From Parasphingopyxis algicola (GTDB lineage Bacteria; Pseudomonadota; Alphaproteobacteria; Sphingomonadales; Sphingomonadaceae): a stretch of 64,000 nt of DNA. A program made the position numbers and the translations under genes. The notes under the pieces are model-generated. The model was not told where the DNA came from and ran no database searches. It saw nothing but the letters and a program-made list of their open reading frames with translations. Shown here one piece after another: positions 1-64,000 of this stretch (its first letter is position 1; each line of letters begins with the position of its first letter). Location: assembly GCF_013378075.1 (NCBI RefSeq), contig NZ_CP051131.1, positions 1,054,001-1,118,000 of the forward strand, in the 5' to 3' direction.

Positions 1-2036
1 TCGACATGGGAGAAGCGGGTCGCGCTGCCTGTATCGTTGGCGCGCACTTCGCGCCAGCTGAGTCGGCCAATATCGTCATAGCCGGAGACGACCGACTGGG
101 CGACGGAAAAGGCGTTCCAGGCGCTCTGGCTCGTTCCGGTTACCGTGCCGTAATCGGCGCGCGTGACATTGCCGTTATCGTCATAGACAAAGCGCTGGGC
201 GAGGCTGCGCTGCGCGGCCGCGCCGTCGGGATCGGGCGCGATCATGCCTTCGAGCTGGATCCCGGCATTGTAGCGATAGGTGGTCGTGCGGAAGCTGCCG
301 GTCGCATATTCCTCGGCCTCGGTCAGCACATTGCCGAACGGATCATAGGTGTAGCGCGTATCGCGTTCGAGCGAGCCGTTGCCGGCGCGCACGGTGATTT
401 CCTCGGGCAGGAGATTCGTCGCCGGCGCGCCACCCGCGCCATAGTCGAACAGGATTTCGAGTTGGTCGGCGGTGTCGTTGCAGGTCAGATATTCGCCTGT
501 GGCGCACGACAATGCCTGGGTCAGCCGCCACACGGGCGTGGCTGCCGGGAAGATAGTGCTCGATGCGGAGGTCCGATACCGTGCATATTGCTGCTCATGA
601 TTATACACTGTCGCCGGTCGCGGAGCGAGGCCGGCGCCGTCCGGATCGGGCAGGGTGACAACCTCAAGCCCTCCGTGAATCTGGTCCCACACATAGTTTG
701 TGACATTGCCATTGGCGTCCGTTGTCGTGGACGGCCGGTTGCAGGTTGCGAGGCTGGTGCAGGGATAAGTCGCCGACGTAAAGATAGTCGATCCGCCGGA
801 ACCAGGCTTGGGTACACGGGCAGTAGACGTGATATTGCCGTTACCGTCATAGGTGTAATTGACATAATTTCCTTCGGGCGCGGTGATCCGAATGAGCCGG
901 CCCGCGCTGTCATATGCGTAAGTCGTTTCGTCTCCCGCGCCATTGGTTACGGAACTCGGCCTGTCCGACGTGCCGCTCGCGCCGAAAACTACGGCTACAT
1001 TACCGCCCGCCGGCGGATTGACCGTCGTCGTCAGGATGTTGTTCGCTAAGTTGTACGCGTAGGTCCATACGCCTGCGCCATTGTCGTACCGAGAAACCCG
1101 ACCATTGGAATCATAGTCGATATCGATAGGCGCGTCGCCGATCTCGGGTCGCGTGATTGTATCTATACGCTCTTGGGCATCGAGAGTTACTGTCGTGGTC
1201 CGGCCCAGATTGTCGGTCGCTGAAATATCGGAGCCCGAATAATTGAACGTCATCTCGGGCCAGTCTTGCGTCAACCCGCCGCAATCATTGGCGGTCGGAT
1301 TGCAATAATCCACGGCATTGTTGATCGCGATGGCACCGGTCACACGATTGAATTCTTGCAATTCGAGCAGGTTTGTCACTGTGTCCGAAGCATAATCCAC
1401 ATGAAGCTGATAGCCGAGATTATTGGTTATCGATTGCACCCGATTGAGACGATAGGTCTGGGGGGTGATGATCGTTATCGTAAACGTCTGATCGAGATTA
1501 TGAAAAGTCGTTTCGATGCCGGATGGCTCGTATGCCGAAATCACGCGTGCAACGACGCCGGCCTCGGGATAATTGCTGTCGAGGTTGGCATCGAAAATGA
1601 ATGACGTGCCGTCCGACCGTACATAGACATAGCGTTGGGTCAGGCTATTATATGTCAGCGCGGAACCCGATTCTTGGTCGGACGTGTAACTGCCGCCGCT
1701 TTCGGTGAAGGTCTCGGCCTGTCGGCCAAAACTAACCGTAAAGGTCGAACCCGTCTGCTGTATCCAGCCCAGTGTCGTGTCTCGCCGCTCCGAACCGTAC
1801 CATTGCATGGCGTATCCGAGCGCTTCTCCCGCCACGCCACCGGTCGCGACCTGGCCGAAAGCGAAATTGAACTCACCATTGGCGAGATTCACGCCATTGG
1901 CATCGATCGTACTGTAAGGATCCGGTGGATTGGCCGGTGCTTGCGCCAATGCCGGCGCCGCGAGGCCGCACCCCAATATCGTACCGAGGAGAAATTTCGC
2001 TGCGCGGCGCCTGCCGCCTGTGCCCCGAGAAATCAT
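1..2036 (-). CDS. Secreted RHS/YD-repeat protein, 3' end beyond the window
   Basis: An open frame of about 678 codons runs off the left edge. The N-terminus is a Sec signal peptide: basic residues, the hydrophobic stretch FLLGTILGCGLAAPALA, then a probable cut after ALAQ. The mature part carries scattered YD repeats: YAYDSAGRLIRI, YTYDGNGNITS, YTYDPFGNVLTEA and VYDDNGNVTRADYG. YD repeats in RHS and teneurin proteins fold into a large beta-cocoon that in some members encloses a C-terminal toxin. The C-terminus is not visible, so whether this is a polymorphic toxin, an adhesin or a wall-binding protein cannot be decided. The ATG at 2036 has AGGGGG four bases upstream. It is divergent from the mini YD gene and lies inside the tRNA-Lys island. 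Confidence 0.85.
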   Translation of the reverse strand, partial: MISRGTGGRRRAAKFLLGTILGCGLAAPALAQAPANPPDPYSTIDANGVNLANGEFNFAFGQVATGGVAGEALGYAMQWYGSERRDTTLGWIQQTGSTFTVSFGRQAETFTESGGSYTSDQESGSALTYNSLTQRYVYVRSDGTSFIFDANLDSNYPEAGVVARVISAYEPSGIETTFHNLDQTFTITIITPQTYRLNRVQSITNNLGYQLHVDYASDTVTNLLELQEFNRVTGAIAINNAVDYCNPTANDCGGLTQDWPEMTFNYSGSDISATDNLGRTTTVTLDAQERIDTITRPEIGDAPIDIDYDSNGRVSRYDNGAGVWTYAYNLANNILTTTVNPPAGGNVAVVFGASGTSDRPSSVTNGAGDETTYAYDSAGRLIRITAPEGNYVNYTYDGNGNITSTARVPKPGSGGSTIFTSATYPCTSLATCNRPSTTTDANGNVTNYVWDQIHGGLEVVTLPDPDGAGLAPRPATVYNHEQQYARYRTSASSTIFPAATPVWRLTQALSCATGEYLTCNDTADQLEILFDYGAGGAPATNLLPEEITVRAGNGSLERDTRYTYDPFGNVLTEAEEYATGSFRTTTYRYNAGIQLEGMIAPDPDGAAAQRSLAQRFVYDDNGNVTRADYGTVTGTSQSAWNAFSVAQSVVSGYDDIGRLSWREVRANDTGSATRFSHV

Positions 2037-2324
2037 GGCGCCCCCTGTCAACGCATATGTTCCGGAACCAGTTCGAAATCGGGTGATACAGCGGATCAGA
2101 CACATTCGCCGATAACGGACCTGCTCCTCCCTGTTCTTGCGATATATTGCTGCGATATCACAATATTGTCTGTTTTGCAGCGGCTGATACAAAAAAAGCG
2201 GCAAATGAAAGTCCGCTTAATTTTCGCGCTCACAAATGCTATGCGATGATTAACTTGATTGCGCGCCGAGCTCTTTCCCAAGTCGTCTGGCGGAGTTGAT
2301 TACGAAAGAGCAGGGAGGATCGAC

Positions 2325-2603
2325 ATGAAACAAGTTATCCAGTTCGCGGGAGCCTCCGCTATGCTTTTGCTGGCCTCCGCTCCGCTATCCGCTCAGGAAA
2401 ATACGACCTACACCTATGACGCTTTGGGGCGGCTGGTTGAGGTCGACGCGACGACTGATGCCGGCACGGACAGTGAAATCGACTATAACTATGACGATGC
2501 AGGTAACCGCACGAGCCAATCCGCTACGGGCGGCGCGACATCTTCAGACTGGTTTTGGTTGATCCCGGTAACGGTCGGAAAAATGGTGGTCATCCCGGAA
2601 TGA
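2325..2603 (+). CDS. Small secreted YD-repeat protein (92 aa)
   Basis: This gene encodes a signal peptide (MKQVIQFAGASAMLLLASAPLSA, cut before QEN) followed by only two YD-type repeats, YTYDALGRLVEV and YNYDDAGNRTSQ, and a short hydrophobic tail (WFWLIPVTVG). The start was chosen because AGGGAGG lies seven bases before this ATG; the frame is open further upstream but has no ribosome site there. It is far too short to form a YD cocoon alone. It is divergent from the large RHS gene and 288 bp from it. It may cap or partner that protein, or be a remnant of a larger RHS gene. The YD assignment is secure; the role is unknown. Confidence 0.75.
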   Translation: MKQVIQFAGASAMLLLASAPLSAQENTTYTYDALGRLVEVDATTDAGTDSEIDYNYDDAGNRTSQSATGGATSSDWFWLIPVTVGKMVVIPE

Positions 2604-2646
2604 CCTAAGGAACAGCCCCCTGTCTCCATCCTTCCCCTTTTAATTC

Positions 2647-3048
2647 TTAGGGCGGCGTTCTTACTGCAAACCAGTTCGGCGCGACAGTGGGCGGGCTACT
2701 GGCCAGCATGACGGCACAGTCGCCACTGCCTGGGAAGTTGACACTGAGATCGTTCCCGGAGCCAATTGCCGTCATGGCTTGCGAATATATTCGCCGGCAG
2801 GCCTCGGAAGTGAAAGTCACGTTATCGTATGTGAAGTTTTGCTCCATATTGCAGACAGTCGTTACGCCCCAACCCCATTCGAGGCGAAGGTCGTTCGCCT
2901 GCCCGCCGACAGGATTTTGGTTTATTAGAACTTGTGTGACCGGTCCCCGGCACCAGGTTGCCTGCGACGGAGAAGACATCGCGACAAACGACAAAATAGC
3001 AACCGCGGCACATCTTTTCGAAAGACGGGTTTGGAACATCATGCGCAT
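2647..3048 (-). CDS. Small secreted cysteine-containing protein, unknown function
   Basis: A 133-residue protein begins with MRMMFQTRLSKRCAAVAILSFVAMSSPSQA, a clear signal peptide. The mature part of about 103 residues has four cysteines (in TWC, TVC, EAC and GDC contexts), enough for two disulfides, and is rich in Asn, Gly and Thr. AAGGGGG lies about nine bases before the ATG at 3048, a good ribosome site. The gene converges on the mini YD-repeat gene. I recognise no family. Its place between RHS-type genes and a secreted repeat protein suggests that it belongs to the same cargo module. An immunity or adhesion role would be speculation. Confidence 0.6.
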   Translation of the reverse strand: MRMMFQTRLSKRCAAVAILSFVAMSSPSQATWCRGPVTQVLINQNPVGGQANDLRLEWGWGVTTVCNMEQNFTYDNVTFTSEACRRIYSQAMTAIGSGNDLSVNFPGSGDCAVMLASSPPTVAPNWFAVRTPP

Positions 3049-3140
3049 GTTGGAATGCCCCCTTAAGATATTCTGTTTGATCTTCTACCCTGTTTGTCGG
3101 AGAATTGAAAATCCGAAATATAGGATGCAGAGGGATCTCC

Positions 3141-3491
3141 ATGATTAGCGCCGCGTTACTGGCCACGGTATTTCTGATGAATGCCGAAGCGACAGGACAA
3201 GAAACCGCAACCGGGGCGACCAGTCTACAGTCTCGAACTGAAAATTCGGGCGTTCCCGAAGTCACAACGCGCCAGTTGGAATCTGGAGAAATCGAGCAAC
3301 GCTCGACGCGACGCTCCACTCCACCGGAGGATGAGCAACGCTCCACACGCCGCGCCGATCCGCCAGTGGACGAACAGCGTTCAACCCGGCGCGATCCACC
3401 GCCTCAGGATGAGCAGCGCTCGACGCGACGCTCCGACCCGCCGGCGGACGAACAGCGAGCGCCACAGCGCCTCGATCCACTTGGCTCATAG
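3141..3491 (+). CDS. Secreted protein with five 13-residue Arg/Pro-rich tandem repeats
   Basis: The predicted product has 116 residues: a signal peptide (MISAALLATVFLMNAEATG), a linker of about 30 residues, and five tandem 13-residue repeats that reach the stop codon. The unit is EQRSTRRxxPPxD; the fifth copy has diverged (EQRAPQRLDPLGS). The chosen ATG has AGAGGGA upstream; a TTG 36 bases earlier is a weaker option. The repeat is highly charged with regularly spaced Pro-Pro pairs, so the mature protein is probably disordered or extended. I recognise no family. It is divergent from the four-cysteine protein inside the island, 92 bp apart. Confidence 0.65.
   Translation: MISAALLATVFLMNAEATGQETATGATSLQSRTENSGVPEVTTRQLESGEIEQRSTRRSTPPEDEQRSTRRADPPVDEQRSTRRDPPPQDEQRSTRRSDPPADEQRAPQRLDPLGS
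3294..3488 (+). repeat. Five tandem copies of a 39-bp coding repeat
   Basis: Five head-to-tail 39-bp units begin at 3294, 3333, 3372, 3411 and 3450. Each encodes one 13-residue EQRSTRR-type block. Units 1 to 4 are close to each other; unit 5 differs most and carries the end of the protein. Because the unit is a multiple of three, copy-number change would not break the frame. Confidence 0.85.
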
Positions 3492-3991
3492 AGAAAGGCG
3501 CGATCGACAGGTCTCCTCACATTTACGCATGAGCGCGCAAAACCGATTTGATATGTGCTCAACAAGCCCAGAGAAATCGACAGGATAGAAAATCGAGATC
3601 GGGCCGACCTGAAGCATTGGCGAAAATGGCGGTACGCTTTTTTCGCTATTCGACCTTGTCGCTCGTGTATGCGGAGCGGACGTTACGGAACGACGCACTA
3701 AATTTCGCCAGTTCTGTCATGAGTTGTTGCGCTGCGCTTGAAGGGTTTTGCCTCGATCGGATAGTTGACGCTTGTTCAGTGCCATCGCTAATCGCGACCG
3801 AAAGGCAAGCCGTCAGATACTCCTATTGATCGGACACTTCCTTTCACAATGACGTCGCTGTTCGCCGCAAACGCCCACCGTTCGCCGATATTTACCGCCT
3901 TTACGCCGAACCACCGCCAATCCCTCTTGCCGCGCGGCGCAGCGCATAGGAAGCTATGCGGCATCTGCCCATCCCATGACGGAATGCAAAC
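3492..3991. other. 500-bp gap without a recognisable gene
   Basis: Short open frames exist on both strands, but none has a convincing ribosome site, codon bias or recognisable product. The stretch is poorer in GC than the flanking core genome. It lies between the tandem-repeat gene and the broken AlpA-type regulator. It may be eroded island DNA. Confidence 0.5.
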
Positions 3992-4206
3992 ATGACCGAC
4001 ACCGACAAAATCCTCCGCATCCGAACCGTGCTCCACCGCTCGGGCCTCAGTCGCTCGACCTGTATCGCAAGATGAAAGCGGGCACCTTCCCGCGCCAGGT
4101 TCGGATCAGCGACTATTGTTCGGGCTGGCGCGAGTCCGAGATCAACCACTGGATCGCCGATCCGCCCGCCTATCGCTGCAAAGAGATAGAGACCGAGCTG
4201 CGATAG
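3992..4206 (+). pseudogene. AlpA-family phage regulator, broken by a frameshift
   Basis: The first frame reads MTDTDKILRIRTVLHRSGLS then RST, and then changes to a frame reading LYRKMKAGTFP, continuing to GWRESEINHWI and a stop at 4206. Joined, these give the typical AlpA/MerR-like helix-turn-helix order: recognition segment R-S-T-L-Y-R-K-M, then FP, then GWRESE-x-x-x-WI. The join needs one extra base near 4058-4062, so a single-base deletion in ACCCTG is the simplest cause. AlpA proteins control excision and cargo genes of integrative elements, and this one lies directly beside the integrase. A sequencing error would give the same picture. Confidence 0.7.
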
Positions 4207-4245
4207 GCGTACTGTCCCGATACAGCGCCAAGCAGCTAAATGCGG

Positions 4246-5478
4246 TCAGGCGCGAACGGCCTGGCCAATCGGCACCACAGTCCTGTGCTCGACAATCTCG
4301 CCGATCAATCCCGCCAGCCTTTCCAGCGCATCAGCCTTTTCCGGCCCATAGTCATAATGGTCATAGGTGCCCTCGACCCCCGGGATCGCATGGCCGAGCA
4401 CCCGCTCGCTGATATCGGGCCGGACGCCGGCCCGGCCCATCAGCGACTTCGCCGTGCGCCGCAGATCGTGCAGCGTCCAATGCGGGATGGGTTCGCCGTC
4501 ATTGGCTTCGGCCATCCTTTCGTCCAGCACTCTCTTGGCTTTGGAAAAACCGTTGATCGGACGGCCGAACCGTCCGGCACAGACGAACTCGCTATCGTCA
4601 CGGCGCGGCAGTCCGCGGATCACGTCGAGCGCCAATCCGGGCAACTGCAGCTGTTCGGCATTGGCTTTCTCGCGGGCCTCTGCCGGGATCGTCCAAAGCC
4701 CGGTATCGTCGATATCGCCCCAGCGCATCTCGCTGACCTTGGCGCGGCGCTGAGCGGTGAGCAGCAACAGCTTGACAAGCGCTCCGAAAGCCCCCTGCCC
4801 TTTGCTGGCTTGCCAGAGCAATCGGATCTCATGATCGTCGAGGATGCACCTGCGGGCCCGGTCCTTGGGGCTGGTTCGCCGCATCCCGCGCGCGATCGGC
4901 GAGATGTAGCTTTCCTCACGTGCCTGATACCAGGCACATAGCTTGGAGAGCAAAGCCAGCACCCGGTCGGCCATCACCGGGGCACGGGCCTCGATCGTGT
5001 CGAGCAGGCGCGCGACATCGCCTCTCCTGATCTCCACAAACTCATGGTCGCGCCATTCGGGAAACAGATAGCGCTCGAAGATCCGTTCGATCTCGCCGGC
5101 CGAGCGCAGCTCGTTGCGATGGACATGCTGGACCAGGAACCGACGTCCCACGCGTTCGAACGTCTGCGGCGAGCGACGGGCCTCGCGGCGCCTGCGCTCG
5201 GCTTCGGCTTTGGGATCGATCCCCGCTGCGATCTGCTCCAGCCAGCTCCGCGCAATCTCGCGCGCCGTTGCCAGGTCGACAGCACCAACCTCGGCGATCG
5301 CGCGCCGGGTCGGATTGGCGCTGCCCGGATAGCGGGCGGTCAGGATAAAGGTCTTGCGGCCCTTGTCCGTCACCCGGACGCCAAAGCCTGGGACGATGGC
5401 GTCCATATGATCGGATCGCCGGCCCGATGGGGCGGGCTTGAGGGCGGCAATCGATCGGGCGGTCAGGTTCTTGCGCAT
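4246..5478 (-). CDS. Tyrosine recombinase/integrase of the island
   Basis: This 410-residue integrase has the layout of island and P4-type enzymes: an N-terminal DUF4102-like arm-binding domain (about 1-95), a SAM-like core-binding domain (105-200) and a catalytic domain (210-385). Catalytic residues visible are R244 in LLLTAQRRAKVSEMRW, H337 and R340 in LHDLRRT, H363 in VLGHAI, and the tyrosine in YDHYDY (372 or 375). The usual GE after the first arginine pair is AK here. The gene starts about 160 bp from the tRNA-Lys att copy and reads away from it. It should catalyse integration at, and excision from, the 3' end of tRNA-Lys. Confidence 0.93.
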   Translation of the reverse strand: MRKNLTARSIAALKPAPSGRRSDHMDAIVPGFGVRVTDKGRKTFILTARYPGSANPTRRAIAEVGAVDLATAREIARSWLEQIAAGIDPKAEAERRRREARRSPQTFERVGRRFLVQHVHRNELRSAGEIERIFERYLFPEWRDHEFVEIRRGDVARLLDTIEARAPVMADRVLALLSKLCAWYQAREESYISPIARGMRRTSPKDRARRCILDDHEIRLLWQASKGQGAFGALVKLLLLTAQRRAKVSEMRWGDIDDTGLWTIPAEAREKANAEQLQLPGLALDVIRGLPRRDDSEFVCAGRFGRPINGFSKAKRVLDERMAEANDGEPIPHWTLHDLRRTAKSLMGRAGVRPDISERVLGHAIPGVEGTYDHYDYGPEKADALERLAGLIGEIVEHRTVVPIGQAVRA

Positions 5479-5640
5479 AATCAGTGGCTCTCGCGGGGCA
5501 ACACTGGGGCAACAAATCTGCCGGGCTTCGCTGCTGCCCTATGAGATCGCATAGAACAGAAATCAGCGAAAATATCAAGAGAAACAGTGCCTTATTGACA
5601 CGAGATGCGCTGATCTGAAACGCAGTGAAACAGTGATTTT

Positions 5641-5690
5641 CCTGACTTTTGATCAGTGGGCCGCTGGTTCGAGACCAGCAGGGCTCACCA
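5641..5690 (+). repeat. Attachment-site copy: 3' part of tRNA-Lys(TTT)
   Basis: The sequence folds as the second half of a tRNA. It has an anticodon stem-loop (CTGA-CTTTTGA-TCAG, anticodon TTT at 5648-5650), a T arm (GCTGG-TTCGAGA-CCAGC), and the 3' acceptor strand AGGGCTC followed by A and CCA at 5687-5690. No matching 5' half (GAGCCCT with a D arm) precedes it, so this is a fragment and not a working tRNA gene. It marks the right att site of the island. Two copies of GAAACAGTG (5581 and 5627) lie in the 160 bp between it and the integrase and could be integrase arm sites. Confidence 0.8.
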
Positions 5691-5730
5691 CCTTTTTCGG
5701 GCAGTTGTGGACGGTCGGCGCGGTCGCGCC

Positions 5731-6117
5731 CTATCGCCGGTGCGTGAAACCCGGCCGTTTATAGTCTTCGACCGGCCGGAAACGTCGGGCGACGTTGAAC
5801 TTGGTGGGCTTTTCCAAGGGCTGCCGCTTGGCCAGTTCCAGCTTGCCGAGATCGATCGGCTCGTCGAATTCCATCCCGAACGACTTGTCGTTGACCCAGG
5901 CGATGCGGCCCTGCACCTGGCCGATGCCGTTGAGCATGATCGTCATCGTCTGGCCGGGCGATAGCGGGATATCGGTGACGCCGCCCAATCCCTTTTCCGA
6001 AAGGTTGCGGACACGCGCGTCTCCTGTCGCGCCGCCATCGTCCTGCAGCGCGGTTTTGGTGAGCAAAGCCGTGCGCTTCGCCCGCTCAGTTGTCCCCCCC
6101 TGAGTGTCGCAACTCAT
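5731..6117 (-). CDS. PilZ-domain protein
   Basis: A 128-residue single-domain protein with the PilZ second motif NLSEKGLGG (38-46) and the barrel strands GRIAWVNDKSFGMEFDEP (70-87). PilZ domains bind cyclic di-GMP. The arginine motif before it is imperfect: R12 and R15 are spaced RxxR, where RxxxR is usual, so nucleotide binding is not assured. The start was set at the ATG at 6117, which has AGGA upstream; the frame is open further back but reads as low-quality sequence. This is the first core gene to the right of the island boundary. The target is unknown; motility, pili or exopolysaccharide are the usual ones. Confidence 0.85.
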   Translation of the reverse strand: MSCDTQGGTTERAKRTALLTKTALQDDGGATGDARVRNLSEKGLGGVTDIPLSPGQTMTIMLNGIGQVQGRIAWVNDKSFGMEFDEPIDLGKLELAKRQPLEKPTKFNVARRFRPVEDYKRPGFTHRR

Positions 6118-6217
6118 GTCCAATCCTAATTGTGGTCGGCAAACAGCGATTTCAGGTAAGTATGGGCGTAGCAGAAGAGGGTAAAAGAAACGGTAATCGG
6201 GATGATTAATGCCGCGA

Positions 6218-6844
6218 TTATCGTGCTTGTCGGCGCCGCAGAATAGCCGACACATTGTTCGCCGGCATATCGACGATCTCCTCCAGGCCGAGGCCCGCGC
6301 GTTCCGCGCTTTTCTCGACATCGGCGATATCGCGGACACCCCAGGCCGGATTCCGGCTCTTCAGCGAGCGATCGAAGGCTTCGTTGCTCGGCGCCGTCGG
6401 ACGTCCGCCCATGCGAAAAGGCCCGTAGAGATAAAGCGGCGCGCCGGGATCGAGCACCCTCCCCGCCCCGGCCAGCAGCCCCTCGGTCGCCGCCCAGGGG
6501 CTGATATGTATCATGTTGATGCACAGGATCGCGTCGGCCGCGGCGACCGGCCAGTCCTTCGCCGCCGCGTCGAGATCGAGCGGCGGCGCGATATTGGGAA
6601 GACCTGCCTCGGCCGTCCAGGCGGCGATCGACGCGCGGGAAGCGGGATCGGGATCGCTGGGCTGCCATTCGAGCGCCGGGAACAGCGCCGCGAAATGGAC
6701 GAGATGTTCGCCCGATCCGCTGGCGACTTCGAGCACCCGGCCGGTTTCGGGCAAAATCCGGCGCAGAACATCGGCGATTGCGTCGCGATTGCGCAGCGTG
6801 GCGGGCGCGTGCCTCTTCGCACCGGGATCCGCGTCGCCGCTCAT
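6218..6844 (-). CDS. DUF938 SAM-dependent methyltransferase
   Basis: The 208-residue product has the class I SAM-binding motif VLEVASGSGEHLVHFA (37-52), the acidic strand LEWQPSDPDP and the post-motif segment AILCINMIHISPW typical of DUF938 proteins. The substrate of this family is not established. Its ATG overlaps the stop of the upstream BASS transporter gene (ATGA), so the two are probably translated together. No regulatory site is evident. Confidence 0.85.
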   Translation of the reverse strand: MSGDADPGAKRHAPATLRNRDAIADVLRRILPETGRVLEVASGSGEHLVHFAALFPALEWQPSDPDPASRASIAAWTAEAGLPNIAPPLDLDAAAKDWPVAAADAILCINMIHISPWAATEGLLAGAGRVLDPGAPLYLYGPFRMGGRPTAPSNEAFDRSLKSRNPAWGVRDIADVEKSAERAGLGLEEIVDMPANNVSAILRRRQAR

Positions 6845-7854
6845 GCGGGGCTGGGATCGCGGGCGGCAACCGGCGGAACCGCCTGCGGCTCGACCGGCTG
6901 GCGGCGCCAGATCGCCGCGAGGAAGCTGCCGATCACGACATGGTAGACGGCCGATATCGCGCTCGGCACCGGCGCCAGCGCCGCCTGCATGGGCGTTGCG
7001 AATTGCGCGGCGAAGCCCTGCGTGGAGGCGAGGCTCGAGCCCAGTCCGCTATTCTGCATGCCGACCTCGATGCTGATCGTCCGGCGCTCGATCGGCCCGA
7101 AACCGAGTATCCGCGTCATGAGATAGCCGAGCCCGAACCCGAAGACGTGGAGCAGCAGCACCGCGAGCAGCAGCACCCCGAAATGGGTCTCGATCAACGG
7201 CTTCGACGCGGCGATGATCCCGCCGACGATGAGCACGACGACGAGCACCGAGGCGAGCGGCGACACCGTCGCGATCCGGGCCGTCGCCTTCGGGAAATAG
7301 CGGTTGAGCATGACCCCGGCGACGACCGGCACGAGCACGATCGAGACCATGTTCACGAACAGGTTCCACTGGTCGATCTCGACATATTTGCCGGCCAGCC
7401 AGCCGGTCAGCACCGGCGTCGCGACCACCGCCACCAGGGTCGAGGCCATGGTCATCGTGACCGACAGCGCCAGGTTCGCCCGCGCGAGATAGGCGACGAC
7501 GTTGGACGCCGTGCCGCCCGGGCAGCAGGATACGAGGATCAGGCCGACCGCCAGCCCGGTTTCCAGCGCGAACCCGGCGGCGATCCCGATTCCCGCCAGC
7601 GGCATGACGGTGAACTGCAGCGCCACGCCGGCCGCCACGCATTTGGGGATCCGCGCGATCCGCCTGAAATCGTCGAACGACAAGGTCAGCCCCATGCCGA
7701 GCATGATCACGCCGAGCAACACGCTGACCAGCGGCTGGCCGAACGGGCGGAACCGGCCGTCCACCACCCAGAGGAAATGATCGGGTACGAACCAGGCCCA
7801 GCCGGTGCCGAGCACGGTCCAGAGCGCGAAGAGGCTGGTCAGGCGCTGGATCAC
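6841..7854 (-). CDS. BASS-family sodium-dependent transporter
   Basis: A 337-residue inner-membrane protein with nine or ten hydrophobic segments and the signature SCCPGGTASNVVAYLA (109-124) of bacterial bile acid:sodium symporters. The pattern GMQNSGLGSSLA further on is also typical. Bacterial members of this branch carry small organic anions such as pantoate or other carboxylates; the substrate here cannot be read from sequence. It is the first gene of a two-gene unit with the DUF938 methyltransferase. Confidence 0.88.
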   Translation of the reverse strand: MIQRLTSLFALWTVLGTGWAWFVPDHFLWVVDGRFRPFGQPLVSVLLGVIMLGMGLTLSFDDFRRIARIPKCVAAGVALQFTVMPLAGIGIAAGFALETGLAVGLILVSCCPGGTASNVVAYLARANLALSVTMTMASTLVAVVATPVLTGWLAGKYVEIDQWNLFVNMVSIVLVPVVAGVMLNRYFPKATARIATVSPLASVLVVVLIVGGIIAASKPLIETHFGVLLLAVLLLHVFGFGLGYLMTRILGFGPIERRTISIEVGMQNSGLGSSLASTQGFAAQFATPMQAALAPVPSAISAVYHVVIGSFLAAIWRRQPVEPQAVPPVAARDPSPA

Positions 7855-7943
7855 GCGCGTCGGGGGCCGGCTATGGGCATCGGGCCCGCATAGCGATAGA
7901 CAGCGGATGTTCCAAGGGACACCGCAAGGGGGAGACGGGGACG

Positions 7944-8423
7944 ATGACGCAAGGCAATCCCGACGAGGCGCGGCCGCATGTGCGCTTTCCGCCGCCGCTC
8001 GTCTTTATCGGTTTCATGCTGCTGGGCCTTGCCGCCGACCGGCTGTTCGCCCTGCCGCCGCTCTCCGTCCCGCCGGCGCTCGGCTGGGCGGGGCTCGTTC
8101 TTGCAATCGCCGGCCTCGTGCTGATCGCCGTCGCCATCGGCCTTTTCCGCAAGGCCGGCGAAAATCCCGAACCCTGGACGCCGAGCGAAACGATGATCGC
8201 GTCCGGCCCCTACCGTCTGACCCGCAACCCGATGTATCTGGGCATGGCCGCCGTCCAGCTGGGCTTCGGCTTGTGGTGGCCGAGCATCGGCGTGCTCGTG
8301 CTGCTGCCGGTCGCCGTGATCCTGATCGACCGGACCGTCATCGCGAAGGAAGAAAGCTATCTGCGGGCCACTTTCGGTGAGGCGTATGACGGCTATTGCC
8401 GACAGGTCCGCCGCTGGATCTGA
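7944..8423 (+). CDS. Isoprenylcysteine carboxyl methyltransferase-like membrane protein
   Basis: A 159-residue membrane protein with three or four hydrophobic segments and the ICMT/PEMT signature GPYRLTRNPMYLGM (88-101), followed by EESYLRATFGEAYDGYCRQVRRW near the C-terminus. Members use SAM and methylate lipids or thiol-linked groups in the membrane. Bacteria have no known prenylated CaaX substrate for it, so the target is unknown. It is divergent from the BASS transporter gene and its 3' end abuts the convergent gcvPB gene with no gap. Confidence 0.85.
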   Translation: MTQGNPDEARPHVRFPPPLVFIGFMLLGLAADRLFALPPLSVPPALGWAGLVLAIAGLVLIAVAIGLFRKAGENPEPWTPSETMIASGPYRLTRNPMYLGMAAVQLGFGLWWPSIGVLVLLPVAVILIDRTVIAKEESYLRATFGEAYDGYCRQVRRWI

Positions 8424-9986
8424 CTATTCGGCCGCCTCCGCGGTTTCCGGCTCCGTCCAGACCAGCACCGGCTTGCGCGCCGCTCCGGTCTCGTCGAGCC
8501 GCCGACGCGGCGCATGGAACGGCGCGGCGTGGAGGCTTTCATCGCCGGCCTTCGCCCGCTCGACGACCGAACGCAGCGCGCCGATAAACTCGTCGAGCGC
8601 CGCCTTGCTCTCGGTCTCGGTCGGCTCGACGAGCATCGCGCCATGGACGACGAGCGGGAAATACATAGTCATCGGATGATAGCCCTCGTCGATCAGCGCT
8701 TTCGCCAGATCGAGCGTCGAAAAACCGTCCGCGAACCCTTTGTCCGAGAACAGCGCCTCGTGCATGCACGGCCCGCTCGCCGCGAACGGCGCGTCGAGCA
8801 CGTCTTCGAGGTTGCGCAGCACGTAATTTGCGTTGAGCACGGCGTCCTCGGCGACCTGCTTAAGCCCGTCCGCGCCATGGCTCATCATATAGGCGAGCGC
8901 GCGGGTGAACATGCCCATCTGGCCATGGAAGGCGACCATCCGGCCGAAGCTCGATTCATGGTGATCCTCGGCCGTTTCCTCTTCGATCAGGACATAATGG
9001 TCGCCCTGCTTCTCGACGAAGGGCAAGGGCGCGAAGGGCGCCAGCGCCTCGGAGAAAACCACCGGTCCGGATCCGGGGCCGCCGCCGCCGTGCGGCGTCG
9101 AGAAGGTCTTGTGGAGATTGATGTGCATCGCATCGACGCCGAGATCGCCGGGCCGGACGCGGCCGACGATCGCGTTGAAGTTCGCGCCGTCGCAATAGAC
9201 GAGCCCGCCGGCCGCATGCACCGCCTCCGAAATCCGCTTCATATCCGGTTCGAACAGGCCGCAGGTATTGGGATTGGTGATCATCACGCCGGCGACGTCC
9301 GGCCCGAGCCGTTCCTCGAGCGCGGCGAGATCGACCCGGCCTTCGGGCGTTGCGGGGATGTCTTCCACCCGATAGCCGGCGAATGCGGCGGTCGCCGGGT
9401 TGGTCCCGTGTGCGCTTTCGGGCACGAGAATGACTTCGCGGGCGTCGCCCCGCGCCTCGAGCGCCGAGCGGATCGCGAGGATGCCGCACAGTTCGCCATG
9501 GGCGCCGGCCTTGGGGCTCATCGCGACGGCCGGCATGCCGGTCAGCTTGCACAGCCATTCGCCGAGCTCATGAATGACTTCGAGCGCGCCCTGCACCGAA
9601 TCGATCGGCTGGAGCGGGTGGATATCGGCAAAGCCCTTCATCCGCGCGACGCGCTCGTTGAGCCGCGGATTGTGTTTCATCGTGCAGGAACCGAGCGGAA
9701 AGAGGCCGAGATCGATGGCATAGTTCATCCGCGACAGGCGCGTATAATGCCGCACGGTCTCGGGTTCGGACAGGCCGGCAAGGCCGATCGGGCGGTTGCG
9801 TTCAAGGCCGCCCAGACGGGTTTCGGCTTCGGGCGCCGCATCCAGATCGACACCGGTCCGGTCGGCGGCGCCGATCTCGAAGATCAGCGGTTCCTCGAGC
9901 ATCAGCGCGCGGTTGCCGGTGAACGTATCGGCGGCCCCCTCTGCCTCGAGCGGACGGGTCGGGCGGCCCTGATTGTTCATGCTCAT
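8424..9986 (-). CDS. gcvPB: Glycine dehydrogenase (decarboxylating) subunit 2
   Basis: P-protein subunit 2 (520 residues) of the glycine cleavage system. It decarboxylates glycine with pyridoxal phosphate and passes the aminomethyl group to lipoyl-GcvH. The cofactor lysine is K293 in the motif INLHKTFSTPHGGGGPGSGP. It is the last gene of the gcvT-gcvH-gcvPA-gcvPB operon and overlaps gcvPA by four bases. Expression of the whole operon is probably set by the glycine riboswitch upstream of gcvT. Confidence 0.97.
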   Translation of the reverse strand: MSMNNQGRPTRPLEAEGAADTFTGNRALMLEEPLIFEIGAADRTGVDLDAAPEAETRLGGLERNRPIGLAGLSEPETVRHYTRLSRMNYAIDLGLFPLGSCTMKHNPRLNERVARMKGFADIHPLQPIDSVQGALEVIHELGEWLCKLTGMPAVAMSPKAGAHGELCGILAIRSALEARGDAREVILVPESAHGTNPATAAFAGYRVEDIPATPEGRVDLAALEERLGPDVAGVMITNPNTCGLFEPDMKRISEAVHAAGGLVYCDGANFNAIVGRVRPGDLGVDAMHINLHKTFSTPHGGGGPGSGPVVFSEALAPFAPLPFVEKQGDHYVLIEEETAEDHHESSFGRMVAFHGQMGMFTRALAYMMSHGADGLKQVAEDAVLNANYVLRNLEDVLDAPFAASGPCMHEALFSDKGFADGFSTLDLAKALIDEGYHPMTMYFPLVVHGAMLVEPTETESKAALDEFIGALRSVVERAKAGDESLHAAPFHAPRRRLDETGAARKPVLVWTEPETAEAAE

Positions 9987-11365
9987 GCCGGTTCCCCTTC
10001 GCGCGCGGACTCCAGGACCGCTTCCAGCCCACGAGCCAGCGCCTCGACATCCGCATCGCTGGTCGTCTCGGTCACCGCGACGACCAACCCGTTGGCGAGC
10101 GCCGCCTCGTCGGGATACAGGCGGTTGAGCGACACGCCGGCCAATATCCGGTCGTCGGCGAGCTTGCGAACGATCCGGCGGGCCCGTTGCGGGAGGCGCA
10201 GGGTGAACTCGTTGAAGAAACTCTCATTGACGATGTCGACACCGGGAATCCGCGCTAGCCGGTCGGCCGCGCGCGCGGCCTTGGCGTGGTTCAGCGTCGC
10301 GAGCTCGCGCAATCCCCGCTCGCCGAGCAAGGTCATATGGATTGAGAAAGCCAGCGCGCAAAGCCCTGAATTCGTGCATATATTCGAAGTCGCCTTTTCG
10401 CGGCGGATATGTTGTTCGCGGGTCGACAGCGTCAGCACATAGCCGCGCTTGCCTTCGACATCCTGCGTTTCGCCGCACAGCCGCCCGGGCATCTGGCGGA
10501 CATATTTCTGGCTGCACCCGAACAGGCCGACATAAGGCCCGCCGAAATTCAGACCGACGCCGATCGACTGGCCTTCCCCCACCACGATATCCGCCCCCAT
10601 CTCACCTGGTGGAACCAGCGCACCGAGCGCCACCGGCTCGGTCACGACCGCGATCAGCAGCGCCTTGTGCGCATGCGCCTTGGCCGCCAGTTCGCTCATA
10701 TCGCCGATCCGGCCGAGGATATCGGGATATTGCACGACGACGCAGCTCGTTTCGTCGTCGATCCGGTCGAGCAAATCCGCGCTGTCGCCGCTCGCCGCCA
10801 GTTCCGGCGCGGAATGGACGATTTCATCCTTGGTGAAGCGCGCCATCGTCTTCGCGACGGACACATAGTGCGGGTGCAGCCCGGACGAGAGGATCGCCCT
10901 GCCTCGCTTCGTGATCCGCCGCGCCATGACGATCGCCTCCCAACAGGCCGTCGAACCGTCATACATCGAGGCGTTGGCGACATCGGTACCGAACAGCCGC
11001 GCGACCTGGGTCTGGAACTCGAACAGCATCTGCAGCGTGCCCTGCGCGATTTCGGGCTGGTACGGCGTATAGGCCGTCAGGAACTCGCCGCGCTGGATCA
11101 GGTGATCGACGCTTGCCGGAACATGGTGCCGATAGGCGCCGCAGCCGAGAAAGAACGGCATGTCGGCAGCCGCGCTGTTCTTGCGCGCCATCTGCCGGAA
11201 CGCGGCGTCGACCGCCATTTCCGACGCATGGTTCGGCAGGTCGCGGATCGGCCCGTCGAGCCGGGCCTCTTCGGGTACATCGCCGAACAGCGCATCGATA
11301 TCGGGCGCGCCGATTTTCGAAAGCATCGCCTGCCGATCGGCGGTTTCCAGCGGTAGATAGCGCAT
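9983..11365 (-). CDS. gcvPA: Glycine dehydrogenase (decarboxylating) subunit 1
   Basis: P-protein subunit 1 (460 residues), which pairs with GcvPB; in many bacteria the two are fused as GcvP. Recognisable stretches are MRYLPLETADRQAML at the N-terminus, FLGCGAYRHHVP and YTPYQPEIAQGTLQMLFEFQ. The start was set at the second of two adjacent ATGs (11365), seven bases after GGAG; the first is at 11368. It lies 40 bp downstream of gcvH and its last four bases overlap gcvPB. Confidence 0.95.
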   Translation of the reverse strand: MRYLPLETADRQAMLSKIGAPDIDALFGDVPEEARLDGPIRDLPNHASEMAVDAAFRQMARKNSAAADMPFFLGCGAYRHHVPASVDHLIQRGEFLTAYTPYQPEIAQGTLQMLFEFQTQVARLFGTDVANASMYDGSTACWEAIVMARRITKRGRAILSSGLHPHYVSVAKTMARFTKDEIVHSAPELAASGDSADLLDRIDDETSCVVVQYPDILGRIGDMSELAAKAHAHKALLIAVVTEPVALGALVPPGEMGADIVVGEGQSIGVGLNFGGPYVGLFGCSQKYVRQMPGRLCGETQDVEGKRGYVLTLSTREQHIRREKATSNICTNSGLCALAFSIHMTLLGERGLRELATLNHAKAARAADRLARIPGVDIVNESFFNEFTLRLPQRARRIVRKLADDRILAGVSLNRLYPDEAALANGLVVAVTETTSDADVEALARGLEAVLESAREGEPA

Positions 11366-11404
11366 CATATTTCTCCGTCGCGGCTCATGATCGAGCCGCT
11401 GCAA

Positions 11405-11776
11405 TTACAAACTATCGACGAACGCCTTGTAGGCCTTGGCATCCATCAGGCCTTCGAGCTGGCCGGCATCGGCCAAGGTCATGCGGAAGAACCAGCCCTC
11501 TTCCTCGGGCGAACCGTTGACCAGCGCCGGATCGTCGGCGAGCGCGTCATTGCCCTCGGTCACTTCGCCGGACACCGGCGCATAGACATCGCTCGCGGCC
11601 TTGACCGATTCGACGACCGCCGCCTCGCCGCCCTGCTCCAGCATCGTGCCGCTTTCCGGTACTTCGACGAACACGATATCGCCGAGCTGTTCCTGCGCAT
11701 AATCGGTGATCCCGATCGTCGCATGATCGCCATCGACATCGATCCATTCATGGTCTTCGGTAAAATAACGGGCCAT
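11405..11776 (-). CDS. gcvH: Glycine cleavage system H protein
   Basis: Lipoyl carrier protein of 123 residues. The lipoylated lysine is K59 in the motif [16 protein letters not shown]. It shuttles the aminomethyl group and electrons between P, T and L proteins. It lies 11 bp after gcvT in the riboswitch-led operon. The octanoyltransferase gene lipB, needed for its lipoylation, is at about 47.4 kb in this window. The L protein (lpd) is not in the window. Confidence 0.97.
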
Positions 11777-11787
11777 CGCTGTTTTCC

Positions 11788-12963
11788 CTATTGCTTCGGT
11801 TGACGGTGATATCGGTGCGGAACGAACGGCATGGGGGTTACCGTCCCGGTAAAGGGTTTTCCGCGCTGTTCGAGCGTGATTACGGTGCCGGGCGCAGTAT
11901 CGCCCGCGGGCACATAGGCCATGGCGATCGGCTGTTGCAGGCTCGGCGAGAAACCGCCGCTCGTGACCTTGCCCGCGGCGTTGTCGTCGCCATTGACCAC
12001 GGTCGCGCCTTCGCGCACCGGCTGGCGGCCCTCTATCGTCAGGCCGACGCGCTTGCGGTCCGCGCCATTTTCGCGTTGCGCCAGAATCCTCGCCGCGCCC
12101 GGAAAGTCGGCCGCCTCGCGGCGGCGCTTCGAAAGCGCGAAACCGAGATCGGCCTCCACCGGCGTCGTTTCCGTATCGATATCATGGCCGTAGAGCGGCA
12201 ATCCCGCCTCGAGCCGGAGCGAATCGCGCGCGCCGAGACCGACGGGTTTCACCTCCGCCTGCCCCGCCAGCGCCTCGGCCAGCGCTTCGGCATGCCCGGC
12301 GGCAACCGATATCTCGAACCCGTCCTCGCCAGTATAGCCCGAGCGGCTGATCCACAGACCGACATCACCCGCATCGCGCGACCAGATGAAGCCGCCGGCC
12401 TGCATGAAATAGAGCGACGCCGTATCGGGCACGAGCCTGGCCAGCGCCGTGCCGGCCTTCGGCCCCTGGAGGGCGAGCAGCGCCCGGCCTTCGAGATGCC
12501 GGATATGGATGTCGTCGGGCAGCGTCTCGCGCAGATAGGCGATATCGCCATGCTTGGTCGCGCCGTTGACGACGAGGTAGAAATATTCGCCGTCCGCGTC
12601 CGGCGCCTCGCCCTCCGCCAGCCCGAAGCTTTCCGGGCCGGCATCGGCCAGCCGCGTCACCATCAGATCGTCGACGATCCCGCCATCGGGCGCGAGCAGC
12701 AGCGAATAGCGCATCCGCTCGGCGCCGAGCTTCCGGATCTCGCCGGGCAGAACGGTTTCGAGCGCCTTCGCCGCCTCCCGGCCGCTGACGATGAGCTGCC
12801 CCATATGGCTGACATCGAACAGGCCCGCGGACTCCCGCGTCCACAGATGCTCGGCCATGATGCCTTCATACTGGATCGGCATCGCATAGCCGGCAAAGCC
12901 GACCATCCGCGCGCCCTGGGCCCGGTGCCAATTGTCGAGGGGAAGTTTCGCGTCGTCGCCCAT
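11788..12963 (-). CDS. gcvT: Glycine cleavage system T protein (aminomethyltransferase)
   Basis: The 391-residue folate-dependent aminomethyltransferase releases ammonia and forms 5,10-methylene-tetrahydrofolate. Typical stretches are [26 protein letters not shown] and [13 protein letters not shown]. The ATG at 12963 was preferred because GGAG lies five bases upstream; a GTG two codons earlier sits on that site. It is the first gene of the gcv operon, about 40 bp below a tandem glycine riboswitch. Confidence 0.96.
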
Positions 12964-12984
12964 TCTCACTCCATGACCAGAACC

Positions 12985-13192
12985 GGCCGGATTTCCACCC
13001 GGCCTGCCCCCTCTGTCACGGAAGCCTGAGAGCTTTCACCATGTACCGAAGTACACGGCTTACCCCTTCGGCGGGACATGGACGGGCCATATCCACTTTC
13101 CAGAGCACCGATTGGCTGCGCGGTCCTTCGGCCTGAGAGATTCCGGGGCGGTTGCTCCTTCGGCGGTGCGGCTGGCGCACTCTCTCCCGCGC
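12985..13192 (-). promoter_or_regulatory. Tandem glycine riboswitch controlling gcvTHPAPB
   Basis: On the minus strand two aptamers follow each other. The first has GCGGGAGAGAG, then CGCCGAAGGAGCAA, then TCTCAGGCC and AAGGACCGCG. The second has CGCCGAAGGGGTAAGCC, then GCTCTCAGGC and GACAGAGGGG. These conserved blocks, in order and in duplicate, are diagnostic of glycine riboswitches, which usually switch on gcv operons when glycine is abundant. Between the second aptamer and gcvT lies a perfect hairpin (GGCCGG, 8-base loop, CCGGCC; 12985-13004) with no U run, and the gcvT ribosome site is just beyond it, so control at translation is more likely than an intrinsic terminator. Confidence 0.93.
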
Positions 13193-13294
13193 GGCCATCT
13201 GCCGGTTGCCCGGCAGCGGCATAACCATCGCTTGGCCCGCGCCGGACGCAGAGTCAACGGCGATGTCGGCCAATCCGGTGACGGACGCGGCGGA

Positions 13295-13945
13295 TCAGCG
13301 CGCGGCGAGTTTTGCGGCCTTGGCGCGCCATTCATTCGCCAATACCGGCAACTCCGCGAGTTCGGCGACCGCGGGCCTGTCGGACTTGCCGTCGCCGCCG
13401 ACCAGCAATCCGAATACCCGTTCGACCGGCCAGCCGGCATGCGGGCGTTCGACGAGCGTCAATCGGTCGCCCGCCGCCACCCTGCCCGGCTCGATCACGC
13501 GGTAGTACCAGCCGGTCCGCCGGTGCTTGACCATCAGCGCGACAAGTTCGGGCCAGTCCATCACATGGCCCTGTTTCCAGCAGGGCTGCCGTCCCTGGCT
13601 GATTTCGACGAGAGCCGTGCCCAGACGGTAGCGATCGCCGATACAGGCCTCGGTCTCGACCAGCCCCGAAGTGGAGATATTCTCGCCGAAGGCGCCGGGA
13701 CGTTCGAGCTTCGGATGCATGAAGCTCTGCGATTCCCAAAAGGCGTAATGATCACGCGGATAGTGATGAATCGCCTTGTCCGGTCCGCCATGCACCCGCA
13801 AATCCGCCTGCTCGTCGCCGATCAGGCCGAGCATGCCGATCTCGACCGGGCCGGTCTCTTCGGTCTTCGCGATGGCGCTGAGTTCGTCGCCGCGGAGCGG
13901 TTCAGCCCGACCGGTAAGGACAGCCTCGACGGTCAGCGGCTCCAT
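13295..13945 (-). CDS. MOSC-domain protein, YiiM-like
   Basis: A 216-residue protein with the MOSC hallmarks [16 protein letters not shown] (48-63), GENISTSGL, and the conserved cysteine C122 in [10 protein letters not shown]-terminal alpha-helical extension ([14 protein letters not shown] onward) is as in YiiM. YiiM-type proteins bind molybdenum cofactor and reduce N-hydroxylated bases such as 6-hydroxylaminopurine; the substrate here is inferred. It ends about 100 bp upstream of the glycine riboswitch and begins five bases downstream of a lipoprotein gene on the same strand. Confidence 0.88.
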
Positions 13946-13950
13946 CGCCG

Positions 13951-14604
13951 TCAGCGCGTGGCGTTGTATTCGAGCTGGTCCGCCTCGAGCTGGAACCCGA
14001 TCAGCAGCTCATAGGTGACATTATTGACCGCCGTCCGGACCGTGGGATCCGCCATCGGATCGAGCGCCGCATCGGCATCGCCCGGGCGGCGGCGGCGGGT
14101 CAGCCGTTCCTCGATATCGGGCGGCAAGGTCAGCGCCGCCCGCGAAATCCGGGCCGTCGCCTGGCCGTTGGTGCTCGCGCGATACTGGCCGTCGGCAAAG
14201 GTCAGGCCCACCCGGCCGATCTCCTTGGAGACGATCTGGCCGTTGCCGCGCAGGACGGTCGCGAAATAGGGAAGAACGATCTGCCGTTCGCCGCGCGGAT
14301 CGGTGCGCCGCGCCTGGACCTCGAAGCTCGCGATGGTCTGGACGTTATCGGCTTCGTCGGCGCAATTGGCGCGGATATTGGTGATTACGGCGGTGGCGTC
14401 GATCGCACTCGCCTCGCGGCTGGAACGGGGATTGAACAGCGTGATCTCGTTGGTGTGCACCGGCGTGGCGACCGCCGGGCATGCCGTACGGTTTACGAGC
14501 AGGCCGATCCCCGATTCGCCCGTGCTGATGACATCGCGGCGTCCGCACGAAACCAGCACGAGCCCGATAGCGGCGACGAGAGCGATATTTCCATATTTCC
14601 GCAC
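13951..14604 (-). CDS. Putative lipoprotein, unknown function
   Basis: With the GTG start at 14604 the product has 217 residues and begins with [20 protein letters not shown], a lipoprotein signal with lipobox LVSC. AGGGA lies eight bases before this start. The frame stays open for 30 codons upstream but that part lacks a ribosome site and overlaps the ispH leader. The mature part is mixed alpha/beta with no motif I recognise. It is divergent from ispH and five bases from the MOSC gene. Confidence 0.75.
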
Positions 14605-14712
14605 AAACAAATCCCTACTCTGTATACTGGCATCGGCAATCGATGCCCAAAACGCCGCTCCCTCATAGGAAGCGGGTTCCGTCGCTGCAAGCAATCGCGT
14701 AAGGCCAGTCGC

Positions 14713-15663
14713 ATGAACGACAGCAAAACCGCTTTGACCCTGCTAATCGCCGCGCCGCGCGGATTTTGCGCCGGTGTCGATCGCGCGATCCGCATCGTCG
14801 AGCTGGCGATCGAGAAATACGGCGCACCGGTCTATGTGCGGCACGAGATCGTCCATAACCGCTATGTCGTCGACGCGCTGAAGGAACAGGGCGCGATCTT
14901 CGTCGAAACGCTCGAAGACGTGCCGGACGGCGTCCCGGTGGTCTTTTCCGCACACGGCGTACCCAAGGCGGTGCCAGCAAAAGCGGAGGAACGCGGTCTC
15001 GAATATGTCGATGCGACGTGCCCGCTGGTATCCAAGGTCCATCGCCAGGCCGAACGGCTCGTCGAAAAAGGCCAGCACATCGTGTTCATCGGTCATCGCG
15101 ATCATCCGGAAGTCGTCGGCACCTTCGGCCAGGTTCCGCCGGGCGCGATGACCCTGGTCGAAACGGCCCAGGATGCGGAAAGCGTCGAGATCCCCGATGC
15201 CGACAATCTCGGTTTCCTGACCCAGACGACGCTGTCGGTCGACGACACGATCGAGATCATCGACGTGCTGCGCCGCCGTTTTCCGAACATCAACGCGCCG
15301 CGCAGCGAGGATATCTGTTACGCGACCTCGAACCGGCAGGATGCCGTCAAGGCGATCGCGGCGAGCTGCGATGCGATGCTCGTCATCGGCGCGCCGAACA
15401 GTTCCAACTCGCTGCGCCTCGTCGAAGTCGCGGAGCGTGAGGGCACTAGCGCGCGGCTCATCCAGCGCGCTACCGAAATCGATTTCGAATGGCTCGACGG
15501 CGTCGCGACGCTCGGCATCACCGCCGGTGCTTCGGCGCCCGAGATACTGGTCCGCGAGGTCGTCGACTGGCTGGCCGAACGCTTCGATATCACCGAACGC
15601 GAAGTGGAAACGACGCGCGAAAAGATGCTGTTCAAACTGCCCCGCGGCCTCGAAGCCGCCTAA
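14713..15663 (+). CDS. ispH: 4-hydroxy-3-methylbut-2-enyl diphosphate reductase
   Basis: Last enzyme of the MEP isoprenoid pathway, 316 residues. Three cysteines hold the Fe-S cluster: C19 ([11 protein letters not shown]), C103 (DATCPLV) and C202 ([10 protein letters not shown]). The substrate-facing motifs SAHGVP, HRDHPEV and TQTTLS are present. The start at 14713 has AAGG eight bases upstream and gives the family's normal length. thrB follows after six bases, and then rnhA, so the three are probably one transcript. Confidence 0.96.
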
Positions 15664-15669
15664 TCCCGC

Positions 15670-16629
15670 ATGGCGGTCTATACTCATGTTTCCGCCGAGC
15701 GGATCGCGCAGCTGCTCGAGAATTACGATGTCGGTACGCTGGTGTCCGCCAAGGGCATCGCCGAGGGCGTCGAAAACAGCAACTATCTGATCGAGACCAG
15801 CGAAAGCCGGTTTATCCTGACCCTGTACGAGAAACGGGTCGACGCGGCGGACCTGCCCTTCTTCTTCAAACTGCTGGATCATCTGGCCGGTCGCGGCCAA
15901 CCGGTGCCGCCGGCAATCGCCGATCGCGCGGGCCGGCAGATCCAGACGGTCGAAGGCCGGCCCGCCTGCCTGATCGCCTTTCTCCCCGGCGTGTCGCCCG
16001 GCGAACCGAATGCCAGCCAGGCCCGTGCAACGGGCGCGGCGCTCGGCGACCTGCACCATGCACTGGCGGACTTCGCGGATGAACGGCCCAACAGACTGTC
16101 GCTTCCCGGCTGGCACGAGCTGGCCGATAGGTGCGGCGATGCCCTGAACGGGATCGCGCCCGGTTTGCAGGATGCCGTGCGCGAAGAACTGGCGTTTCTC
16201 GACGCGCACTGGCCGGACGGACTACCGCGCTCCGCGATCCATGCCGATCTCTTTCCCGACAATGTGCTGATGCTCGACGACGCGGTGACCGGTATCATCG
16301 ATTTCTATTTCGCCTGCACCGATATCCGGGCCTATGACTTGGCGGTGACCCATGCGGCCTGGTGCTTCGATGACGACGGCACGGGTTTCGATGCGGATCG
16401 CTCCCGCGCGCTGATCGCAGGCTATACCGACCATCAGCCGCTCGGCGATGACGAGCGGGCCGCAATGCCTGCGCTCGCGCGCGGCGCGGCCTTGCGCTTC
16501 CTGCTGACCCGCGCCTGGGACTGGCTCAATACGCCCCCCGACGCGCTGGTCACGCGCAAGGATCCCCTCGCCTTTCTCCGCCGGCTGGAATTCTATCGCG
16601 CGGCGGACGACAGGTTGTTCGCACCATGA
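15670..16629 (+). CDS. thrB: Homoserine kinase, aminoglycoside-phosphotransferase type
   Basis: A 319-residue kinase of the ThrB type common in alphaproteobacteria, which belongs to the choline-kinase/APH fold and not to the GHMP family. It has the N-lobe motif [15 protein letters not shown], the catalytic loop HADLFPDN (H191, D193, N198) and the metal-binding D211 in IIDFYFA. It phosphorylates homoserine in threonine synthesis. It lies between ispH (6 bp) and rnhA (4-bp overlap). Confidence 0.93.
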
Positions 16630-17069
16630 GCCTGGTCGAGATTTTCACCGACGGCGCCTGCAAGGGCAATCCCGGTCCCGGCGGCTGGGGCGCGATCATC
16701 CGCTATAACGCGCATGAAAAAGAACTATCGGGTGCCGAGGCCGAAACGACGAACAACCGCATGGAGCTGATGGCGGCGATCCGCGCGCTCCAGGCGCTCA
16801 AGCGGCCGAGCCGCGTGAAGCTGACGACCGACAGCAATTACGTGAAGGACGGGATCACCAAATGGATCCATGGCTGGCTGCGCAACAACTGGCGCACCGC
16901 CGCGAAAAAACCGGTCAAGAATGCCGAACTCTGGCAGGAGCTGCTCGCCGCCACCGAGCCGCACGATATCGAATGGGCATGGGTCCGTGGTCATAACGGG
17001 CATCCGGACAATGAACGCGCCGACCGCCTCGCCAGCGATGCGGCGGAGGCGATCAGCGTAAGACATTGA
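16626..17069 (+). CDS. rnhA: Ribonuclease HI
   Basis: A 147-residue RNase H with all four active-site acids in place: D9 ([16 protein letters not shown]), E47 (NNRMELMAA), D69 (TTDSNYV) and the final aspartate in [12 protein letters not shown]. It cuts RNA in RNA-DNA hybrids. The ATG overlaps the thrB stop (ATGA), indicating translational coupling. Confidence 0.97.
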
Positions 17070-17106
17070 TTGTCAGAACGTTGCCGGCGCAACGTCGCCG
17101 CACCGG

Positions 17107-17128
17107 GACTCAACCGCTAGGTTGAGTC
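17107..17128. terminator. Hairpin between convergent rnhA and the DUF1508 gene
   Basis: A perfect 9-bp stem (GACTCAACC, loop GCTA, GGTTGAGTC) without a T run. A weaker hairpin (CGTTG...CAACG, near 17080-17095) precedes it. Its place between two convergent genes fits a bidirectional transcription end. Confidence 0.4.
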
Positions 17129-17143
17129 TGACGAAAACGTCTC

Positions 17144-17320
17144 TCAGCTATTATCTTCGATGGGGGCGTTGGGGCCTTTGGTCTGGATCGACTTGATGGC
17201 ATTCTTGGCGCTCGACTTGCTCGAATAGCCCTCGGTCGAGAACATCACTTCGGAATTATATTTGAAGCGAACCCGGAACTCGCCCTTCTTGTCTTTCCAG
17301 ATTTCGAACTTGTGCGCCAT
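17144..17320 (-). CDS. DUF1508 (YegP-like) small protein
   Basis: A 58-residue protein with one DUF1508 unit: FEIWKDKKGEFRVRFKYNSE followed by the STEGYSSKSSAKNAI segment. Escherichia coli YegP has two such units. The function is not established. The internal ATG at 17320 was preferred to one five codons earlier because GGGAGG precedes it at normal spacing. Confidence 0.85.
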   Translation of the reverse strand: MAHKFEIWKDKKGEFRVRFKYNSEVMFSTEGYSSKSSAKNAIKSIQTKGPNAPIEDNS

Positions 17321-17412
17321 CGGGCCCTCCCACATGTGTATCGGTCAGCGAGGGATAGGCGAACGCGGACCAAAGGCAAAGGCCAACCGTCCCGAAACTG
17401 TAACTTTCGCGA

Positions 17413-18525
17413 TCAGGCGAAGCGGGACGGCGCGTAGAGACCGGCATCGACGCCACCGAGCGAAGCGGGCGGCGCTTCTCCGACCACCAGCGCCCGGCAC
17501 AGCTGCGCGCCCGCCGGCGCGGTCTGGATCCCGAATCCCCCCTGCCCGGCACACCAGAAGAAACCCGGCGCCGCGGGATCGAAGCCGTAGACCGGAAGCC
17601 GGTCCGGCGAGAAGCTGCGCAGCCCGGCCCATTTGCGTTCGACCGCCAGGACCCGCCAGTCGACGGCGCTTTCGAACCGGTCGATGGCAATCGCTACGTC
17701 GATCTCCTCGGGCGCCACGTCACCGGCTTCGGCAGGCGTCTCGTCATGCGGGCTCAGCCAGATGCGGCCGCCGCCCTCGCCTTTGAAATAGAAACGCCCT
17801 TCGGCATCGATGACGAGCGGCAGGCCGGCGGGCGGCGCCGGATCGGTCCGCAGCTGGACGACCGTCCGCTGATAGGGCGCGACGCCGATCCCCGGCAGGC
17901 CGGCCAGACGCGCGATATCGTCCGCCCAGGCCCCTGCCGCGTTGACGAGGATGCGCGTCTCGATCCGTTCGCCGCCGGCCGAAACATGCCAATTGCCGCC
18001 TCGGCGCTCGATCGCCGTCACGGACGCCGAACAGCGCAGTTCGGCGCCCGACCGGCGCGCGGCACGCAAATAGGCATGGTGCAATCCCCCGACATCGATA
18101 TCCGCGCAGCTCGGCTCCCAGATCGCCCGGTCCCACCGGTCCCGGAGCCCGGGGCAATGATCGGCGAGCGCCGGGCCCGTCACCGGTTCGAGCCCGACAT
18201 CGCTCGCGGCGAAATCGCTTTCGAACCTGCTCAATTCCCCATAGCCGGACGGCTCCGCGATATGCAGCGCCCCGCGCCGGTCGAGAAAGCCGCGTTCTGA
18301 GAAGGACGACGGCGGCGTCGCGAGAAACGCTTGGGATGCGCTGGTCAGCGGCTGAACGAAGGGACCGCCATAGGTTTCCGACCAGAACGCCGCCGAACGG
18401 CCGGTGGCATGATAGCCGGGCATGTCTTCCGCTTCCAGGACCAGCAACGACCCGGCAGGCGCCAGTTCGGCGGCAAGACTGGCCCCGGCCATGCCGGCGC
18501 CGACGATCACGAAATCGTAGGTCAT
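17413..18525 (-). CDS. FAD-dependent amino-acid/amine oxidoreductase (DAO family)
   Basis: A 370-residue flavoprotein beginning with the dinucleotide-binding motif VIVGAGMAGASLAAELA, then GYHATGRSAAFWSETYG and the C-terminal FAD contact FFWCAGQGGFGIQTAPAGA. These resemble D-arginine/D-amino-acid dehydrogenases (DauA-like) more than glycine oxidases; the substrate is inferred only at family level. It overlaps the upstream alpha/beta hydrolase gene by four bases, so the two form one unit. Confidence 0.85.
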   Translation of the reverse strand: MTYDFVIVGAGMAGASLAAELAPAGSLLVLEAEDMPGYHATGRSAAFWSETYGGPFVQPLTSASQAFLATPPSSFSERGFLDRRGALHIAEPSGYGELSRFESDFAASDVGLEPVTGPALADHCPGLRDRWDRAIWEPSCADIDVGGLHHAYLRAARRSGAELRCSASVTAIERRGGNWHVSAGGERIETRILVNAAGAWADDIARLAGLPGIGVAPYQRTVVQLRTDPAPPAGLPLVIDAEGRFYFKGEGGGRIWLSPHDETPAEAGDVAPEEIDVAIAIDRFESAVDWRVLAVERKWAGLRSFSPDRLPVYGFDPAAPGFFWCAGQGGFGIQTAPAGAQLCRALVVGEAPPASLGGVDAGLYAPSRFA

Positions 18526-19490
18526 GCGGTTCGCGGTACGCGCTTTTCCAGGAATTCGGCGATCTCCGCCAAGAATTCGTCGCGCATGTCGTCCCGCTCG
18601 CGCAAGACCTCATGCGCGGCATAGTCGTGCATGAACAGGCGGGCGTCCGGCAATCGTCGCGCGGCCTGGCGGATCGCGCGGGAATCGACGAGCCTGTCCT
18701 TCTTCGCCGCGAGGATGAGGATCGGCGTCGTCACCTGTTCGAACGTGCCGGCGGCGAACATGGCAGCCGAGGAGGCATAGGCGGCAACCAGCCATTGCCA
18801 GCTGGGCGGGCCGATCTTGAGTTCCGGCTTCTGGCTGATCCACCACGCTTCGTCCGAATAGCGTTCGAAATCGTGCGTGAGCAGCTTTTGCCGCGAGCTG
18901 CCGGGGATCGAAGGACGCTCATTCTCCTGCCAGGCATGCTGGTCGGCGAAACCGAAACGCGCGAACTGTCGCGCGATAAAGGCCGCGACCTTTTCGGGCA
19001 GGGGTTTGCTGACGACCTTGAGCATCGGAGCGCTGAAAATCGCGCCATCGAGGCCGGGGCGACGATCCACCAGATAGCGCATCGCCAGATGGCCGCCCAT
19101 CGAATGCGACGCCAGTACATGGGGCCCCGGCAATTCGGCGCGCCAGGCGGTGACGAATTCGTCGAGATCGGCGATCCAGGGATCGAAACTCACAACATGG
19201 CCGACCGTCGGATCGTTCAGGAAGCGGCCGGAGCCCGACTGGCCGCGCCAGTCGAAGCCCGTCAGATTCCAGTCCGCGCGATGCCATTCCGCCAGGGTTT
19301 CGAGATATTTTTCGAAAATGTCGCCGCGGCCCGTCTGGAAAACCATGCTGCCGCGAACCGGGCGATCGGCCGGCGCCGGCCATGTCCAGCGCCGATGATC
19401 CCAGCCATCACAGGCGTGCCAGCGGTCCAAAACCATCCCGGCGGGATATGCGCGGCGATCGATTGTCGGGCTTTCTTGGTTTTTTTTCAT
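18522..19490 (-). CDS. Alpha/beta hydrolase, lysophospholipase-like
   Basis: A 322-residue alpha/beta hydrolase. The nucleophile elbow is S130 in ASHSMGGHLA, followed by a lid segment and AKKDRLVDSRA (acid) and HDYAAHEVLRE (histidine). The shape matches PldB-type lysophospholipases or monoacylglycerol lipases. No signal peptide is seen, so it is probably cytoplasmic. It heads a two-gene unit with the DAO oxidoreductase and is divergent from the pilus operon. Confidence 0.85.
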   Translation of the reverse strand: MKKNQESPTIDRRAYPAGMVLDRWHACDGWDHRRWTWPAPADRPVRGSMVFQTGRGDIFEKYLETLAEWHRADWNLTGFDWRGQSGSGRFLNDPTVGHVVSFDPWIADLDEFVTAWRAELPGPHVLASHSMGGHLAMRYLVDRRPGLDGAIFSAPMLKVVSKPLPEKVAAFIARQFARFGFADQHAWQENERPSIPGSSRQKLLTHDFERYSDEAWWISQKPELKIGPPSWQWLVAAYASSAAMFAAGTFEQVTTPILILAAKKDRLVDSRAIRQAARRLPDARLFMHDYAAHEVLRERDDMRDEFLAEIAEFLEKRVPRTA

Positions 19491-19538
19491 AGTTGCTGGT
19501 TACGGTTTAGAAAGCAGTAAGCCTTAGGGCCATCCCTC

Positions 19539-20018
19539 ATGACAGGGGCAGCACCATTTTTTTCCGTGGCTATTCTGGCGCCCGCGCTGCTGTTCGCGGC
19601 GTATGGCGACTGGCTACGCCGCGACATTCCGAACAAGCTCAACGCGGCGATCGCGCTGATGGCGCCGCTCTACTGGTGGGCGGCGGGATTCACCCTCTGG
19701 CCGGAAATCGCGATCATCGTGGGGCTGGCACTCGCGCTCTTCCTGATGTTCACATTCGCCTTCGCGATCGGGGCGATGGGCGGCGGCGACGTCAAGATGA
19801 TCGGCGCGCTCGCGCTGTGGATGACGCCAATGCAGCTGCCCGTAATGCTGATCGTCATGGCGATCGCCGGCGGCGTGCTCACGCTCGCCATGCTGATTCA
19901 CCATCGCCGGTCCGGAAAAACCGGGAAACCCGAGATTCCCTACGGGATCGCGATCGCCATCGGCGGTCTCTGGGTGGTGATGAACGGGATTTTAACCACT
20001 GGGGCCGTAACGATCTGA
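19539..20018 (+). CDS. cpaA: Prepilin peptidase of the Flp/Tad pilus
   Basis: A 159-residue membrane peptidase with the two catalytic aspartates of the type IV prepilin family: the first in GDWLRRDIPNKLN and the second in the motif GGGDVKMIGALALW. Five hydrophobic segments fit the short CpaA/TadV form without a methylation domain. It would cut and mature Flp prepilins at the inner membrane. First gene of the pilus operon; no pilin gene is adjacent. Confidence 0.93.
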   Translation: MTGAAPFFSVAILAPALLFAAYGDWLRRDIPNKLNAAIALMAPLYWWAAGFTLWPEIAIIVGLALALFLMFTFAFAIGAMGGGDVKMIGALALWMTPMQLPVMLIVMAIAGGVLTLAMLIHHRRSGKTGKPEIPYGIAIAIGGLWVVMNGILTTGAVTI

Positions 20019-20054
20019 TTGGCCAAGAAAGCCTGACAGGAGGCAAAGACCGTC

Positions 20055-21098
20055 ATGGATGCACGTAAAGTCATTTTGCTCGTAGGTGCGCTGCTCGTAG
20101 CGGCTGTCACCGCCTTTATGGCGCGGAGCATGTTTGTGGGCGGCAGCGCGCCGGTCGCAGTTGCTGCGCAAGCCGAGCCGCAAGGACCCATGGTGCTCGT
20201 CGCAACGCGCGCCCTGCCTGTCGGCACAATCATCAATGCGGACAGCTTCCGCTATCAACCCTGGCCGGAGGAGCTGGTCGAGGGCAGCTATTTCATCCGC
20301 GACGAATCGAATATCGAGGATCTGCTCGGTACGGTGGTTCGCAACGATGTGACGGCCGGTCAGCCGATCACCCAGGGTTCGCTCGTGCGTCCCGGCGATC
20401 GCGGATTTCTCGCCGCAGCGCTCGGCCCGGGCATGCGCGCCGTCACGGTGCCGGTATCCGTCCAGGCCGGTGTCGCCGGCTTCGTCTTCCCTGGCGACCG
20501 GGTCGACCTTGTCCTGACCCAGGAAGTCGAGGGCGGCGGCGATGGCCCCCCGCTTCACGCGTCGGAAACCATCATTCGCAATCTCCGAGTCCTCGCAACC
20601 GATCAGCGGACCACGAACGAGCCCAATGAAGAAGGCGAAGTCGAAGTCATAGTCTCGGGCACGGTAACCGTCGAAGCGACGCCGCGGATCGCGGAAAAGA
20701 TCGCCGTTTCGCAGACGATCGGCCAGCTCTCGCTTTCGCTCCGTTCGATCGCCGACAATACGGCGGAACTGGAACGTGCGATCGCCGCCGGCGAAGTCGA
20801 AATTCCGGACGGGAACGACCCCGAAGCCGAACGCCGCATGCTGCTCGAAGTGGCCCAGCGGCCGATCGACACCGACACGACCTATGTGACCGGTGGAGAC
20901 GTCTCGCGCTTCCAGCGCCGCACCGTACCGGCCCAGGGTCGCAACAATAACGGCCCGGGCGGAACGGCCGCCCAGATGGCAGCAGCCATGCTCTCCGCGG
21001 CCAACGGTAATTCGATTCCGGGCGGCCAGTCGTCCGGACCGTCGGTCCGCGTCGCCCGTGGCAACGTCGTCACGCATGTACCTGTTGGGGGTAACTAA
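20055..21098 (+). CDS. cpaB: Flp pilus assembly protein CpaB
   Basis: A 347-residue protein with one N-terminal membrane anchor (VILLVGALLVAAVTAFMA), an SAF domain (VLVATRALPVGTIINADSF) and the RcpC/CpaB part GMRAVTVPVSVQAGVAGFVFPGDRVD. The C-terminus is low-complexity, rich in Gly, Asn and Gln. It links the inner membrane machinery to the outer-membrane secretin. It ends one base before cpaC. Confidence 0.95.
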   Translation: MDARKVILLVGALLVAAVTAFMARSMFVGGSAPVAVAAQAEPQGPMVLVATRALPVGTIINADSFRYQPWPEELVEGSYFIRDESNIEDLLGTVVRNDVTAGQPITQGSLVRPGDRGFLAAALGPGMRAVTVPVSVQAGVAGFVFPGDRVDLVLTQEVEGGGDGPPLHASETIIRNLRVLATDQRTTNEPNEEGEVEVIVSGTVTVEATPRIAEKIAVSQTIGQLSLSLRSIADNTAELERAIAAGEVEIPDGNDPEAERRMLLEVAQRPIDTDTTYVTGGDVSRFQRRTVPAQGRNNNGPGGTAAQMAAAMLSAANGNSIPGGQSSGPSVRVARGNVVTHVPVGGN

Positions 21099-21099
21099 G

Positions 21100-22740
21100 A
21101 TGACTTTTACACGCACAACCCGCTTCGGCGCGATGGCTGCGGTTGCAGCGACCGCGCTGGTCGCAAGCCTCGGCGCCCCGGTTTCCGACCCGGCGCACGC
21201 CCAGTCGGTCGCCCGTGCTGCGCCGGTCAACACCCTCACGCTCTCGGTGGGCCGTGGCGAGCTGGTCAACCTGCCGCGTTCGATGACGGATTTGTTCGTC
21301 GCCGATGACGCCATCGCCGACGTCCAGGTTCGCTCTTCGCGAGCGCTGTACGTATTCGGCAAGGCCGCCGGCGAGACGACAGTCTATGCAACCGATGCGG
21401 CGGGCAATGTGGTTTATTCGGCCACCGTGCGCGTCGGAACCAACCTCAACAGCGTCTCCTCGATGCTGGATCTTGCAATGCCCGAGGCGGCAATCGCGGT
21501 CACCCCGATGAACGGCCTCGTGCTGCTTACCGGTACCGTGGCGTCGCCGAGCGACGTGCAGGAAGCCCAGTCGCTCGTACAGGCATTCGTCGGTGAAGAG
21601 ACGCAGGTCGTCAGCCGTCTGCGCACGGCGACGCCGCTGCAGGTCAACCTCCAGGTCCGTATCGCCGAAGTCAGCCGTTCGGTCGTCCGCGATATCGGCG
21701 CCAACCTGCTGACGCGCGATACGACGGGCGGTTTCCAGTTCGGTATTGGTCGCGGCAATCCGGGCACGATCGGCAATGCCGATCTTTCGGGTTTCCCACA
21801 GGTCGATGCCAGCGCGCTTTACGGCCTGCCGGCAGGTTCGGTGAATCTGCCGTTCAATCCGGCGACCGGACAGTTCATTACGTCCCCGGTCACGGAAAAC
21901 GTATTCAACTTTCCGGCAGATGGCGGGACGACCCTCGGCGCCGCCGGGCGTTTGTTCGGACTCGACATTCTCGGAACGCTGGATCTGGCCGAAACGGAAG
22001 GCCTGGTGACAACGCTCGCAGAGCCGAATCTCACCGCGCTCTCGGGCGAAACCGCCAGCTTCCTCGCCGGCGGCGAGTTCCCGATCCCGCTGTCCCAGGG
22101 TCTGGGTTCGGTCTCGATCGAATATAAACAGTTCGGCGTCAGCTTGGCCTTTACGCCGGTCGTGCTCGACAATGGCCGCATCTCGATGCGCGTTCGTCCG
22201 GAAGTATCCGAACTTTCCGACAATGGCGCGATCACGCTTAACGGCTTCACCGTTCCCGCATTGACCACCCGGCGGGCGGAAACGACCGTCGAACTCGGCT
22301 CCGGCCAGAGCTTCATGATCGCCGGCCTGTTGCAGAACAGCCATAACAGCACGGTCGACCGGACCCCGGGTCTCGGCGACGTTCCGATCCTCGGGACGCT
22401 TTTCCGGTCCAATCGCTGGCGCCGGGCGGAGACCGAGCTCGTGATCGTCGTTACGCCCTATCTGGTACAGCCGGTTTCGGCCAACCAGATCGCCCTGCCG
22501 ACCGACGGCTATCGCTCGCCGTCCGATCTGGAACGCGTGTTCCTCGGCCGGACGTTCGGCGGCGAGACCGGCGCGACGCGTCCGGGCCCGACCATGGCGC
22601 CGCCCACTACGGTTCAGCCGGGCATGGATACCGGAGCCGCCAATCGGGTCCCGTCATCGCCGGCTGCGCCGCAGACCCAGCAAGCCGCGCAGGCCGCTTC
22701 GCAAAGCGGCGCCGCACCCGGCTTTTCGTTCAACGAATAG
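21100..22740 (+). CDS. cpaC: Flp pilus outer-membrane secretin CpaC
   Basis: A 546-residue secretin with a signal peptide ending near AHAQ, an N-terminal pilus domain (LTLSVGRGELVNLPRSMTDL), a BON-like domain (GLVLLTGTVASPSDVQEAQS) and the secretin core (EPNLTALSGETASFLAGGEF and VPILGTLFRSNRW). The tail after about residue 490 is rich in Pro, Ala and Gln. The start was set at 21100 just after the cpaB stop, where the signal peptide begins. It forms the pilus exit pore. Confidence 0.95.
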   Translation: MTFTRTTRFGAMAAVAATALVASLGAPVSDPAHAQSVARAAPVNTLTLSVGRGELVNLPRSMTDLFVADDAIADVQVRSSRALYVFGKAAGETTVYATDAAGNVVYSATVRVGTNLNSVSSMLDLAMPEAAIAVTPMNGLVLLTGTVASPSDVQEAQSLVQAFVGEETQVVSRLRTATPLQVNLQVRIAEVSRSVVRDIGANLLTRDTTGGFQFGIGRGNPGTIGNADLSGFPQVDASALYGLPAGSVNLPFNPATGQFITSPVTENVFNFPADGGTTLGAAGRLFGLDILGTLDLAETEGLVTTLAEPNLTALSGETASFLAGGEFPIPLSQGLGSVSIEYKQFGVSLAFTPVVLDNGRISMRVRPEVSELSDNGAITLNGFTVPALTTRRAETTVELGSGQSFMIAGLLQNSHNSTVDRTPGLGDVPILGTLFRSNRWRRAETELVIVVTPYLVQPVSANQIALPTDGYRSPSDLERVFLGRTFGGETGATRPGPTMAPPTTVQPGMDTGAANRVPSSPAAPQTQQAAQAASQSGAAPGFSFNE

Positions 22741-22767
22741 GTTCAGCGTTTCTTGGAGAAGACCATC

Positions 22768-23406
22768 ATGCGCATTCTTGCCACTTCCGCCCTTCTCGCC
22801 GTTGCCGGTACGCTGTCCGCCTGTGCGGGCGGGCCCGTCAATCAGGGGCTCACGCCGATCAACCAGCCGGTGGTCAGCCGGACGGACTATGTGTTCGACA
22901 TCAATGCCAGCTCCGACACGCTGTCCTACAGCGAACAGGCGCGGCTCGCCGACTGGTTCGAGGCGCTGGAACTCGGCTATGGCGACCGGGTTTCGGTCGA
23001 CGATCCCAGTCCTTATGGCGCGGCGGGCCGTCGCGATGCGGTCGCCGAGATCGCCGGCCGGCATGGCCTGTTGCTCGCCGATCGGGCGCCCGTGACCGCG
23101 GGCCAGGTCGCTCCCGGCCAGATGCGCATCGTCGTCAGCCGCATGCAGGCCGAAGTGCCGAACTGCCCCAATTGGGACCGCGATTCGCTCTTCAACTATG
23201 CCGGTTCGACAGGTTCCAATTACGGTTGTTCGACCAACGGCAATCTCGCCGCGATGGTCGCCAATCCCGAAGATTTGATCCGCGGCCAGAACGGCGACGG
23301 CGCAGGCGATCCGCGGACGACCTCGCGGGCGATCGATAGCTATCGCCAATCCGAACCCACCGGGGCCAATGGCCTGCAAGGCGAATCCACGTCGGGAGGC
23401 AACTGA
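22768..23406 (+). CDS. cpaD: Flp pilus lipoprotein CpaD
   Basis: A 212-residue lipoprotein (MRILATSALLAVAGTLSAC, lipobox LSAC) with the CpaD features YVFDINASSDTLSYSEQARL, VVSRMQAEVPNCPNW and NYGCSTNGNLAAMVANPEDL. GGAGAAG lies six bases before the ATG; a TTG further upstream was rejected. It acts as the pilotin or stabiliser of the CpaC secretin. It shares one base with cpaE (TGATG). Confidence 0.94.
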   Translation: MRILATSALLAVAGTLSACAGGPVNQGLTPINQPVVSRTDYVFDINASSDTLSYSEQARLADWFEALELGYGDRVSVDDPSPYGAAGRRDAVAEIAGRHGLLLADRAPVTAGQVAPGQMRIVVSRMQAEVPNCPNWDRDSLFNYAGSTGSNYGCSTNGNLAAMVANPEDLIRGQNGDGAGDPRTTSRAIDSYRQSEPTGANGLQGESTSGGN

Positions 23407-24695
23407 TGAACGCACCTTTTAACTCCGGTTCGACGGGCCTTCGGGATCCGTTCCAGGCTTTTGTCTGCGACGACGAAACAGCGGAAATGCTGAAACCCAT
23501 CGTCACCGAGCTCGGTTGGGCGCAGGAAAAGGTCAACAAGGGCGGCCTTCAGAACGCCGTTCAGTCGCTGTCGGTTTCGGCCAGTCCGAACATCCTGTTC
23601 GTCGACCTGTCCGAAAGCAGCGACCCGCTCAACGATATCAACGGCCTCGCCGAAGTCTGCGAGCCGGGAACGATCGTGATCGCGGCCGGCCAGGTCAACG
23701 ATGTGCGGCTCTATCGCGATCTGCTGTCGAGCGGCATCCAGGATTATCTCCTCAAGCCGTTCAATCCCGATCAGCTGCGCGACACGCTGACCCAGGCGCA
23801 GATGATCCTCGCCGGGCCGCGCAATGCCGACGGGGACGAACAGGATCGCCCGCACGTCATGACGGCCTTTATCGGCACACGCGGCGGCGTCGGCGCCTCG
23901 ACCCTGGCGAGCTCCATCGCCTGGGTCACCAGCGAGGAACAGGGTCGGCTGACCGCGCTTCTGGACCTCGACATCCATTTCGGGACGGATGCGCTCGCGC
24001 TCGATCTCGAACCGGGCCGCGGCTTGATCGATGCGATCGAGAATCCGAGCCGGATCGACGGGCTGTTCATCGAACGCGCGATGGTCAAGGCGAACGAGAA
24101 GCTTGCCGTCCTGTCCGCCGAAGCGCCGATCAACCAGCCGATGCTGACCGACGGCAGCGCCTACTACCAGCTCGAGGAAGAGCTGCGGAACGCGTTCGAA
24201 CTGTCGATGATCGACATTCCGCGCCAGACGCTGATCCAGTATCCGCATCTGCTCAACGACGTGAACCGCGCGGTCATCGTCACCGAGCTGACCCTCGCCG
24301 CGACCCGCGACACGATCCGCTTGCTCTCCTGGTTCAAGTCGAACGCGCCGCAGGCCAAGGTCATTCTGGTCGCGAACCGCGTTCCGTCCGGCGGCACGAT
24401 CGAAATTTCGAAAAAGGATTTCGAGGCGTCGGTCGAACGCAAGATCGATATGGTCATCCCGTTCGATCAGAAAACCGCGGTGCAGGCCGCCAAGCTCGGT
24501 AAAACGCTGGCCGAGGCGGCCGGTTCCGGCAAGACCGGATCGCTGATCCGGCAGCTCGCCGACCGCGTGTCGAGCCTCGACGGCGAAGGACAGGACGCTT
24601 CGGAAGAAGCCGGCGGTTCGCTGATGGACAAGCTTGGCGGCATCAAGTCGCTGATTTCGAAGAAGCCGAGCAAGGAAGCGGCGGAGAGCGCCTGA
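23406..24695 (+). CDS. cpaE: Pilus localisation ATPase CpaE
   Basis: A 429-residue protein with a receiver-like N-terminal half (about 15-130) and a ParA/MinD-type ATPase half with the deviant Walker A motif GTRGGVGASTLASS and the aspartate-containing LLDLDIHFGTDALALDL. CpaE/TadZ places the pilus apparatus at the cell pole. The C-terminal 40 residues are charged and lack motifs. The next gene would normally be cpaF; here tadB follows after 71 bp. Confidence 0.94.
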   Translation: MNAPFNSGSTGLRDPFQAFVCDDETAEMLKPIVTELGWAQEKVNKGGLQNAVQSLSVSASPNILFVDLSESSDPLNDINGLAEVCEPGTIVIAAGQVNDVRLYRDLLSSGIQDYLLKPFNPDQLRDTLTQAQMILAGPRNADGDEQDRPHVMTAFIGTRGGVGASTLASSIAWVTSEEQGRLTALLDLDIHFGTDALALDLEPGRGLIDAIENPSRIDGLFIERAMVKANEKLAVLSAEAPINQPMLTDGSAYYQLEEELRNAFELSMIDIPRQTLIQYPHLLNDVNRAVIVTELTLAATRDTIRLLSWFKSNAPQAKVILVANRVPSGGTIEISKKDFEASVERKIDMVIPFDQKTAVQAAKLGKTLAEAAGSGKTGSLIRQLADRVSSLDGEGQDASEEAGGSLMDKLGGIKSLISKKPSKEAAESA

Positions 24696-24766
24696 CCGCG
24701 AGGCGGCGCTGCTGCAAAGGCAGCACCGCCGGTAGCGACTGGCAGTAGCGATTGGAAAGCAGGTTT

Positions 24767-25744
24767 ATGTCTATCCTTCCCATGATCATCTTCTCCGCCG
24801 GGATGCTCGGATTTCTGTTGCTGCTGTACTTCGCCTTTGCCGGGCCGAACGTGCAGAAAGTGCAGGCAAAGCGGCTCAATGCCGTGCGCCAGCGTCACGC
24901 GCCGGCCGCAAGCCCGATATCGGCCGAAGCGCAGATGAACCGCATTCTGGCCAAGGGCGATACCAGGATGGACAGCTTCGCCGGGCGCTTCATTCCGCGC
25001 CCCGAGATGCTCCGGACCCGGCTTTCGCAGACCGGCACGAGCTGGACCCTCGGCCAGTATATGATGGGCATTCTGACGATCGCGATCGTCGTTGGCGTGC
25101 TGCTCTATCTCCAGGGTCTTCCCCTGCTTTTGGGATTGCTGCTCGGTACCTTCGCCGGCCTTGCCCTGCCACACATGGTGGTCGGGTTTCTGATCAAGCG
25201 CCGCGTGAACAAGTTCAACGCGAAGTTTCCCGATGCGATAGAGCTGCTCGTGCGCGGCTTGCGGTCCGGTCTGCCGATCTCCGAAACGCTGTCGGTGGTC
25301 GCAAGCGAGGTGCCCGACCCGGTCGGCACGGAATTCGCGGCCGTTGTCGACAAGATGAAGATCGGCAAGACGATGGACGAGGCGCTCGAGACCACGGCGA
25401 AACGCCTCGGTACGCCGGAATTCAACTTTTTCTGCATCACGCTTGCGATTCAGCGCGAGACCGGCGGTAACCTCGCCGAGACGCTGTCGAACCTCGCCAA
25501 CGTTCTGCGCCAGCGCAGCCAGATGAAGCTCAAGATCAAGGCGATGTCGGCCGAATCCAAGGCATCGGCCTATATCGTCGGTTCGCTGCCCTTCATTGTC
25601 TTCGGCCTGATCATGATGATCAATCCCGATTATATGGGCTCCTTCTTCGTCGACGAGCGCCTGATAATCGCAGGGCTAGGCGGCCTCGTCTGGATGGGCA
25701 TCGGCGTCTTCATCATGGCCAAGATGGTCAGTTTCGAGATTTAG
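24767..25744 (+). CDS. tadB: Flp pilus inner-membrane platform protein TadB
   Basis: A 325-residue membrane protein with an N-terminal membrane segment, a T2SSF cytoplasmic domain (ELLVRGLRSGLPISETLSVV and TLAIQRETGGNLAETLSNL) and C-terminal membrane helices. The ATG at 24767 was preferred to an upstream TTG. With TadC it forms the platform on which the motor ATPase acts. TadC follows after 21 bp. Confidence 0.93.
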   Translation: MSILPMIIFSAGMLGFLLLLYFAFAGPNVQKVQAKRLNAVRQRHAPAASPISAEAQMNRILAKGDTRMDSFAGRFIPRPEMLRTRLSQTGTSWTLGQYMMGILTIAIVVGVLLYLQGLPLLLGLLLGTFAGLALPHMVVGFLIKRRVNKFNAKFPDAIELLVRGLRSGLPISETLSVVASEVPDPVGTEFAAVVDKMKIGKTMDEALETTAKRLGTPEFNFFCITLAIQRETGGNLAETLSNLANVLRQRSQMKLKIKAMSAESKASAYIVGSLPFIVFGLIMMINPDYMGSFFVDERLIIAGLGGLVWMGIGVFIMAKMVSFEI

Positions 25745-25765
25745 CGGGCGGGAGCGAGAGAGATC

Positions 25766-26758
25766 ATGACCGAAGCTGCCGGACCTACCATCCTCGGGGT
25801 CGATGTGTTCCTCGTCGCGACGTTGCTCGCGGCGGTGGCGACCTTCGCGATGCTCATCGCCCTGTATGCGGCGACGACGGTGCGCGACCCGATGGCCAAG
25901 CGCGTCAAGGCGCTCAACGACCGGCGCGAACAGCTGAAAGCCGGTATCACCGCCTCGGCCCGGCGCCAGCGCAAGTCGCTGACCCAGAAGAACGAGACGA
26001 CGGACCGGATGCGTTCGTTCCTCAAATCGCTCAACACGCTGCAGGACGAACAGCTCGAAAAGGCGCAGCAACGCCTCGCCCAAGCCGGTATCCGCTCGAA
26101 GGATCTGGCCGTCGCGGTCATTTTCGGCCGGCTCGTGCTGCCGATCGTGATCGGCGGCGGGCTCGCGATCGCGGTGTACGGTTTCGGCTATCTGGCGGAC
26201 TATACGCCTTTCAAGAAGTTCATGATCGTCGGCGGTACGCTGCTGCTCAGCTACAAGGCGCCCGATCTCTACGTCTCCAACAAGGTCTCCAAACGCTCCG
26301 CCGAGATCCGCAAGGGCCTGCCCGATGCACTCGACCTGCTGGTCATCTGCGCCGAGGCCGGCCTGACCGTCGACGCCGCCTTCACCCGGGTGGCGCGCGA
26401 ACTGGGCCAAGCCTATCCCGAGCTCGGCGACGAATTCGCGCTCACCGCGATCGAGCTGGGCTTCCTGACCGAACGCCGCCAGGCCTTCGAGAACCTCGCC
26501 TATCGCGTCGATCTCGACGCGGTGCGCGGCGTTGTCACGACGATGATCCAGACCGAGAAATACGGTACGCCGCTCGCCAGCGCGCTGCGCGTCCTGTCGG
26601 CCGAATTCCGCAACGAGCGGATGATGCGCGCCGAGGAAAAGGCCGCCCGCCTGCCGGCGATCATGACCGTGCCGCTGATTCTCTTCATCCTGCCGACGCT
26701 GTTCGTCGTGATCCTCGGCCCGGCGGCCTGCTCGATCTCCGACAATCTCGTCATGTAG
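25766..26758 (+). CDS. tadC: Flp pilus inner-membrane platform protein TadC
   Basis: A 330-residue T2SSF-domain protein. It has an N-terminal membrane helix, a long charged linker, the T2SSF stretch KGLPDALDLLVICAEAGLTV and a C-terminal hydrophobic end (LPTLFVVILGPA). It partners TadB. It is the last gene of the pilus operon and is followed by a strong hairpin. Confidence 0.93.
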   Translation: MTEAAGPTILGVDVFLVATLLAAVATFAMLIALYAATTVRDPMAKRVKALNDRREQLKAGITASARRQRKSLTQKNETTDRMRSFLKSLNTLQDEQLEKAQQRLAQAGIRSKDLAVAVIFGRLVLPIVIGGGLAIAVYGFGYLADYTPFKKFMIVGGTLLLSYKAPDLYVSNKVSKRSAEIRKGLPDALDLLVICAEAGLTVDAAFTRVARELGQAYPELGDEFALTAIELGFLTERRQAFENLAYRVDLDAVRGVVTTMIQTEKYGTPLASALRVLSAEFRNERMMRAEEKAARLPAIMTVPLILFILPTLFVVILGPAACSISDNLVM

Positions 26759-26764
26759 TCAGAC

Positions 26765-26791
26765 GGAGCCGGGCGCCTCTCTCCCGGCTCC
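26765..26791. terminator. Hairpin after tadC
   Basis: A perfect 9-bp GC-rich stem (GGAGCCGGG ... CCCGGCTCC) with a 9-base loop lies between the convergent tadC and DUF1254 genes. There is no T run, so its action as a terminator is inferred from position. Confidence 0.5.
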
Positions 26792-26807
26792 GCCTCGCTA
26801 TCGGTCC

Positions 26808-27344
26808 CTATTGGCTTTCGCGCCGCCCCAGCGGCGCGCAGCCGGCCGACCGGCGGTCCGTATCGATCGCGGCGAACGCGTCGCGCTCCGGCACCAATAT
26901 CCGCACAAGCGCCAAACCGCGATCGGACGACAGGCGAACCGTTTCCAGTCCATCCGGCACCGCCTGCCCCGCGCGGGCCAGCGCGATCCGGAGCGGACCG
27001 CCATTCGCGTCGCGATCGTTGCGGACGAACACGGCATTCGTCCGTTCGTCGTAAACCGACAGCGACCAATAGGGCGCACCGATCGGCGCGACGGTAATCT
27101 CCACGGGCCCTTCCGCCAGATCGAACAGGCACGTCGAATAAGCGAGATCCGGGCTCGGCCGCACAATGATCCGACGTTCCGCCGTGCTGAGCGGTGCATG
27201 TCCCATAGTGTTGACACCGGCATTCTGCTCCAGCCGACCCATTGCAAGATGCATCATCGTGCCCGGAATAAGGGCGGTCGCCGTCCAGTAGGCGAGCATC
27301 GCCACGGCAGCGACGAACACGATCCAACCAATCGGCCTCAGCAT
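26808..27344 (-). CDS. DUF1254-type membrane-anchored protein
   Basis: A 178-residue protein with an N-terminal membrane anchor (LRPIGWIVFVAAVAMLAYW) and a DUF1254-like domain: VEITVAPIGAPYWSLSVYDE and GLALVRILVPERDAFAA. In other bacteria DUF1254 and DUF1214 are often joined in one protein; here they are two adjacent genes whose ends overlap by seven bases. The start at 27344 removes an implausible Arg-rich N-terminal extension. The biochemical role is unknown. Confidence 0.75.
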   Translation of the reverse strand: MLRPIGWIVFVAAVAMLAYWTATALIPGTMMHLAMGRLEQNAGVNTMGHAPLSTAERRIIVRPSPDLAYSTCLFDLAEGPVEITVAPIGAPYWSLSVYDERTNAVFVRNDRDANGGPLRIALARAGQAVPDGLETVRLSSDRGLALVRILVPERDAFAAIDTDRRSAGCAPLGRRESQ

Positions 27345-27876
27345 GACAATCGCTCGATTTCCGGCAGTTCGCCGTCGAGAAGATCCGGACCCGGGCCATA
27401 GGCGCGCAGAGTCAGTTCGAAAGGTTCGCCAGCGCGCGTCGCGATTTCTCCGAGTCCGGGCTCCGGGCCCGTCAACGCCAGCACCGCTTCGGCGCCGTCG
27501 TCGCCCGACGAATAGGCGTGGCGCGCATTGGGGATGAGATGGGAGTCGGTGCCATAGGCCGTCACGCTCCACCAGCGGGCCGAAAGCGGCGGCCCGGCGA
27601 TCCGATAGCGGCACCCGCCGTCGAGCGCCCTGCCCTCGCTGTCGGTAGCGGCGTTGAAATAGATCGCTTCACGCGCCGGCAGGGCCATCAGTCCGCGCAC
27701 GGCGACGATCGCTCGGGCGCGGGCGCCGGCCTCGGCCGAGCCGAAATCGCGCGAGGTGATCCAGGGGCCGCTACGCTCTTCGAAGGCCGAGATGCCGGCG
27801 CGCAGCGAGAGCCATGTCGCGCCCAGCCCGATCGCAATGCCAAGGACCAGCGCGAAGACGATCCTCAGCGCCAGTC

Positions 27877-27880
<4 letters not shown>
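27338..27880 (-). CDS. DUF1214-domain membrane-anchored protein
   Basis: A 180-residue protein starting with a membrane anchor (LRIVFALVLGIAIGLGATWL) and carrying the DUF1214 pattern EAIYFNAATDSEGRALDGGCRY, WWSVTAYGTDSHLIPN and the C-terminal FELTLRAYGP. Its ATG overlaps the ppdK stop (ATGA) and its end overlaps the DUF1254 gene, giving a tight ppdK-DUF1214-DUF1254 unit. A link with pyruvate/PEP metabolism is suggested only by this arrangement. Confidence 0.8.
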
Positions 27881-30543
<2,663 letters not shown>

Positions 30544-30633
30544 TACGGCCGCTTTCCTTCACTCGGTTGACACTGGTTGACACAGGCGAGCCCCAAAAAA
30601 GGCCGGACAGGCTCGCCCTTGAAACACAATTTC

Positions 30634-33204
30634 CTATCCGCCGCCTTCGATCCTGGAGAAGTCCGCGACCCGGTGCACAGCATCGCGCATCCGCTCCAAC
30701 ATTTGAAGCCGCGCAGCGCGCTTGACCGGGTCCTCATCGTTGACGGTCACCTTGTCGAAGAACGCGTCGATCGGCTTGCGCAACGTAGCGAGCGCCGCCA
30801 TCGCCCCCTCGAAATCCTCGCGCTCGATCGCGGCTTCGGCCTCGGGCTCGGCCCGCTCGAGCGCCTCACGCAGCAGCGCCTCTTCGGGTTCGGGGGAATA
30901 GGATAGTCCAACTTCCTCTCCCCTTGTGGGAGAGGATTGAGGTGAGGGGTCGGGCGCGTCCGCGCCCGAATGACTCTTTGTTGGCAATGCCGTTTCGGCA
31001 TCGCGCCCCTCACCCTGGCCCTCTCCCACAAGGCGAGAGGGAACACCGTCCCACCCTTCCTTTTTGAGGATATTGGCCGCGCGCTTGTACCCGGCGAGCA
31101 GGTTTGCGCCGTCAGCGGTCTTGAGAAACGCCTGCAACGCTTTGACGCGGGCGAGCAGCCGGACGAGATCCGTTTCTCCTCCCTGAGAAAAAACGGACGT
31201 AATCACATCATGTCGAACGCCTTCGTCACGTTGTTGGACAGAGAGCCGCTCTCCAAAAAACGGAACGATCTCAAGTTGCTTCATATCAGCGAATACAAAT
31301 ACGGCTTTCTCGACATCTTCCTCATCGCGAAGCCGCTCATTCAGTACGTCCTCTATGCTGGTGCCTTCGTATTTGGTCGGCCTGACCGAAGCACGCGCAG
31401 CGAGATCTAGAAAGCCCTGCATTCTCCCAGTTATCAAACTGTCGACCTCTTGTGCTTTACCAACGAGGCGAGACCACCAAAATCGACCGTGCTGCATTAG
31501 CGCTTGGCCAAGCAAAGCTTGCATGCTGCAACGCAGTCCATTGGTAAGAATCAGGCTAATTACGCCAAGCCCTGCGCGACGAATTGCGAACGGGTCCTTC
31601 GAACCGGTCGGTTTTTCATTGATCCCAAAAAAACCAGTTATCGTGTCGATCTTATCCGCCAGCGATACCGCGACCGTCACGGGCGCGGTCGGCACTTCGT
31701 CACCCTGTCCGACCGGCTTGTAGTGGTCGCGGATCGCGGCGGCGACTTCGTCGTCCAGCCCTTCATTGGCCGCATAATAGCCGCCCATGATGCCCTGCAG
31801 GTCCGCGAATTCGCCGACCATGCCGGTGACAAGATCGGCCTTGGCGAGGCGCGCGGCCTGTTCGGCCTTGTCGGCGAGAATAGCCCTCTCCCCTTGTGGG
31901 AGAGGGTTGGGTGAGGGGCCGGGCGCGTCTGCGCCCGAAGAAACTTTTATCGGCGATGCCGTTCCGGCCTCGCGCCCCTCACCCCGGCCCTCTCCCACAA
32001 GGGGAGAGGGAGGAACAATCCCTTCCTCGACCAGCCATCTTGCAAGCTTCGCGACCCGGTCCACCTTGTCGGCTAAGGTGCCAAGTTTTTCGTGAAAAAC
32101 GATCTGGTCGAGCTTTTTCGCATGCTCGGCAAGGCTCACCTTCTGGTCCTGCTCCCAGAAGAATTTGGCGTCGGACAGCCGCGCGGCGAGCACTTTCTCA
32201 TTGCCGGCGACGACATGCGCGCCATCGTCCGCGGCTTCGATATTGGCGACGCAGATGAAGTGCGGCGAGAGGCTGCCATCGGGTTTCAGGCAGGCGAAAT
32301 ATTTCTGGTGGCTGCGCATCGCGAGCGTGATCGCTTCGGGCGCGACGGCGAGAAAGGCTTCGTCGAATGCGCCCAGCAACGGCGCCGGCCATTCGGTCAG
32401 CCCGGCATTTTCCTCGACCAGCCCCGGATCCTGTTTGCGCGTCAGCCCCGCCTCTTCGGCCAGCGCATTGGCGCGCGCGCGGATGATCCCCTCGCGCTCC
32501 TTGTGATCGACGATCACATGGCAGGCGCGCAGCTTTTCCGCATAATCGTCCGCGCCGCCGATGGTGATCACGGCATTTTTGTTGGTCGCATTGTCGGACG
32601 CAGAACCGGTTCCCACTTCTGCTGCCAATGCTCCGCTATGATGGAAGCGATGGCCGACCGTCTCATAACCGGACGCAATGCCGTCGATTTCGCATTCGAC
32701 GAGATCTTCGCCAAGTATCGCGACGATGCCCTGCAGCGGGCGGACCCAGCGCAGGCTTTCGGTGCTGATCGAGGCCGCGCCCCAGCGCATCGATTTGGGC
32801 CAGGGAAAGGCGCGGATGATCGCGGGGATGGCTTCGCCGAGCACGTCCTTGGTTGCGCGGCCGGGCTTGTCGATGACCGCGAAAAGGGTCGACTTGCCCT
32901 TGACGTCGCGGGTTTCGAGATCGCCGCGCGCCAGGCCGGTCGAGCGCAGGAACCCGTCGATTGCTTGGTCAGGCGCGTCGGCTTTCGGCCCCTTGCGCTC
33001 CTCGCGCACCGCCTCGGTTTCTTGCGGAAGCCCGCGCGCGATCAGCGCCAGCCGGCGCGGCGTGGAGAAGGTTTCTATGCTTTCGGCCGTAAGCCCCGCG
33101 CCATCGAGCTCGGCCTTAAACAGGCGTTCGAGATCTTCGCGCGCCTTGCGCTGCATCCGCGCCGGGATTTCCTCGGACAGCAGTTCGAGCAGGAAATCAG
33201 CCAT
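30634..33204 (-). CDS. glyS: Glycyl-tRNA synthetase beta subunit with in-frame repeat-element insertions
   Basis: The beta chain of the alpha2-beta2 glycyl-tRNA synthetase. The start MADFLLELLSEEIPARMQ at 33204 matches the family; the open frame upstream runs into repeat DNA. The product is 856 residues where about 690 is usual. The excess lies in four blocks: about residues 189-212 (AEVGTGSASDNATNKN), 399-440 (PSPLVGEGRGEG ... NPLPQGER), 572-649 (RFWWSRLVGKAQEV ... KQLEIVPFF) and 722-764 (PSRLVGEGQGEG ... SSPTRGEE). Between them the expected segments are intact: HRFHH, SHQKYFAC, DPFAIRRAGLGVI, LSVQQRDEGVRHD and LKTADGANLLAGYKRAANIL. The frame is open throughout, so the gene is probably functional. 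Confidence 0.93.
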   Translation of the reverse strand: MADFLLELLSEEIPARMQRKAREDLERLFKAELDGAGLTAESIETFSTPRRLALIARGLPQETEAVREERKGPKADAPDQAIDGFLRSTGLARGDLETRDVKGKSTLFAVIDKPGRATKDVLGEAIPAIIRAFPWPKSMRWGAASISTESLRWVRPLQGIVAILGEDLVECEIDGIASGYETVGHRFHHSGALAAEVGTGSASDNATNKNAVITIGGADDYAEKLRACHVIVDHKEREGIIRARANALAEEAGLTRKQDPGLVEENAGLTEWPAPLLGAFDEAFLAVAPEAITLAMRSHQKYFACLKPDGSLSPHFICVANIEAADDGAHVVAGNEKVLAARLSDAKFFWEQDQKVSLAEHAKKLDQIVFHEKLGTLADKVDRVAKLARWLVEEGIVPPSPLVGEGRGEGREAGTASPIKVSSGADAPGPSPNPLPQGERAILADKAEQAARLAKADLVTGMVGEFADLQGIMGGYYAANEGLDDEVAAAIRDHYKPVGQGDEVPTAPVTVAVSLADKIDTITGFFGINEKPTGSKDPFAIRRAGLGVISLILTNGLRCSMQALLGQALMQHGRFWWSRLVGKAQEVDSLITGRMQGFLDLAARASVRPTKYEGTSIEDVLNERLRDEEDVEKAVFVFADMKQLEIVPFFGERLSVQQRDEGVRHDVITSVFSQGGETDLVRLLARVKALQAFLKTADGANLLAGYKRAANILKKEGWDGVPSRLVGEGQGEGRDAETALPTKSHSGADAPDPSPQSSPTRGEEVGLSYSPEPEEALLREALERAEPEAEAAIEREDFEGAMAALATLRKPIDAFFDKVTVNDEDPVKRAARLQMLERMRDAVHRVADFSRIEGGG
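30915..31041. repeat. Palindromic repeat element, copy A, inside glyS
   Basis: A 127-bp element with inverted ends (CCTCTCCCCTTGTGGGAGAGG at the left, CCCTCTCCCACAAGGCGAGAGG at the right) that can form a long hairpin. It is about 80 percent identical by eye to copy B about 970 bp away. It lies in frame in the C-terminal part of glyS. One extra base relative to copy B changes the frame near its C-terminal end, giving SSPTRGEE where copy B gives NPLPQGER. Confidence 0.85.
31884..32010. repeat. Palindromic repeat element, copy B, inside glyS
   Basis: The same kind of element as copy A, 126-127 bp, with near-perfect inverted ends (CCTCTCCCCTTGTGGGAGAGG and CCCTCTCCCACAAGGGGAGAGG). It is in frame in the middle of glyS and codes for PSPLVGEGRGEGR at one end and NPLPQGER at the other. 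Confidence 0.85.
32571..32640. repeat. Short in-frame repeat-like insertion in glyS
   Basis: A stretch coding for AEVGTGSASDNATNKN interrupts the conserved HRFHH...ITIGGADDYAEKLRA block of GlyS. The nucleotide pattern GTCGGACGCAGAACCGGTTC with CCCACTTCTGCTG resembles a short dispersed repeat I recall from other alphaproteobacterial genomes. Only one copy is in this window, so the repeat identity rests on memory and not on comparison here. Confidence 0.45.
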
Positions 33205-33224
33205 GGGCTGGCTCCTGCGTGCGA

Positions 33225-33345
33225 AACCATGTCTCGGCTGCGCTCGACATTGTGCCTCGACTACGCTCGGCATGGACGGAGTTTTGGGTTGACCCGTTTG
33301 TCCCGAGCGAAGTCGAGGGACAGGTTCGAGCGAAGTCGAGAACCG
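33225..33345. repeat. Dispersed-repeat DNA between glyQ and glyS
   Basis: The 156-bp space between glyS and glyQ holds several related inverted motifs: CTCGACTACGCTCGG, the palindrome TGTCCC-GAGCGAAGTCGA-GGGACA, and TTCGAGCGAAGTCGAG. They look like a cluster of short palindromic repeats inserted between two genes that are usually close together. Confidence 0.55.
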
Positions 33346-33360
33346 CAGAAAGCTGCACCA

Positions 33361-34302
<942 letters not shown>

Positions 34303-34503
34303 GGATCGGCCCTTCGGCTGTGCTCAGGACATGCCTTCGCAGTTGCAATAAATCGTGCGCGCGGATTGGCGCAAGCAGCCGCGCGGGTCAAGCGGAGGCT
34401 GGCGCGGATGCCCACAGCGCATTTTCCGCTGTCGCCGCGGTTCGGCGGTTGACGACTAGCCGAATGGAGGTGACGATATGGAAAACCGGCAAAGGCAGCA
34501 TCT

Positions 34504-35442
34504 ATGCGGTTCACAATATTGACCCCTATCCTGGCGGCGGTCGCGATCGCCCTGCCCGCCGCGGCGCCTGCCGCCGAACGCGCGGACGAGCCGGTACGGA
34601 CCCTGGAAGACGGCGCGCCGCAGCCGGCGATCTGGCTGCTCGCCGACGAGGACACCCGGATCTGGCTGTTCGGGACCAATCACGTCCTGCCGCACGATTT
34701 CGCCTGGCGCAGCCCCGATCTCGACGCGATCATCCGCGAGGCCGACGAACTCGTCCTCGAAACGCGGGACGAAGATGCGGACGGGGTGTTCACAGAGCTC
34801 GGGTCCCTCGTCGACGATATGACGCTCGACAAGCCGGTATCGATCCTGGAACGGGTGTCGCCCGAATACCGGATGCCGCTCTACACGCTGATCAAATATT
34901 CGGGATTCGGCGGGGACGAGCTCGACGCGCTCGAAACCTGGGTCGTCGCGCTCTATCTGATCGCCTCCTCGCTCCAGAATATCTATGGCGACCCGGAGGG
35001 CGCCGAAGAGCCGACCGGGGTCGAATATCAGCTGACCGATATCTTCACCGCCCAGGGCAAGCCGATCGATGCGGTCGAGACGCCGATGGAGCAGATCGAT
35101 TTCTTCCGCAACCTGACTCCCGACGGCCAGCGCGAGCTGCTCGAAAGCCTGGTGGCGATCGAGCCGGAAGACGGAGCCGATGAAGAGGAGGCGCTCCGCA
35201 GCTGGGCCGCCGGCGATGTCGCAAGAATGGATGCCGAATGCGACGACGAGGAGAGCTTCCCGCCCGAGCTGCGCGAAATCCTGCTGCGCCGGCGCAATGC
35301 CGATTGGACCGAATGGCTCGTCGAACGGCTCGACCGGCCCGGCGATGTGCTGTTCGCGGTCGGGGCCTGCCACCTCGCGGGGTCGGTCTCGTTGCAGACC
35401 ATGCTCGACGCGCGCGGTCATACGGTAGAGCGCACGCACTGA
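34504..35442 (+). CDS. TraB/GumN-family protein, first of a tandem pair
   Basis: A 312-residue exported protein: signal peptide (ending APAAE), then the TraB/GumN motifs WLFGTNHVLP (55-64) and the C-terminal GACHLAGSVSLQTML. The paired GxxH motifs resemble those of metal-dependent proteases of the Tiki/TraB group; activity in bacterial GumN proteins is little known. It has an acidic insertion (EDGADEEEALRS). The next gene, 44 bp on, is a paralogue. Confidence 0.88.
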   Translation: MRFTILTPILAAVAIALPAAAPAAERADEPVRTLEDGAPQPAIWLLADEDTRIWLFGTNHVLPHDFAWRSPDLDAIIREADELVLETRDEDADGVFTELGSLVDDMTLDKPVSILERVSPEYRMPLYTLIKYSGFGGDELDALETWVVALYLIASSLQNIYGDPEGAEEPTGVEYQLTDIFTAQGKPIDAVETPMEQIDFFRNLTPDGQRELLESLVAIEPEDGADEEEALRSWAAGDVARMDAECDDEESFPPELREILLRRRNADWTEWLVERLDRPGDVLFAVGACHLAGSVSLQTMLDARGHTVERTH

Positions 35443-35486
35443 TCCGGGCTTTTCTTTGCCGATCAAATCGCGGATAGGCGGTCGTC

Positions 35487-36401
35487 ATGAAGATCACATC
35501 GCTCGCCGCCGCCCTTTTCGCCCTGCTGTTCGCGGCCTGTGCGCCCGCCCAGACGCCGCAGACGGTCGCTCCCGCCCCGGTTACGGTACCGGCAGGCGAC
35601 GCCCCGGCGCTCTGGCGCGTCTCCGACGAGGACACCACGATCTGGCTGTTCGGGACGATCCATGTGCTGCCGCAGGGCTTCGAGTGGCGCAACGCGACCA
35701 TCGACGCGGCGCTCGACGAGTCCGACCTGCTCGTGCTCGAAACCGTGACGTCGGTCGGACAGAGCGACGCCGCGCTGCTGCTGATGCGGCTCGGCGTCTC
35801 GGCCGACCTGCCGCCGATCGGCGCGCGGGTCGATCCCGAACTGCTGCCGCAGCTGACCTCGATGATCGAGCGCGGCCCCTTCCCTGAATCCTTCCTGAAC
35901 GGGCTGGAGACCTGGGCCGCCTCGCTGATGCTGGTGGGCGTGACGCTCAACGATCTCGGCCTCGATCCCGAAAACGGCGTCGAGGAGCAGCTCGAACTGG
36001 TGTTCCAGCTCGCCGACAAGCCCGTCACCGGGCTCGAAACCCCGGCCGAACAGCTCGGCTTTTTCGACGGGTTACCGGAAGAGGCGCAGCGCCATTTCCT
36101 GAGTTCGGTCATCGACACGCCCGAGGATATCCGGGAAGAGTTCGATGCGATGCTGAACGCCTGGCGCACTGGCGACGAAGCGGCGATCGCGATGACCTTC
36201 GACGACGAACTGTCCTTTTCCGAGCCGCTGCGCGAAGCGCTGCTGACCCGCCGCAATGCGGACTGGGCGACCTGGATCGGCGAGCGGCTCGCCGAACCCG
36301 GCACCGTCTTCGTCGCCGTCGGCGCCGGGCATCTGGCGGGCCAGGAATCGGTTCAGGATTTCCTGCGCGCCGCCGGTATCGAAGTGGCAAGGGTTCAGTA
36401 G
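35487..36401 (+). CDS. TraB/GumN-family lipoprotein, second of a tandem pair
   Basis: A 304-residue paralogue of the preceding gene with the same motifs: IWLFGTIHVLPQGFEWRNATIDAAL near the N-terminus and VGAGHLAGQESVQDFL at the end. The signal peptide ends LLFAAC, so it is probably a lipoprotein, whereas its neighbour looks soluble and periplasmic. Function is unknown. A 32-bp perfect inverted repeat follows 33 bp after the stop. Confidence 0.88.
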   Translation: MKITSLAAALFALLFAACAPAQTPQTVAPAPVTVPAGDAPALWRVSDEDTTIWLFGTIHVLPQGFEWRNATIDAALDESDLLVLETVTSVGQSDAALLLMRLGVSADLPPIGARVDPELLPQLTSMIERGPFPESFLNGLETWAASLMLVGVTLNDLGLDPENGVEEQLELVFQLADKPVTGLETPAEQLGFFDGLPEEAQRHFLSSVIDTPEDIREEFDAMLNAWRTGDEAAIAMTFDDELSFSEPLREALLTRRNADWATWIGERLAEPGTVFVAVGAGHLAGQESVQDFLRAAGIEVARVQ

Positions 36402-36403
36402 GC

Positions 36404-36550
36404 GTTTGTTCGTCAGACCTTCGCTGTCGCTCAGGCGCCGCACCGGCCCGCGCCCCCTCCCGGCCTCCCATTGAGTATGCCCTAGTGGAAGGCCGGGAGG
36501 GGGCGCGGGCCGGTGCGGCGCTCGAACGAATGTGAGAGTCTGACAAACAG
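36404..36550. repeat. Long inverted repeat with 32-bp perfect arms
   Basis: Arms at 36435-36466 and 36490-36521 are exact reverse complements over 32 bp, with a 23-base loop. Outside them an imperfect second pair (GTTTGT..CAGAC and GTCTGACAAAC) extends the symmetry to the limits given. It lies between the second TraB/GumN gene and rplY. There is no T run; it may be a miniature mobile element or a strong transcript-end hairpin. Confidence 0.8.
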
Positions 36551-36658
36551 TTGCCAAACTCCACCTTCCCCTCTATACGCCCCGCTTCCCCGCCATGTGC
36601 CCCCTGGAGGCGTGGCGGGCGATGAGACACTAACCAACCAGCGATTTGGAGACATCAG

Positions 36659-37354
36659 ATGAGCGATCAGCTGACTTTGTCGGCCGAAGCGCGCGAGCGA
36701 GCGGGCAAGGGAGCCTCTCGCGCAATGCGTCGCGAAGGTCGAGTACCCGCCGTAATCTACGGCGACAAGAAGGACCCGGAACCCATTCACCTCGCAGAGC
36801 GCGAGCTCATGAAACTGCTGCATACCGGCCATTTCATGAACAGCCTCGTCTCGCTCGATATCGGCGGCAGCAAGACCAATGCGCTGCCGAAGGACGTGCA
36901 GTTCCACCCGGTCAATGATCGCCCGATGCATGTCGACTTCCTGCGCATCGGCAAGGGCGCGACCGTTACGCTCGCCGTGCCCGTGTCGTTCGTCAACGAA
37001 GAAGAATCGCCCGGCCTCAAGCGCGGCGGCGTTCTCAACGTCGTGCGTCACGAGCTCGAGCTCACCTGCCCGGCCGACGATATTCCGAGCGAAATCGTCG
37101 TCGAACTGGACGGTCTCGAGGTCGGCGATTCGGTTCATATCTCGCAGGTCGAGCTGCCCGAGGGCGTGACCTCGGCGATCGACGACCGCGACTTCACCAT
37201 TGCCGGCGTCGTTGCTCCGTCCGCACTCAAGCGCGCCGACAGCGAAGAAGAGGAAGGCGAAGAGGGCGAAGAAGGCGAAGAAGTGGCAGCCGACGAAGTC
37301 CCGACCACCGCACAGGGCGATGGCGAGGACGGCGAAGGCGGAGAGGACAGCTAA
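36659..37354 (+). CDS. rplY: 50S ribosomal protein L25/general stress protein Ctc
   Basis: A 231-residue long-form L25: an N-terminal 5S-rRNA-binding domain (about 1-95, beginning [20 protein letters not shown]), a C-terminal TL5/CTC beta domain ([20 protein letters not shown]) and a highly acidic tail ([14 protein letters not shown]). GGAG lies seven bases before the start. The leader holds a small hairpin (CCCGCCA at 36589, TGGCGGG at 36613). A rho-independent terminator follows, and then pth, its usual neighbour. Confidence 0.96.
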
Positions 37355-37394
37355 GTCCCCTCCCCGCTTTTTCCGCACACAGTGGATAGGAAGG

Positions 37395-37429
37395 CCGGCT
37401 TGTTCTATCGAACAGGCCGGTTTTCTTTT
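37395..37429 (+). terminator. Rho-independent terminator after rplY
   Basis: An 11-bp stem (CCGGCTTGTTC, loop TATC, GAACAGGCCGG, one G-U pair) is followed directly by TTTTCTTTT. This is a textbook intrinsic terminator, 40 bp after the rplY stop and 38 bp before pth. Confidence 0.85.
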
Positions 37430-37467
37430 GGGCGATACGGCACGCACGGAAAGGCAGCGCACAGATC

Positions 37468-38043
37468 ATGCAATTATGGGTGGGCCTCGGCAATCCGGGC
37501 GCGGAGCACAGCATGCAGCGGCACAATGTCGGCTTCATGGCGGCCGACGCGATCGCCGAAGTGCATGGCTTCGACAGCGTCCGCACGCGCTTTCAGGGCT
37601 GGACGCAGGAAGGCCGGATCGGCGGCGAAAAGATCCTGCTGCTGAAACCCGCCACCTTCATGAACAAGTCCGGCCAGTCGATCGGCGAGGCGATGCGCTT
37701 CTACAAGCTCGATCCCGAGGACGTCACCGTCTTCTACGACGAGCTCGATCTCGAACCGTTCAAGACCCGGGTAAAGCGCGGCGGCGGAACGGCCGGGCAT
37801 AACGGCATCCGCTCGACCGACGCGCATATCGGCAACGATTTCCGCCGCGTCCGCATCGGCATCGGCCATCCGGGCGACAAGGCGCGCGTAACCCGTCATG
37901 TGCTCGGCAATTATTCCAAGGCCGAGATCGAACCGCTGACCGACCTGCTCGGCGCGATCGCCGCCGAGGCCGAATGGCTCGCCAAGGGCGACGATGCGCG
38001 GTTCCTGAACGAGGTGGCGCTGAGGATGCAGACGGAAAGCTAG
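37468..38043 (+). CDS. pth: Peptidyl-tRNA hydrolase
   Basis: A 191-residue enzyme that recycles peptidyl-tRNA dropped by ribosomes. It has the catalytic H19 in RHNVGF, the stretch VGLGNPGAEHS at the start, KPATFMNKSGQSIG, VFYDELDLE and the GGGTAGHNGIRS loop. The rplY-pth order is common; ychF, often next, is 1.5 kb further on with two genes inserted. Confidence 0.97.
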   Translation: MQLWVGLGNPGAEHSMQRHNVGFMAADAIAEVHGFDSVRTRFQGWTQEGRIGGEKILLLKPATFMNKSGQSIGEAMRFYKLDPEDVTVFYDELDLEPFKTRVKRGGGTAGHNGIRSTDAHIGNDFRRVRIGIGHPGDKARVTRHVLGNYSKAEIEPLTDLLGAIAAEAEWLAKGDDARFLNEVALRMQTES

Positions 38044-38044
38044 A

Positions 38045-38488
38045 ATGACCGAACAGCCCCATCTCGACGTGACGCCCGAAGCGGGGCGCGATTTCATCAT
38101 GCGCGGCATTCAGGGCCCGGTGGTGATGCTCAATCTGCTGCGTTTCCGCGAAACCGCGGATTACACGGGCTTCCCGGATATCGCGCCGGCGGCCCCGATC
38201 AGCGGCGCCGAGGCGTTCGATCTCTATGTCGCGCATACCTTGCCGTTCCTGCAAAGCAGCGGCGGCGAGCTACTTTTTCTCGGCGACGGCGGCCCATGGC
38301 TGATCGGCCCGGCAGGCGAACGGTGGGACAAGGCGATGCTGGTCAGGCAGGTGAGCGTTGACAGCTTCGTCGCCTGGTCGAATGATGCCGAGTATCTCAC
38401 GGGTATCGGCCACCGCACGGCGGCGATCAAGGACGCACGGATGCTACCGCTCATCGCTGGCGAAGCTGCAGAACCGGCCCAGTCGTGA
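38045..38488 (+). CDS. DUF1330-like dimeric alpha-beta barrel protein
   Basis: A 147-residue protein starting one base after pth. The segments PVVMLNLLRFRETADY, FDLYVAHTLPFL, WDKAMLVRQVSVDSFVAWSND and HRTAAIKDARMLPL match the ferredoxin-like fold of DUF1330/NIPSNAP-type proteins. No catalytic role is known. The family assignment is by pattern and is moderately sure. Confidence 0.65.
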   Translation: MTEQPHLDVTPEAGRDFIMRGIQGPVVMLNLLRFRETADYTGFPDIAPAAPISGAEAFDLYVAHTLPFLQSSGGELLFLGDGGPWLIGPAGERWDKAMLVRQVSVDSFVAWSNDAEYLTGIGHRTAAIKDARMLPLIAGEAAEPAQS

Positions 38489-38519
38489 TAAGCTCCTGCC
38501 CATAACAGGAGAATATGCC

Positions 38520-39527
38520 ATGTCATCGATCAGCCGCCGTCATTTGCTCGCCGGGACCGCCGCCGTTGCCGCCCTTTCCGCGATGCCGGCCTGCGCCCAA
38601 TCGAGCGCGCAATCGGGCGCCGCCGAGGCCGCAACGCCAGACCTCTCCGGCAAATCGATTCTGATCACCGGCTGCTCGTCCGGTTTCGGCTATCTCGGCG
38701 CGCTTCATTATGCACGGGCGGGCGCCAAGGTCTTCGCGACGATGCGCAACACGCCGCGGCCCGAAGCGGAGGAGTTGACGCGGATCGCAGAGGAGGAAAA
38801 TCTCGATCTTGCTGTGATGCGGCTCGACGTCCTGCTCGACTATGAGATCGCCGACGCGATCGCCACGATCGAGCGGGAGCTGAACGGCGGTATGGTCGAC
38901 GTGCTCGTCAACAATGCCGGGATCGGCAACGGGCTGACGGTCGAGCTGCAGGACATGGATGCGACGAAGCTGATCTTCGACACCAATGTGTTCGGCTATC
39001 AGCGCATGGCGCGGGCCGTGCTGCCGGGCATGCGGGCGCGCGGTTCGGGCCAGATCTTCAACGTCTCCTCGCAGCTCGGCCGGGTCATCGCCATCGGCTA
39101 TGGCCATTATTGCGCGACCAAGTTCGCGGTCGAGGCGATGAGCGAGCAAATGGCCTATGAGCTGGTGCCGCACGGCGTGGAGGTCACGATCATCCAGCCC
39201 GGCGGCTATCCGACCGATATCTGGCGCAACTCCAATCGCTACACCGAGCAGCTGCTGGACCGGCTGAGCGACGCGGAGGAAGCCGCCTATCCGGCGTTCG
39301 TGCAGAACGCGATGCGGACCGGCGGCGGGCGCGACACCGACCCGATGGATATTCCGCACGCTATCGCCGAAATCATCGCCATGCCGCCGGGCACCCGGCC
39401 GCTGCGCCGCGCCGTCCATCCGACCCGGATCCCGCAGCAGGTGATCAACCAGGTGTCGCGGGAAACCCAGCTTGCCATGTATGGCGGCAGCCAATTCGCG
39501 CCCTGGGTGGAATCGGTTCTCGATTGA
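38520..39527 (+). CDS. Tat-exported short-chain dehydrogenase/reductase
   Basis: A 335-residue SDR with a twin-arginine signal (SISRRHLLAGTAAVAALSAM, then PACAQ). It keeps the NAD(P)-binding motif TGCSSGFGYLG, the NNAG motif (VLVNNAGIGNG), a serine in FNVSSQLG, and the catalytic pair in YCATK. AGGAG lies eight bases before the ATG. SDRs are normally cytoplasmic, so a Tat leader suggests that the enzyme is folded around its cofactor and exported. The substrate is unknown. Confidence 0.88.
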   Translation: MSSISRRHLLAGTAAVAALSAMPACAQSSAQSGAAEAATPDLSGKSILITGCSSGFGYLGALHYARAGAKVFATMRNTPRPEAEELTRIAEEENLDLAVMRLDVLLDYEIADAIATIERELNGGMVDVLVNNAGIGNGLTVELQDMDATKLIFDTNVFGYQRMARAVLPGMRARGSGQIFNVSSQLGRVIAIGYGHYCATKFAVEAMSEQMAYELVPHGVEVTIIQPGGYPTDIWRNSNRYTEQLLDRLSDAEEAAYPAFVQNAMRTGGGRDTDPMDIPHAIAEIIAMPPGTRPLRRAVHPTRIPQQVINQVSRETQLAMYGGSQFAPWVESVLD

Positions 39528-39570
39528 GCCTATCTGGCTGCCGAACAGTCGAACAAACCGAAAGACAATC

Positions 39571-40671
39571 ATGGGTTTCAAATGCGGTATTGTCGGCCTG
39601 CCCAATGTCGGCAAGTCGACCCTCTTCAACGCGCTTACGGAGACGCAGGCGGCGCAGGCGGCCAACTATCCCTTCTGCACGATCGAGCCGAATGTCGGGA
39701 AGGTCGCGGTGCCCGATCCGCGGATCGACCGGATCGCCGAGATTGCGGGATCGGCGCAGAAGATCGAAACGCAGCTCGAATTCGTCGATATCGCCGGGCT
39801 CGTCAAAGGCGCGTCCAAGGGCGAAGGTCTGGGCAACCAGTTTCTCGCCAATATCCGCGAGGTCGATGCGATCGTCCATGTCCTGCGCTGCTTCGAGGAT
39901 GACGACATCCAGCATGTCGACAACCGGATCGATCCGATCGCCGATGCGGAAACGGTCGAGACCGAACTGCTGCTCGCCGATCTCGAATCGGTCGAAAAGC
40001 GGGTCGAAAACGCCAGGCGCCGCGCAACCGGCGGCGACAAACAGGCCAAGACCATTGCATCCGTGCTGGGACAGGCGCTCGACCTGCTGAAGGACGGCAA
40101 GCCGGCACGGCTGACCGAGCCCAGGGACGAGGAGGAAGCGCGGCTGTTCCGCGAGGCTCAGCTGCTGACCGCGAAGCCCGTACTCTATGTCTGCAATGTC
40201 GACGAGGCATCGGCGGCGACCGGCAACGAGCACAGCGCACAGGTCTTTGAGAAAGCGAAGGCCGAAGGGGCGGAAGCGGTCGTCATCTCGGCGGCGATCG
40301 AGGCGGAAATCATCACGATGGATCCCGAGGACCGGCCTGAATTCCTGGCCGATCTGGGCCTTGAGGAGACCGGTCTCGCCCGCGTCATCCGCGCCGGTTA
40401 TCAGCTGCTCGACCTTATCACCTTCTTCACCGCCGGGCCCAAGGAAGCGCGCGCCTGGACGGTCGCACGCAATGCCAAGGCGCCCCAAGCGGCCGGCGTC
40501 ATCCACACCGATTTCGAGCGCGGCTTCATCCGCGCCGAAACCATCGGGTTCGACGATTTTGTGGCATGTAACGGCGAGGCGGGCGCACGGGACGCCGGAA
40601 AATTGCGGCAGGAAGGCAAGGATTACACCGTCGCCGACGGCGATGTGATGCTGTTCAAGTTCAATGTGTGA
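39571..40671 (+). CDS. ychF: Ribosome-associated ATPase YchF
   Basis: A 366-residue Obg-family P-loop protein with [15 protein letters not shown] (Walker A), the switch [20 protein letters not shown], the NVDE sequence in place of NKxD that explains ATP over GTP preference, a coiled coil, and the C-terminal TGS domain ([13 protein letters not shown] to [11 protein letters not shown]). It is tied to translation and stress control. The start at MGFKCGIVG is the family start. Confidence 0.97.
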
Positions 40672-40673
40672 CC

Positions 40674-40701
40674 AACTTTACGTTTGCGTAAGCGTAAAGT
40701 T
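40674..40701. promoter_or_regulatory. 28-bp palindromic operator before the MaoC gene
   Basis: AACTTTACG and CGTAAAGTT are exact 9-bp inverted arms around a 10-base centre that also repeats the GCGTAA motif. The site starts three bases after the ychF stop and ends 16 bases before the MaoC-like start, in the promoter region. CTTTACGT..ACGTAAAG-type palindromes are known for MerR-family regulators of acyl-CoA and branched-chain amino acid catabolism (LiuR type). The protein that binds here is an inference. Confidence 0.6.
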
Positions 40702-40717
40702 GTGATAGTATGACTGC

Positions 40718-41170
40718 ATGATCTATTTCGAAGATATCGAGCCCGGCTCGAAATCCGCTTTCGGCCGCTATGAAGTAACGCGCGAGGAAGTTATTGAGTT
40801 TGCTTCCAAATATGATCCCCAGCCTTTTCATCTCGACGACGAGGCGGCGGCGAAAACACATTTCAGCAAGATCGCCGCGAGCGGCTGGCACACCTGCGCG
40901 ATGGCGATGCGGATGATCGTCGGCAATATGGAAAGCAACCGGCAGGCGGGGCTGGGCGGCGCGGGTGTCGACGAATTGCGCTGGTTCCGGCCGGTTTTTC
41001 CGGACGACGTCCTGCGCTGCGAAAGCGAGATACTGGACAAGACCCCGTCCAAGAGCCGCCCGGAGATGGGCTCCTACCGAGGGCGCACGACGGTTTTCAA
41101 CCAGGATGACGACGCCGTGTTGTCGTTCATTTCGATCGGATTGATCCGGAAGCGGCCGCAGAAAGAATAA
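40718..41170 (+). CDS. MaoC-family (R)-hydratase/dehydratase
   Basis: A 150-residue single hotdog-fold protein with the hydratase 2 motif FASKYDPQPFHLDDEAA, which holds the catalytic Asp and His, followed by ASGWHTCAMAMRM and the DELRWFRPVFPDDVL strand. Members hydrate enoyl-CoA or related acyl thioesters. It stands alone behind a palindromic operator, so it is probably induced with fatty-acid or amino-acid breakdown. Confidence 0.9.
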   Translation: MIYFEDIEPGSKSAFGRYEVTREEVIEFASKYDPQPFHLDDEAAAKTHFSKIAASGWHTCAMAMRMIVGNMESNRQAGLGGAGVDELRWFRPVFPDDVLRCESEILDKTPSKSRPEMGSYRGRTTVFNQDDDAVLSFISIGLIRKRPQKE

Positions 41171-41199
41171 GGCCGGGATAAGCATTGGTGCTCATCTTT

Positions 41200-41292
41200 C
41201 GTCATTGCGAGGAGCCGAAGGCGACGCGGCAATCCAGAGCCACGGGCGTTTCGCTTGCCGCTCTGGATTGCTTCGCTGCGCTCGCAATGACG
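41200..41292. repeat. REP-like palindromic repeat, copy 1
   Basis: The ends are exact inverted repeats (CGTCATTGCGAG and CTCGCAATGACG), with an inner pair CAATCCAGAG and CTCTGGATTG, so the 93-bp element folds into one long hairpin. It lies between the convergent MaoC and apt genes. A second copy with the same ends and inner arms is at 62026-62117. Confidence 0.85.
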
Positions 41293-41300
41293 GTATGTTG

Positions 41301-41849
41301 CTAATCGCCCTCGAATTCGACCAGCGATTCAACCGAAACGCCGGCCTCGCGCAGTTTCACGCCGCCGCCCAGATCCGGCAGATCGATCACGAACAGCGAC
41401 TGACCGACGGTCGCTCCCGCGCCCCGCAACAGCCTGACGGCGGCCAGTGCGGTCCCTCCGGTCGCGAGCAGATCGTCGACGAGCAGGATGCGCGCGCCCT
41501 GCGGGATCGCGTCATGATGCATCTCGAGGCTGTCGCTGCCATATTCGAGCGCATAATCCTCGGTCAGCGTCTTTCCGGGCAGCTTGCCGCGCTTGCGCAC
41601 GAGCACGAGCCCCGCCCCCATTTCGCGCGCCAGCGCCGCGCCGAACACGAACCCTCTCGCCTCGACGCCGGCAACCGCGTCGATCGGTCCGTCGGCCATC
41701 GCGGCGAGCCGCTCGACCGACGTCGCGAACCCCGCAGGGTCCAGCAGCAACGTCGTAATATCGCGAAACTGGATCCCCGGCTTCGGAAAGTCGGGGATCG
41801 TTCGGACCAGCGCCTTCAGATCGGCGTTGCGCTCAGCCCCGCCGCTCAC
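41301..41849 (-). CDS. apt: Adenine phosphoribosyltransferase
   Basis: A 182-residue purine salvage enzyme converting adenine and PRPP to AMP. It has the PRPP-binding loop [17 protein letters not shown], the hood [10 protein letters not shown], and [14 protein letters not shown]. The GTG at 41849 was taken as start; a TTG two codons earlier overlaps the cytochrome c1 stop and is also possible. It follows petC directly on the same strand, probably as the last gene of the bc1 transcript. Confidence 0.94.
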
Positions 41850-41851
41850 GA

Positions 41852-42682
41852 TCAATGCTTCTGGTCGCGCCAGATATTCTTGTAGGCGAGGAAGGCCAGC
41901 GTCGTGAGGAAGATCAGGAAGATCAGCACCGCCCAGCCGGTCGCCTTGCGTTCTTCCATCGTGGGTTCAGCCGTCCAGATCAGGAAAGCCGTAACGTCGT
42001 ACGCCATTTGCTCGACCGTCGCTTCGGTCCCGTCGGCATAGGTCACCTGGTCGGGAAAGAGGGGCGTCGGCATCGCGAGATTGAGGTTCGGAAAATAGGG
42101 ATTGTAATAGAGCCCGACGCCCGGCTGCAGTTCCTCCGGCAAATCCGCGGGCGGATCCTGATAGCCGACGAGCAGTGAATAGAGATAGGCCGCGCCTTCT
42201 CCGCGCGCCTTGGTCATCAGCGACAAGTCGGGCGGATAGGCATTGTTGTTTGCGGCCCGGCCGGCGACTTCATTGGCATAGACCAGCGGGAAATGATCGG
42301 CCGCGACCGCATTGCGGGTCGTATCCTCACCCGTATTCTCGTCCACCGTCGGCACCTGGATCGGCCACTGATCGGCGATCGCATCGACTTCGGCTTCGGT
42401 AAAGCCGAGATCGGCCAGATTGCGGAACGCGACATATTCGAGGCTGTGACAGGCGGCGCAGACCTCGCGGAATACCTGGAAACCGCGCTGCAGCTGCTGC
42501 CGGTCGAAATGACCCAGCGGGCCATCGCTCGGGAAGCTGACGTCCATCGCATATTCATGATAGTCGTAAGCCGTCGGGCCGCCCTCTTCTTCGGTGGCGA
42601 AGGCGATGGCCCCGAAAATCAGCGAATAGGCCAGCACGCCCACAAAGCCGAGGCCGACGAGAAATCCAATAACGCGAACCAT
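41852..42682 (-). CDS. petC: Cytochrome c1 of the bc1 complex
   Basis: A 276-residue cytochrome c1. The covalent haem site is C75-A-A-C78-H79 in [11 protein letters not shown], the methionine ligand is in [11 protein letters not shown], and a C-terminal membrane anchor ([19 protein letters not shown]) holds it in the inner membrane facing the periplasm. It is the third gene of petA-petB-petC, the usual alphaproteobacterial order. Confidence 0.96.
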
Positions 42683-42695
42683 GTCTCGAAACCCC

Positions 42696-43976
42696 TTATT
42701 CGGCCGCTGCGGGCTGCGCCGCGCTCTTATCCTTGCCGAGCACCGCTTCGGTGATCGAGTTCGGCAACGGCAAGGGCCGTTCCGTCCGCGAAATCAACGG
42801 CAGGATGATGAGGAAATGTGCGAAATAGTACATCGACGCGATCTGGCTGATCATGACATACGGTTCTTCGGCCGGCGCACCGCCGCAATAGCCGAGCACC
42901 AGGATGTCGACGACCAGCACCCAGAACCAGATCTTGAACTGCGGACGGAACTTGCCCGAGCGCACCGGCGACTTGTCGAGCCAGGGCAGGAAGAACAGCA
43001 GCAGGATCGACGCGAACATCGCGAGCACGCCCCAGAGCTTCGCCGGGAGGATGAAGTCCACGGTAAAGGCGCGCAGGATCGCGTAGAATGGCCAGAAATA
43101 CCATTCGGGGACGATATGTGCCGGAGTCGAAAGCGGGTTCGCCTCGATATAATTGTCCGCATGGCCGAGGAAGTTCGGCGCGAAGAACACCATGAACGCC
43201 AGCAGGATCAGGAACACGCCGGCGCCGAAACCGTCCTTCGCCGTATAATAAGGATGGAAGGGAATCGTGTCCTGCGGCCCCTTTACGTCGATGCCGGTCG
43301 GGTTGTTCGAACCCGGCAGATGCAGCGCCCAGATATGGAGGATGATGCAGCCGGCGATCACGAACGGCAGAAGATAGTGGAGCGAGAAGAAGCGGTTGAG
43401 CGCGGCATTATCCGGCGCGAAACCGCCGAGCAGCCATTGCTGGATGGTTTCGCCGACCAGCGGGATCGCCGCAAACAGGCCGGTGATGACCTGCGCGCCC
43501 CAGAAGCTCATCTGGCCCCAAGGCAGGACATAACCCATGAACGCGGTCGCCATCATCAACAGGAAGATGACGAGGCCCAGCAGCCACACCATTTCGCGCG
43601 GCGCCTTGTAGGAGCCGAAATAGAGCCCGCGGAAGATATGGATATAGACGACGATGAAGAAGAAGCTCGCGCCGTTCGCATGCAGATAGCGCATGAGCCA
43701 GCCCGAATTCACGTTACGCATGATGTGCTCGACCGAGGCGAAGGCGATTTCGCTGTTCGCCGCATAATGCATGGCGAGCACGATACCGGTGACGATCTGG
43801 ATCACCAGCGCGAGGCCGGCGAGCACGCCGAAATTCCAGAAATAGTTGAGGTTCCGGGGCACCGGATAGCCGGCGCCGACGGAGTTATAGACGAGGCGCG
43901 GCACAGGCAGCCGTTCGTCCATCCATTTCATGAAAGGGGATTTGGGGGTGTACTGTTCTGCCCAGGGGAAGCTCAT
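42696..43976 (-). CDS. petB: Cytochrome b of the bc1 complex
   Basis: A 426-residue membrane protein with eight predicted helices. It holds both b haems: helix segments [34 protein letters not shown] and [22 protein letters not shown]. The quinol site region [15 protein letters not shown] is present. It oxidises quinol and passes electrons to the Rieske protein. It lies 11 bp after petA and 13 bp before petC. Confidence 0.97.
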
Positions 43977-43987
43977 AATTGTCTGCC

Positions 43988-44560
43988 TTACCCGATCGTG
44001 ACGGTTGTGTCGGACGTGAATTCATACTCCGGCACGACAAGATTGGTCGGAGCCGGGCCTTTGCGGATGCGGCCGGCAGTGTCGTAGTGCGAACCGTGAC
44101 AGGGGCAGAAATAGCCCCCGAATTCACCCTTGTTCTCTCCTGCCGCGGCACCGAGCGGAATACAGCCCAGATGGGTGCAGACGGCGAGCGAGATCAGCCA
44201 TTGCTCGTGACCCTCTGCCGTGCGCTCTGCAAGAGTTTGCGGATCGCGAAGCTCCGAAACGTCAACGGCGCGAGCCTCTTCGATTTCAGCCTCGGTCAAA
44301 TGGCGGATGAACAGGGGCTGCTTGCGCCAGCTCGTCTTGATCGTCTGGCCGGGCTCGATGGCCGAAAGGTCGACATCGATCGAAGCCAGCGCCAGCACGT
44401 CTGCGGACGGGTTCATCTGGTTCACCAGCGGCAGAATCGCGATCACGCCACCGACACCGGCAACGCTTACCGCGGCAATGTTGAGAAAATCGCGTCGGCG
44501 CACGCCCTCTTCTTCGGGCTGTTCGCTGGCCGGCTGTGCTACATGGTCTTCGGTTGCCAT
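43988..44560 (-). CDS. petA: Rieske iron-sulfur subunit of the bc1 complex
   Basis: A Rieske protein of about 190 residues with a Tat-type N-terminal anchor ([23 protein letters not shown]) and the [2Fe-2S] motifs CTHLGC and CPCHGSHYD. The internal ATG ([10 protein letters not shown]) at 44560 was chosen because AAGG lies eight bases upstream; an in-frame ATG at 44575 has no clear ribosome site. First gene of the petABC operon, divergent from trmL. Confidence 0.95.
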
Positions 44561-44722
44561 TCCTCGGGCCTTCATGGTTCATCGGACATCGGGACAAGTG
44601 AACGGGCCGCAGCCCTGCCCCAGCGGCTTCTTGGCGCGCCTGATAGCCGCCCTGAGGGCCATTTGCCAACAGCGTTTTTGACCGGCTTGTGACAATGCCC
44701 GTCCGATGCCAATGAACGGGGT

Positions 44723-45172
44723 ATGCGAATTGCCCTGTACCAGCCCGATATCGCCGGAAATGTGGGAACGATATTGCGGACCGCCACCTGTCTTGGAGTA
44801 CAGGTCGACATCATCGAACCGTGCGGTTTTCCCTTTTCGGACCGCAGGTTGAAACGGGCGGGGATGGATTATGCCGCGGCGGCCGAAGTGAATCGCCACG
44901 CCGACTGGAACGCTTTCAGCGAGTCGCAACCCGGCCGGATCGCGCTCCTCACCGTGGCCGGCGATACCCCGCTTCCCGAAGCCAGATTCGCCCCGGGCGA
45001 TGTGCTGCTGGCGGGCTCCGAAAGCGCGGGCGTGCCCGATCATGTCCATGATGCCGCGGCGCTGCGGATCCGCATTCCGGTGCGGGCGGGCTTTCGTTCC
45101 TTGAATGTCGCCATCGCAACGGGCATCGCTCTCGGCGAAGCATTGAGACAAACCGGAGAATGGCCCCGATGA
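44723..45172 (+). CDS. trmL: tRNA (cytidine(34)-2'-O)-methyltransferase, SPOUT family
   Basis: A 149-residue knotted SPOUT methyltransferase. The SAM-binding knot is visible in LLAGSESAGVP, ALRIRIPVRAGFRSLN and VAIATGIALGEAL. The short length without an extra RNA-binding domain is that of TrmL, which methylates the wobble base of two leucine tRNAs. Its stop overlaps the hemF start (ATGA). Confidence 0.92.
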   Translation: MRIALYQPDIAGNVGTILRTATCLGVQVDIIEPCGFPFSDRRLKRAGMDYAAAAEVNRHADWNAFSESQPGRIALLTVAGDTPLPEARFAPGDVLLAGSESAGVPDHVHDAAALRIRIPVRAGFRSLNVAIATGIALGEALRQTGEWPR

Positions 45173-46023
45173 TCGAACTCGACGCCCAACAGAAAGCCGC
45201 GCGCGCGGCTTTCGAGAAACTGCGCGACCGGATCTGCGCCGAATATGAGGCGATCGAGGCGGAAGCCGGGAGCGATGCGAAATTCGTCTACACACCTTGG
45301 GAGCGGCCCGACGAAACCGGCATGCCGGGCGGCGGCGGCGTCCAGGGACTGATCAAGGGCAAGGTCTTCGAAAAGGCCGGGGTCAACGTGTCCACCGTGG
45401 CCGGCCAGTTCAGCGAGGAATTCTCGAAAACGATCCATGGCGCGGAAACCGACCCGCGCTTCTTCGCCACGGGGATCAGCCTCGTCGCGCACATGGCTAA
45501 CCCGCACGTGCCCGCCATCCACATGAATCTGCGCTTTCTCAACACAACGAAACGCTGGTTCGGCGGCGGCGCGGACCTCAATCCGCCGATCCCCTACAAG
45601 GAGGATACCGATTTCTTCCATGCCGAGCTGTTCAAGGCGTGCGATGCGCACGAACCGGCCGATTATGAGCGATTCTCCAAATGGGCGGACGAATATTTCT
45701 GGATTCCGCACCGCAATGTCGCGCGCGGAGTCGGCGGCATTTTCTTCGATCATCTGGAGATCGACGGCGACGATGCGTTCAACGCGCACCTCGCCTTTGC
45801 CGACCATGTCGGCGACGCGTTCCTGAAAGCATTCCCGGCGCTCGTGCGCAAACGGATGGACCAGGAATTTTCCCAAGAAGAGGAAGACCGGATGCTCGAA
45901 TGGCGAGGCCGCTATGCGGAGTTCAACCTCGTTTACGATCGCGGCACCCTGTTCGGGCTCAAGACCGGCGGCAATATCGATGCAATCCTGATGAGCCTGC
46001 CGCCCCGCGCGATATGGAAATGA
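45169..46023 (+). CDS. hemF: Oxygen-dependent coproporphyrinogen III oxidase
   Basis: A 284-residue aerobic haem-synthesis enzyme that converts coproporphyrinogen III to protoporphyrinogen IX. Typical blocks are GGGGVQGLIKGKVFEKAGVN, VAHMANPHVPAIHMNLRF, WFGGGADLNP and GRYAEFNLVYDRGTLFGL. The ATG at 45169 overlaps the trmL stop and was preferred to one three codons earlier, whose ribosome site would be too close. Confidence 0.97.
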   Translation: MIELDAQQKAARAAFEKLRDRICAEYEAIEAEAGSDAKFVYTPWERPDETGMPGGGGVQGLIKGKVFEKAGVNVSTVAGQFSEEFSKTIHGAETDPRFFATGISLVAHMANPHVPAIHMNLRFLNTTKRWFGGGADLNPPIPYKEDTDFFHAELFKACDAHEPADYERFSKWADEYFWIPHRNVARGVGGIFFDHLEIDGDDAFNAHLAFADHVGDAFLKAFPALVRKRMDQEFSQEEEDRMLEWRGRYAEFNLVYDRGTLFGLKTGGNIDAILMSLPPRAIWK

Positions 46024-46607
46024 AGCTGATCGAGATACCGCCCGGCCATGTGGCGGAGGTGGTGACCTATCTCGACATGCGCGAAAAACCCAAACCGGCG
46101 CCCCTGCCTTCCGCTCCGCTCCGCCTCACCCGCTGGCAGCCCGTCGACCTCGCCAAATACCGGATATTGTTCGAGCGGGTCGGCGCGCCCTGGCTCTGGT
46201 ACTCGCGGCTCGTGATGGAGGATGAGGCGCTCGACGCTGTCATCAATCACGCCGATATCCGGTTTTACGCCGTCGAGGACCGGCGGGGTATCGAGGTCGG
46301 AATGATCGAGCTCGATTTCCGCGAGGCGAAGCAATGCGAAATCCAGTTTTTCGGGCTGGTGCCCGAACTTGCCGGCAAGGGATATGGCCGCTGGCTGATG
46401 ATGCAGACCCTCGCGCTGGCCTGGCAGCCCGACATCGGCCGGGTCCATCTTCATACCTGCACGCTCGACCATCCCAACGCGCTCGCCTTCTACCGGAAGA
46501 TGGGGTTCGTGCCGCGCGGACGGGCGATCGAGACCTTCCCCGATCCGCGCCTCGCCGGAATCCTGCCGCACGATTGCGCGCCGCATGTGCCGATACTGGA
46601 AGGCTAG
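46020..46607 (+). CDS. GNAT-family N-acetyltransferase
   Basis: A 195-residue protein with the GNAT acetyl-CoA site FFGLVPELAGKGYGRWLMMQT and the C-terminal NALAFYRKMGFVPRGR. The ATG overlaps the hemF stop (ATGA); an ATG two codons earlier is also possible. It lies third in trmL-hemF-GNAT. The substrate is unknown. Its last four bases overlap the convergent membrane protein gene. Confidence 0.87.
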   Translation: MKLIEIPPGHVAEVVTYLDMREKPKPAPLPSAPLRLTRWQPVDLAKYRILFERVGAPWLWYSRLVMEDEALDAVINHADIRFYAVEDRRGIEVGMIELDFREAKQCEIQFFGLVPELAGKGYGRWLMMQTLALAWQPDIGRVHLHTCTLDHPNALAFYRKMGFVPRGRAIETFPDPRLAGILPHDCAPHVPILEG

Positions 46608-47356
46608 GCGAAAACCTCGGGCGTGCCGGCACCCGTCAGCTGGCGGTAGATCGCAACCTGCATCAGCGCGAAGATGGTTGTCCCGGCGGCCGACACGATA
46701 CCAGTGATGACGGCAAGCAGCGCCGTGCCCGTGCCGCCCGGCGCCATTTCGAGCCCGGAGATCGCGAATATCGTGCCGAACACGAACGACACCGCGACCG
46801 AGATCAGCAGGAAGACGATCCCCACGATCAGGAGAAAGGCGAAAATCGGCAGGGCATTGCTCTTGGTCACCTGAAAACTGCGCTGGATCGCGGTCAACGG
46901 ATTGCGGATCGACTCATTGATCGCGATCGCCCCGACCGGCGCCAGCCGGCATGCGAGATACAGGCCGGGTATGATGAACAGGACGAGGCCCGCACCGACG
47001 ATCAGGTTGGTGAGAATGTTGATCAGGAAATAGAAGGGCAGGAACAGGAGCGCCGCCTTGATCGCCTCGCCGACCGTCGGCCGGTCCGAGGCCATGACCA
47101 AGGTCCAGATCGCAAGCTGACCGACCATCTGCACCAGACTGACCAGGATGATCAACGGCAGATAGGGCTGGATCGCCGCCATGATCGACGCGAGACTGGA
47201 GATATCCTCGATCGGCGGCAGCAGGAAGGAGAGCGCCAGTCCCGGAAGCAGGAAGAAGACGCCCGCAATCGCCACGAGCAACTGCATTTCGCGGCCCAGC
47301 AATTGCCGGACCTCGTCCCAGCCGGCGCTGGGCGAAAATCGGAGTGTATCAGCCAT
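46604..47356 (-). CDS. Multi-pass membrane protein, unknown function
   Basis: A 250-residue protein with about six hydrophobic segments, among them LLVAIAGVFFLLPGLALSFL, LFIIPGLYLACRLA and IFAFLLIVGIVFLLISVAV. The middle part (RLAPVGAIAINESIRNPLTA) resembles the membrane domain seen with glycerophosphodiester phosphodiesterases and related uncharacterised proteins. The start at 47356 (MADTLRFSP) has AAGG five bases upstream. It is divergent from lipB. Confidence 0.75.
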   Translation of the reverse strand: MADTLRFSPSAGWDEVRQLLGREMQLLVAIAGVFFLLPGLALSFLLPPIEDISSLASIMAAIQPYLPLIILVSLVQMVGQLAIWTLVMASDRPTVGEAIKAALLFLPFYFLINILTNLIVGAGLVLFIIPGLYLACRLAPVGAIAINESIRNPLTAIQRSFQVTKSNALPIFAFLLIVGIVFLLISVAVSFVFGTIFAISGLEMAPGGTGTALLAVITGIVSAAGTTIFALMQVAIYRQLTGAGTPEVFA

Positions 47357-47432
47357 GGTCGCCTTCATGCGGCGTGATGATCGGTGGCACAAGCCCTTGA
47401 TCGCCATCCCCTTCCCGCACATCTAGTCGGCG

Positions 47433-48092
47433 ATGGATGCAAACGATATCGAGTGGCGCGTTTCGCCGGGCCTTACCGCCTATCCCGAAGCGTTGGCCGA
47501 GATGGAAGCGCGCGCCGCCGCGATCCGAGACGGCGACGCCCGCGAGTGCATCTGGCTGCTCGAACACCCGCCGCTCTACACGGCGGGAACGAGCGCCGAC
47601 CCGCAGGAATTGCTGAGCGCCGAACGCTTTCCCGTCTACACGGCCGGACGCGGCGGCCGCTATACCTATCACGGGCCGGGCCAGCGGATCGTCTATGTCA
47701 TGCTCGATCTTGCCAAGCGCGGGCACGACGTCCGCCATTTCGTCCATTCGCTGGAAGGCTGGATGATCGCGAGCCTGGCGGACCTCGGCGTCGCGGCGCG
47801 GCGCGCAGAGGGCAGGATCGGCATCTGGACGGGCGACGGCGATGCCGAGGCCAAGGTCGGTGCGATCGGCGTCCGGATCCGGCGCTGGGTCAGTTTCCAC
47901 GGATTCGCGCTCAACGTCGCGCCCGATCTTGCGCATTTCGACGGGATCGTACCGTGCGGGATCGCCGAATATCCGGTGACGAGCCTGGCGCGGCTCGGCA
48001 AGACGACCGACATGGACGCAGTCGACACGGCGATCCGCGGCCAATTCTCCGATTTCCTCAAGACATTGGAATCGTCGCCAAAAGGCGGTTGA
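47433..48092 (+). CDS. lipB: Octanoyl-[acyl-carrier-protein]-protein transferase
   Basis: A 219-residue LipB that moves octanoyl from ACP to lipoyl domains, including GcvH encoded in this window. The family signature is [20 protein letters not shown], with the catalytic cysteine in GIVPCGI and lysine in [11 protein letters not shown]. Length is normal. No lipA is nearby. Confidence 0.96.
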
Positions 48093-48166
48093 ACATGGCC
48101 GTCCAATGGATAAGCTTGTGGCGCGAAATTGAGGGCGCTATCGGGTTTGCTAAAGAGGAGGCAGTG

Positions 48167-48535
48167 ATGCGCATTTCGACGAGAATTTTGAGCGGGTCGG
48201 CGGCCGGACTGGCGGCGCTCGCGCTGACCGCCTGTGGCGGCGGCACGGAAACCGCGACGACCGACGAGGATACGGCGGTTACCGATGTCGATCCCGGCGA
48301 GGGCGACGGCACGATCAACGATACGACGTTGATCGACGGAACGATCGGCGCCGAGGAAGCGATGGGCATGGAAAGCCGGATGCCGGCCGACACCGCGGAG
48401 TCCCGGCCCTCTGCTCCGGCGGCGGAAACGGGCGGCCCCGAACCGGCCAGCCTGCCGACGGACGAACCCGAGGCGGAAGCGCCGGCCGAAGATGATGATG
48501 ATAATGATAGCGGTGAAGGGGATACCGCGGAATAG
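48167..48535 (+). CDS. Small acidic lipoprotein, unknown function
   Basis: A 122-residue protein with a lipoprotein signal (MRISTRILSGSAAGLAALALTAC, lipobox LTAC). The mature part is low-complexity, very rich in Glu, Asp, Thr, Pro and Ala, and ends EDDDDNDSGEGDTAE. It has no folded-domain pattern. GAGGAG lies six bases before the ATG; an in-frame ATG 24 codons upstream lacks such a site. I recognise no family. Confidence 0.7.
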   Translation: MRISTRILSGSAAGLAALALTACGGGTETATTDEDTAVTDVDPGEGDGTINDTTLIDGTIGAEEAMGMESRMPADTAESRPSAPAAETGGPEPASLPTDEPEAEAPAEDDDDNDSGEGDTAE

Positions 48536-48657
48536 TTGCAGGATGGTCGAAGGGCCGACACGCGCCGGACCGAGTCGGACCGGCGACGAACCGAGGCGAA
48601 CCGGCTTACACCGGCAATGGCCTGCTATAGTAAGAAGACGAGTGAGGGAGAGTGACA

Positions 48658-49305
48658 ATGCGTAAGATCGGTGCCGCGCTGGCCGGGATGGCCGCGATGC
48701 TGGGAGCCGCGATATCCGCCCCCGCCTCCGCCCAGATTTTCTTCTATCCGCCCGAACATGAAGGCCAGCCGGTCACCGGCGCCGAGCCCGGCCTGTTCGT
48801 CCCGGCGATGACCGACGGCCAGCCTCCCGAGGTCCGCGCCAATCTCGTCTGGAACCTGCGTTCGAGCCTCAACGTCGCTGCGCTCAACTGCCAGTTCTGG
48901 CCCTCGGCCCTGTCGGTCGACAATTACAACGCCATCCTCACCCATCACGCGGACGAACTGAACGCCGCCTATGAAGGCCTCAAAAGCTATTTCCGGCGGA
49001 CGGTCGGGCGCCGGTGGCAGGCGACGATGGATGAATATACGACCACCATGTACCAGAGCTATGTGCGGGTCGGATCGCAGCGCAGCTTCTGCCACGCCGC
49101 CGCCGAAACCGCGCGCGACGCGCTCTCCCGGCCCAAGGGTCAACTCTACATGACCGCGCAAAACCGCATGCGCCAGATGCGCAACAGCCTCGTATCCTAT
49201 GCCGATGCGACGATGCCCTATCACCAGCCGGTGCCCGTGCCGCCGCTGCTGCGTCTCGACGAGCGCTGCTGGCGGAGCACGAACTACAACACCCGTCGCT
49301 GTTAG
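48658..49305 (+). CDS. Exported protein, unknown function
   Basis: A 215-residue protein with a signal peptide (MRKIGAALAGMAAMLGAAISAPASAQ). The mature part is mostly helical, with LVWNLRSSLNVAALNCQFWP, a Tyr-rich middle (DEYTTTMYQSYVRVG) and three cysteines besides the one near the C-terminus. GGGAG lies seven bases before the start. Similar exported proteins occur in Sphingomonadales as far as I recall, but no function is known. Confidence 0.75.
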   Translation: MRKIGAALAGMAAMLGAAISAPASAQIFFYPPEHEGQPVTGAEPGLFVPAMTDGQPPEVRANLVWNLRSSLNVAALNCQFWPSALSVDNYNAILTHHADELNAAYEGLKSYFRRTVGRRWQATMDEYTTTMYQSYVRVGSQRSFCHAAAETARDALSRPKGQLYMTAQNRMRQMRNSLVSYADATMPYHQPVPVPPLLRLDERCWRSTNYNTRRC

Positions 49306-49358
49306 AGCGCCTGCTCGCGGCCTTGCCAAAATCGACGGGGACTTGCATCCCGGCCGCG

Positions 49359-51422
49359 ATGCCTGACCCCGTTCATCACCGCATTGCCGCCCGCCATCTG
49401 CTCGTGCCCGGGCATGGCGTCGCTGGTATCCGCCATCTCGGCGCGTTCCTGCCCGAGGTCGACCGGATCGACCGCCGCCGCTCAGCGTTGGCAGGCAGCG
49501 ACGCGGTGGCCGGCTGGGGCTACAAGCCGACCGCCAAACGCGCCCGCGCGATCGCCGAACAAAAGGGCCTGCCTTATATCGCGCTGGAAGACGGGTTCCT
49601 GCGTTCGATCGGGCTGGGCGAGGCCGGCGCGCCGCCACTCAGCCTTATCGCCGACGATATCGGCATCTATTATGACGCACGTTCGCCCTCGCGCATCGAG
49701 CGGCTGCTCGAGGATGGCGGCTGGCAGACACAAGAGTTTCTGACGCGCGCGGGCGAAGCGATGCGGCGGATCGCGGACTATGGGCTGAGCAAGACCAACG
49801 CCGCGCCGCGCCTCGAGCGGCGGCTGCTGCCCTCGACCGATCGGCGGCGCGTGCTCGTCGTCGACCAGACCTATGGCGATGTCTCGATCGAAGGCGGGCT
49901 TGCCGATACCCGGCGCTTCGCCGAGATGCTCGACACAGCCCGGCGCGACGAACACGGCGCGGAGATCATCGTGCGCCGCCATCCGGCCGTCGCCGCCGGT
50001 CTCAAAAAAGGCTGCATTCCCGGCGATGCGCTGGACGGCGTTACCCTGCTCGACAGCGAAGCGCGGGCCGCCGACATCCTGGCCGAAGTCGACGCCGTCT
50101 ATTGCGTGACGAGCCTGATGGGGTTCGAGGCGCTGATGCTCGGCAAGCCGGTGCGCTGTTTCGGCATGCCCTTCTATGCCGGCTGGGGCGCGACGCAGGA
50201 CCAGATCCACTGCGAACGGCGGACCGCCAGCCGGTCCGTCGAGGAGATATTCGCCGCCGCCTATCTCCTCTATTCGCGCTATGTAGACCCGATCAGCGGC
50301 ACGCCTACGACGCTGGAAGCGACGATCGACCGGTTGCGCGACTGGCGCCGGATCGCGGACCGCAATGCCGGGCATTTCGCCGCCATCGGCTTTACGCCCT
50401 GGAAACGCGCGGCAGTCCGCAACATGCTCGCGGGACCGCGCAACAGCGTCCGTTTCCACGGCTCGGTAGGCAGCGCGACACGGGACGCCGACGCTCGGAA
50501 CGGCAGGATACTCATCTGGTCGGGCAAGGAAGACGCCGCGAAGCGCGACCAGCTCGAGCATGGTCGGGTGCCGGTCTGGCGGATGGAGGACGGTTTTCTC
50601 CGCTCGCGCGGGCTCGGCTCGGATTTCCACCTCCCCGCCTCCATCGTGATCGACGATCGCGGCATGTATTTCGATCGGCACGACAGCTCGCGGCTGGAAA
50701 CGATCCTCGAAAGCGCCGAATTTGGACCGGAACTGCTTGAGCGCGCGGCGCGGCTGCGCGAGAAACTCGTATCGGCGAAGATCAGCAAATATAATGTCGG
50801 CGGCGATGTCGAAATCGATGCGCCCGAAGGCCGGCGCTCCATCCTCGTCGTCGGGCAGGTCGAGGACGATCGCTCGATCGAGCGCGGCACGGCGGACATC
50901 AGGACCAATCTCGGCCTGCTCGAGGCGGTGCGCGCCGATCATCCGGACGCTTTCATCGTCTACAAGCCGCATCCCGATGTCGAGACGGGCAACCGGGCCG
51001 GGCGTATCCCGCTGGAGCAATGCGAGGCGCTGGCCGACCAGGTCGTCCGCCATGCCAATATCGATGCCTGCATTGCGGCCTGCGACACGCTCGCGACGAT
51101 GACCTCGCTCTCCGGGTTCGAAGCGCTGATGCGCGGCAAGACGGTGCTGACCTATGGCGGACCTTTCTACGCCGGCTGGGGGCTGACCGAGGACCGGCTC
51201 TCCTTCGAACGGCGGAACCGCACGCTCTCGCTCGACATGCTCGTCGCGGGCACGCTGATCCTCTATCCGCGCTATATCCATCCGCCGACACGCCTCCCGT
51301 GCAGACCGGAGGAAATAGTCGATTGGCTCGCGGACGACGCGCCCGATCCCGGCCACAAGAGGCTGCGCTGGCTGCGCGCGCTCTGGAACAGCGTGAGCGG
51401 CGCGAAGCCCGTCCAGTATTGA
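49359..51422 (+). CDS. kpsC: KpsC-like capsular polysaccharide beta-Kdo transferase
   Basis: A protein of about 687 residues made of two related halves. The first has LPYIALEDGFLRSIGLGEAG and FGMPFYAGWGATQDQ; the second has VWRMEDGFLRSRGLG and YGGPFYAGWGLTEDR. This doubled layout is that of KpsC, whose two GT99/GT107-type domains build the poly-Kdo linker of group 2 capsules on a lipid anchor. KpsS and capsule export genes are not adjacent, so the gene stands alone. The ATG at 49359 has only a weak ribosome site, so the start is uncertain. Confidence 0.88.
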   Translation: MPDPVHHRIAARHLLVPGHGVAGIRHLGAFLPEVDRIDRRRSALAGSDAVAGWGYKPTAKRARAIAEQKGLPYIALEDGFLRSIGLGEAGAPPLSLIADDIGIYYDARSPSRIERLLEDGGWQTQEFLTRAGEAMRRIADYGLSKTNAAPRLERRLLPSTDRRRVLVVDQTYGDVSIEGGLADTRRFAEMLDTARRDEHGAEIIVRRHPAVAAGLKKGCIPGDALDGVTLLDSEARAADILAEVDAVYCVTSLMGFEALMLGKPVRCFGMPFYAGWGATQDQIHCERRTASRSVEEIFAAAYLLYSRYVDPISGTPTTLEATIDRLRDWRRIADRNAGHFAAIGFTPWKRAAVRNMLAGPRNSVRFHGSVGSATRDADARNGRILIWSGKEDAAKRDQLEHGRVPVWRMEDGFLRSRGLGSDFHLPASIVIDDRGMYFDRHDSSRLETILESAEFGPELLERAARLREKLVSAKISKYNVGGDVEIDAPEGRRSILVVGQVEDDRSIERGTADIRTNLGLLEAVRADHPDAFIVYKPHPDVETGNRAGRIPLEQCEALADQVVRHANIDACIAACDTLATMTSLSGFEALMRGKTVLTYGGPFYAGWGLTEDRLSFERRNRTLSLDMLVAGTLILYPRYIHPPTRLPCRPEEIVDWLADDAPDPGHKRLRWLRALWNSVSGAKPVQY

Positions 51423-51425
51423 GGC

Positions 51426-52058
51426 CTAGGGAATGCCCAGCATCTTGTGGGTCTGGAGGGTCAATCGCCATTCGGGATGCGCGCGGACATAGTCCATTGC
51501 CGCCGCCATCGCGGCCTCGCCCTCGTCGCAGTCCATGGGCTGGATCAGGAAATGGGAGAAGTCCAATCCGCCCAGTTCGGCCGGATCGATACCGTCCTGC
51601 GGCCAGACCAGTTTCAGCTCGTCGCCCGATCGCTGGACGACCTCGCTCCCGGCCTTGGGGCTGACGCAGAGCCAGTCGATGCCCTCAGGCGCGGGAAGCG
51701 TGCCGTTGGTTTCGACCGCGATCTCGAACCCCGCCGCATGCAGCGCGTCGATCAGTGCGGCATCGAGCTGGAGCAACGGCTCGCCGCCCGTGCAGACGAT
51801 ATAGGCATGGGCGCGATCAGCGCCCCATAGTTCGCCCGCCTTCGCCGCAACGGCATCGGCGTCGGCATAGCGCGCGCCATTCTCGCCATCGGTCCCGACG
51901 AAATCCGTATCGCAGAACCGGCAGACGGCGGTTGCGCGATCCTGCTCCCGACCCGTCCAGAGATTGCAGCCGGCGAAGCGCAGGAAGACGGCGCGGCGCC
52001 CCGTCTGCATCCCCTCCCCCTGCAGGGTCAGGAACATTTCCTTGACGGCGTAGCTCAT
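51426..52058 (-). CDS. queE: 7-carboxy-7-deazaguanine synthase
   Basis: A 210-residue radical-SAM enzyme of queuosine synthesis. Its cluster motif is the extended form C-x14-C-x2-C ([19 protein letters not shown]), as in Gram-negative QueE. The N-terminal [16 protein letters not shown] and [13 protein letters not shown] also fit. It overlaps queC by four bases. Confidence 0.96.
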
Positions 52059-52747
52059 GGTTTTTCAGCGTAGAGGGTTGGATCGTCGAGTCCGGCCTCG
52101 ATGAAACCCTTGGCGCGCAACCGGCAACTGTCGCACAGGCCGCAATGCCGGCCATCGGCCGTCGGATCGTAGCAGGACCAGCTCATCCCGGCATCGAGGC
52201 CCAGCCGCGCGGCCTCGGCGGCGATGTCGGCCTTGCTCATATCGAGCAGCGGCGTGTGGACGGTAAAGCGATCGCCCTCGACCCCCGCCTTGGTGGCGAG
52301 ATTGGCCATCGTCTCGAAGCTCCGGATGAAATCCGGCCGGCAGTCCGGATAGCCCGAATAGTCGAGCGCGTTGACGCCGATAAAGATGTCGCGCGCACCC
52401 GCCGCCTCGGCCCAGCCCAGGCAGAGCGCGAGGAAGATCGTGTTGCGCGCGGGCACATAGGTGACCGGAATATCGTCGCCGACGCCGGTCTTGGGCACCT
52501 CGATATCCGCCGTCAGCGCCGATCCGCCGAATTGAGAGAGATCGAGCGGCAGCACGATATGCCGCTCGACGCCAAGCGCTGCCGCGACATTGGCGGCTGC
52601 CTCCAGCTCGATCCGGTGGCGCTGATTATAGTCGATCGTCAGCGCGAACAGCCGGTAGCCGGCCTCGCGCGCCAGCCCGCCCGTGACCATCGAATCGAGT
52701 CCGCCCGACAGGAGCAGGACCGCATGTTTCGGGGTATCTTCAACCAT
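52055..52747 (-). CDS. queC: 7-cyano-7-deazaguanine synthase
   Basis: A 230-residue ATP pyrophosphatase-type enzyme making preQ0. It has the PP-loop [11 protein letters not shown] and the zinc-binding cysteines in [18 protein letters not shown]. The start at 52747 ([13 protein letters not shown]) gives the family length; the open frame upstream has no function. It heads a queC-queE unit. Confidence 0.95.
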
Positions 52748-52793
52748 CGGCGACGCAGCTATGCCCGGATCCGCGCCCGCGCAAGCTCTGCCG

Positions 52794-52822
52794 CAAATAA
52801 AAGACCGCCCGGAAGGGCGGCC
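52794..52822 (-). terminator. Rho-independent terminator on the minus strand
   Basis: Read on the minus strand: CCGCCC, loop TTCC, GGGCGG, then TCTTTTATTT. It lies between the small exported protein gene and queC and should end transcription of the former. Confidence 0.8.
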
Positions 52823-52931
52823 AGTTCCAGGCCAAAACGGCCCGTTAGGGAGGAAAGTGTGCCCCATGAAAGACACGCGCATGGGAATAAACAAAGATGG
52901 TAAACGGACGGTTAATGCCGAGCGCTAAATC

Positions 52932-53339
52932 TCAGGGACAGTCGCCCGTGCGGCGGGCCTCGTAGACATTGTGAAACGGGCTGCCATTATGAATGCCCTG
53001 CGTGTCGATCCGCGCCAGCCGCGGCGTTTCCACGGAAACGGTCGTCTGCCCCCATCCCGAGCCCGAACATTCGTAGCGCGCCGTTACAGAGTCGCGATCC
53101 TGACTCAATATGCGGCGCGGACAGGCCCGGCCGGCATGGCGAATCTGGAGCAGCCGCTCGGGATTGCGCACGCAGATATGCCGCGGCGTCCGGCCCGAAC
53201 GGCCGAGATCGCGCAGCTCCCAGACGCCGCCCTGCAGCCCCGACAGCGCCGCCGGCGTCTGCGCGGCGCCGGGCGTCGCGAGCAGGATCATAGCCGCCGC
53301 ACCCATCAGGGCCGGCTTCAGCCGCGCGGTATCGGACAT
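52932..53339 (-). CDS. Small exported DUF3617-like protein
   Basis: A 135-residue protein with a signal peptide ending in ATPGAAQ. The mature part (GVWELRDLGRSG, then HICVRNPERLLQIRH and CSGSGWGQTTVSVET) resembles the DUF3617 group of small exported proteins and has four cysteines. The start at 53339 has GGGAG five bases upstream. Function unknown. A terminator follows about 110 bp after the stop. Confidence 0.7.
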   Translation of the reverse strand: MSDTARLKPALMGAAAMILLATPGAAQTPAALSGLQGGVWELRDLGRSGRTPRHICVRNPERLLQIRHAGRACPRRILSQDRDSVTARYECSGSGWGQTTVSVETPRLARIDTQGIHNGSPFHNVYEARRTGDCP

Positions 53340-53431
53340 GTTCACTCCCATAGCAGATAGCGATAGGCCGCCATCTGGGCCGATTTATAGCGAAAATAAG
53401 GTGAACCGGCCCTGAAACCCGGGTTTTTCAC

Positions 53432-54328
53432 CTACAGTTCAGTCACTTCTATCGGAAAGCTTTTCGCGCAAAATTCGCAATTCACGCGAATCACGCCGTC
53501 CTTGTCGGCCATATCGGCATGTTCTTCGGCGCTGAACTGACCGACGACCTGGCGGATATGCACCGGATCGCAGCGGCACCCCTTGGCGAGCGGCGTCGGC
53601 GACAGCACGCGGATTTCGCCTTCGTCATGGAACAGTCGCCAGACGACGGCCTCGAGCTCGAGTTCGGGATCAGCGAGTTCGTCGGATGTCACCGTCTCGC
53701 CGAGCGTCCTCACATGCTCCCATTCGGGATGGTCGAGGCGAACATGAAGCCGTTCGCGCCCCTCTTCGCCTTCGGCCAGATGCTGGAGCAGCAACCCGCC
53801 GGCGATCCAGGCGCCATTCGCATCCTTGGTCACGGCGATCCGCAACAGGCTCGGAATCTGCTCGGACTGGACGAAATAATGTTCGGCCGCCTCGGCAAGC
53901 GACCCGCCTTCCAGCGGGACGATGCCCTGATAGCGTTCGCCGGTGACCGCCTGGTCGAAGGTGATTGCGAGATAGCCCTGGCCGAACAGCGCAAAGAGCG
54001 ACGGATCGGCCGGCGCCATGGCGAGACGCTCGGCATCGTGACGGACATAGCCGCGCAGTTCGCCGCCCTTGTAATCGGCGACCAGCAGTTCGACGACACC
54101 GCTCTGCGTCTGGGCCTGGATCGTCAGCTGGCCGCCCGCTTCCTTGAGCGTCGATCCGAACAGCGCCGCCAGGACCAGCGCTTCGCCGAGCAGTTGCGCC
54201 AGCGGCTCTGGATAAGCATGGGCGTTGAGCACGTCGCCCAGCGCCGGCCCGATCCGCACCATCCGCCCGCGGGCGTTGCGGACCGGGATCGAAAATCCCA
54301 GCGAACTGTCCATGAACGTCGTACTCAT
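53432..54328 (-). CDS. hslO: Redox-regulated chaperone Hsp33
   Basis: A 298-residue holdase activated by oxidation. The C-terminal zinc switch shows as CRCDP and CEFC. The N-terminal body has [22 protein letters not shown] and a typical [18 protein letters not shown]. The ATG overlaps the argF stop (ATGA). It completes an argD-argF-hslO unit, an order seen in many alphaproteobacteria. Confidence 0.96.
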
Positions 54329-55254
54329 CCGATCAGGCCGAAACACCAGCGCAGGATCGCCTTCTGGGCGTGGAGACGGTTTTCCGCTTCGTCCCAGATC
54401 GCCGATTGCGGACCGTCGATCACCTCCGCCGTCACTTCCTCGCCGCGATGCGCGGGCAGGCAATGGAGGAAAATGGCGTCGTCCTTCGCCGCCGCCATCA
54501 CCTTGTCTGTAACCTGGAACGGCTCGAGCGCCGCGAGCTTCGCCTCGCCCCCCTTCTGGCCCATCGAAATCCAGGTGTCGGTGACGACGACATCGGCGCC
54601 GGCGACGGCCGCCATGGGATCGCGGGTGATATCGATCGTCCCCCCGCGTTCGCGCGCGGCGGTCACGATGTCGGAGGGCGGCAACAGGCTTTCGGGACAG
54701 GCCACCGCGACATCGAATTTGAGGAGGCTGCCCGCCTCGATGATCGAGGTCAGAACGTTGTTGCCGTCGCCGAGCCACGCCCATTTCGTGCCCGCCAGCC
54801 GGTTCAGCCGTTCGAGCACGGTCTGCATATCGGCCATGATCTGGCAGGGATGCGACCGGTCCGTCAGCCCGTTGATGACCGGCACGCTTGCATGTTCGGC
54901 CAACTCGACAAGCTTGGCATGATCGTCGGTCCGGATCATGATCGCATCGACATAGCGGGAAAGCACGCGCGCGGTATCGGCGATCGTCTCACCCCGGCCG
55001 AGCTGCATGGTCCCGGATTCGAGCACCATGGACGAGCCGCCGAGCTGGCGGATCGCAATGTCGAACGAGGTGCGCGTGCGAGTCGAGTTCTTCTCGAAAA
55101 TCATCGCCAGCACATGGCCGGAAAGCGATGGATGGTCGTCGGTCGCGCCCCTGGGCTTGTCCTTGCGGGCGACCTTCGCGGTCAGGGCGTCGTCGAGGAT
55201 CGCGGCCAGCGCATCGCCCTCGAGATCGGCGAGATCGAGAAAATGCCGCGTCAT
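54325..55254 (-). CDS. argF: Ornithine carbamoyltransferase
   Basis: A 309-residue enzyme that makes citrulline from ornithine and carbamoyl phosphate. The carbamoyl phosphate loop is [11 protein letters not shown], with [12 protein letters not shown] and the ornithine-side [12 protein letters not shown]. It overlaps both argD and hslO by four bases, so the three are coupled in translation. Confidence 0.97.
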
Positions 55255-56435
55255 GACTCGGGCGCCTCATAGTCCCGCGCCGCCGCCGAAAGCAGCTCGA
55301 CGAACTCGGTGATGTGGCTTTCCTCGATATTGAGCGGCGGGAGCACGCGCACGACATTATCGGCAGCGGCGACGAGCAACAGCCCCTTGGTGCGGAGATA
55401 CGGCACGAACGGTTTGCTATCGACCTTCATCTTGATGCCGAGCATCAGACCACGGCCGCGCACACCCTCGAACAGATGGTCGTGGTTGGGCAGCATCTGT
55501 TCGAGCGCCTGGCGGAGGCGATCGCCCATCGCCTTCACATGATCGAAAAAGCCGGGTTCGAGGATCACGTCGAGCACCGCCTCGCCCGCCGCCATGGCGA
55601 GCGGTCCGCCGCCATAGGTCGAACCGTGCGTTCCGATCACCATGCCCGATGCGGCCTCTTCGGTCGCCAGACAGGCGCCGAGCGGGAAGCCCCCGCCGAT
55701 CCCCTTGGCGGAGGCCAGAATATCGGGCTCGATGCCGTACTGCTCATAGGCGAAAAAGGTGCCGGTCCGGCCATAGCCGCACTGCACTTCGTCGAGCACC
55801 AGCATGAGCCCGTTGGCGTCGGCCAGCTCTCGGAGGCCCTGCATGAAGGTATCGCTCGCCGGGCGGATACCGCCCTCGCCCTGGACCGGCTCGACCAGAA
55901 AACCGGCGGTCCGTTCATCGATCGCGGCCTCGGCGGCGTCGAGATTGTCGAACTCGACGACCTCGAAGCCCGGCAGCACCGGTTCGAACCCGTCGGTCAT
56001 CTTCTCGGATCCGGCGGCACTGATGGTCGCCATGGTCCGGCCATGAAAGGCCGACGAAAAGGTGATCAGTTTCTTGCGCTCCGGCGCGCCGGCCGCATGG
56101 TGATAGCGGCGCGCGGTCTTGATCGCGCATTCGACCGCCTCGGCGCCCGAATTGGTAAAGAAGACCGTATCGGCGAAGCTGTTGTCGCAAATCCGCCGGG
56201 CCAGATGCTCGCCCTGCGGCGACCCGTACATGTTGGAGACATGGACGAGCTTGGCCGCCTGGTCCTGGATGGCTTTCGTCAGATGCGGGTGGCTGTGGCC
56301 GAGCAGGTTCACCGCGATGCCGCTCGCGAAATCGAGATAGCGCTCGCCCTCCTCGCCATACAGATAGGCGCCTTCGCCACGCACCGGCCGGACCGGGCTG
56401 CGGGGGTATACGGGCATGAGCGGCGTGATCGTCAT
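55251..56435 (-). CDS. argD: Acetylornithine/succinyldiaminopimelate aminotransferase
   Basis: A 394-residue class III aminotransferase. The cofactor lysine is in [16 protein letters not shown] and the conserved acid in [12 protein letters not shown]. It acts in arginine, and possibly lysine, synthesis. AGGAA lies six bases before the ATG at 56435; an upstream ATG is less likely. First gene of argD-argF-hslO. Confidence 0.96.
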
Positions 56436-56546
56436 ATGGCGTTCCTGTTCGGCATTCGTAAAAAGCAAAAGGCGGCCCCGATGGCCGCCACAGACGCTGC
56501 ATTATACCGGTCGTTCTCAGAGCGCGTCAAATGATCGCGCGCGGCG

Positions 56547-57401
56547 TCAGCTCTTTATTTTCCAGCCCCGCACGAGCAGCCGGTAACACAGTGCACACAG
56601 CGCCATATTGAGCGCCAGCAGAACAATGACGCCGGTCACGAGATTGGAATCGGTGGCACCGATAAAGCCGTATCGAAAGCCCGAAATGACGTAGAAGAAC
56701 GGGTTGAAGGCGCTGACCGCCTGAAAGACCGGGTCGAGCCGCTCGATCGTGTAGAATGTGCCGGAAAGAAGAGCGAGCGGAGCGACGACGAAGTTGGTGA
56801 CGGCGGCCGCGTGGTCGAACTTCTCCGCCCAGATCGAGGTCAGCACACCGAACAGCGCGAGCATGATCGATCCCATCAGGCCGAAATAGACGATTGCCCA
56901 GATGTGCTGCGGGGAAACGTCGATGCCCCAGAGCCACATCGCGACCCAGACCGCGATACCGACGCAGAAGGCGCGCGTCACCGCCCCGCCGACCAGTGCG
57001 ATCAGCAGTTCGAGCGTCGAGAGCGGCGGCATCAGATAGTCGACAATCGTGCCCTGAATCTTGCCGACCAGCAGCGAAAAGCTGGAATTGGCGAAGGCGT
57101 TCTGGATCATCCCCATGACGATCAGGCCCGGCGCGAGGAAGCTGTTGAACGGGACGCCGAGAACTTCGCGATCGCCGCGCCCCAACGCCACGGTGAAAAT
57201 GACGAGAAACAGCAGGGTCGTAATCGCCGGCGCCCAGATCGTTTGCAGCTGCACCTTGAAGAAACGCCGAACCTCCTTAATGTAGAGGGTTCGCAATCCA
57301 ACCCAGTTGACGAAGGGGATCGCGGGTACGCCCGGTTCGGGCAGTGTTCGGGTTTCCTGCGCGTGGAAATTGGGATCGCGCGATTGGGGCTGGTCTGACA
57401 T
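56547..57401 (-). CDS. ABC-2 type transporter permease
   Basis: A 284-residue permease with six hydrophobic segments and the ABC-2 patterns LAPGLIVMGMIQNAFANSSF, VDYLMPPLSTLELLIA and SGTFYTIERLDPVFQ. It is like YadH-type exporters. An ATPase partner is not adjacent, so it must pair with a protein encoded elsewhere. The substrate is unknown. Divergent from gcrA. Confidence 0.88.
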   Translation of the reverse strand: MSDQPQSRDPNFHAQETRTLPEPGVPAIPFVNWVGLRTLYIKEVRRFFKVQLQTIWAPAITTLLFLVIFTVALGRGDREVLGVPFNSFLAPGLIVMGMIQNAFANSSFSLLVGKIQGTIVDYLMPPLSTLELLIALVGGAVTRAFCVGIAVWVAMWLWGIDVSPQHIWAIVYFGLMGSIMLALFGVLTSIWAEKFDHAAAVTNFVVAPLALLSGTFYTIERLDPVFQAVSAFNPFFYVISGFRYGFIGATDSNLVTGVIVLLALNMALCALCYRLLVRGWKIKS

Positions 57402-57472
57402 TGCCAAGGCGACTATCCGCTGCGGCGTGCCCCGGCAAGCCAATTGGGCTTTTGAACGAAGAAGGATAATTG

Positions 57473-58123
57473 ATGGCCTGGACCGACGAACGCATCGATC
57501 AGCTGAAGAAGATGTGGGAAAAAGGCATGACGGCGAGCCAGATCGCCGAGAGCCTGGGCGGCGTGAGCCGCAACGCGGTGATCGGCAAGGCCCATCGCCT
57601 CGGCCTCAAATCGCGCCCGTCCCCGGTCAAGGCCAAGGACAGCAAGGCGAAGAAAAAGGCCGCGCCCAAATCCAAGGCCGCGCCCAAGGCAAAAACAGCG
57701 CCGAAACCGAAGCCCGCGCCTGCGGCCAAACCGCAGCCTGCGGCGACCAGGACAGCGGACGCCCGCCCGAAAGCGCCGCCGCCCTCCGGCCCGCAATATC
57801 GCTCTATCGGCCCCGGCGGCTTCACCCGGCAGTCCCCCGCCGACCAGCAGCCCCTGCCGCCCGCGCCGCCGCGCCGGCTCGTGCCGCAAAAGCTGGATCC
57901 GGAATATGAGGACAAGACGGGCCTGCTCGACCTTACCGAACGTATCTGCAAATGGCCGATGGGGCATCCCGGCGAATCGGATTTCCATTTCTGCGGCGAA
58001 CCGGTGAACCCCGGCTTCCCCTATTGCGTCGAGCATTGCGGCCGCGCCTATCAGGCGCAGCTTCCCCGCAAGGACCGCCGCCCGCCGCCGCCTTTGCCGT
58101 TCGGCGGTCCACGGGTTCGCTAA
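57473..58123 (+). CDS. gcrA: GcrA cell-cycle regulator
   Basis: A 216-residue GcrA. The N-terminal DNA-binding domain (MAWTDERIDQLKKMWEKGMT, then SRNAVIGKAHRLGLKSR) is canonical, as is the C-terminal sigma-70-binding part CKWPMGHPGESDFHFCGEPV. Between them is a long Ala/Lys/Pro-rich linker. GcrA acts with sigma-70 at promoters that carry methylated GANTC. AAGGA lies six bases before the ATG; a TTG just upstream was rejected. Confidence 0.95.
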   Translation: MAWTDERIDQLKKMWEKGMTASQIAESLGGVSRNAVIGKAHRLGLKSRPSPVKAKDSKAKKKAAPKSKAAPKAKTAPKPKPAPAAKPQPAATRTADARPKAPPPSGPQYRSIGPGGFTRQSPADQQPLPPAPPRRLVPQKLDPEYEDKTGLLDLTERICKWPMGHPGESDFHFCGEPVNPGFPYCVEHCGRAYQAQLPRKDRRPPPPLPFGGPRVR

Positions 58124-58135
58124 GCGCCAGGCGCG

Positions 58136-58390
58136 ATGGCGATCTTCCTCGTCTGGCACGAGTCCGGCTCGGAGATCGACGTCGAGCTACTGCACGTGCT
58201 CGACCATTTCCCGCTCAAGCCGGGCCTGATGCTCGTCGACACCGAACTGACCCGATCGAAACTCTATCATCAGGTCAAATGGGCTTTGCCCAAGGACACG
58301 GCCCTGCTCGCCGCCCCACTCGAAGACGCGCCCAAGTTCAAGGGGATGGAATCCGGCGCGCTCAATTGGGTCAGGGCGCGAACGGACTGA
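58136..58390 (+). CDS. Small conserved-looking protein, unknown function
   Basis: An 84-residue protein 12 bp downstream of gcrA on the same strand. It has a mixed alpha/beta pattern (AIFLVWHESGSEIDVELLHV, then PGLMLVDTELTRSKLYHQVK) and no signal peptide or membrane segment. I recognise no family. The tight spacing and normal codon use support it as a real gene cotranscribed with gcrA. Confidence 0.65.
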   Translation: MAIFLVWHESGSEIDVELLHVLDHFPLKPGLMLVDTELTRSKLYHQVKWALPKDTALLAAPLEDAPKFKGMESGALNWVRARTD

Positions 58391-58395
58391 CGACG

Positions 58396-58920
58396 TCAGG
58401 AGAAAGGGTTCGGCGGGCCGCCGGCAAAAGCCTTCCAGCCCACGACGACCGTCCAGTGCATCACGACGCAAGGCCAGAGAGAGCGGGTGGCAAGATAGGT
58501 GCTCGCCAATGCCGTGCCGAGCGCGGCCACCGCGACGAGAAACCACGGGTCGAGAAAGACGGGCACTGCATTTGCCCCGAAAACCGCTGCTTGCAACGGG
58601 TGCCACGCGACAAATGCCGAAATCGACAGGATTGCGGCCAACCTGTGCTGTCCGGGCTCCTCTGGGCGCGGCAAAAGCAGTGCCCGAAACAGCACCTCTT
58701 CACCCAGCGCCGGGACAAAGATCGCCACAAGCGCGATCGTCAACAGACCGGAATAGTCGGTTGTCAGACCGAACCGAAGGAAGTCGCCCTGCCAACCGCA
58801 CAGAAGCAGAACTGGTAGCAACACCAGCAGGTTTCGAGCGGCGATGCGCCATCCGTGCCGGCCGGGGCGCGTCACGGCCGCCCGTTTGATCCGTCTCGCG
58901 GCCAATCGCGCCAATTGCAT
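58396..58920 (-). CDS. CPBP-family intramembrane metalloprotease
   Basis: A 174-residue membrane protein with the Abi/CPBP motifs: the glutamate pair and arginine in GEEVLFRALLLP, then FVAWHPLQAAVFG and VVMHWTVVVGW supplying the other residues. Members act as CaaX-type or bacteriocin-immunity proteases. The protein is short for the family (usually over 200 residues), with only about four helices. The substrate is unknown. Confidence 0.85.
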   Translation of the reverse strand: MQLARLAARRIKRAAVTRPGRHGWRIAARNLLVLLPVLLLCGWQGDFLRFGLTTDYSGLLTIALVAIFVPALGEEVLFRALLLPRPEEPGQHRLAAILSISAFVAWHPLQAAVFGANAVPVFLDPWFLVAVAALGTALASTYLATRSLWPCVVMHWTVVVGWKAFAGGPPNPFS

Positions 58921-58966
58921 CTTGATACACTAGCACGCTCTGCCAGTTCTGCGCTAATCGGTCGGC

Positions 58967-59986
58967 ATGAACCCGGCCCGCTATCTCCTCGCTCCCTGGT
59001 GGGTGGCCCAGCTCGCCACCGGCGCGAAAAGCTTTCGCGACAATCCGATTATCGGTTCGCACCGGCTGAACGCGCGCGGGCTCCATGTGGCGCGGGTGAG
59101 GCGCGCGCATGCGATGGCGTGGAAACGGCGGGAGAAGCTGGCGAAGCTGATCGACCCGGCAGACCGCGAGGCATTCGACCGGGACGGCTTCGTCGCCAGG
59201 TCCGATTTCCTGCCGGCCCAGCAATTCGAGCGGCTGCGCGATGCGGTGCTCGCCCATCGCGGCCCGGCGCGCGACATGGCGCAGGGCGATACGATCACGC
59301 GGCGATTTGCGCTCGATCCCGATCTGCTCGCCGAAATTCCCGAAGCTCGCGCGCTTCTGCAAAACCCCGACTGGCGTGGGCTTATCCGCTATGCGGGGAG
59401 CTTCGACCAGGAGCCGCTGACCTATATCCAGTCGATCCTGAGCCATGTCCGCGACGCCGACCCCGATCCGCAAACGCATTTCCACGCCGATACCTTCCAC
59501 CCGAGCGTCAAGGCATGGCTGTTCCTGACCGATGTCGCCGAGGATGAGGGGCCGTTCTGCTACGTCCCCGGCTCGCATCGGCTGACACCCGAACGGCTCG
59601 CCTGGGAAAAGGCGATGAGCATGAAGGCGCCCGAAGGCGTCGACCGGCTGTCTTCGCGCGGCTCCTTCCGGGTCAAACGCGAGGAACTGCCGGAACTCGG
59701 CCTGCCGGAGCCGCATGCCTTCGCCGTTCCCGCCAACACGCTCGTCGTCGGCGACACGTTCGGCTTCCATGCGCGCGGACCCTCCGTGCGCCCGTCCACC
59801 CGCGTCGAAATCTGGGCCTATGGGCGACGCAATCCCTATCTCCCCTGGACGGGGCTCGATCCGCTCAGCCTGCCGGGCATCGCCGAGCGGCGCGTCCCCT
59901 ATCTCTGGGGTTTCCGCGACCGCTGGAAACGCTTTGTCGGCCAGCCCTGGCGCGATGTTGGGGATAAGTCGCCGACCGAGCGCTAG
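58967..59986 (+). CDS. Phytanoyl-CoA dioxygenase-family protein
   Basis: A 339-residue Fe(II)/2-oxoglutarate oxygenase. The iron ligands are visible as HFHADTFHPS (H-x-D) and the distal histidine in DTFGFHARG, with an arginine that would bind 2-oxoglutarate further on (RPSTRVEIWAYG). The middle WLFLTDVAEDEGPFCYVPGSHR is typical of the PhyH family. The substrate is unknown. It is followed 33 bp later by parE. Confidence 0.88.
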   Translation: MNPARYLLAPWWVAQLATGAKSFRDNPIIGSHRLNARGLHVARVRRAHAMAWKRREKLAKLIDPADREAFDRDGFVARSDFLPAQQFERLRDAVLAHRGPARDMAQGDTITRRFALDPDLLAEIPEARALLQNPDWRGLIRYAGSFDQEPLTYIQSILSHVRDADPDPQTHFHADTFHPSVKAWLFLTDVAEDEGPFCYVPGSHRLTPERLAWEKAMSMKAPEGVDRLSSRGSFRVKREELPELGLPEPHAFAVPANTLVVGDTFGFHARGPSVRPSTRVEIWAYGRRNPYLPWTGLDPLSLPGIAERRVPYLWGFRDRWKRFVGQPWRDVGDKSPTER

Positions 59987-60019
59987 CGCAGCGACTCCGC
60001 GATTCTTATATCGGCAGGC

Positions 60020-62002
60020 ATGACCGACCTGTTTGCAGGCTCTTCCTCCGGCGGCGCGCCCGACGATTATGACGCCTCCTCGATCGAGGTGCTCGAAGGG
60101 CTCGAGCCTGTTCGGCGGCGACCGGGCATGTATATCGGCGGCACCGACGAGCGGGCTCTCCACCATCTCGCGGCCGAAGTGCTCGACAATGCGATGGACG
60201 AGGCGGTCGCGGGCCATGCGAGCCGGATCGAGATTGCGCTCGAACCCAACAACCGGCTGACCATTACCGATAACGGCCGGGGCATCCCGATCGATCCGCA
60301 CCCGAAATTCCCGAAGAAATCGGCGCTCGAAGTCATCATGACGACGCTCCATTCGGGCGGCAAATTTTCCGACAAGGTTTATGCGACGTCGGGCGGCCTG
60401 CACGGCGTGGGGGTCAGCGTGGTCAATGCGCTGTCGACCGAAACCGTCGTCGAGGTCGCCAAGAACAAGGAAGTGTGGCGGCAGAGTTTCTCGCGCGGTG
60501 ATCCGACATCGAAACTGGAAAAGATCGGCGATACGCCCAACCGGCGCGGCACGACGATCGGCTTCGTGCCCGATGCTGAGATTTTCGGGGCAAAGGCCAA
60601 GTTCAAACCAGCGCGCCTCCACCAGTTGGCGCGCTCAAAGGCCTATCTGTTCGCCGGCGTCGAGATCCGCTGGAAATGCGACGAGAGCCTGATCAAGGAC
60701 GATACGCCGATCGAGGCCGTGTTCCAGTTTCCGGGCGGTCTCGCCGATCATCTGGCCGAAGAGATCGGCGAACGGGCCTGCGCGACCAGCGACTTCTTCA
60801 CCGGCAAACAGGATTTCCCCGACGGGCAGGGTTCGGTCGAATGGGCCGTGGCCTGGCCGCTCTATTCGGACGGCGCCTACGGCTATTATTGCAACACGAT
60901 CCCGACCCGCGACGGCGGTACCCATGAAGCGGGGCTACGCGGCGCGCTCGTCAAGGGCATCCGCGCGTTCGGCGAACTGGTCGGCAACAAGAAGGCCGCC
61001 GGGATCACAGCCGAGGACATCATGGCGGGCAGCGAGCTGATGCTCTCGGTTTTCCTCAAGGACCCGCAATTCCAGAGCCAGACCAAGGACCGGCTGACGA
61101 GCCCCGAGGCCGCGAAGCTCGTCGAAAACGCCGTTCGGGACCATTTCGACCATTTCTGCACGGACAATATGGAACGCGGCAAGGCGCTGCTGACCTATAC
61201 GATGGAGCGGATGGACGAGCGGCTCGCGCGCAAGGCCGAGAAGGAAGTCAAGCGCAAGACCGCGACGAGCGCGCGCAAGCTGCGCCTGCCCGGCAAGCTG
61301 ACCGACTGTTCGGAAGCCGGGCCCGAGGGCACCGAGCTGTTCATCGTCGAGGGCGACAGCGCGGGCGGCTCCGCGAAACAGGCGCGGAATCGCAAGACCC
61401 AGGCGATCCTCCCGATCCGCGGCAAGATTCTCAACGTCGCCTCGGCAACCTCGGCCAAGATCCTGGCCAACCAGGAAATCGCCGACATCATCCTCGCGCT
61501 CGGCTGCGGCACGCGCGAGCAATGCGACCCCGAGCAGCTGCGCTACGAACGCATCATCATCATGACCGACGCCGATGTCGACGGCGCACATATCGCGACG
61601 CTGCTGATGACCTTCTTCTTCCAGGAAATGGGGCCGATCGTGAAGGCCGGAAATGTGTTCCTCGCCCGCCCGCCGCTCTACCGGCTGACGGCCGGCGGAA
61701 CGAGCCACTATGCGCAGGATGACGAAGAGCGCGCCGAGATCGAGGCGACGGTGTTCAAGGGCAAGAAGGTCGATGTCGCGCGCTTCAAGGGGCTTGGCGA
61801 AATGAACCCGAAGCAGCTGCGCGAAACGACGATGGATCGTGAGACACGGTCGTTGTTGAAGGTTACGCTGCCGCAGGAATTCCAGCAGGAAGCCGGGGTG
61901 CGCGATCTGGTCGACCGGCTGATGGGCAAGCATCCCGAGCACCGTTTCGCCTTCATCCAGGAAAATGCGGCGATGCTCGATGAGGACGCGATCGACGCAT
62001 AG
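60020..62002 (+). CDS. parE: DNA topoisomerase IV subunit B
   Basis: A 660-residue type II topoisomerase ATPase subunit. It has the GHKL site (EVLDNAMDEAV and HSGGKFSDKVYATSGGLHGVG), the TOPRIM acid motif FIVEGDSAGGSAKQARNR and the metal site MTDADVDGAHIATLL. The shorter C-terminal part and the sequence AILPIRGKILNVASAT distinguish ParE from GyrB. Two GANTC sites lie within 30 bp upstream of the start. parC is not in the window. Confidence 0.95.
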   Translation: MTDLFAGSSSGGAPDDYDASSIEVLEGLEPVRRRPGMYIGGTDERALHHLAAEVLDNAMDEAVAGHASRIEIALEPNNRLTITDNGRGIPIDPHPKFPKKSALEVIMTTLHSGGKFSDKVYATSGGLHGVGVSVVNALSTETVVEVAKNKEVWRQSFSRGDPTSKLEKIGDTPNRRGTTIGFVPDAEIFGAKAKFKPARLHQLARSKAYLFAGVEIRWKCDESLIKDDTPIEAVFQFPGGLADHLAEEIGERACATSDFFTGKQDFPDGQGSVEWAVAWPLYSDGAYGYYCNTIPTRDGGTHEAGLRGALVKGIRAFGELVGNKKAAGITAEDIMAGSELMLSVFLKDPQFQSQTKDRLTSPEAAKLVENAVRDHFDHFCTDNMERGKALLTYTMERMDERLARKAEKEVKRKTATSARKLRLPGKLTDCSEAGPEGTELFIVEGDSAGGSAKQARNRKTQAILPIRGKILNVASATSAKILANQEIADIILALGCGTREQCDPEQLRYERIIIMTDADVDGAHIATLLMTFFFQEMGPIVKAGNVFLARPPLYRLTAGGTSHYAQDDEERAEIEATVFKGKKVDVARFKGLGEMNPKQLRETTMDRETRSLLKVTLPQEFQQEAGVRDLVDRLMGKHPEHRFAFIQENAAMLDEDAIDA

Positions 62003-62025
62003 CGACTGGACGCCGCACTTTGTTA

Positions 62026-62117
62026 CGTCATTGCGAGCGTAGCGAAGCAATCCAGAGCCAAGGGTGACAGCGTTTGTGGCTCTGGATTGCTTCGTCGCTT
62101 TGCTCCTCGCAATGACG
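62026..62117. repeat. REP-like palindromic repeat, copy 2
   Basis: The ends (CGTCATTGCGAG and CTCGCAATGACG) and inner arms (CAATCCAGAGCCA and TGGCTCTGGATTG) match copy 1 at 41200-41292. It lies between the convergent parE and acetyltransferase genes, like copy 1 in a 3' flank, and can fold into a single hairpin. Confidence 0.85.
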
Positions 62118-62125
62118 GCTCAGCA

Positions 62126-62677
62126 TTAGTCTTCGGTCTTTTTACCCGCGGCACCTTCCCATTCCCGCCTCAACAGCCCCCAGACGATGCTGTCGCGCAC
62201 GCCGAGATGCGTCGTCCATTCCTCACGCAGATAGCCCTCGCGCTGGAAACCCAGCTTTTCGAGCAGCGCGTTCGATCCTTCATTGTCCGGATCGGTATCG
62301 GCGCTGATGCGGCAAAGGCCCATCTCGCCAAAGCCATGGTCGATCACGCGCGCGACCGCCTCGCCGACATAGCCCTTCCGCCAATGGCTGCGGCGGAGAT
62401 TGTAGCCGATCTCGGCGACGCCCTCGCGGCCCGCGATCAGCACGACCCAGCCCAGCGCCTCGCCGCCCGCTTTGGTGATCGCCCAGCTCGGATATCTGCC
62501 GCCGACGGAATTGACCGCGATATAGGCCCGCGTCTCGGCGACCGACGTGTGCGGGCCGCTCGACCAATAGCGCATCGCCTCTTCGTCCGACAAAAAATGG
62601 TGCATGGCTCCGGCGTCTCTGACGACCAACGGGCGGAGGACCAGGCGATCGGTTTCGAGCGTCGGAAGCGCGGCCAT
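62126..62677 (-). CDS. GNAT-family N-acetyltransferase, RimJ-like
   Basis: A 183-residue acetyltransferase of the ribosomal-protein-alanine type. It begins LPTLETDRLVLRPLVVRDA, has the acetyl-CoA motif IGYNLRRSHWRKGYVGEAVA and ends with the NEGSNALLEKLGFQREGYL block. The start at 62677 shares one base with the LysR stop (TGATG); the longer upstream frame lies within the LysR gene. The target is unknown. Confidence 0.88.
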   Translation of the reverse strand: MAALPTLETDRLVLRPLVVRDAGAMHHFLSDEEAMRYWSSGPHTSVAETRAYIAVNSVGGRYPSWAITKAGGEALGWVVLIAGREGVAEIGYNLRRSHWRKGYVGEAVARVIDHGFGEMGLCRISADTDPDNEGSNALLEKLGFQREGYLREEWTTHLGVRDSIVWGLLRREWEGAAGKKTED

Positions 62678-63432
62678 CAGGCCGTCAGCGCGGCCACCAG
62701 ATCGCGCACCTTTTTCTGCCGCCATTGCGGGAGTGGCGCCATCAGCCAATAGGCGCGCTGGGCTTCCTCGCTCTCGCCGATCTCGGCCCCGGCCGACTCG
62801 GCCAGCAGCCGGGGCACGCGTGCCTTGCCGATTCCCGCCATCGCCGCCTCGAGCGCGAGGCCCGCATCGGCGACGATCAGGCGGATCTCGTCGGCACTGC
62901 CGCCTTCCCAGCAGATCGTCTCGCCCTTGCCGACCCAGACGGCTTCGGGTTCGGCAAGCTTGATGCCCATATGGTCGCCCGGCCCGTCGGCCAGCCGGAT
63001 GGCGAGATCGAGATTGGCTTCGGTGAAATCGAGCGGTTCGTCGCTGGCGATCAGCTGGAAGCGCATATCGGGATCGGTCTTGCCATATTCGGCGAGCCGC
63101 GGCAGCAGCCAGTAGCGGCTGAAATCGCGCGGCGCGGCAATGGTCAGGCGGTTGGAGGACTGGCCCTGGCGCATGGCCCGGACGCTATCTTCGAATTGCA
63201 GGAATCCCGCGCGCAACGCATCGAGCCCGCGTTCGCCCTCCGGCGTCAGTTCGAGCCCCTTGGGCGTCCGGCGGAACAGGACGACGCCGAGCGTATCCTC
63301 CAGCGCGCGAATCTGCTGGCCGACGGCCGCCGGCGTCACCGCGAGCTCATCCGCCGCACGGGTAAAGGAGAGATGGCGCGCGGCGGCATCGAACACGCGC
63401 AGGCCGTTCAGGGGTAGAAGCGTTCTTTTCAT
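62677..63432 (-). CDS. LysR-family transcriptional regulator, GcvA-like
   Basis: A 251-residue LysR regulator. The N-terminal winged helix reads LPPLNG-type (LLPLNGLRVFDAAARHLSFT and AADELAVTPAAVGQQIRALE), as in GcvA/AmpR relatives, followed by a shortened effector-binding domain. LysR proteins are usually about 300 residues. Its start overlaps the apaG stop (ATGA). The target genes are unknown; the glycine cleavage operon here is riboswitch-controlled, so a link to it is not implied. Confidence 0.88.
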   Translation of the reverse strand: MKRTLLPLNGLRVFDAAARHLSFTRAADELAVTPAAVGQQIRALEDTLGVVLFRRTPKGLELTPEGERGLDALRAGFLQFEDSVRAMRQGQSSNRLTIAAPRDFSRYWLLPRLAEYGKTDPDMRFQLIASDEPLDFTEANLDLAIRLADGPGDHMGIKLAEPEAVWVGKGETICWEGGSADEIRLIVADAGLALEAAMAGIGKARVPRLLAESAGAEIGESEEAQRAYWLMAPLPQWRQKKVRDLVAALTA

Positions 63433-63827
63433 TCGGTGACCGCAGGTCCTGCGAGCGGGAAGCGCGGTATCGCCGCCTCGAATTCCGAGCCGTCCGCGCG
63501 CTGCATCGTATAACTGCCTTCCATCGCGCCGTTCGGCGTCGTCAGCGGGCAGCCCGAGACATAGTCGAAGGCTTCGCCCGGCCCGATCATCGGTTGTTCG
63601 CCGACCACGCCTTCGCCTTCCACTTCCTGGCGGAAACCGCGACCGTCGGTGATGTACCAGTGGCGATTGAGCAGCTGGACCGGCCCTTCGCCGCAATTTT
63701 CCACGCGGATATGATAGGCCCAGAACCAGCGCTCCTTGGCGAGCTCGGACTGTTCGGGCAGGAAACTGACCGCGACGCGCACGATCACATCCTCGGTCTG
63801 CGCCACATGGGGAAATAGCGCGTTCAC
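63429..63827 (-). CDS. apaG: ApaG-domain protein (Co2+/Mg2+ efflux protein ApaG)
   Basis: A 132-residue protein with the ApaG beta-sandwich: RWFWAYHIRVENCGEGPVQLL, RHWYITDGRGF, VEGEGVVGEQP and the C-terminal SYTMQRADGSEFEAAIPRF. It starts at a GTG whose GTGA overlaps the stop of the upstream sulfhydrylase gene. The role of ApaG remains unclear despite its name. Confidence 0.93.
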   Translation of the reverse strand: MNALFPHVAQTEDVIVRVAVSFLPEQSELAKERWFWAYHIRVENCGEGPVQLLNRHWYITDGRGFRQEVEGEGVVGEQPMIGPGEAFDYVSGCPLTTPNGAMEGSYTMQRADGSEFEAAIPRFPLAGPAVTE

Positions 63828-64000
63828 AGCCCCGCCGCCTTCAGCGCGTCGTCGAGATCCTCGATCAGGTCGTCGGGGTCTTCGAGACCGACATTGATCC
63901 TCAGCATCCCCTCCTCGATCCCCATCTCCGCGCGGACCTGCTCATTCAACCCGCTATGGGTGGTCGACGCGGGATGCGTCATCAGGCTGCGCGAGTCGCC
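63824..64000 (-). CDS. metZ: Cys/Met-metabolism PLP enzyme, C-terminal part (MetZ-like)
   Basis: The last 58 codons of a gene that runs off the right edge. The reading GDSRSLMTHPASTTH followed by IEEGMLRINVGLEDPDDLI is the C-terminal signature of gamma-family PLP enzymes. The spacing and neighbours (apaG next to O-succinylhomoserine sulfhydrylase is frequent in alphaproteobacteria) favour MetZ, which forms homocysteine from O-succinylhomoserine and sulfide; cystathionine gamma-synthase is the main alternative. Confidence 0.8.
   Translation of the reverse strand, partial: GDSRSLMTHPASTTHSGLNEQVRAEMGIEEGMLRINVGLEDPDDLIEDLDDALKAAGL

Follow-up and report, generated by a model that had tools for sequence, protein, structure and literature searches.

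In the Sphingomonadaceae, two loops of the beta subunit of glycyl-tRNA synthetase (GlyS) appear to be permissive sites for the insertion of short palindromic repeats. Repeats of at least five classes are found at these two positions, referred to here as sites A and B, in the GlyS genes sampled, and in Parasphingopyxis algicola both sites are occupied by long palindromes read in frame. The explanation that we favor, and consider probable, is that tolerant GlyS loops survive recurrent insertion of palindromic repeats and that the inserts are translated.

The glyS gene of P. algicola and its inserts

The glyS gene occupies positions 30634–33204 on the minus strand of the window, which is the whole 64,000-nucleotide stretch of the P. 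algicola genome analysed here (the genome is a single contig of 3,669,801 bases). It encodes 856 amino acids, as the initial annotation had it, from an ATG at 33204 and carries three in-frame inserts; matches to Pfam PF02092 and PF05746 and to TIGR00211, with PDB 7yse among the top matches, agree with its identification as glyS. The usual length of near 690 residues quoted in that annotation was too low for the genes collected here, whose median is about 740 codons (5th–95th percentile, 685–830 codons including the stop, in 220 genes), but the P. algicola protein is indeed the second longest among them. The gene lies downstream of a glyQ-like gene (33361–34302), which we take from its sequence to encode the alpha subunit, and the gap directly upstream of glyS holds a hairpin (33232–33341, no strand assigned) of a repeat type unlike the elements within the gene. 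Across 41 named loci, 11 hairpins were found within 400 nt upstream of glyS.

The element at site A (31884–32012, minus strand), an imperfect palindrome at 31884–32010 with arms at 31884–31906 and 31988–32010, codes with a few junction codons for approximately amino acids 398–441. The element at site B (30914–31042, minus strand; arms at 30915–30935 and 31020–31040) codes for approximately amino acids 721–765. Both belong to the class termed GER, which has the motif CCTCTCCC..GGGAGAGG, and they are 86–88% identical to each other. Each forms a single long, imperfect hairpin, with minimum free energies of −106.6 kcal/mol at site A and −95.1 kcal/mol at site B (z of −12.2 and −11.3), and none of 200 shuffled versions of either element folded as stably. 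An extra base near the 3' end of the site B copy on the coding strand changes the reading from ..PNPLPQGER to ..PQSSPTRGEE, with both readings open, and in each element three of the six frames are open, including the one used. Arms, identity, folds and open frame thus bear out the claim that two palindromic copies of 127 bp lie in frame in glyS, and the frame shift by a single base at one end, also claimed, is real.

A search of the whole genome with the 127-bp element recovered full-length matches only in glyS, where both copies lie, and the other matches were pieces of 22–42 bases. Exact matches to the hairpin of the arms, CCTCTCCC-N-GGGAGAGG, number 11 in the genome, three of them within the glyS copies, whereas the reversed control pattern occurs nowhere. 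By the in-house gene caller, six of the 11 places are intergenic and five are in open reading frames, namely the three glyS arms, the C-terminal tail of a DUF969 gene and the doubtful N-terminus of a DHFR gene; the last two (L315 and L323) were not accepted as true in-gene cases, given the tail position and the doubtful start. Recurrence elsewhere in the genome, which the initial annotation had named as a sign in favor of its idea, is seen for the arms but not for full-length copies, which are not dispersed. In a sample of the P. algicola genome the two inserts matched 4 and 3 places, versus 2 and 2 in a sample of another genome, G252, which makes them little if any more frequent at home.

A third block had been described as shorter and repeat-like. 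It is a real in-frame insert of 20 amino acids (site D, amino acids 192–211; 32572–32631, minus strand) relative to the aligned family sequences, but its repeat nature was not confirmed: no second copy of the 81 bp around it was found in the P. algicola genome, and it folds weakly (z of −1.6, nothing unusual). On these two grounds it was rejected as a further copy of the repeat. A hairpin is present at the site D position in three other GlyS genes. The low-GC stretch between the two elements was considered as foreign DNA, a reading that was set aside; it overlaps site C (amino acids 562–645; 31270–31521, minus strand), a segment that, in the alphaproteobacterial GlyS compared, is hypervariable and differs strongly in length among species, with no repeat seen there.

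Occupancy of the two loops across the family

GlyS genes were assembled from P. algicola itself, 39 further genes (from 40 loci fetched among 59 other genomes, with the truncated G003 excluded and 19 not fetched), 100 genes taken from the best-scoring matches among 297 family genomes with a match, a choice biased against large inserts in the first 399 amino acids, and 80 named loci. Removal of five with identical DNA reduced these 220 genes to 215, comprising 171 from the clade that holds P. algicola (Sphingomonadaceae) and 44 others. A scan for inverted repeats (score of at least 14, span of at most 220 nt) returned 94 in 71 of the 215 genes, versus one in 80 genes of a codon-shuffled control. 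Hairpins were located at site A (amino acids 403–439 in P. algicola numbering) in 54 genes and at site B (amino acids 720–772) in 26, or 24 if confined to the site segment, and at any other position of GlyS in no more than three genes. The hairpins that pile up at these two loops come from several repeat classes.

A site was scored as filled when its segment was at least 36 amino acids long, with native EEDP-type segments at site B excluded unless they bore a hairpin; 18 site A segments of 18–35 amino acids, some of which look like remnants, were counted as empty. By this measure, 80 of the 171 clade genes have a filled site A and 39 a filled site B; one or both sites are filled in 89 and both in 30, and 91 have an empty site A. 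No filled site A or B was found in the 44 genes from outside the clade. Alignment, proposed in the initial annotation, showed that the close relatives G002, G005 and G007 are without either long insert, and the inserts lie in predicted disordered loops (see below), a location that the annotation had named as a sign in favor. We give almost no credence to an assembly artefact or to ancient native GlyS sequence as the source of the blocks, in view of the same-site inserts in 89 of 171 genes, the empty sites in close relatives and the arms present elsewhere in the genome.

Outside the family, 20 GlyS genes were picked from 249 genomes of the phylum for their long open frames, a choice from which no rate can be derived, and six of them contain in-frame hairpins. 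Three of the six, all from one genus code (g128), carry a repeat of the type ISPLEGEM..ISPSRGE at site A, possibly through one inherited event, and the other three hairpins lie elsewhere in GlyS. A different repeat thus occupies the site A loop in a second lineage.

Repeat classes, dispersal and turnover

The filled sites A comprise 36 GER inserts, 28 CGTC-like REP inserts (motif ..TTCCCGC..GCGGGAA..), eight PEPVEG inserts (motif GAGCYTGTCGAAGG), five ERS inserts (motif GTCGAGCGNAGTCGAG), one ELVSGS insert and two unassigned inserts, as assigned by regular expressions that we defined; BLAST single linkage joins most inserts into two clusters via short matches. Copy number was examined in several relatives. 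The G061 insert has 39 further near-full-length places of approximately 80 bp at 80–92% identity (40 candidates were scored), and the G194 insert has dozens of places, its REP part giving most of 71 matches in which both arms are counted. The two inserts of G252 match 8 and 10 places in 400 kb of that genome versus 2 and 0 in 400 kb of the P. algicola genome. In the relatives so checked, sequence matches indicate that the inserts are copies of dispersed repeats.

State changes were counted on a FastTree phylogeny of 628 insert-free columns, in which 65 of 212 inner branches are weak. Seven states of site A required 70 changes, versus a mean of 75.5 with shuffled labels (as low in 2 of 200 shuffles), and the REP class alone required 28 changes for 28 rows. 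With site A scored simply as filled or empty, the tree required 44 changes, against 64.9 with shuffled labels, and well-supported branches force 26 or more of the 44. Furthermore, the close sisters N_L207 and N_L223 carry unrelated inserts, of the GER and REP classes respectively.

Where recognisable inserts are shared by a pair of genes, they are well conserved at the DNA level in most comparisons. In 6 of 10 pairs, third codon positions of the inserts agree in 193 of 215 codons, versus 339 of 468 in the upstream flanks; of the other four pairs, two repeat members of those six (31 of 36 each), one has unrelated inserts, and N_L194/N_L195 shows no difference (insert 28 of 38, flank 57 of 80). 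Agreement of this kind is unlike that of purely neutral linkers and may reflect the youth of the inserts, constraint on the hairpin or the choice of recognisable pairs.

Reading frame and predicted structure

The open reading frame spans the N- to C-terminal core in 212 of the 215 genes, and the other three end at contig ends. The genes were taken as open frames, so the absence of internal stops is partly by construction, and the informative observation is the lack of any broken gene among the complete ones. Outside the set, GlyS matches in the G016 assembly, which is 86% complete with 7% contamination, are spread over several frames, with one TGA. The five frames of the inserts that are not used are open in 194 of 400 cases (48%) at site A and in 112 of 195 (57%) at site B. 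Hairpin spans modulo 3 (0, 1 and 2) number 24, 20 and 10 at site A and 8, 4 and 12 at site B; as they are not all multiples of three, the frame is restored by bases at the junctions. Judged from these sequences, frame restoration would be the pattern left by selection on the translated product. Removal of the blocks from the RNA, as in an intron, or skipping by the ribosome, as in byp elements, would accord with very stable hairpins; however, removal would not need an open frame, and 212 of 215 frames run through although only about half of the other insert frames are open, which makes this explanation highly improbable.

Gly, Pro and Ser are enriched in the inserts relative to whole GlyS, and hydrophobic and aromatic residues are depleted. 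The P. algicola protein was modelled with AlphaFold2 together with 56 relatives; the model has a mean pLDDT of 86.3 and a pTM of 0.82, and E. coli GlyRS ranks second among its PDB matches, behind an integrative model. Stretches with pLDDT below 50 are residues 194–201 and 203–207 (site D), 403–427 (site A), three short pieces in 584–606 (site C) and 725–757 (site B). In the model, site A lies between helices 377–393 and 439–453 and site B between helices 697–715 and 773–794; both sites are therefore predicted to be disordered linkers between helices. They correspond to E. coli residues 378–385 (site A) and 593–598 (site B). The HD domain spans residues 341–540 in E. coli numbering (PMC8464048), which places site A between two helices of that domain.

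Residues of the HD-domain cavity are described as affecting aminoacylation (PMC8464048), and the position of site A in that domain is one reason to consider that the inserts are kept for a function, either as a disordered linker that tunes tRNA handling or as an mRNA hairpin that slows both the ribosome and folding. Half of the clade carries inserts, sister species have different repeats at the same place, and most of the shared inserts compared are well conserved, all of which would fit such a role. Against this, site A is empty in 91 of 171 clade genes, including close relatives of P. algicola, and unrelated sequences occupy the same place; we consider retention for function improbable and tolerated linkers the better account.

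Hairpins in glyS and in other genes

In a 464-kb sample of the P. algicola genome (12.6%, the window included) with 423 genes, 24 hairpins score at least 15; 20 are intergenic, two lie at gene edges, and the two located inside genes are both in glyS. A 400-kb sample of G252, with 347 genes, contains nine intergenic hairpins, three at edges and two in open reading frames, one encoding a phospholipase-D-like protein and the other without a Pfam match and likely false. The two samples combined thus contain hairpins in 2 of 769 other genes, one of which is probably a false reading frame. In G194, 30 REP loci, some of which represent two arms of one element, divide into 20 intergenic, seven at edges and three inside genes, namely glyS, the linker of TrpE and a reading frame without a Pfam match. 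Within the 41 named loci, 28 hairpins lie in glyS versus three in 222 other genes, two of the three being in genes that we read as pyruvate phosphate dikinase. Two hairpin-bearing reading frames, L295 (665 amino acids) and L329 (768 amino acids), were set aside; they have no Pfam match and look like false antisense reading frames.

These counts indicate that such inserts can occur in other genes but are far more frequent in glyS across the samples, in which both control genomes had been selected for a filled glyS and genes were called with a simple in-house caller. The excess over other genes is approximately 50- to 120-fold, as ratios from small samples, and tolerance alone may be insufficient as its cause.

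Junctions and routes of entry

Comparison of filled and empty sites revealed inverted-repeat arms, altered junctions and no clear target-site duplication; an empty site reads ..IVxxADPDxA and a filled one ..IV[insert]xLADxA. The hairpins at site A begin at varied points, from −5 to +36 nt relative to the end of the Val codon, a scatter that lends no support to one exact DNA target. By our pattern, 12 of the 28 REP-class inserts start with an arm at the Val codon and 16 do not fit. The inserts of G001, G194 and G061 start exactly after GTC with a stretch resembling the 3' end of tRNA-Met (local scores of 28, 23 and 21, respectively, versus a control maximum of 17), and the tRNA-Met gene itself also reads TGTC before the matching point. 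Some inserts also matched tRNA-Pro and tRNA-Val (scores of 22 and 19); these alignments require gaps and fall within GC-rich arms of repeats, and for that reason they were set aside. A tRNA-like stretch in L199 did not score above the control.

The 12 Val-codon starts and the three tRNA-Met-like starts keep a DNA-level preference in play, whereby glyS around its Ile-Val codons (..ATCGTC) would be a preferred target or break site for CGTC-ended repeats, tRNA 3' ends and other DNA. We regard this as unlikely in comparison with tolerance of insertions by the loops: the starts are spread over approximately 40 nt, 16 of 28 REP inserts are off the pattern, GTC is a common triplet, and insertions also occur at site B and, in a different alphaproteobacterial genus, in a GlyS whose flanking sequence is not the same. 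A broader version combines the two ideas. Site A would be a genuine capture site for any structured short DNA, whether GER, REP or other palindromes or the 3' ends of tRNAs. The enzyme would have evolved to use an exchangeable disordered linker there, with one and the same part of the protein formed by different repeats in sister species; this version we rate as conceivable, though still rather doubtful.

With respect to mobility, the RAYT transposase domain (Y1_Tnp, PF01797) was not found in the P. algicola genome and was found in 2 of 10 genomes searched; RAYT was accordingly rejected as the mover in P. algicola. No known RNA family was recognised in the Rfam search, in which the six matches at E up to 1 were all to miRNA models and fell below gathering scores.

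Discussion

Rickettsia palindromic elements (RPEs) sit in genes of Rickettsia and are palindromes of approximately 100–150 bp, and palindromic repeats inside proteins, in Rickettsia and in other genomes, are known mostly as a single element family scattered over various genes. The glyS hairpins of 127 bp fall within the RPE size range and by analogy share with RPEs the placement of a palindrome, in frame, at a tolerated place in a conserved gene. Unlike RPEs, which have many copies across the genes of one genome, the P. algicola element has only two full-length copies, both in glyS; the host is also different, and several repeat classes share two loops of one enzyme in one family. The analogy to coding palindromes of the RPE type drawn in the initial annotation would thus hold for in-frame loop inserts that are absent from close relatives and have arms recurring elsewhere, but the phenomenon is tied to the GlyS loops and not to one element family. 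Occupation of these two loops by several repeat classes suggests that what is exceptional is the gene, more than the element.

GTAG/CGTC REPs are RAYT-linked palindromes of 20–40 bp that carry a GTAG or CGTC tag at one end. In relatives, REP-class inserts at the two sites resemble the CGTC repeats among them, and some have CGTC-like ends, whereas the arms of the P. algicola element end in CCTCTCCC and GGGAGAGG, without a GTAG or CGTC tag. MITEs such as QMITE of Coxiella are also short inverted-repeat elements that sometimes lie in frame in open reading frames (PMC5896051); at the glyS sites compared, arms are present and no clear target-site duplication was seen. A 2013 account of intragenic REPs (PMC3733652) describes RPEs in frame in conserved genes in passing, mentions REPs in reading frames that include tRNA synthetases of the sphingomonads E. 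litoralis and S. alaskensis without specifying which, proposes flexible linkers and loops as neutral sites for such REPs, and doubts that the many repair genes with intragenic REPs are fortuitous. In its section 15, the only case of REPs inserted at the same site is recB of two Xanthomonas, and no recurrent hotspot shared by several families is described. No account of GlyS as a recurrent hotspot for several repeat families emerged from a literature search conducted mostly without full texts.

The inserts, with their classes, positions and frame, and their turnover on the tree are direct observations. Under the explanation that we favor, repeats of several classes would enter loops A and B repeatedly, and the survivors would be those with a net length that is a multiple of three and with no stop read. 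Such inserts would be translated in vivo as tolerated, nearly neutral disordered linkers rich in Gly, Pro, Ser and Ala, and would later decay or be deleted in frame. In P. algicola, a GER-type element lies at site A, a close copy at site B and an unrelated insert of 20 amino acids at site D. As a caution for annotation, differences in GlyS length and annotated peptides such as ..LPQGER or VIPAKAG..DSRLRGND can be derived from repeats. One essential enzyme in this family offers dozens of gains or losses on the tree at two loops, with empty sites in sister species as controls, and this system would allow tests of whether the repeats are selfish, neutral or useful, of how insertion occurs where no known transposase is found, and of how a noncoding repeat becomes protein sequence.

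Repeat and native segments at the variable sites of GlyS

In GlyS, the beta subunit of glycyl-tRNA synthetase, recurrent in-frame repeat inserts occupy two loops, sites A and B, in many Sphingomonadaceae. The site A inserts of three relatives' genes (L054 of genome G001, L128 of G194 and L164 of G061) open with a 28-nt stretch resembling the 3' end of tRNA-Met, from the T-stem to CCA; this stretch is immediately preceded by the site A Val codon of glyS and is followed by a hairpin of the REP or ERS class, repeat classes distinguished by motif. Site A also carries a palindromic repeat, ISPLEGEM..ISPSRGE, in the GlyS genes L356, L360 and L363 of another alphaproteobacterial genus, and this repeat is unlike those of sphingomonads; related repeats are present in GlyS of L357 and L364 from the same genus, but outside site A.

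Site B holds a conserved native segment of the TGEEDPLALVDDPD type, which is not a repeat, in 72 of the 215 non-identical GlyS genes collected; this segment is missing from P. algicola GlyS. Site C (31270-31521; aa 562-645) is a hypervariable segment that ranges from near zero to approximately 110 aa between GlyS proteins and can scarcely be aligned even inside one genus. In P. algicola, GC content is reduced across site C, and no repeat was seen within it.

Repeats elsewhere in the window and in other proteins

Two adjacent ORFs of 312 and 304 aa, which look like tandem paralogues, share a 140-nt stretch (34624-34763 and 35604-35743; 75% identity). A large inverted repeat (36407-36549) with 64-nt arms that are 84% complementary lies directly past an ORF of 304 aa. 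A repeat array with 39-nt spacing was also observed at 3294-3478, where a 68-nt reference occurs in four copies that overlap one another.

In TrpE of G194 (L335, 594-2147), an in-frame REP is placed in the linker separating the two Pfam domains of the protein, and a phospholipase-D-like protein of G252 (L309) represents a similar case.
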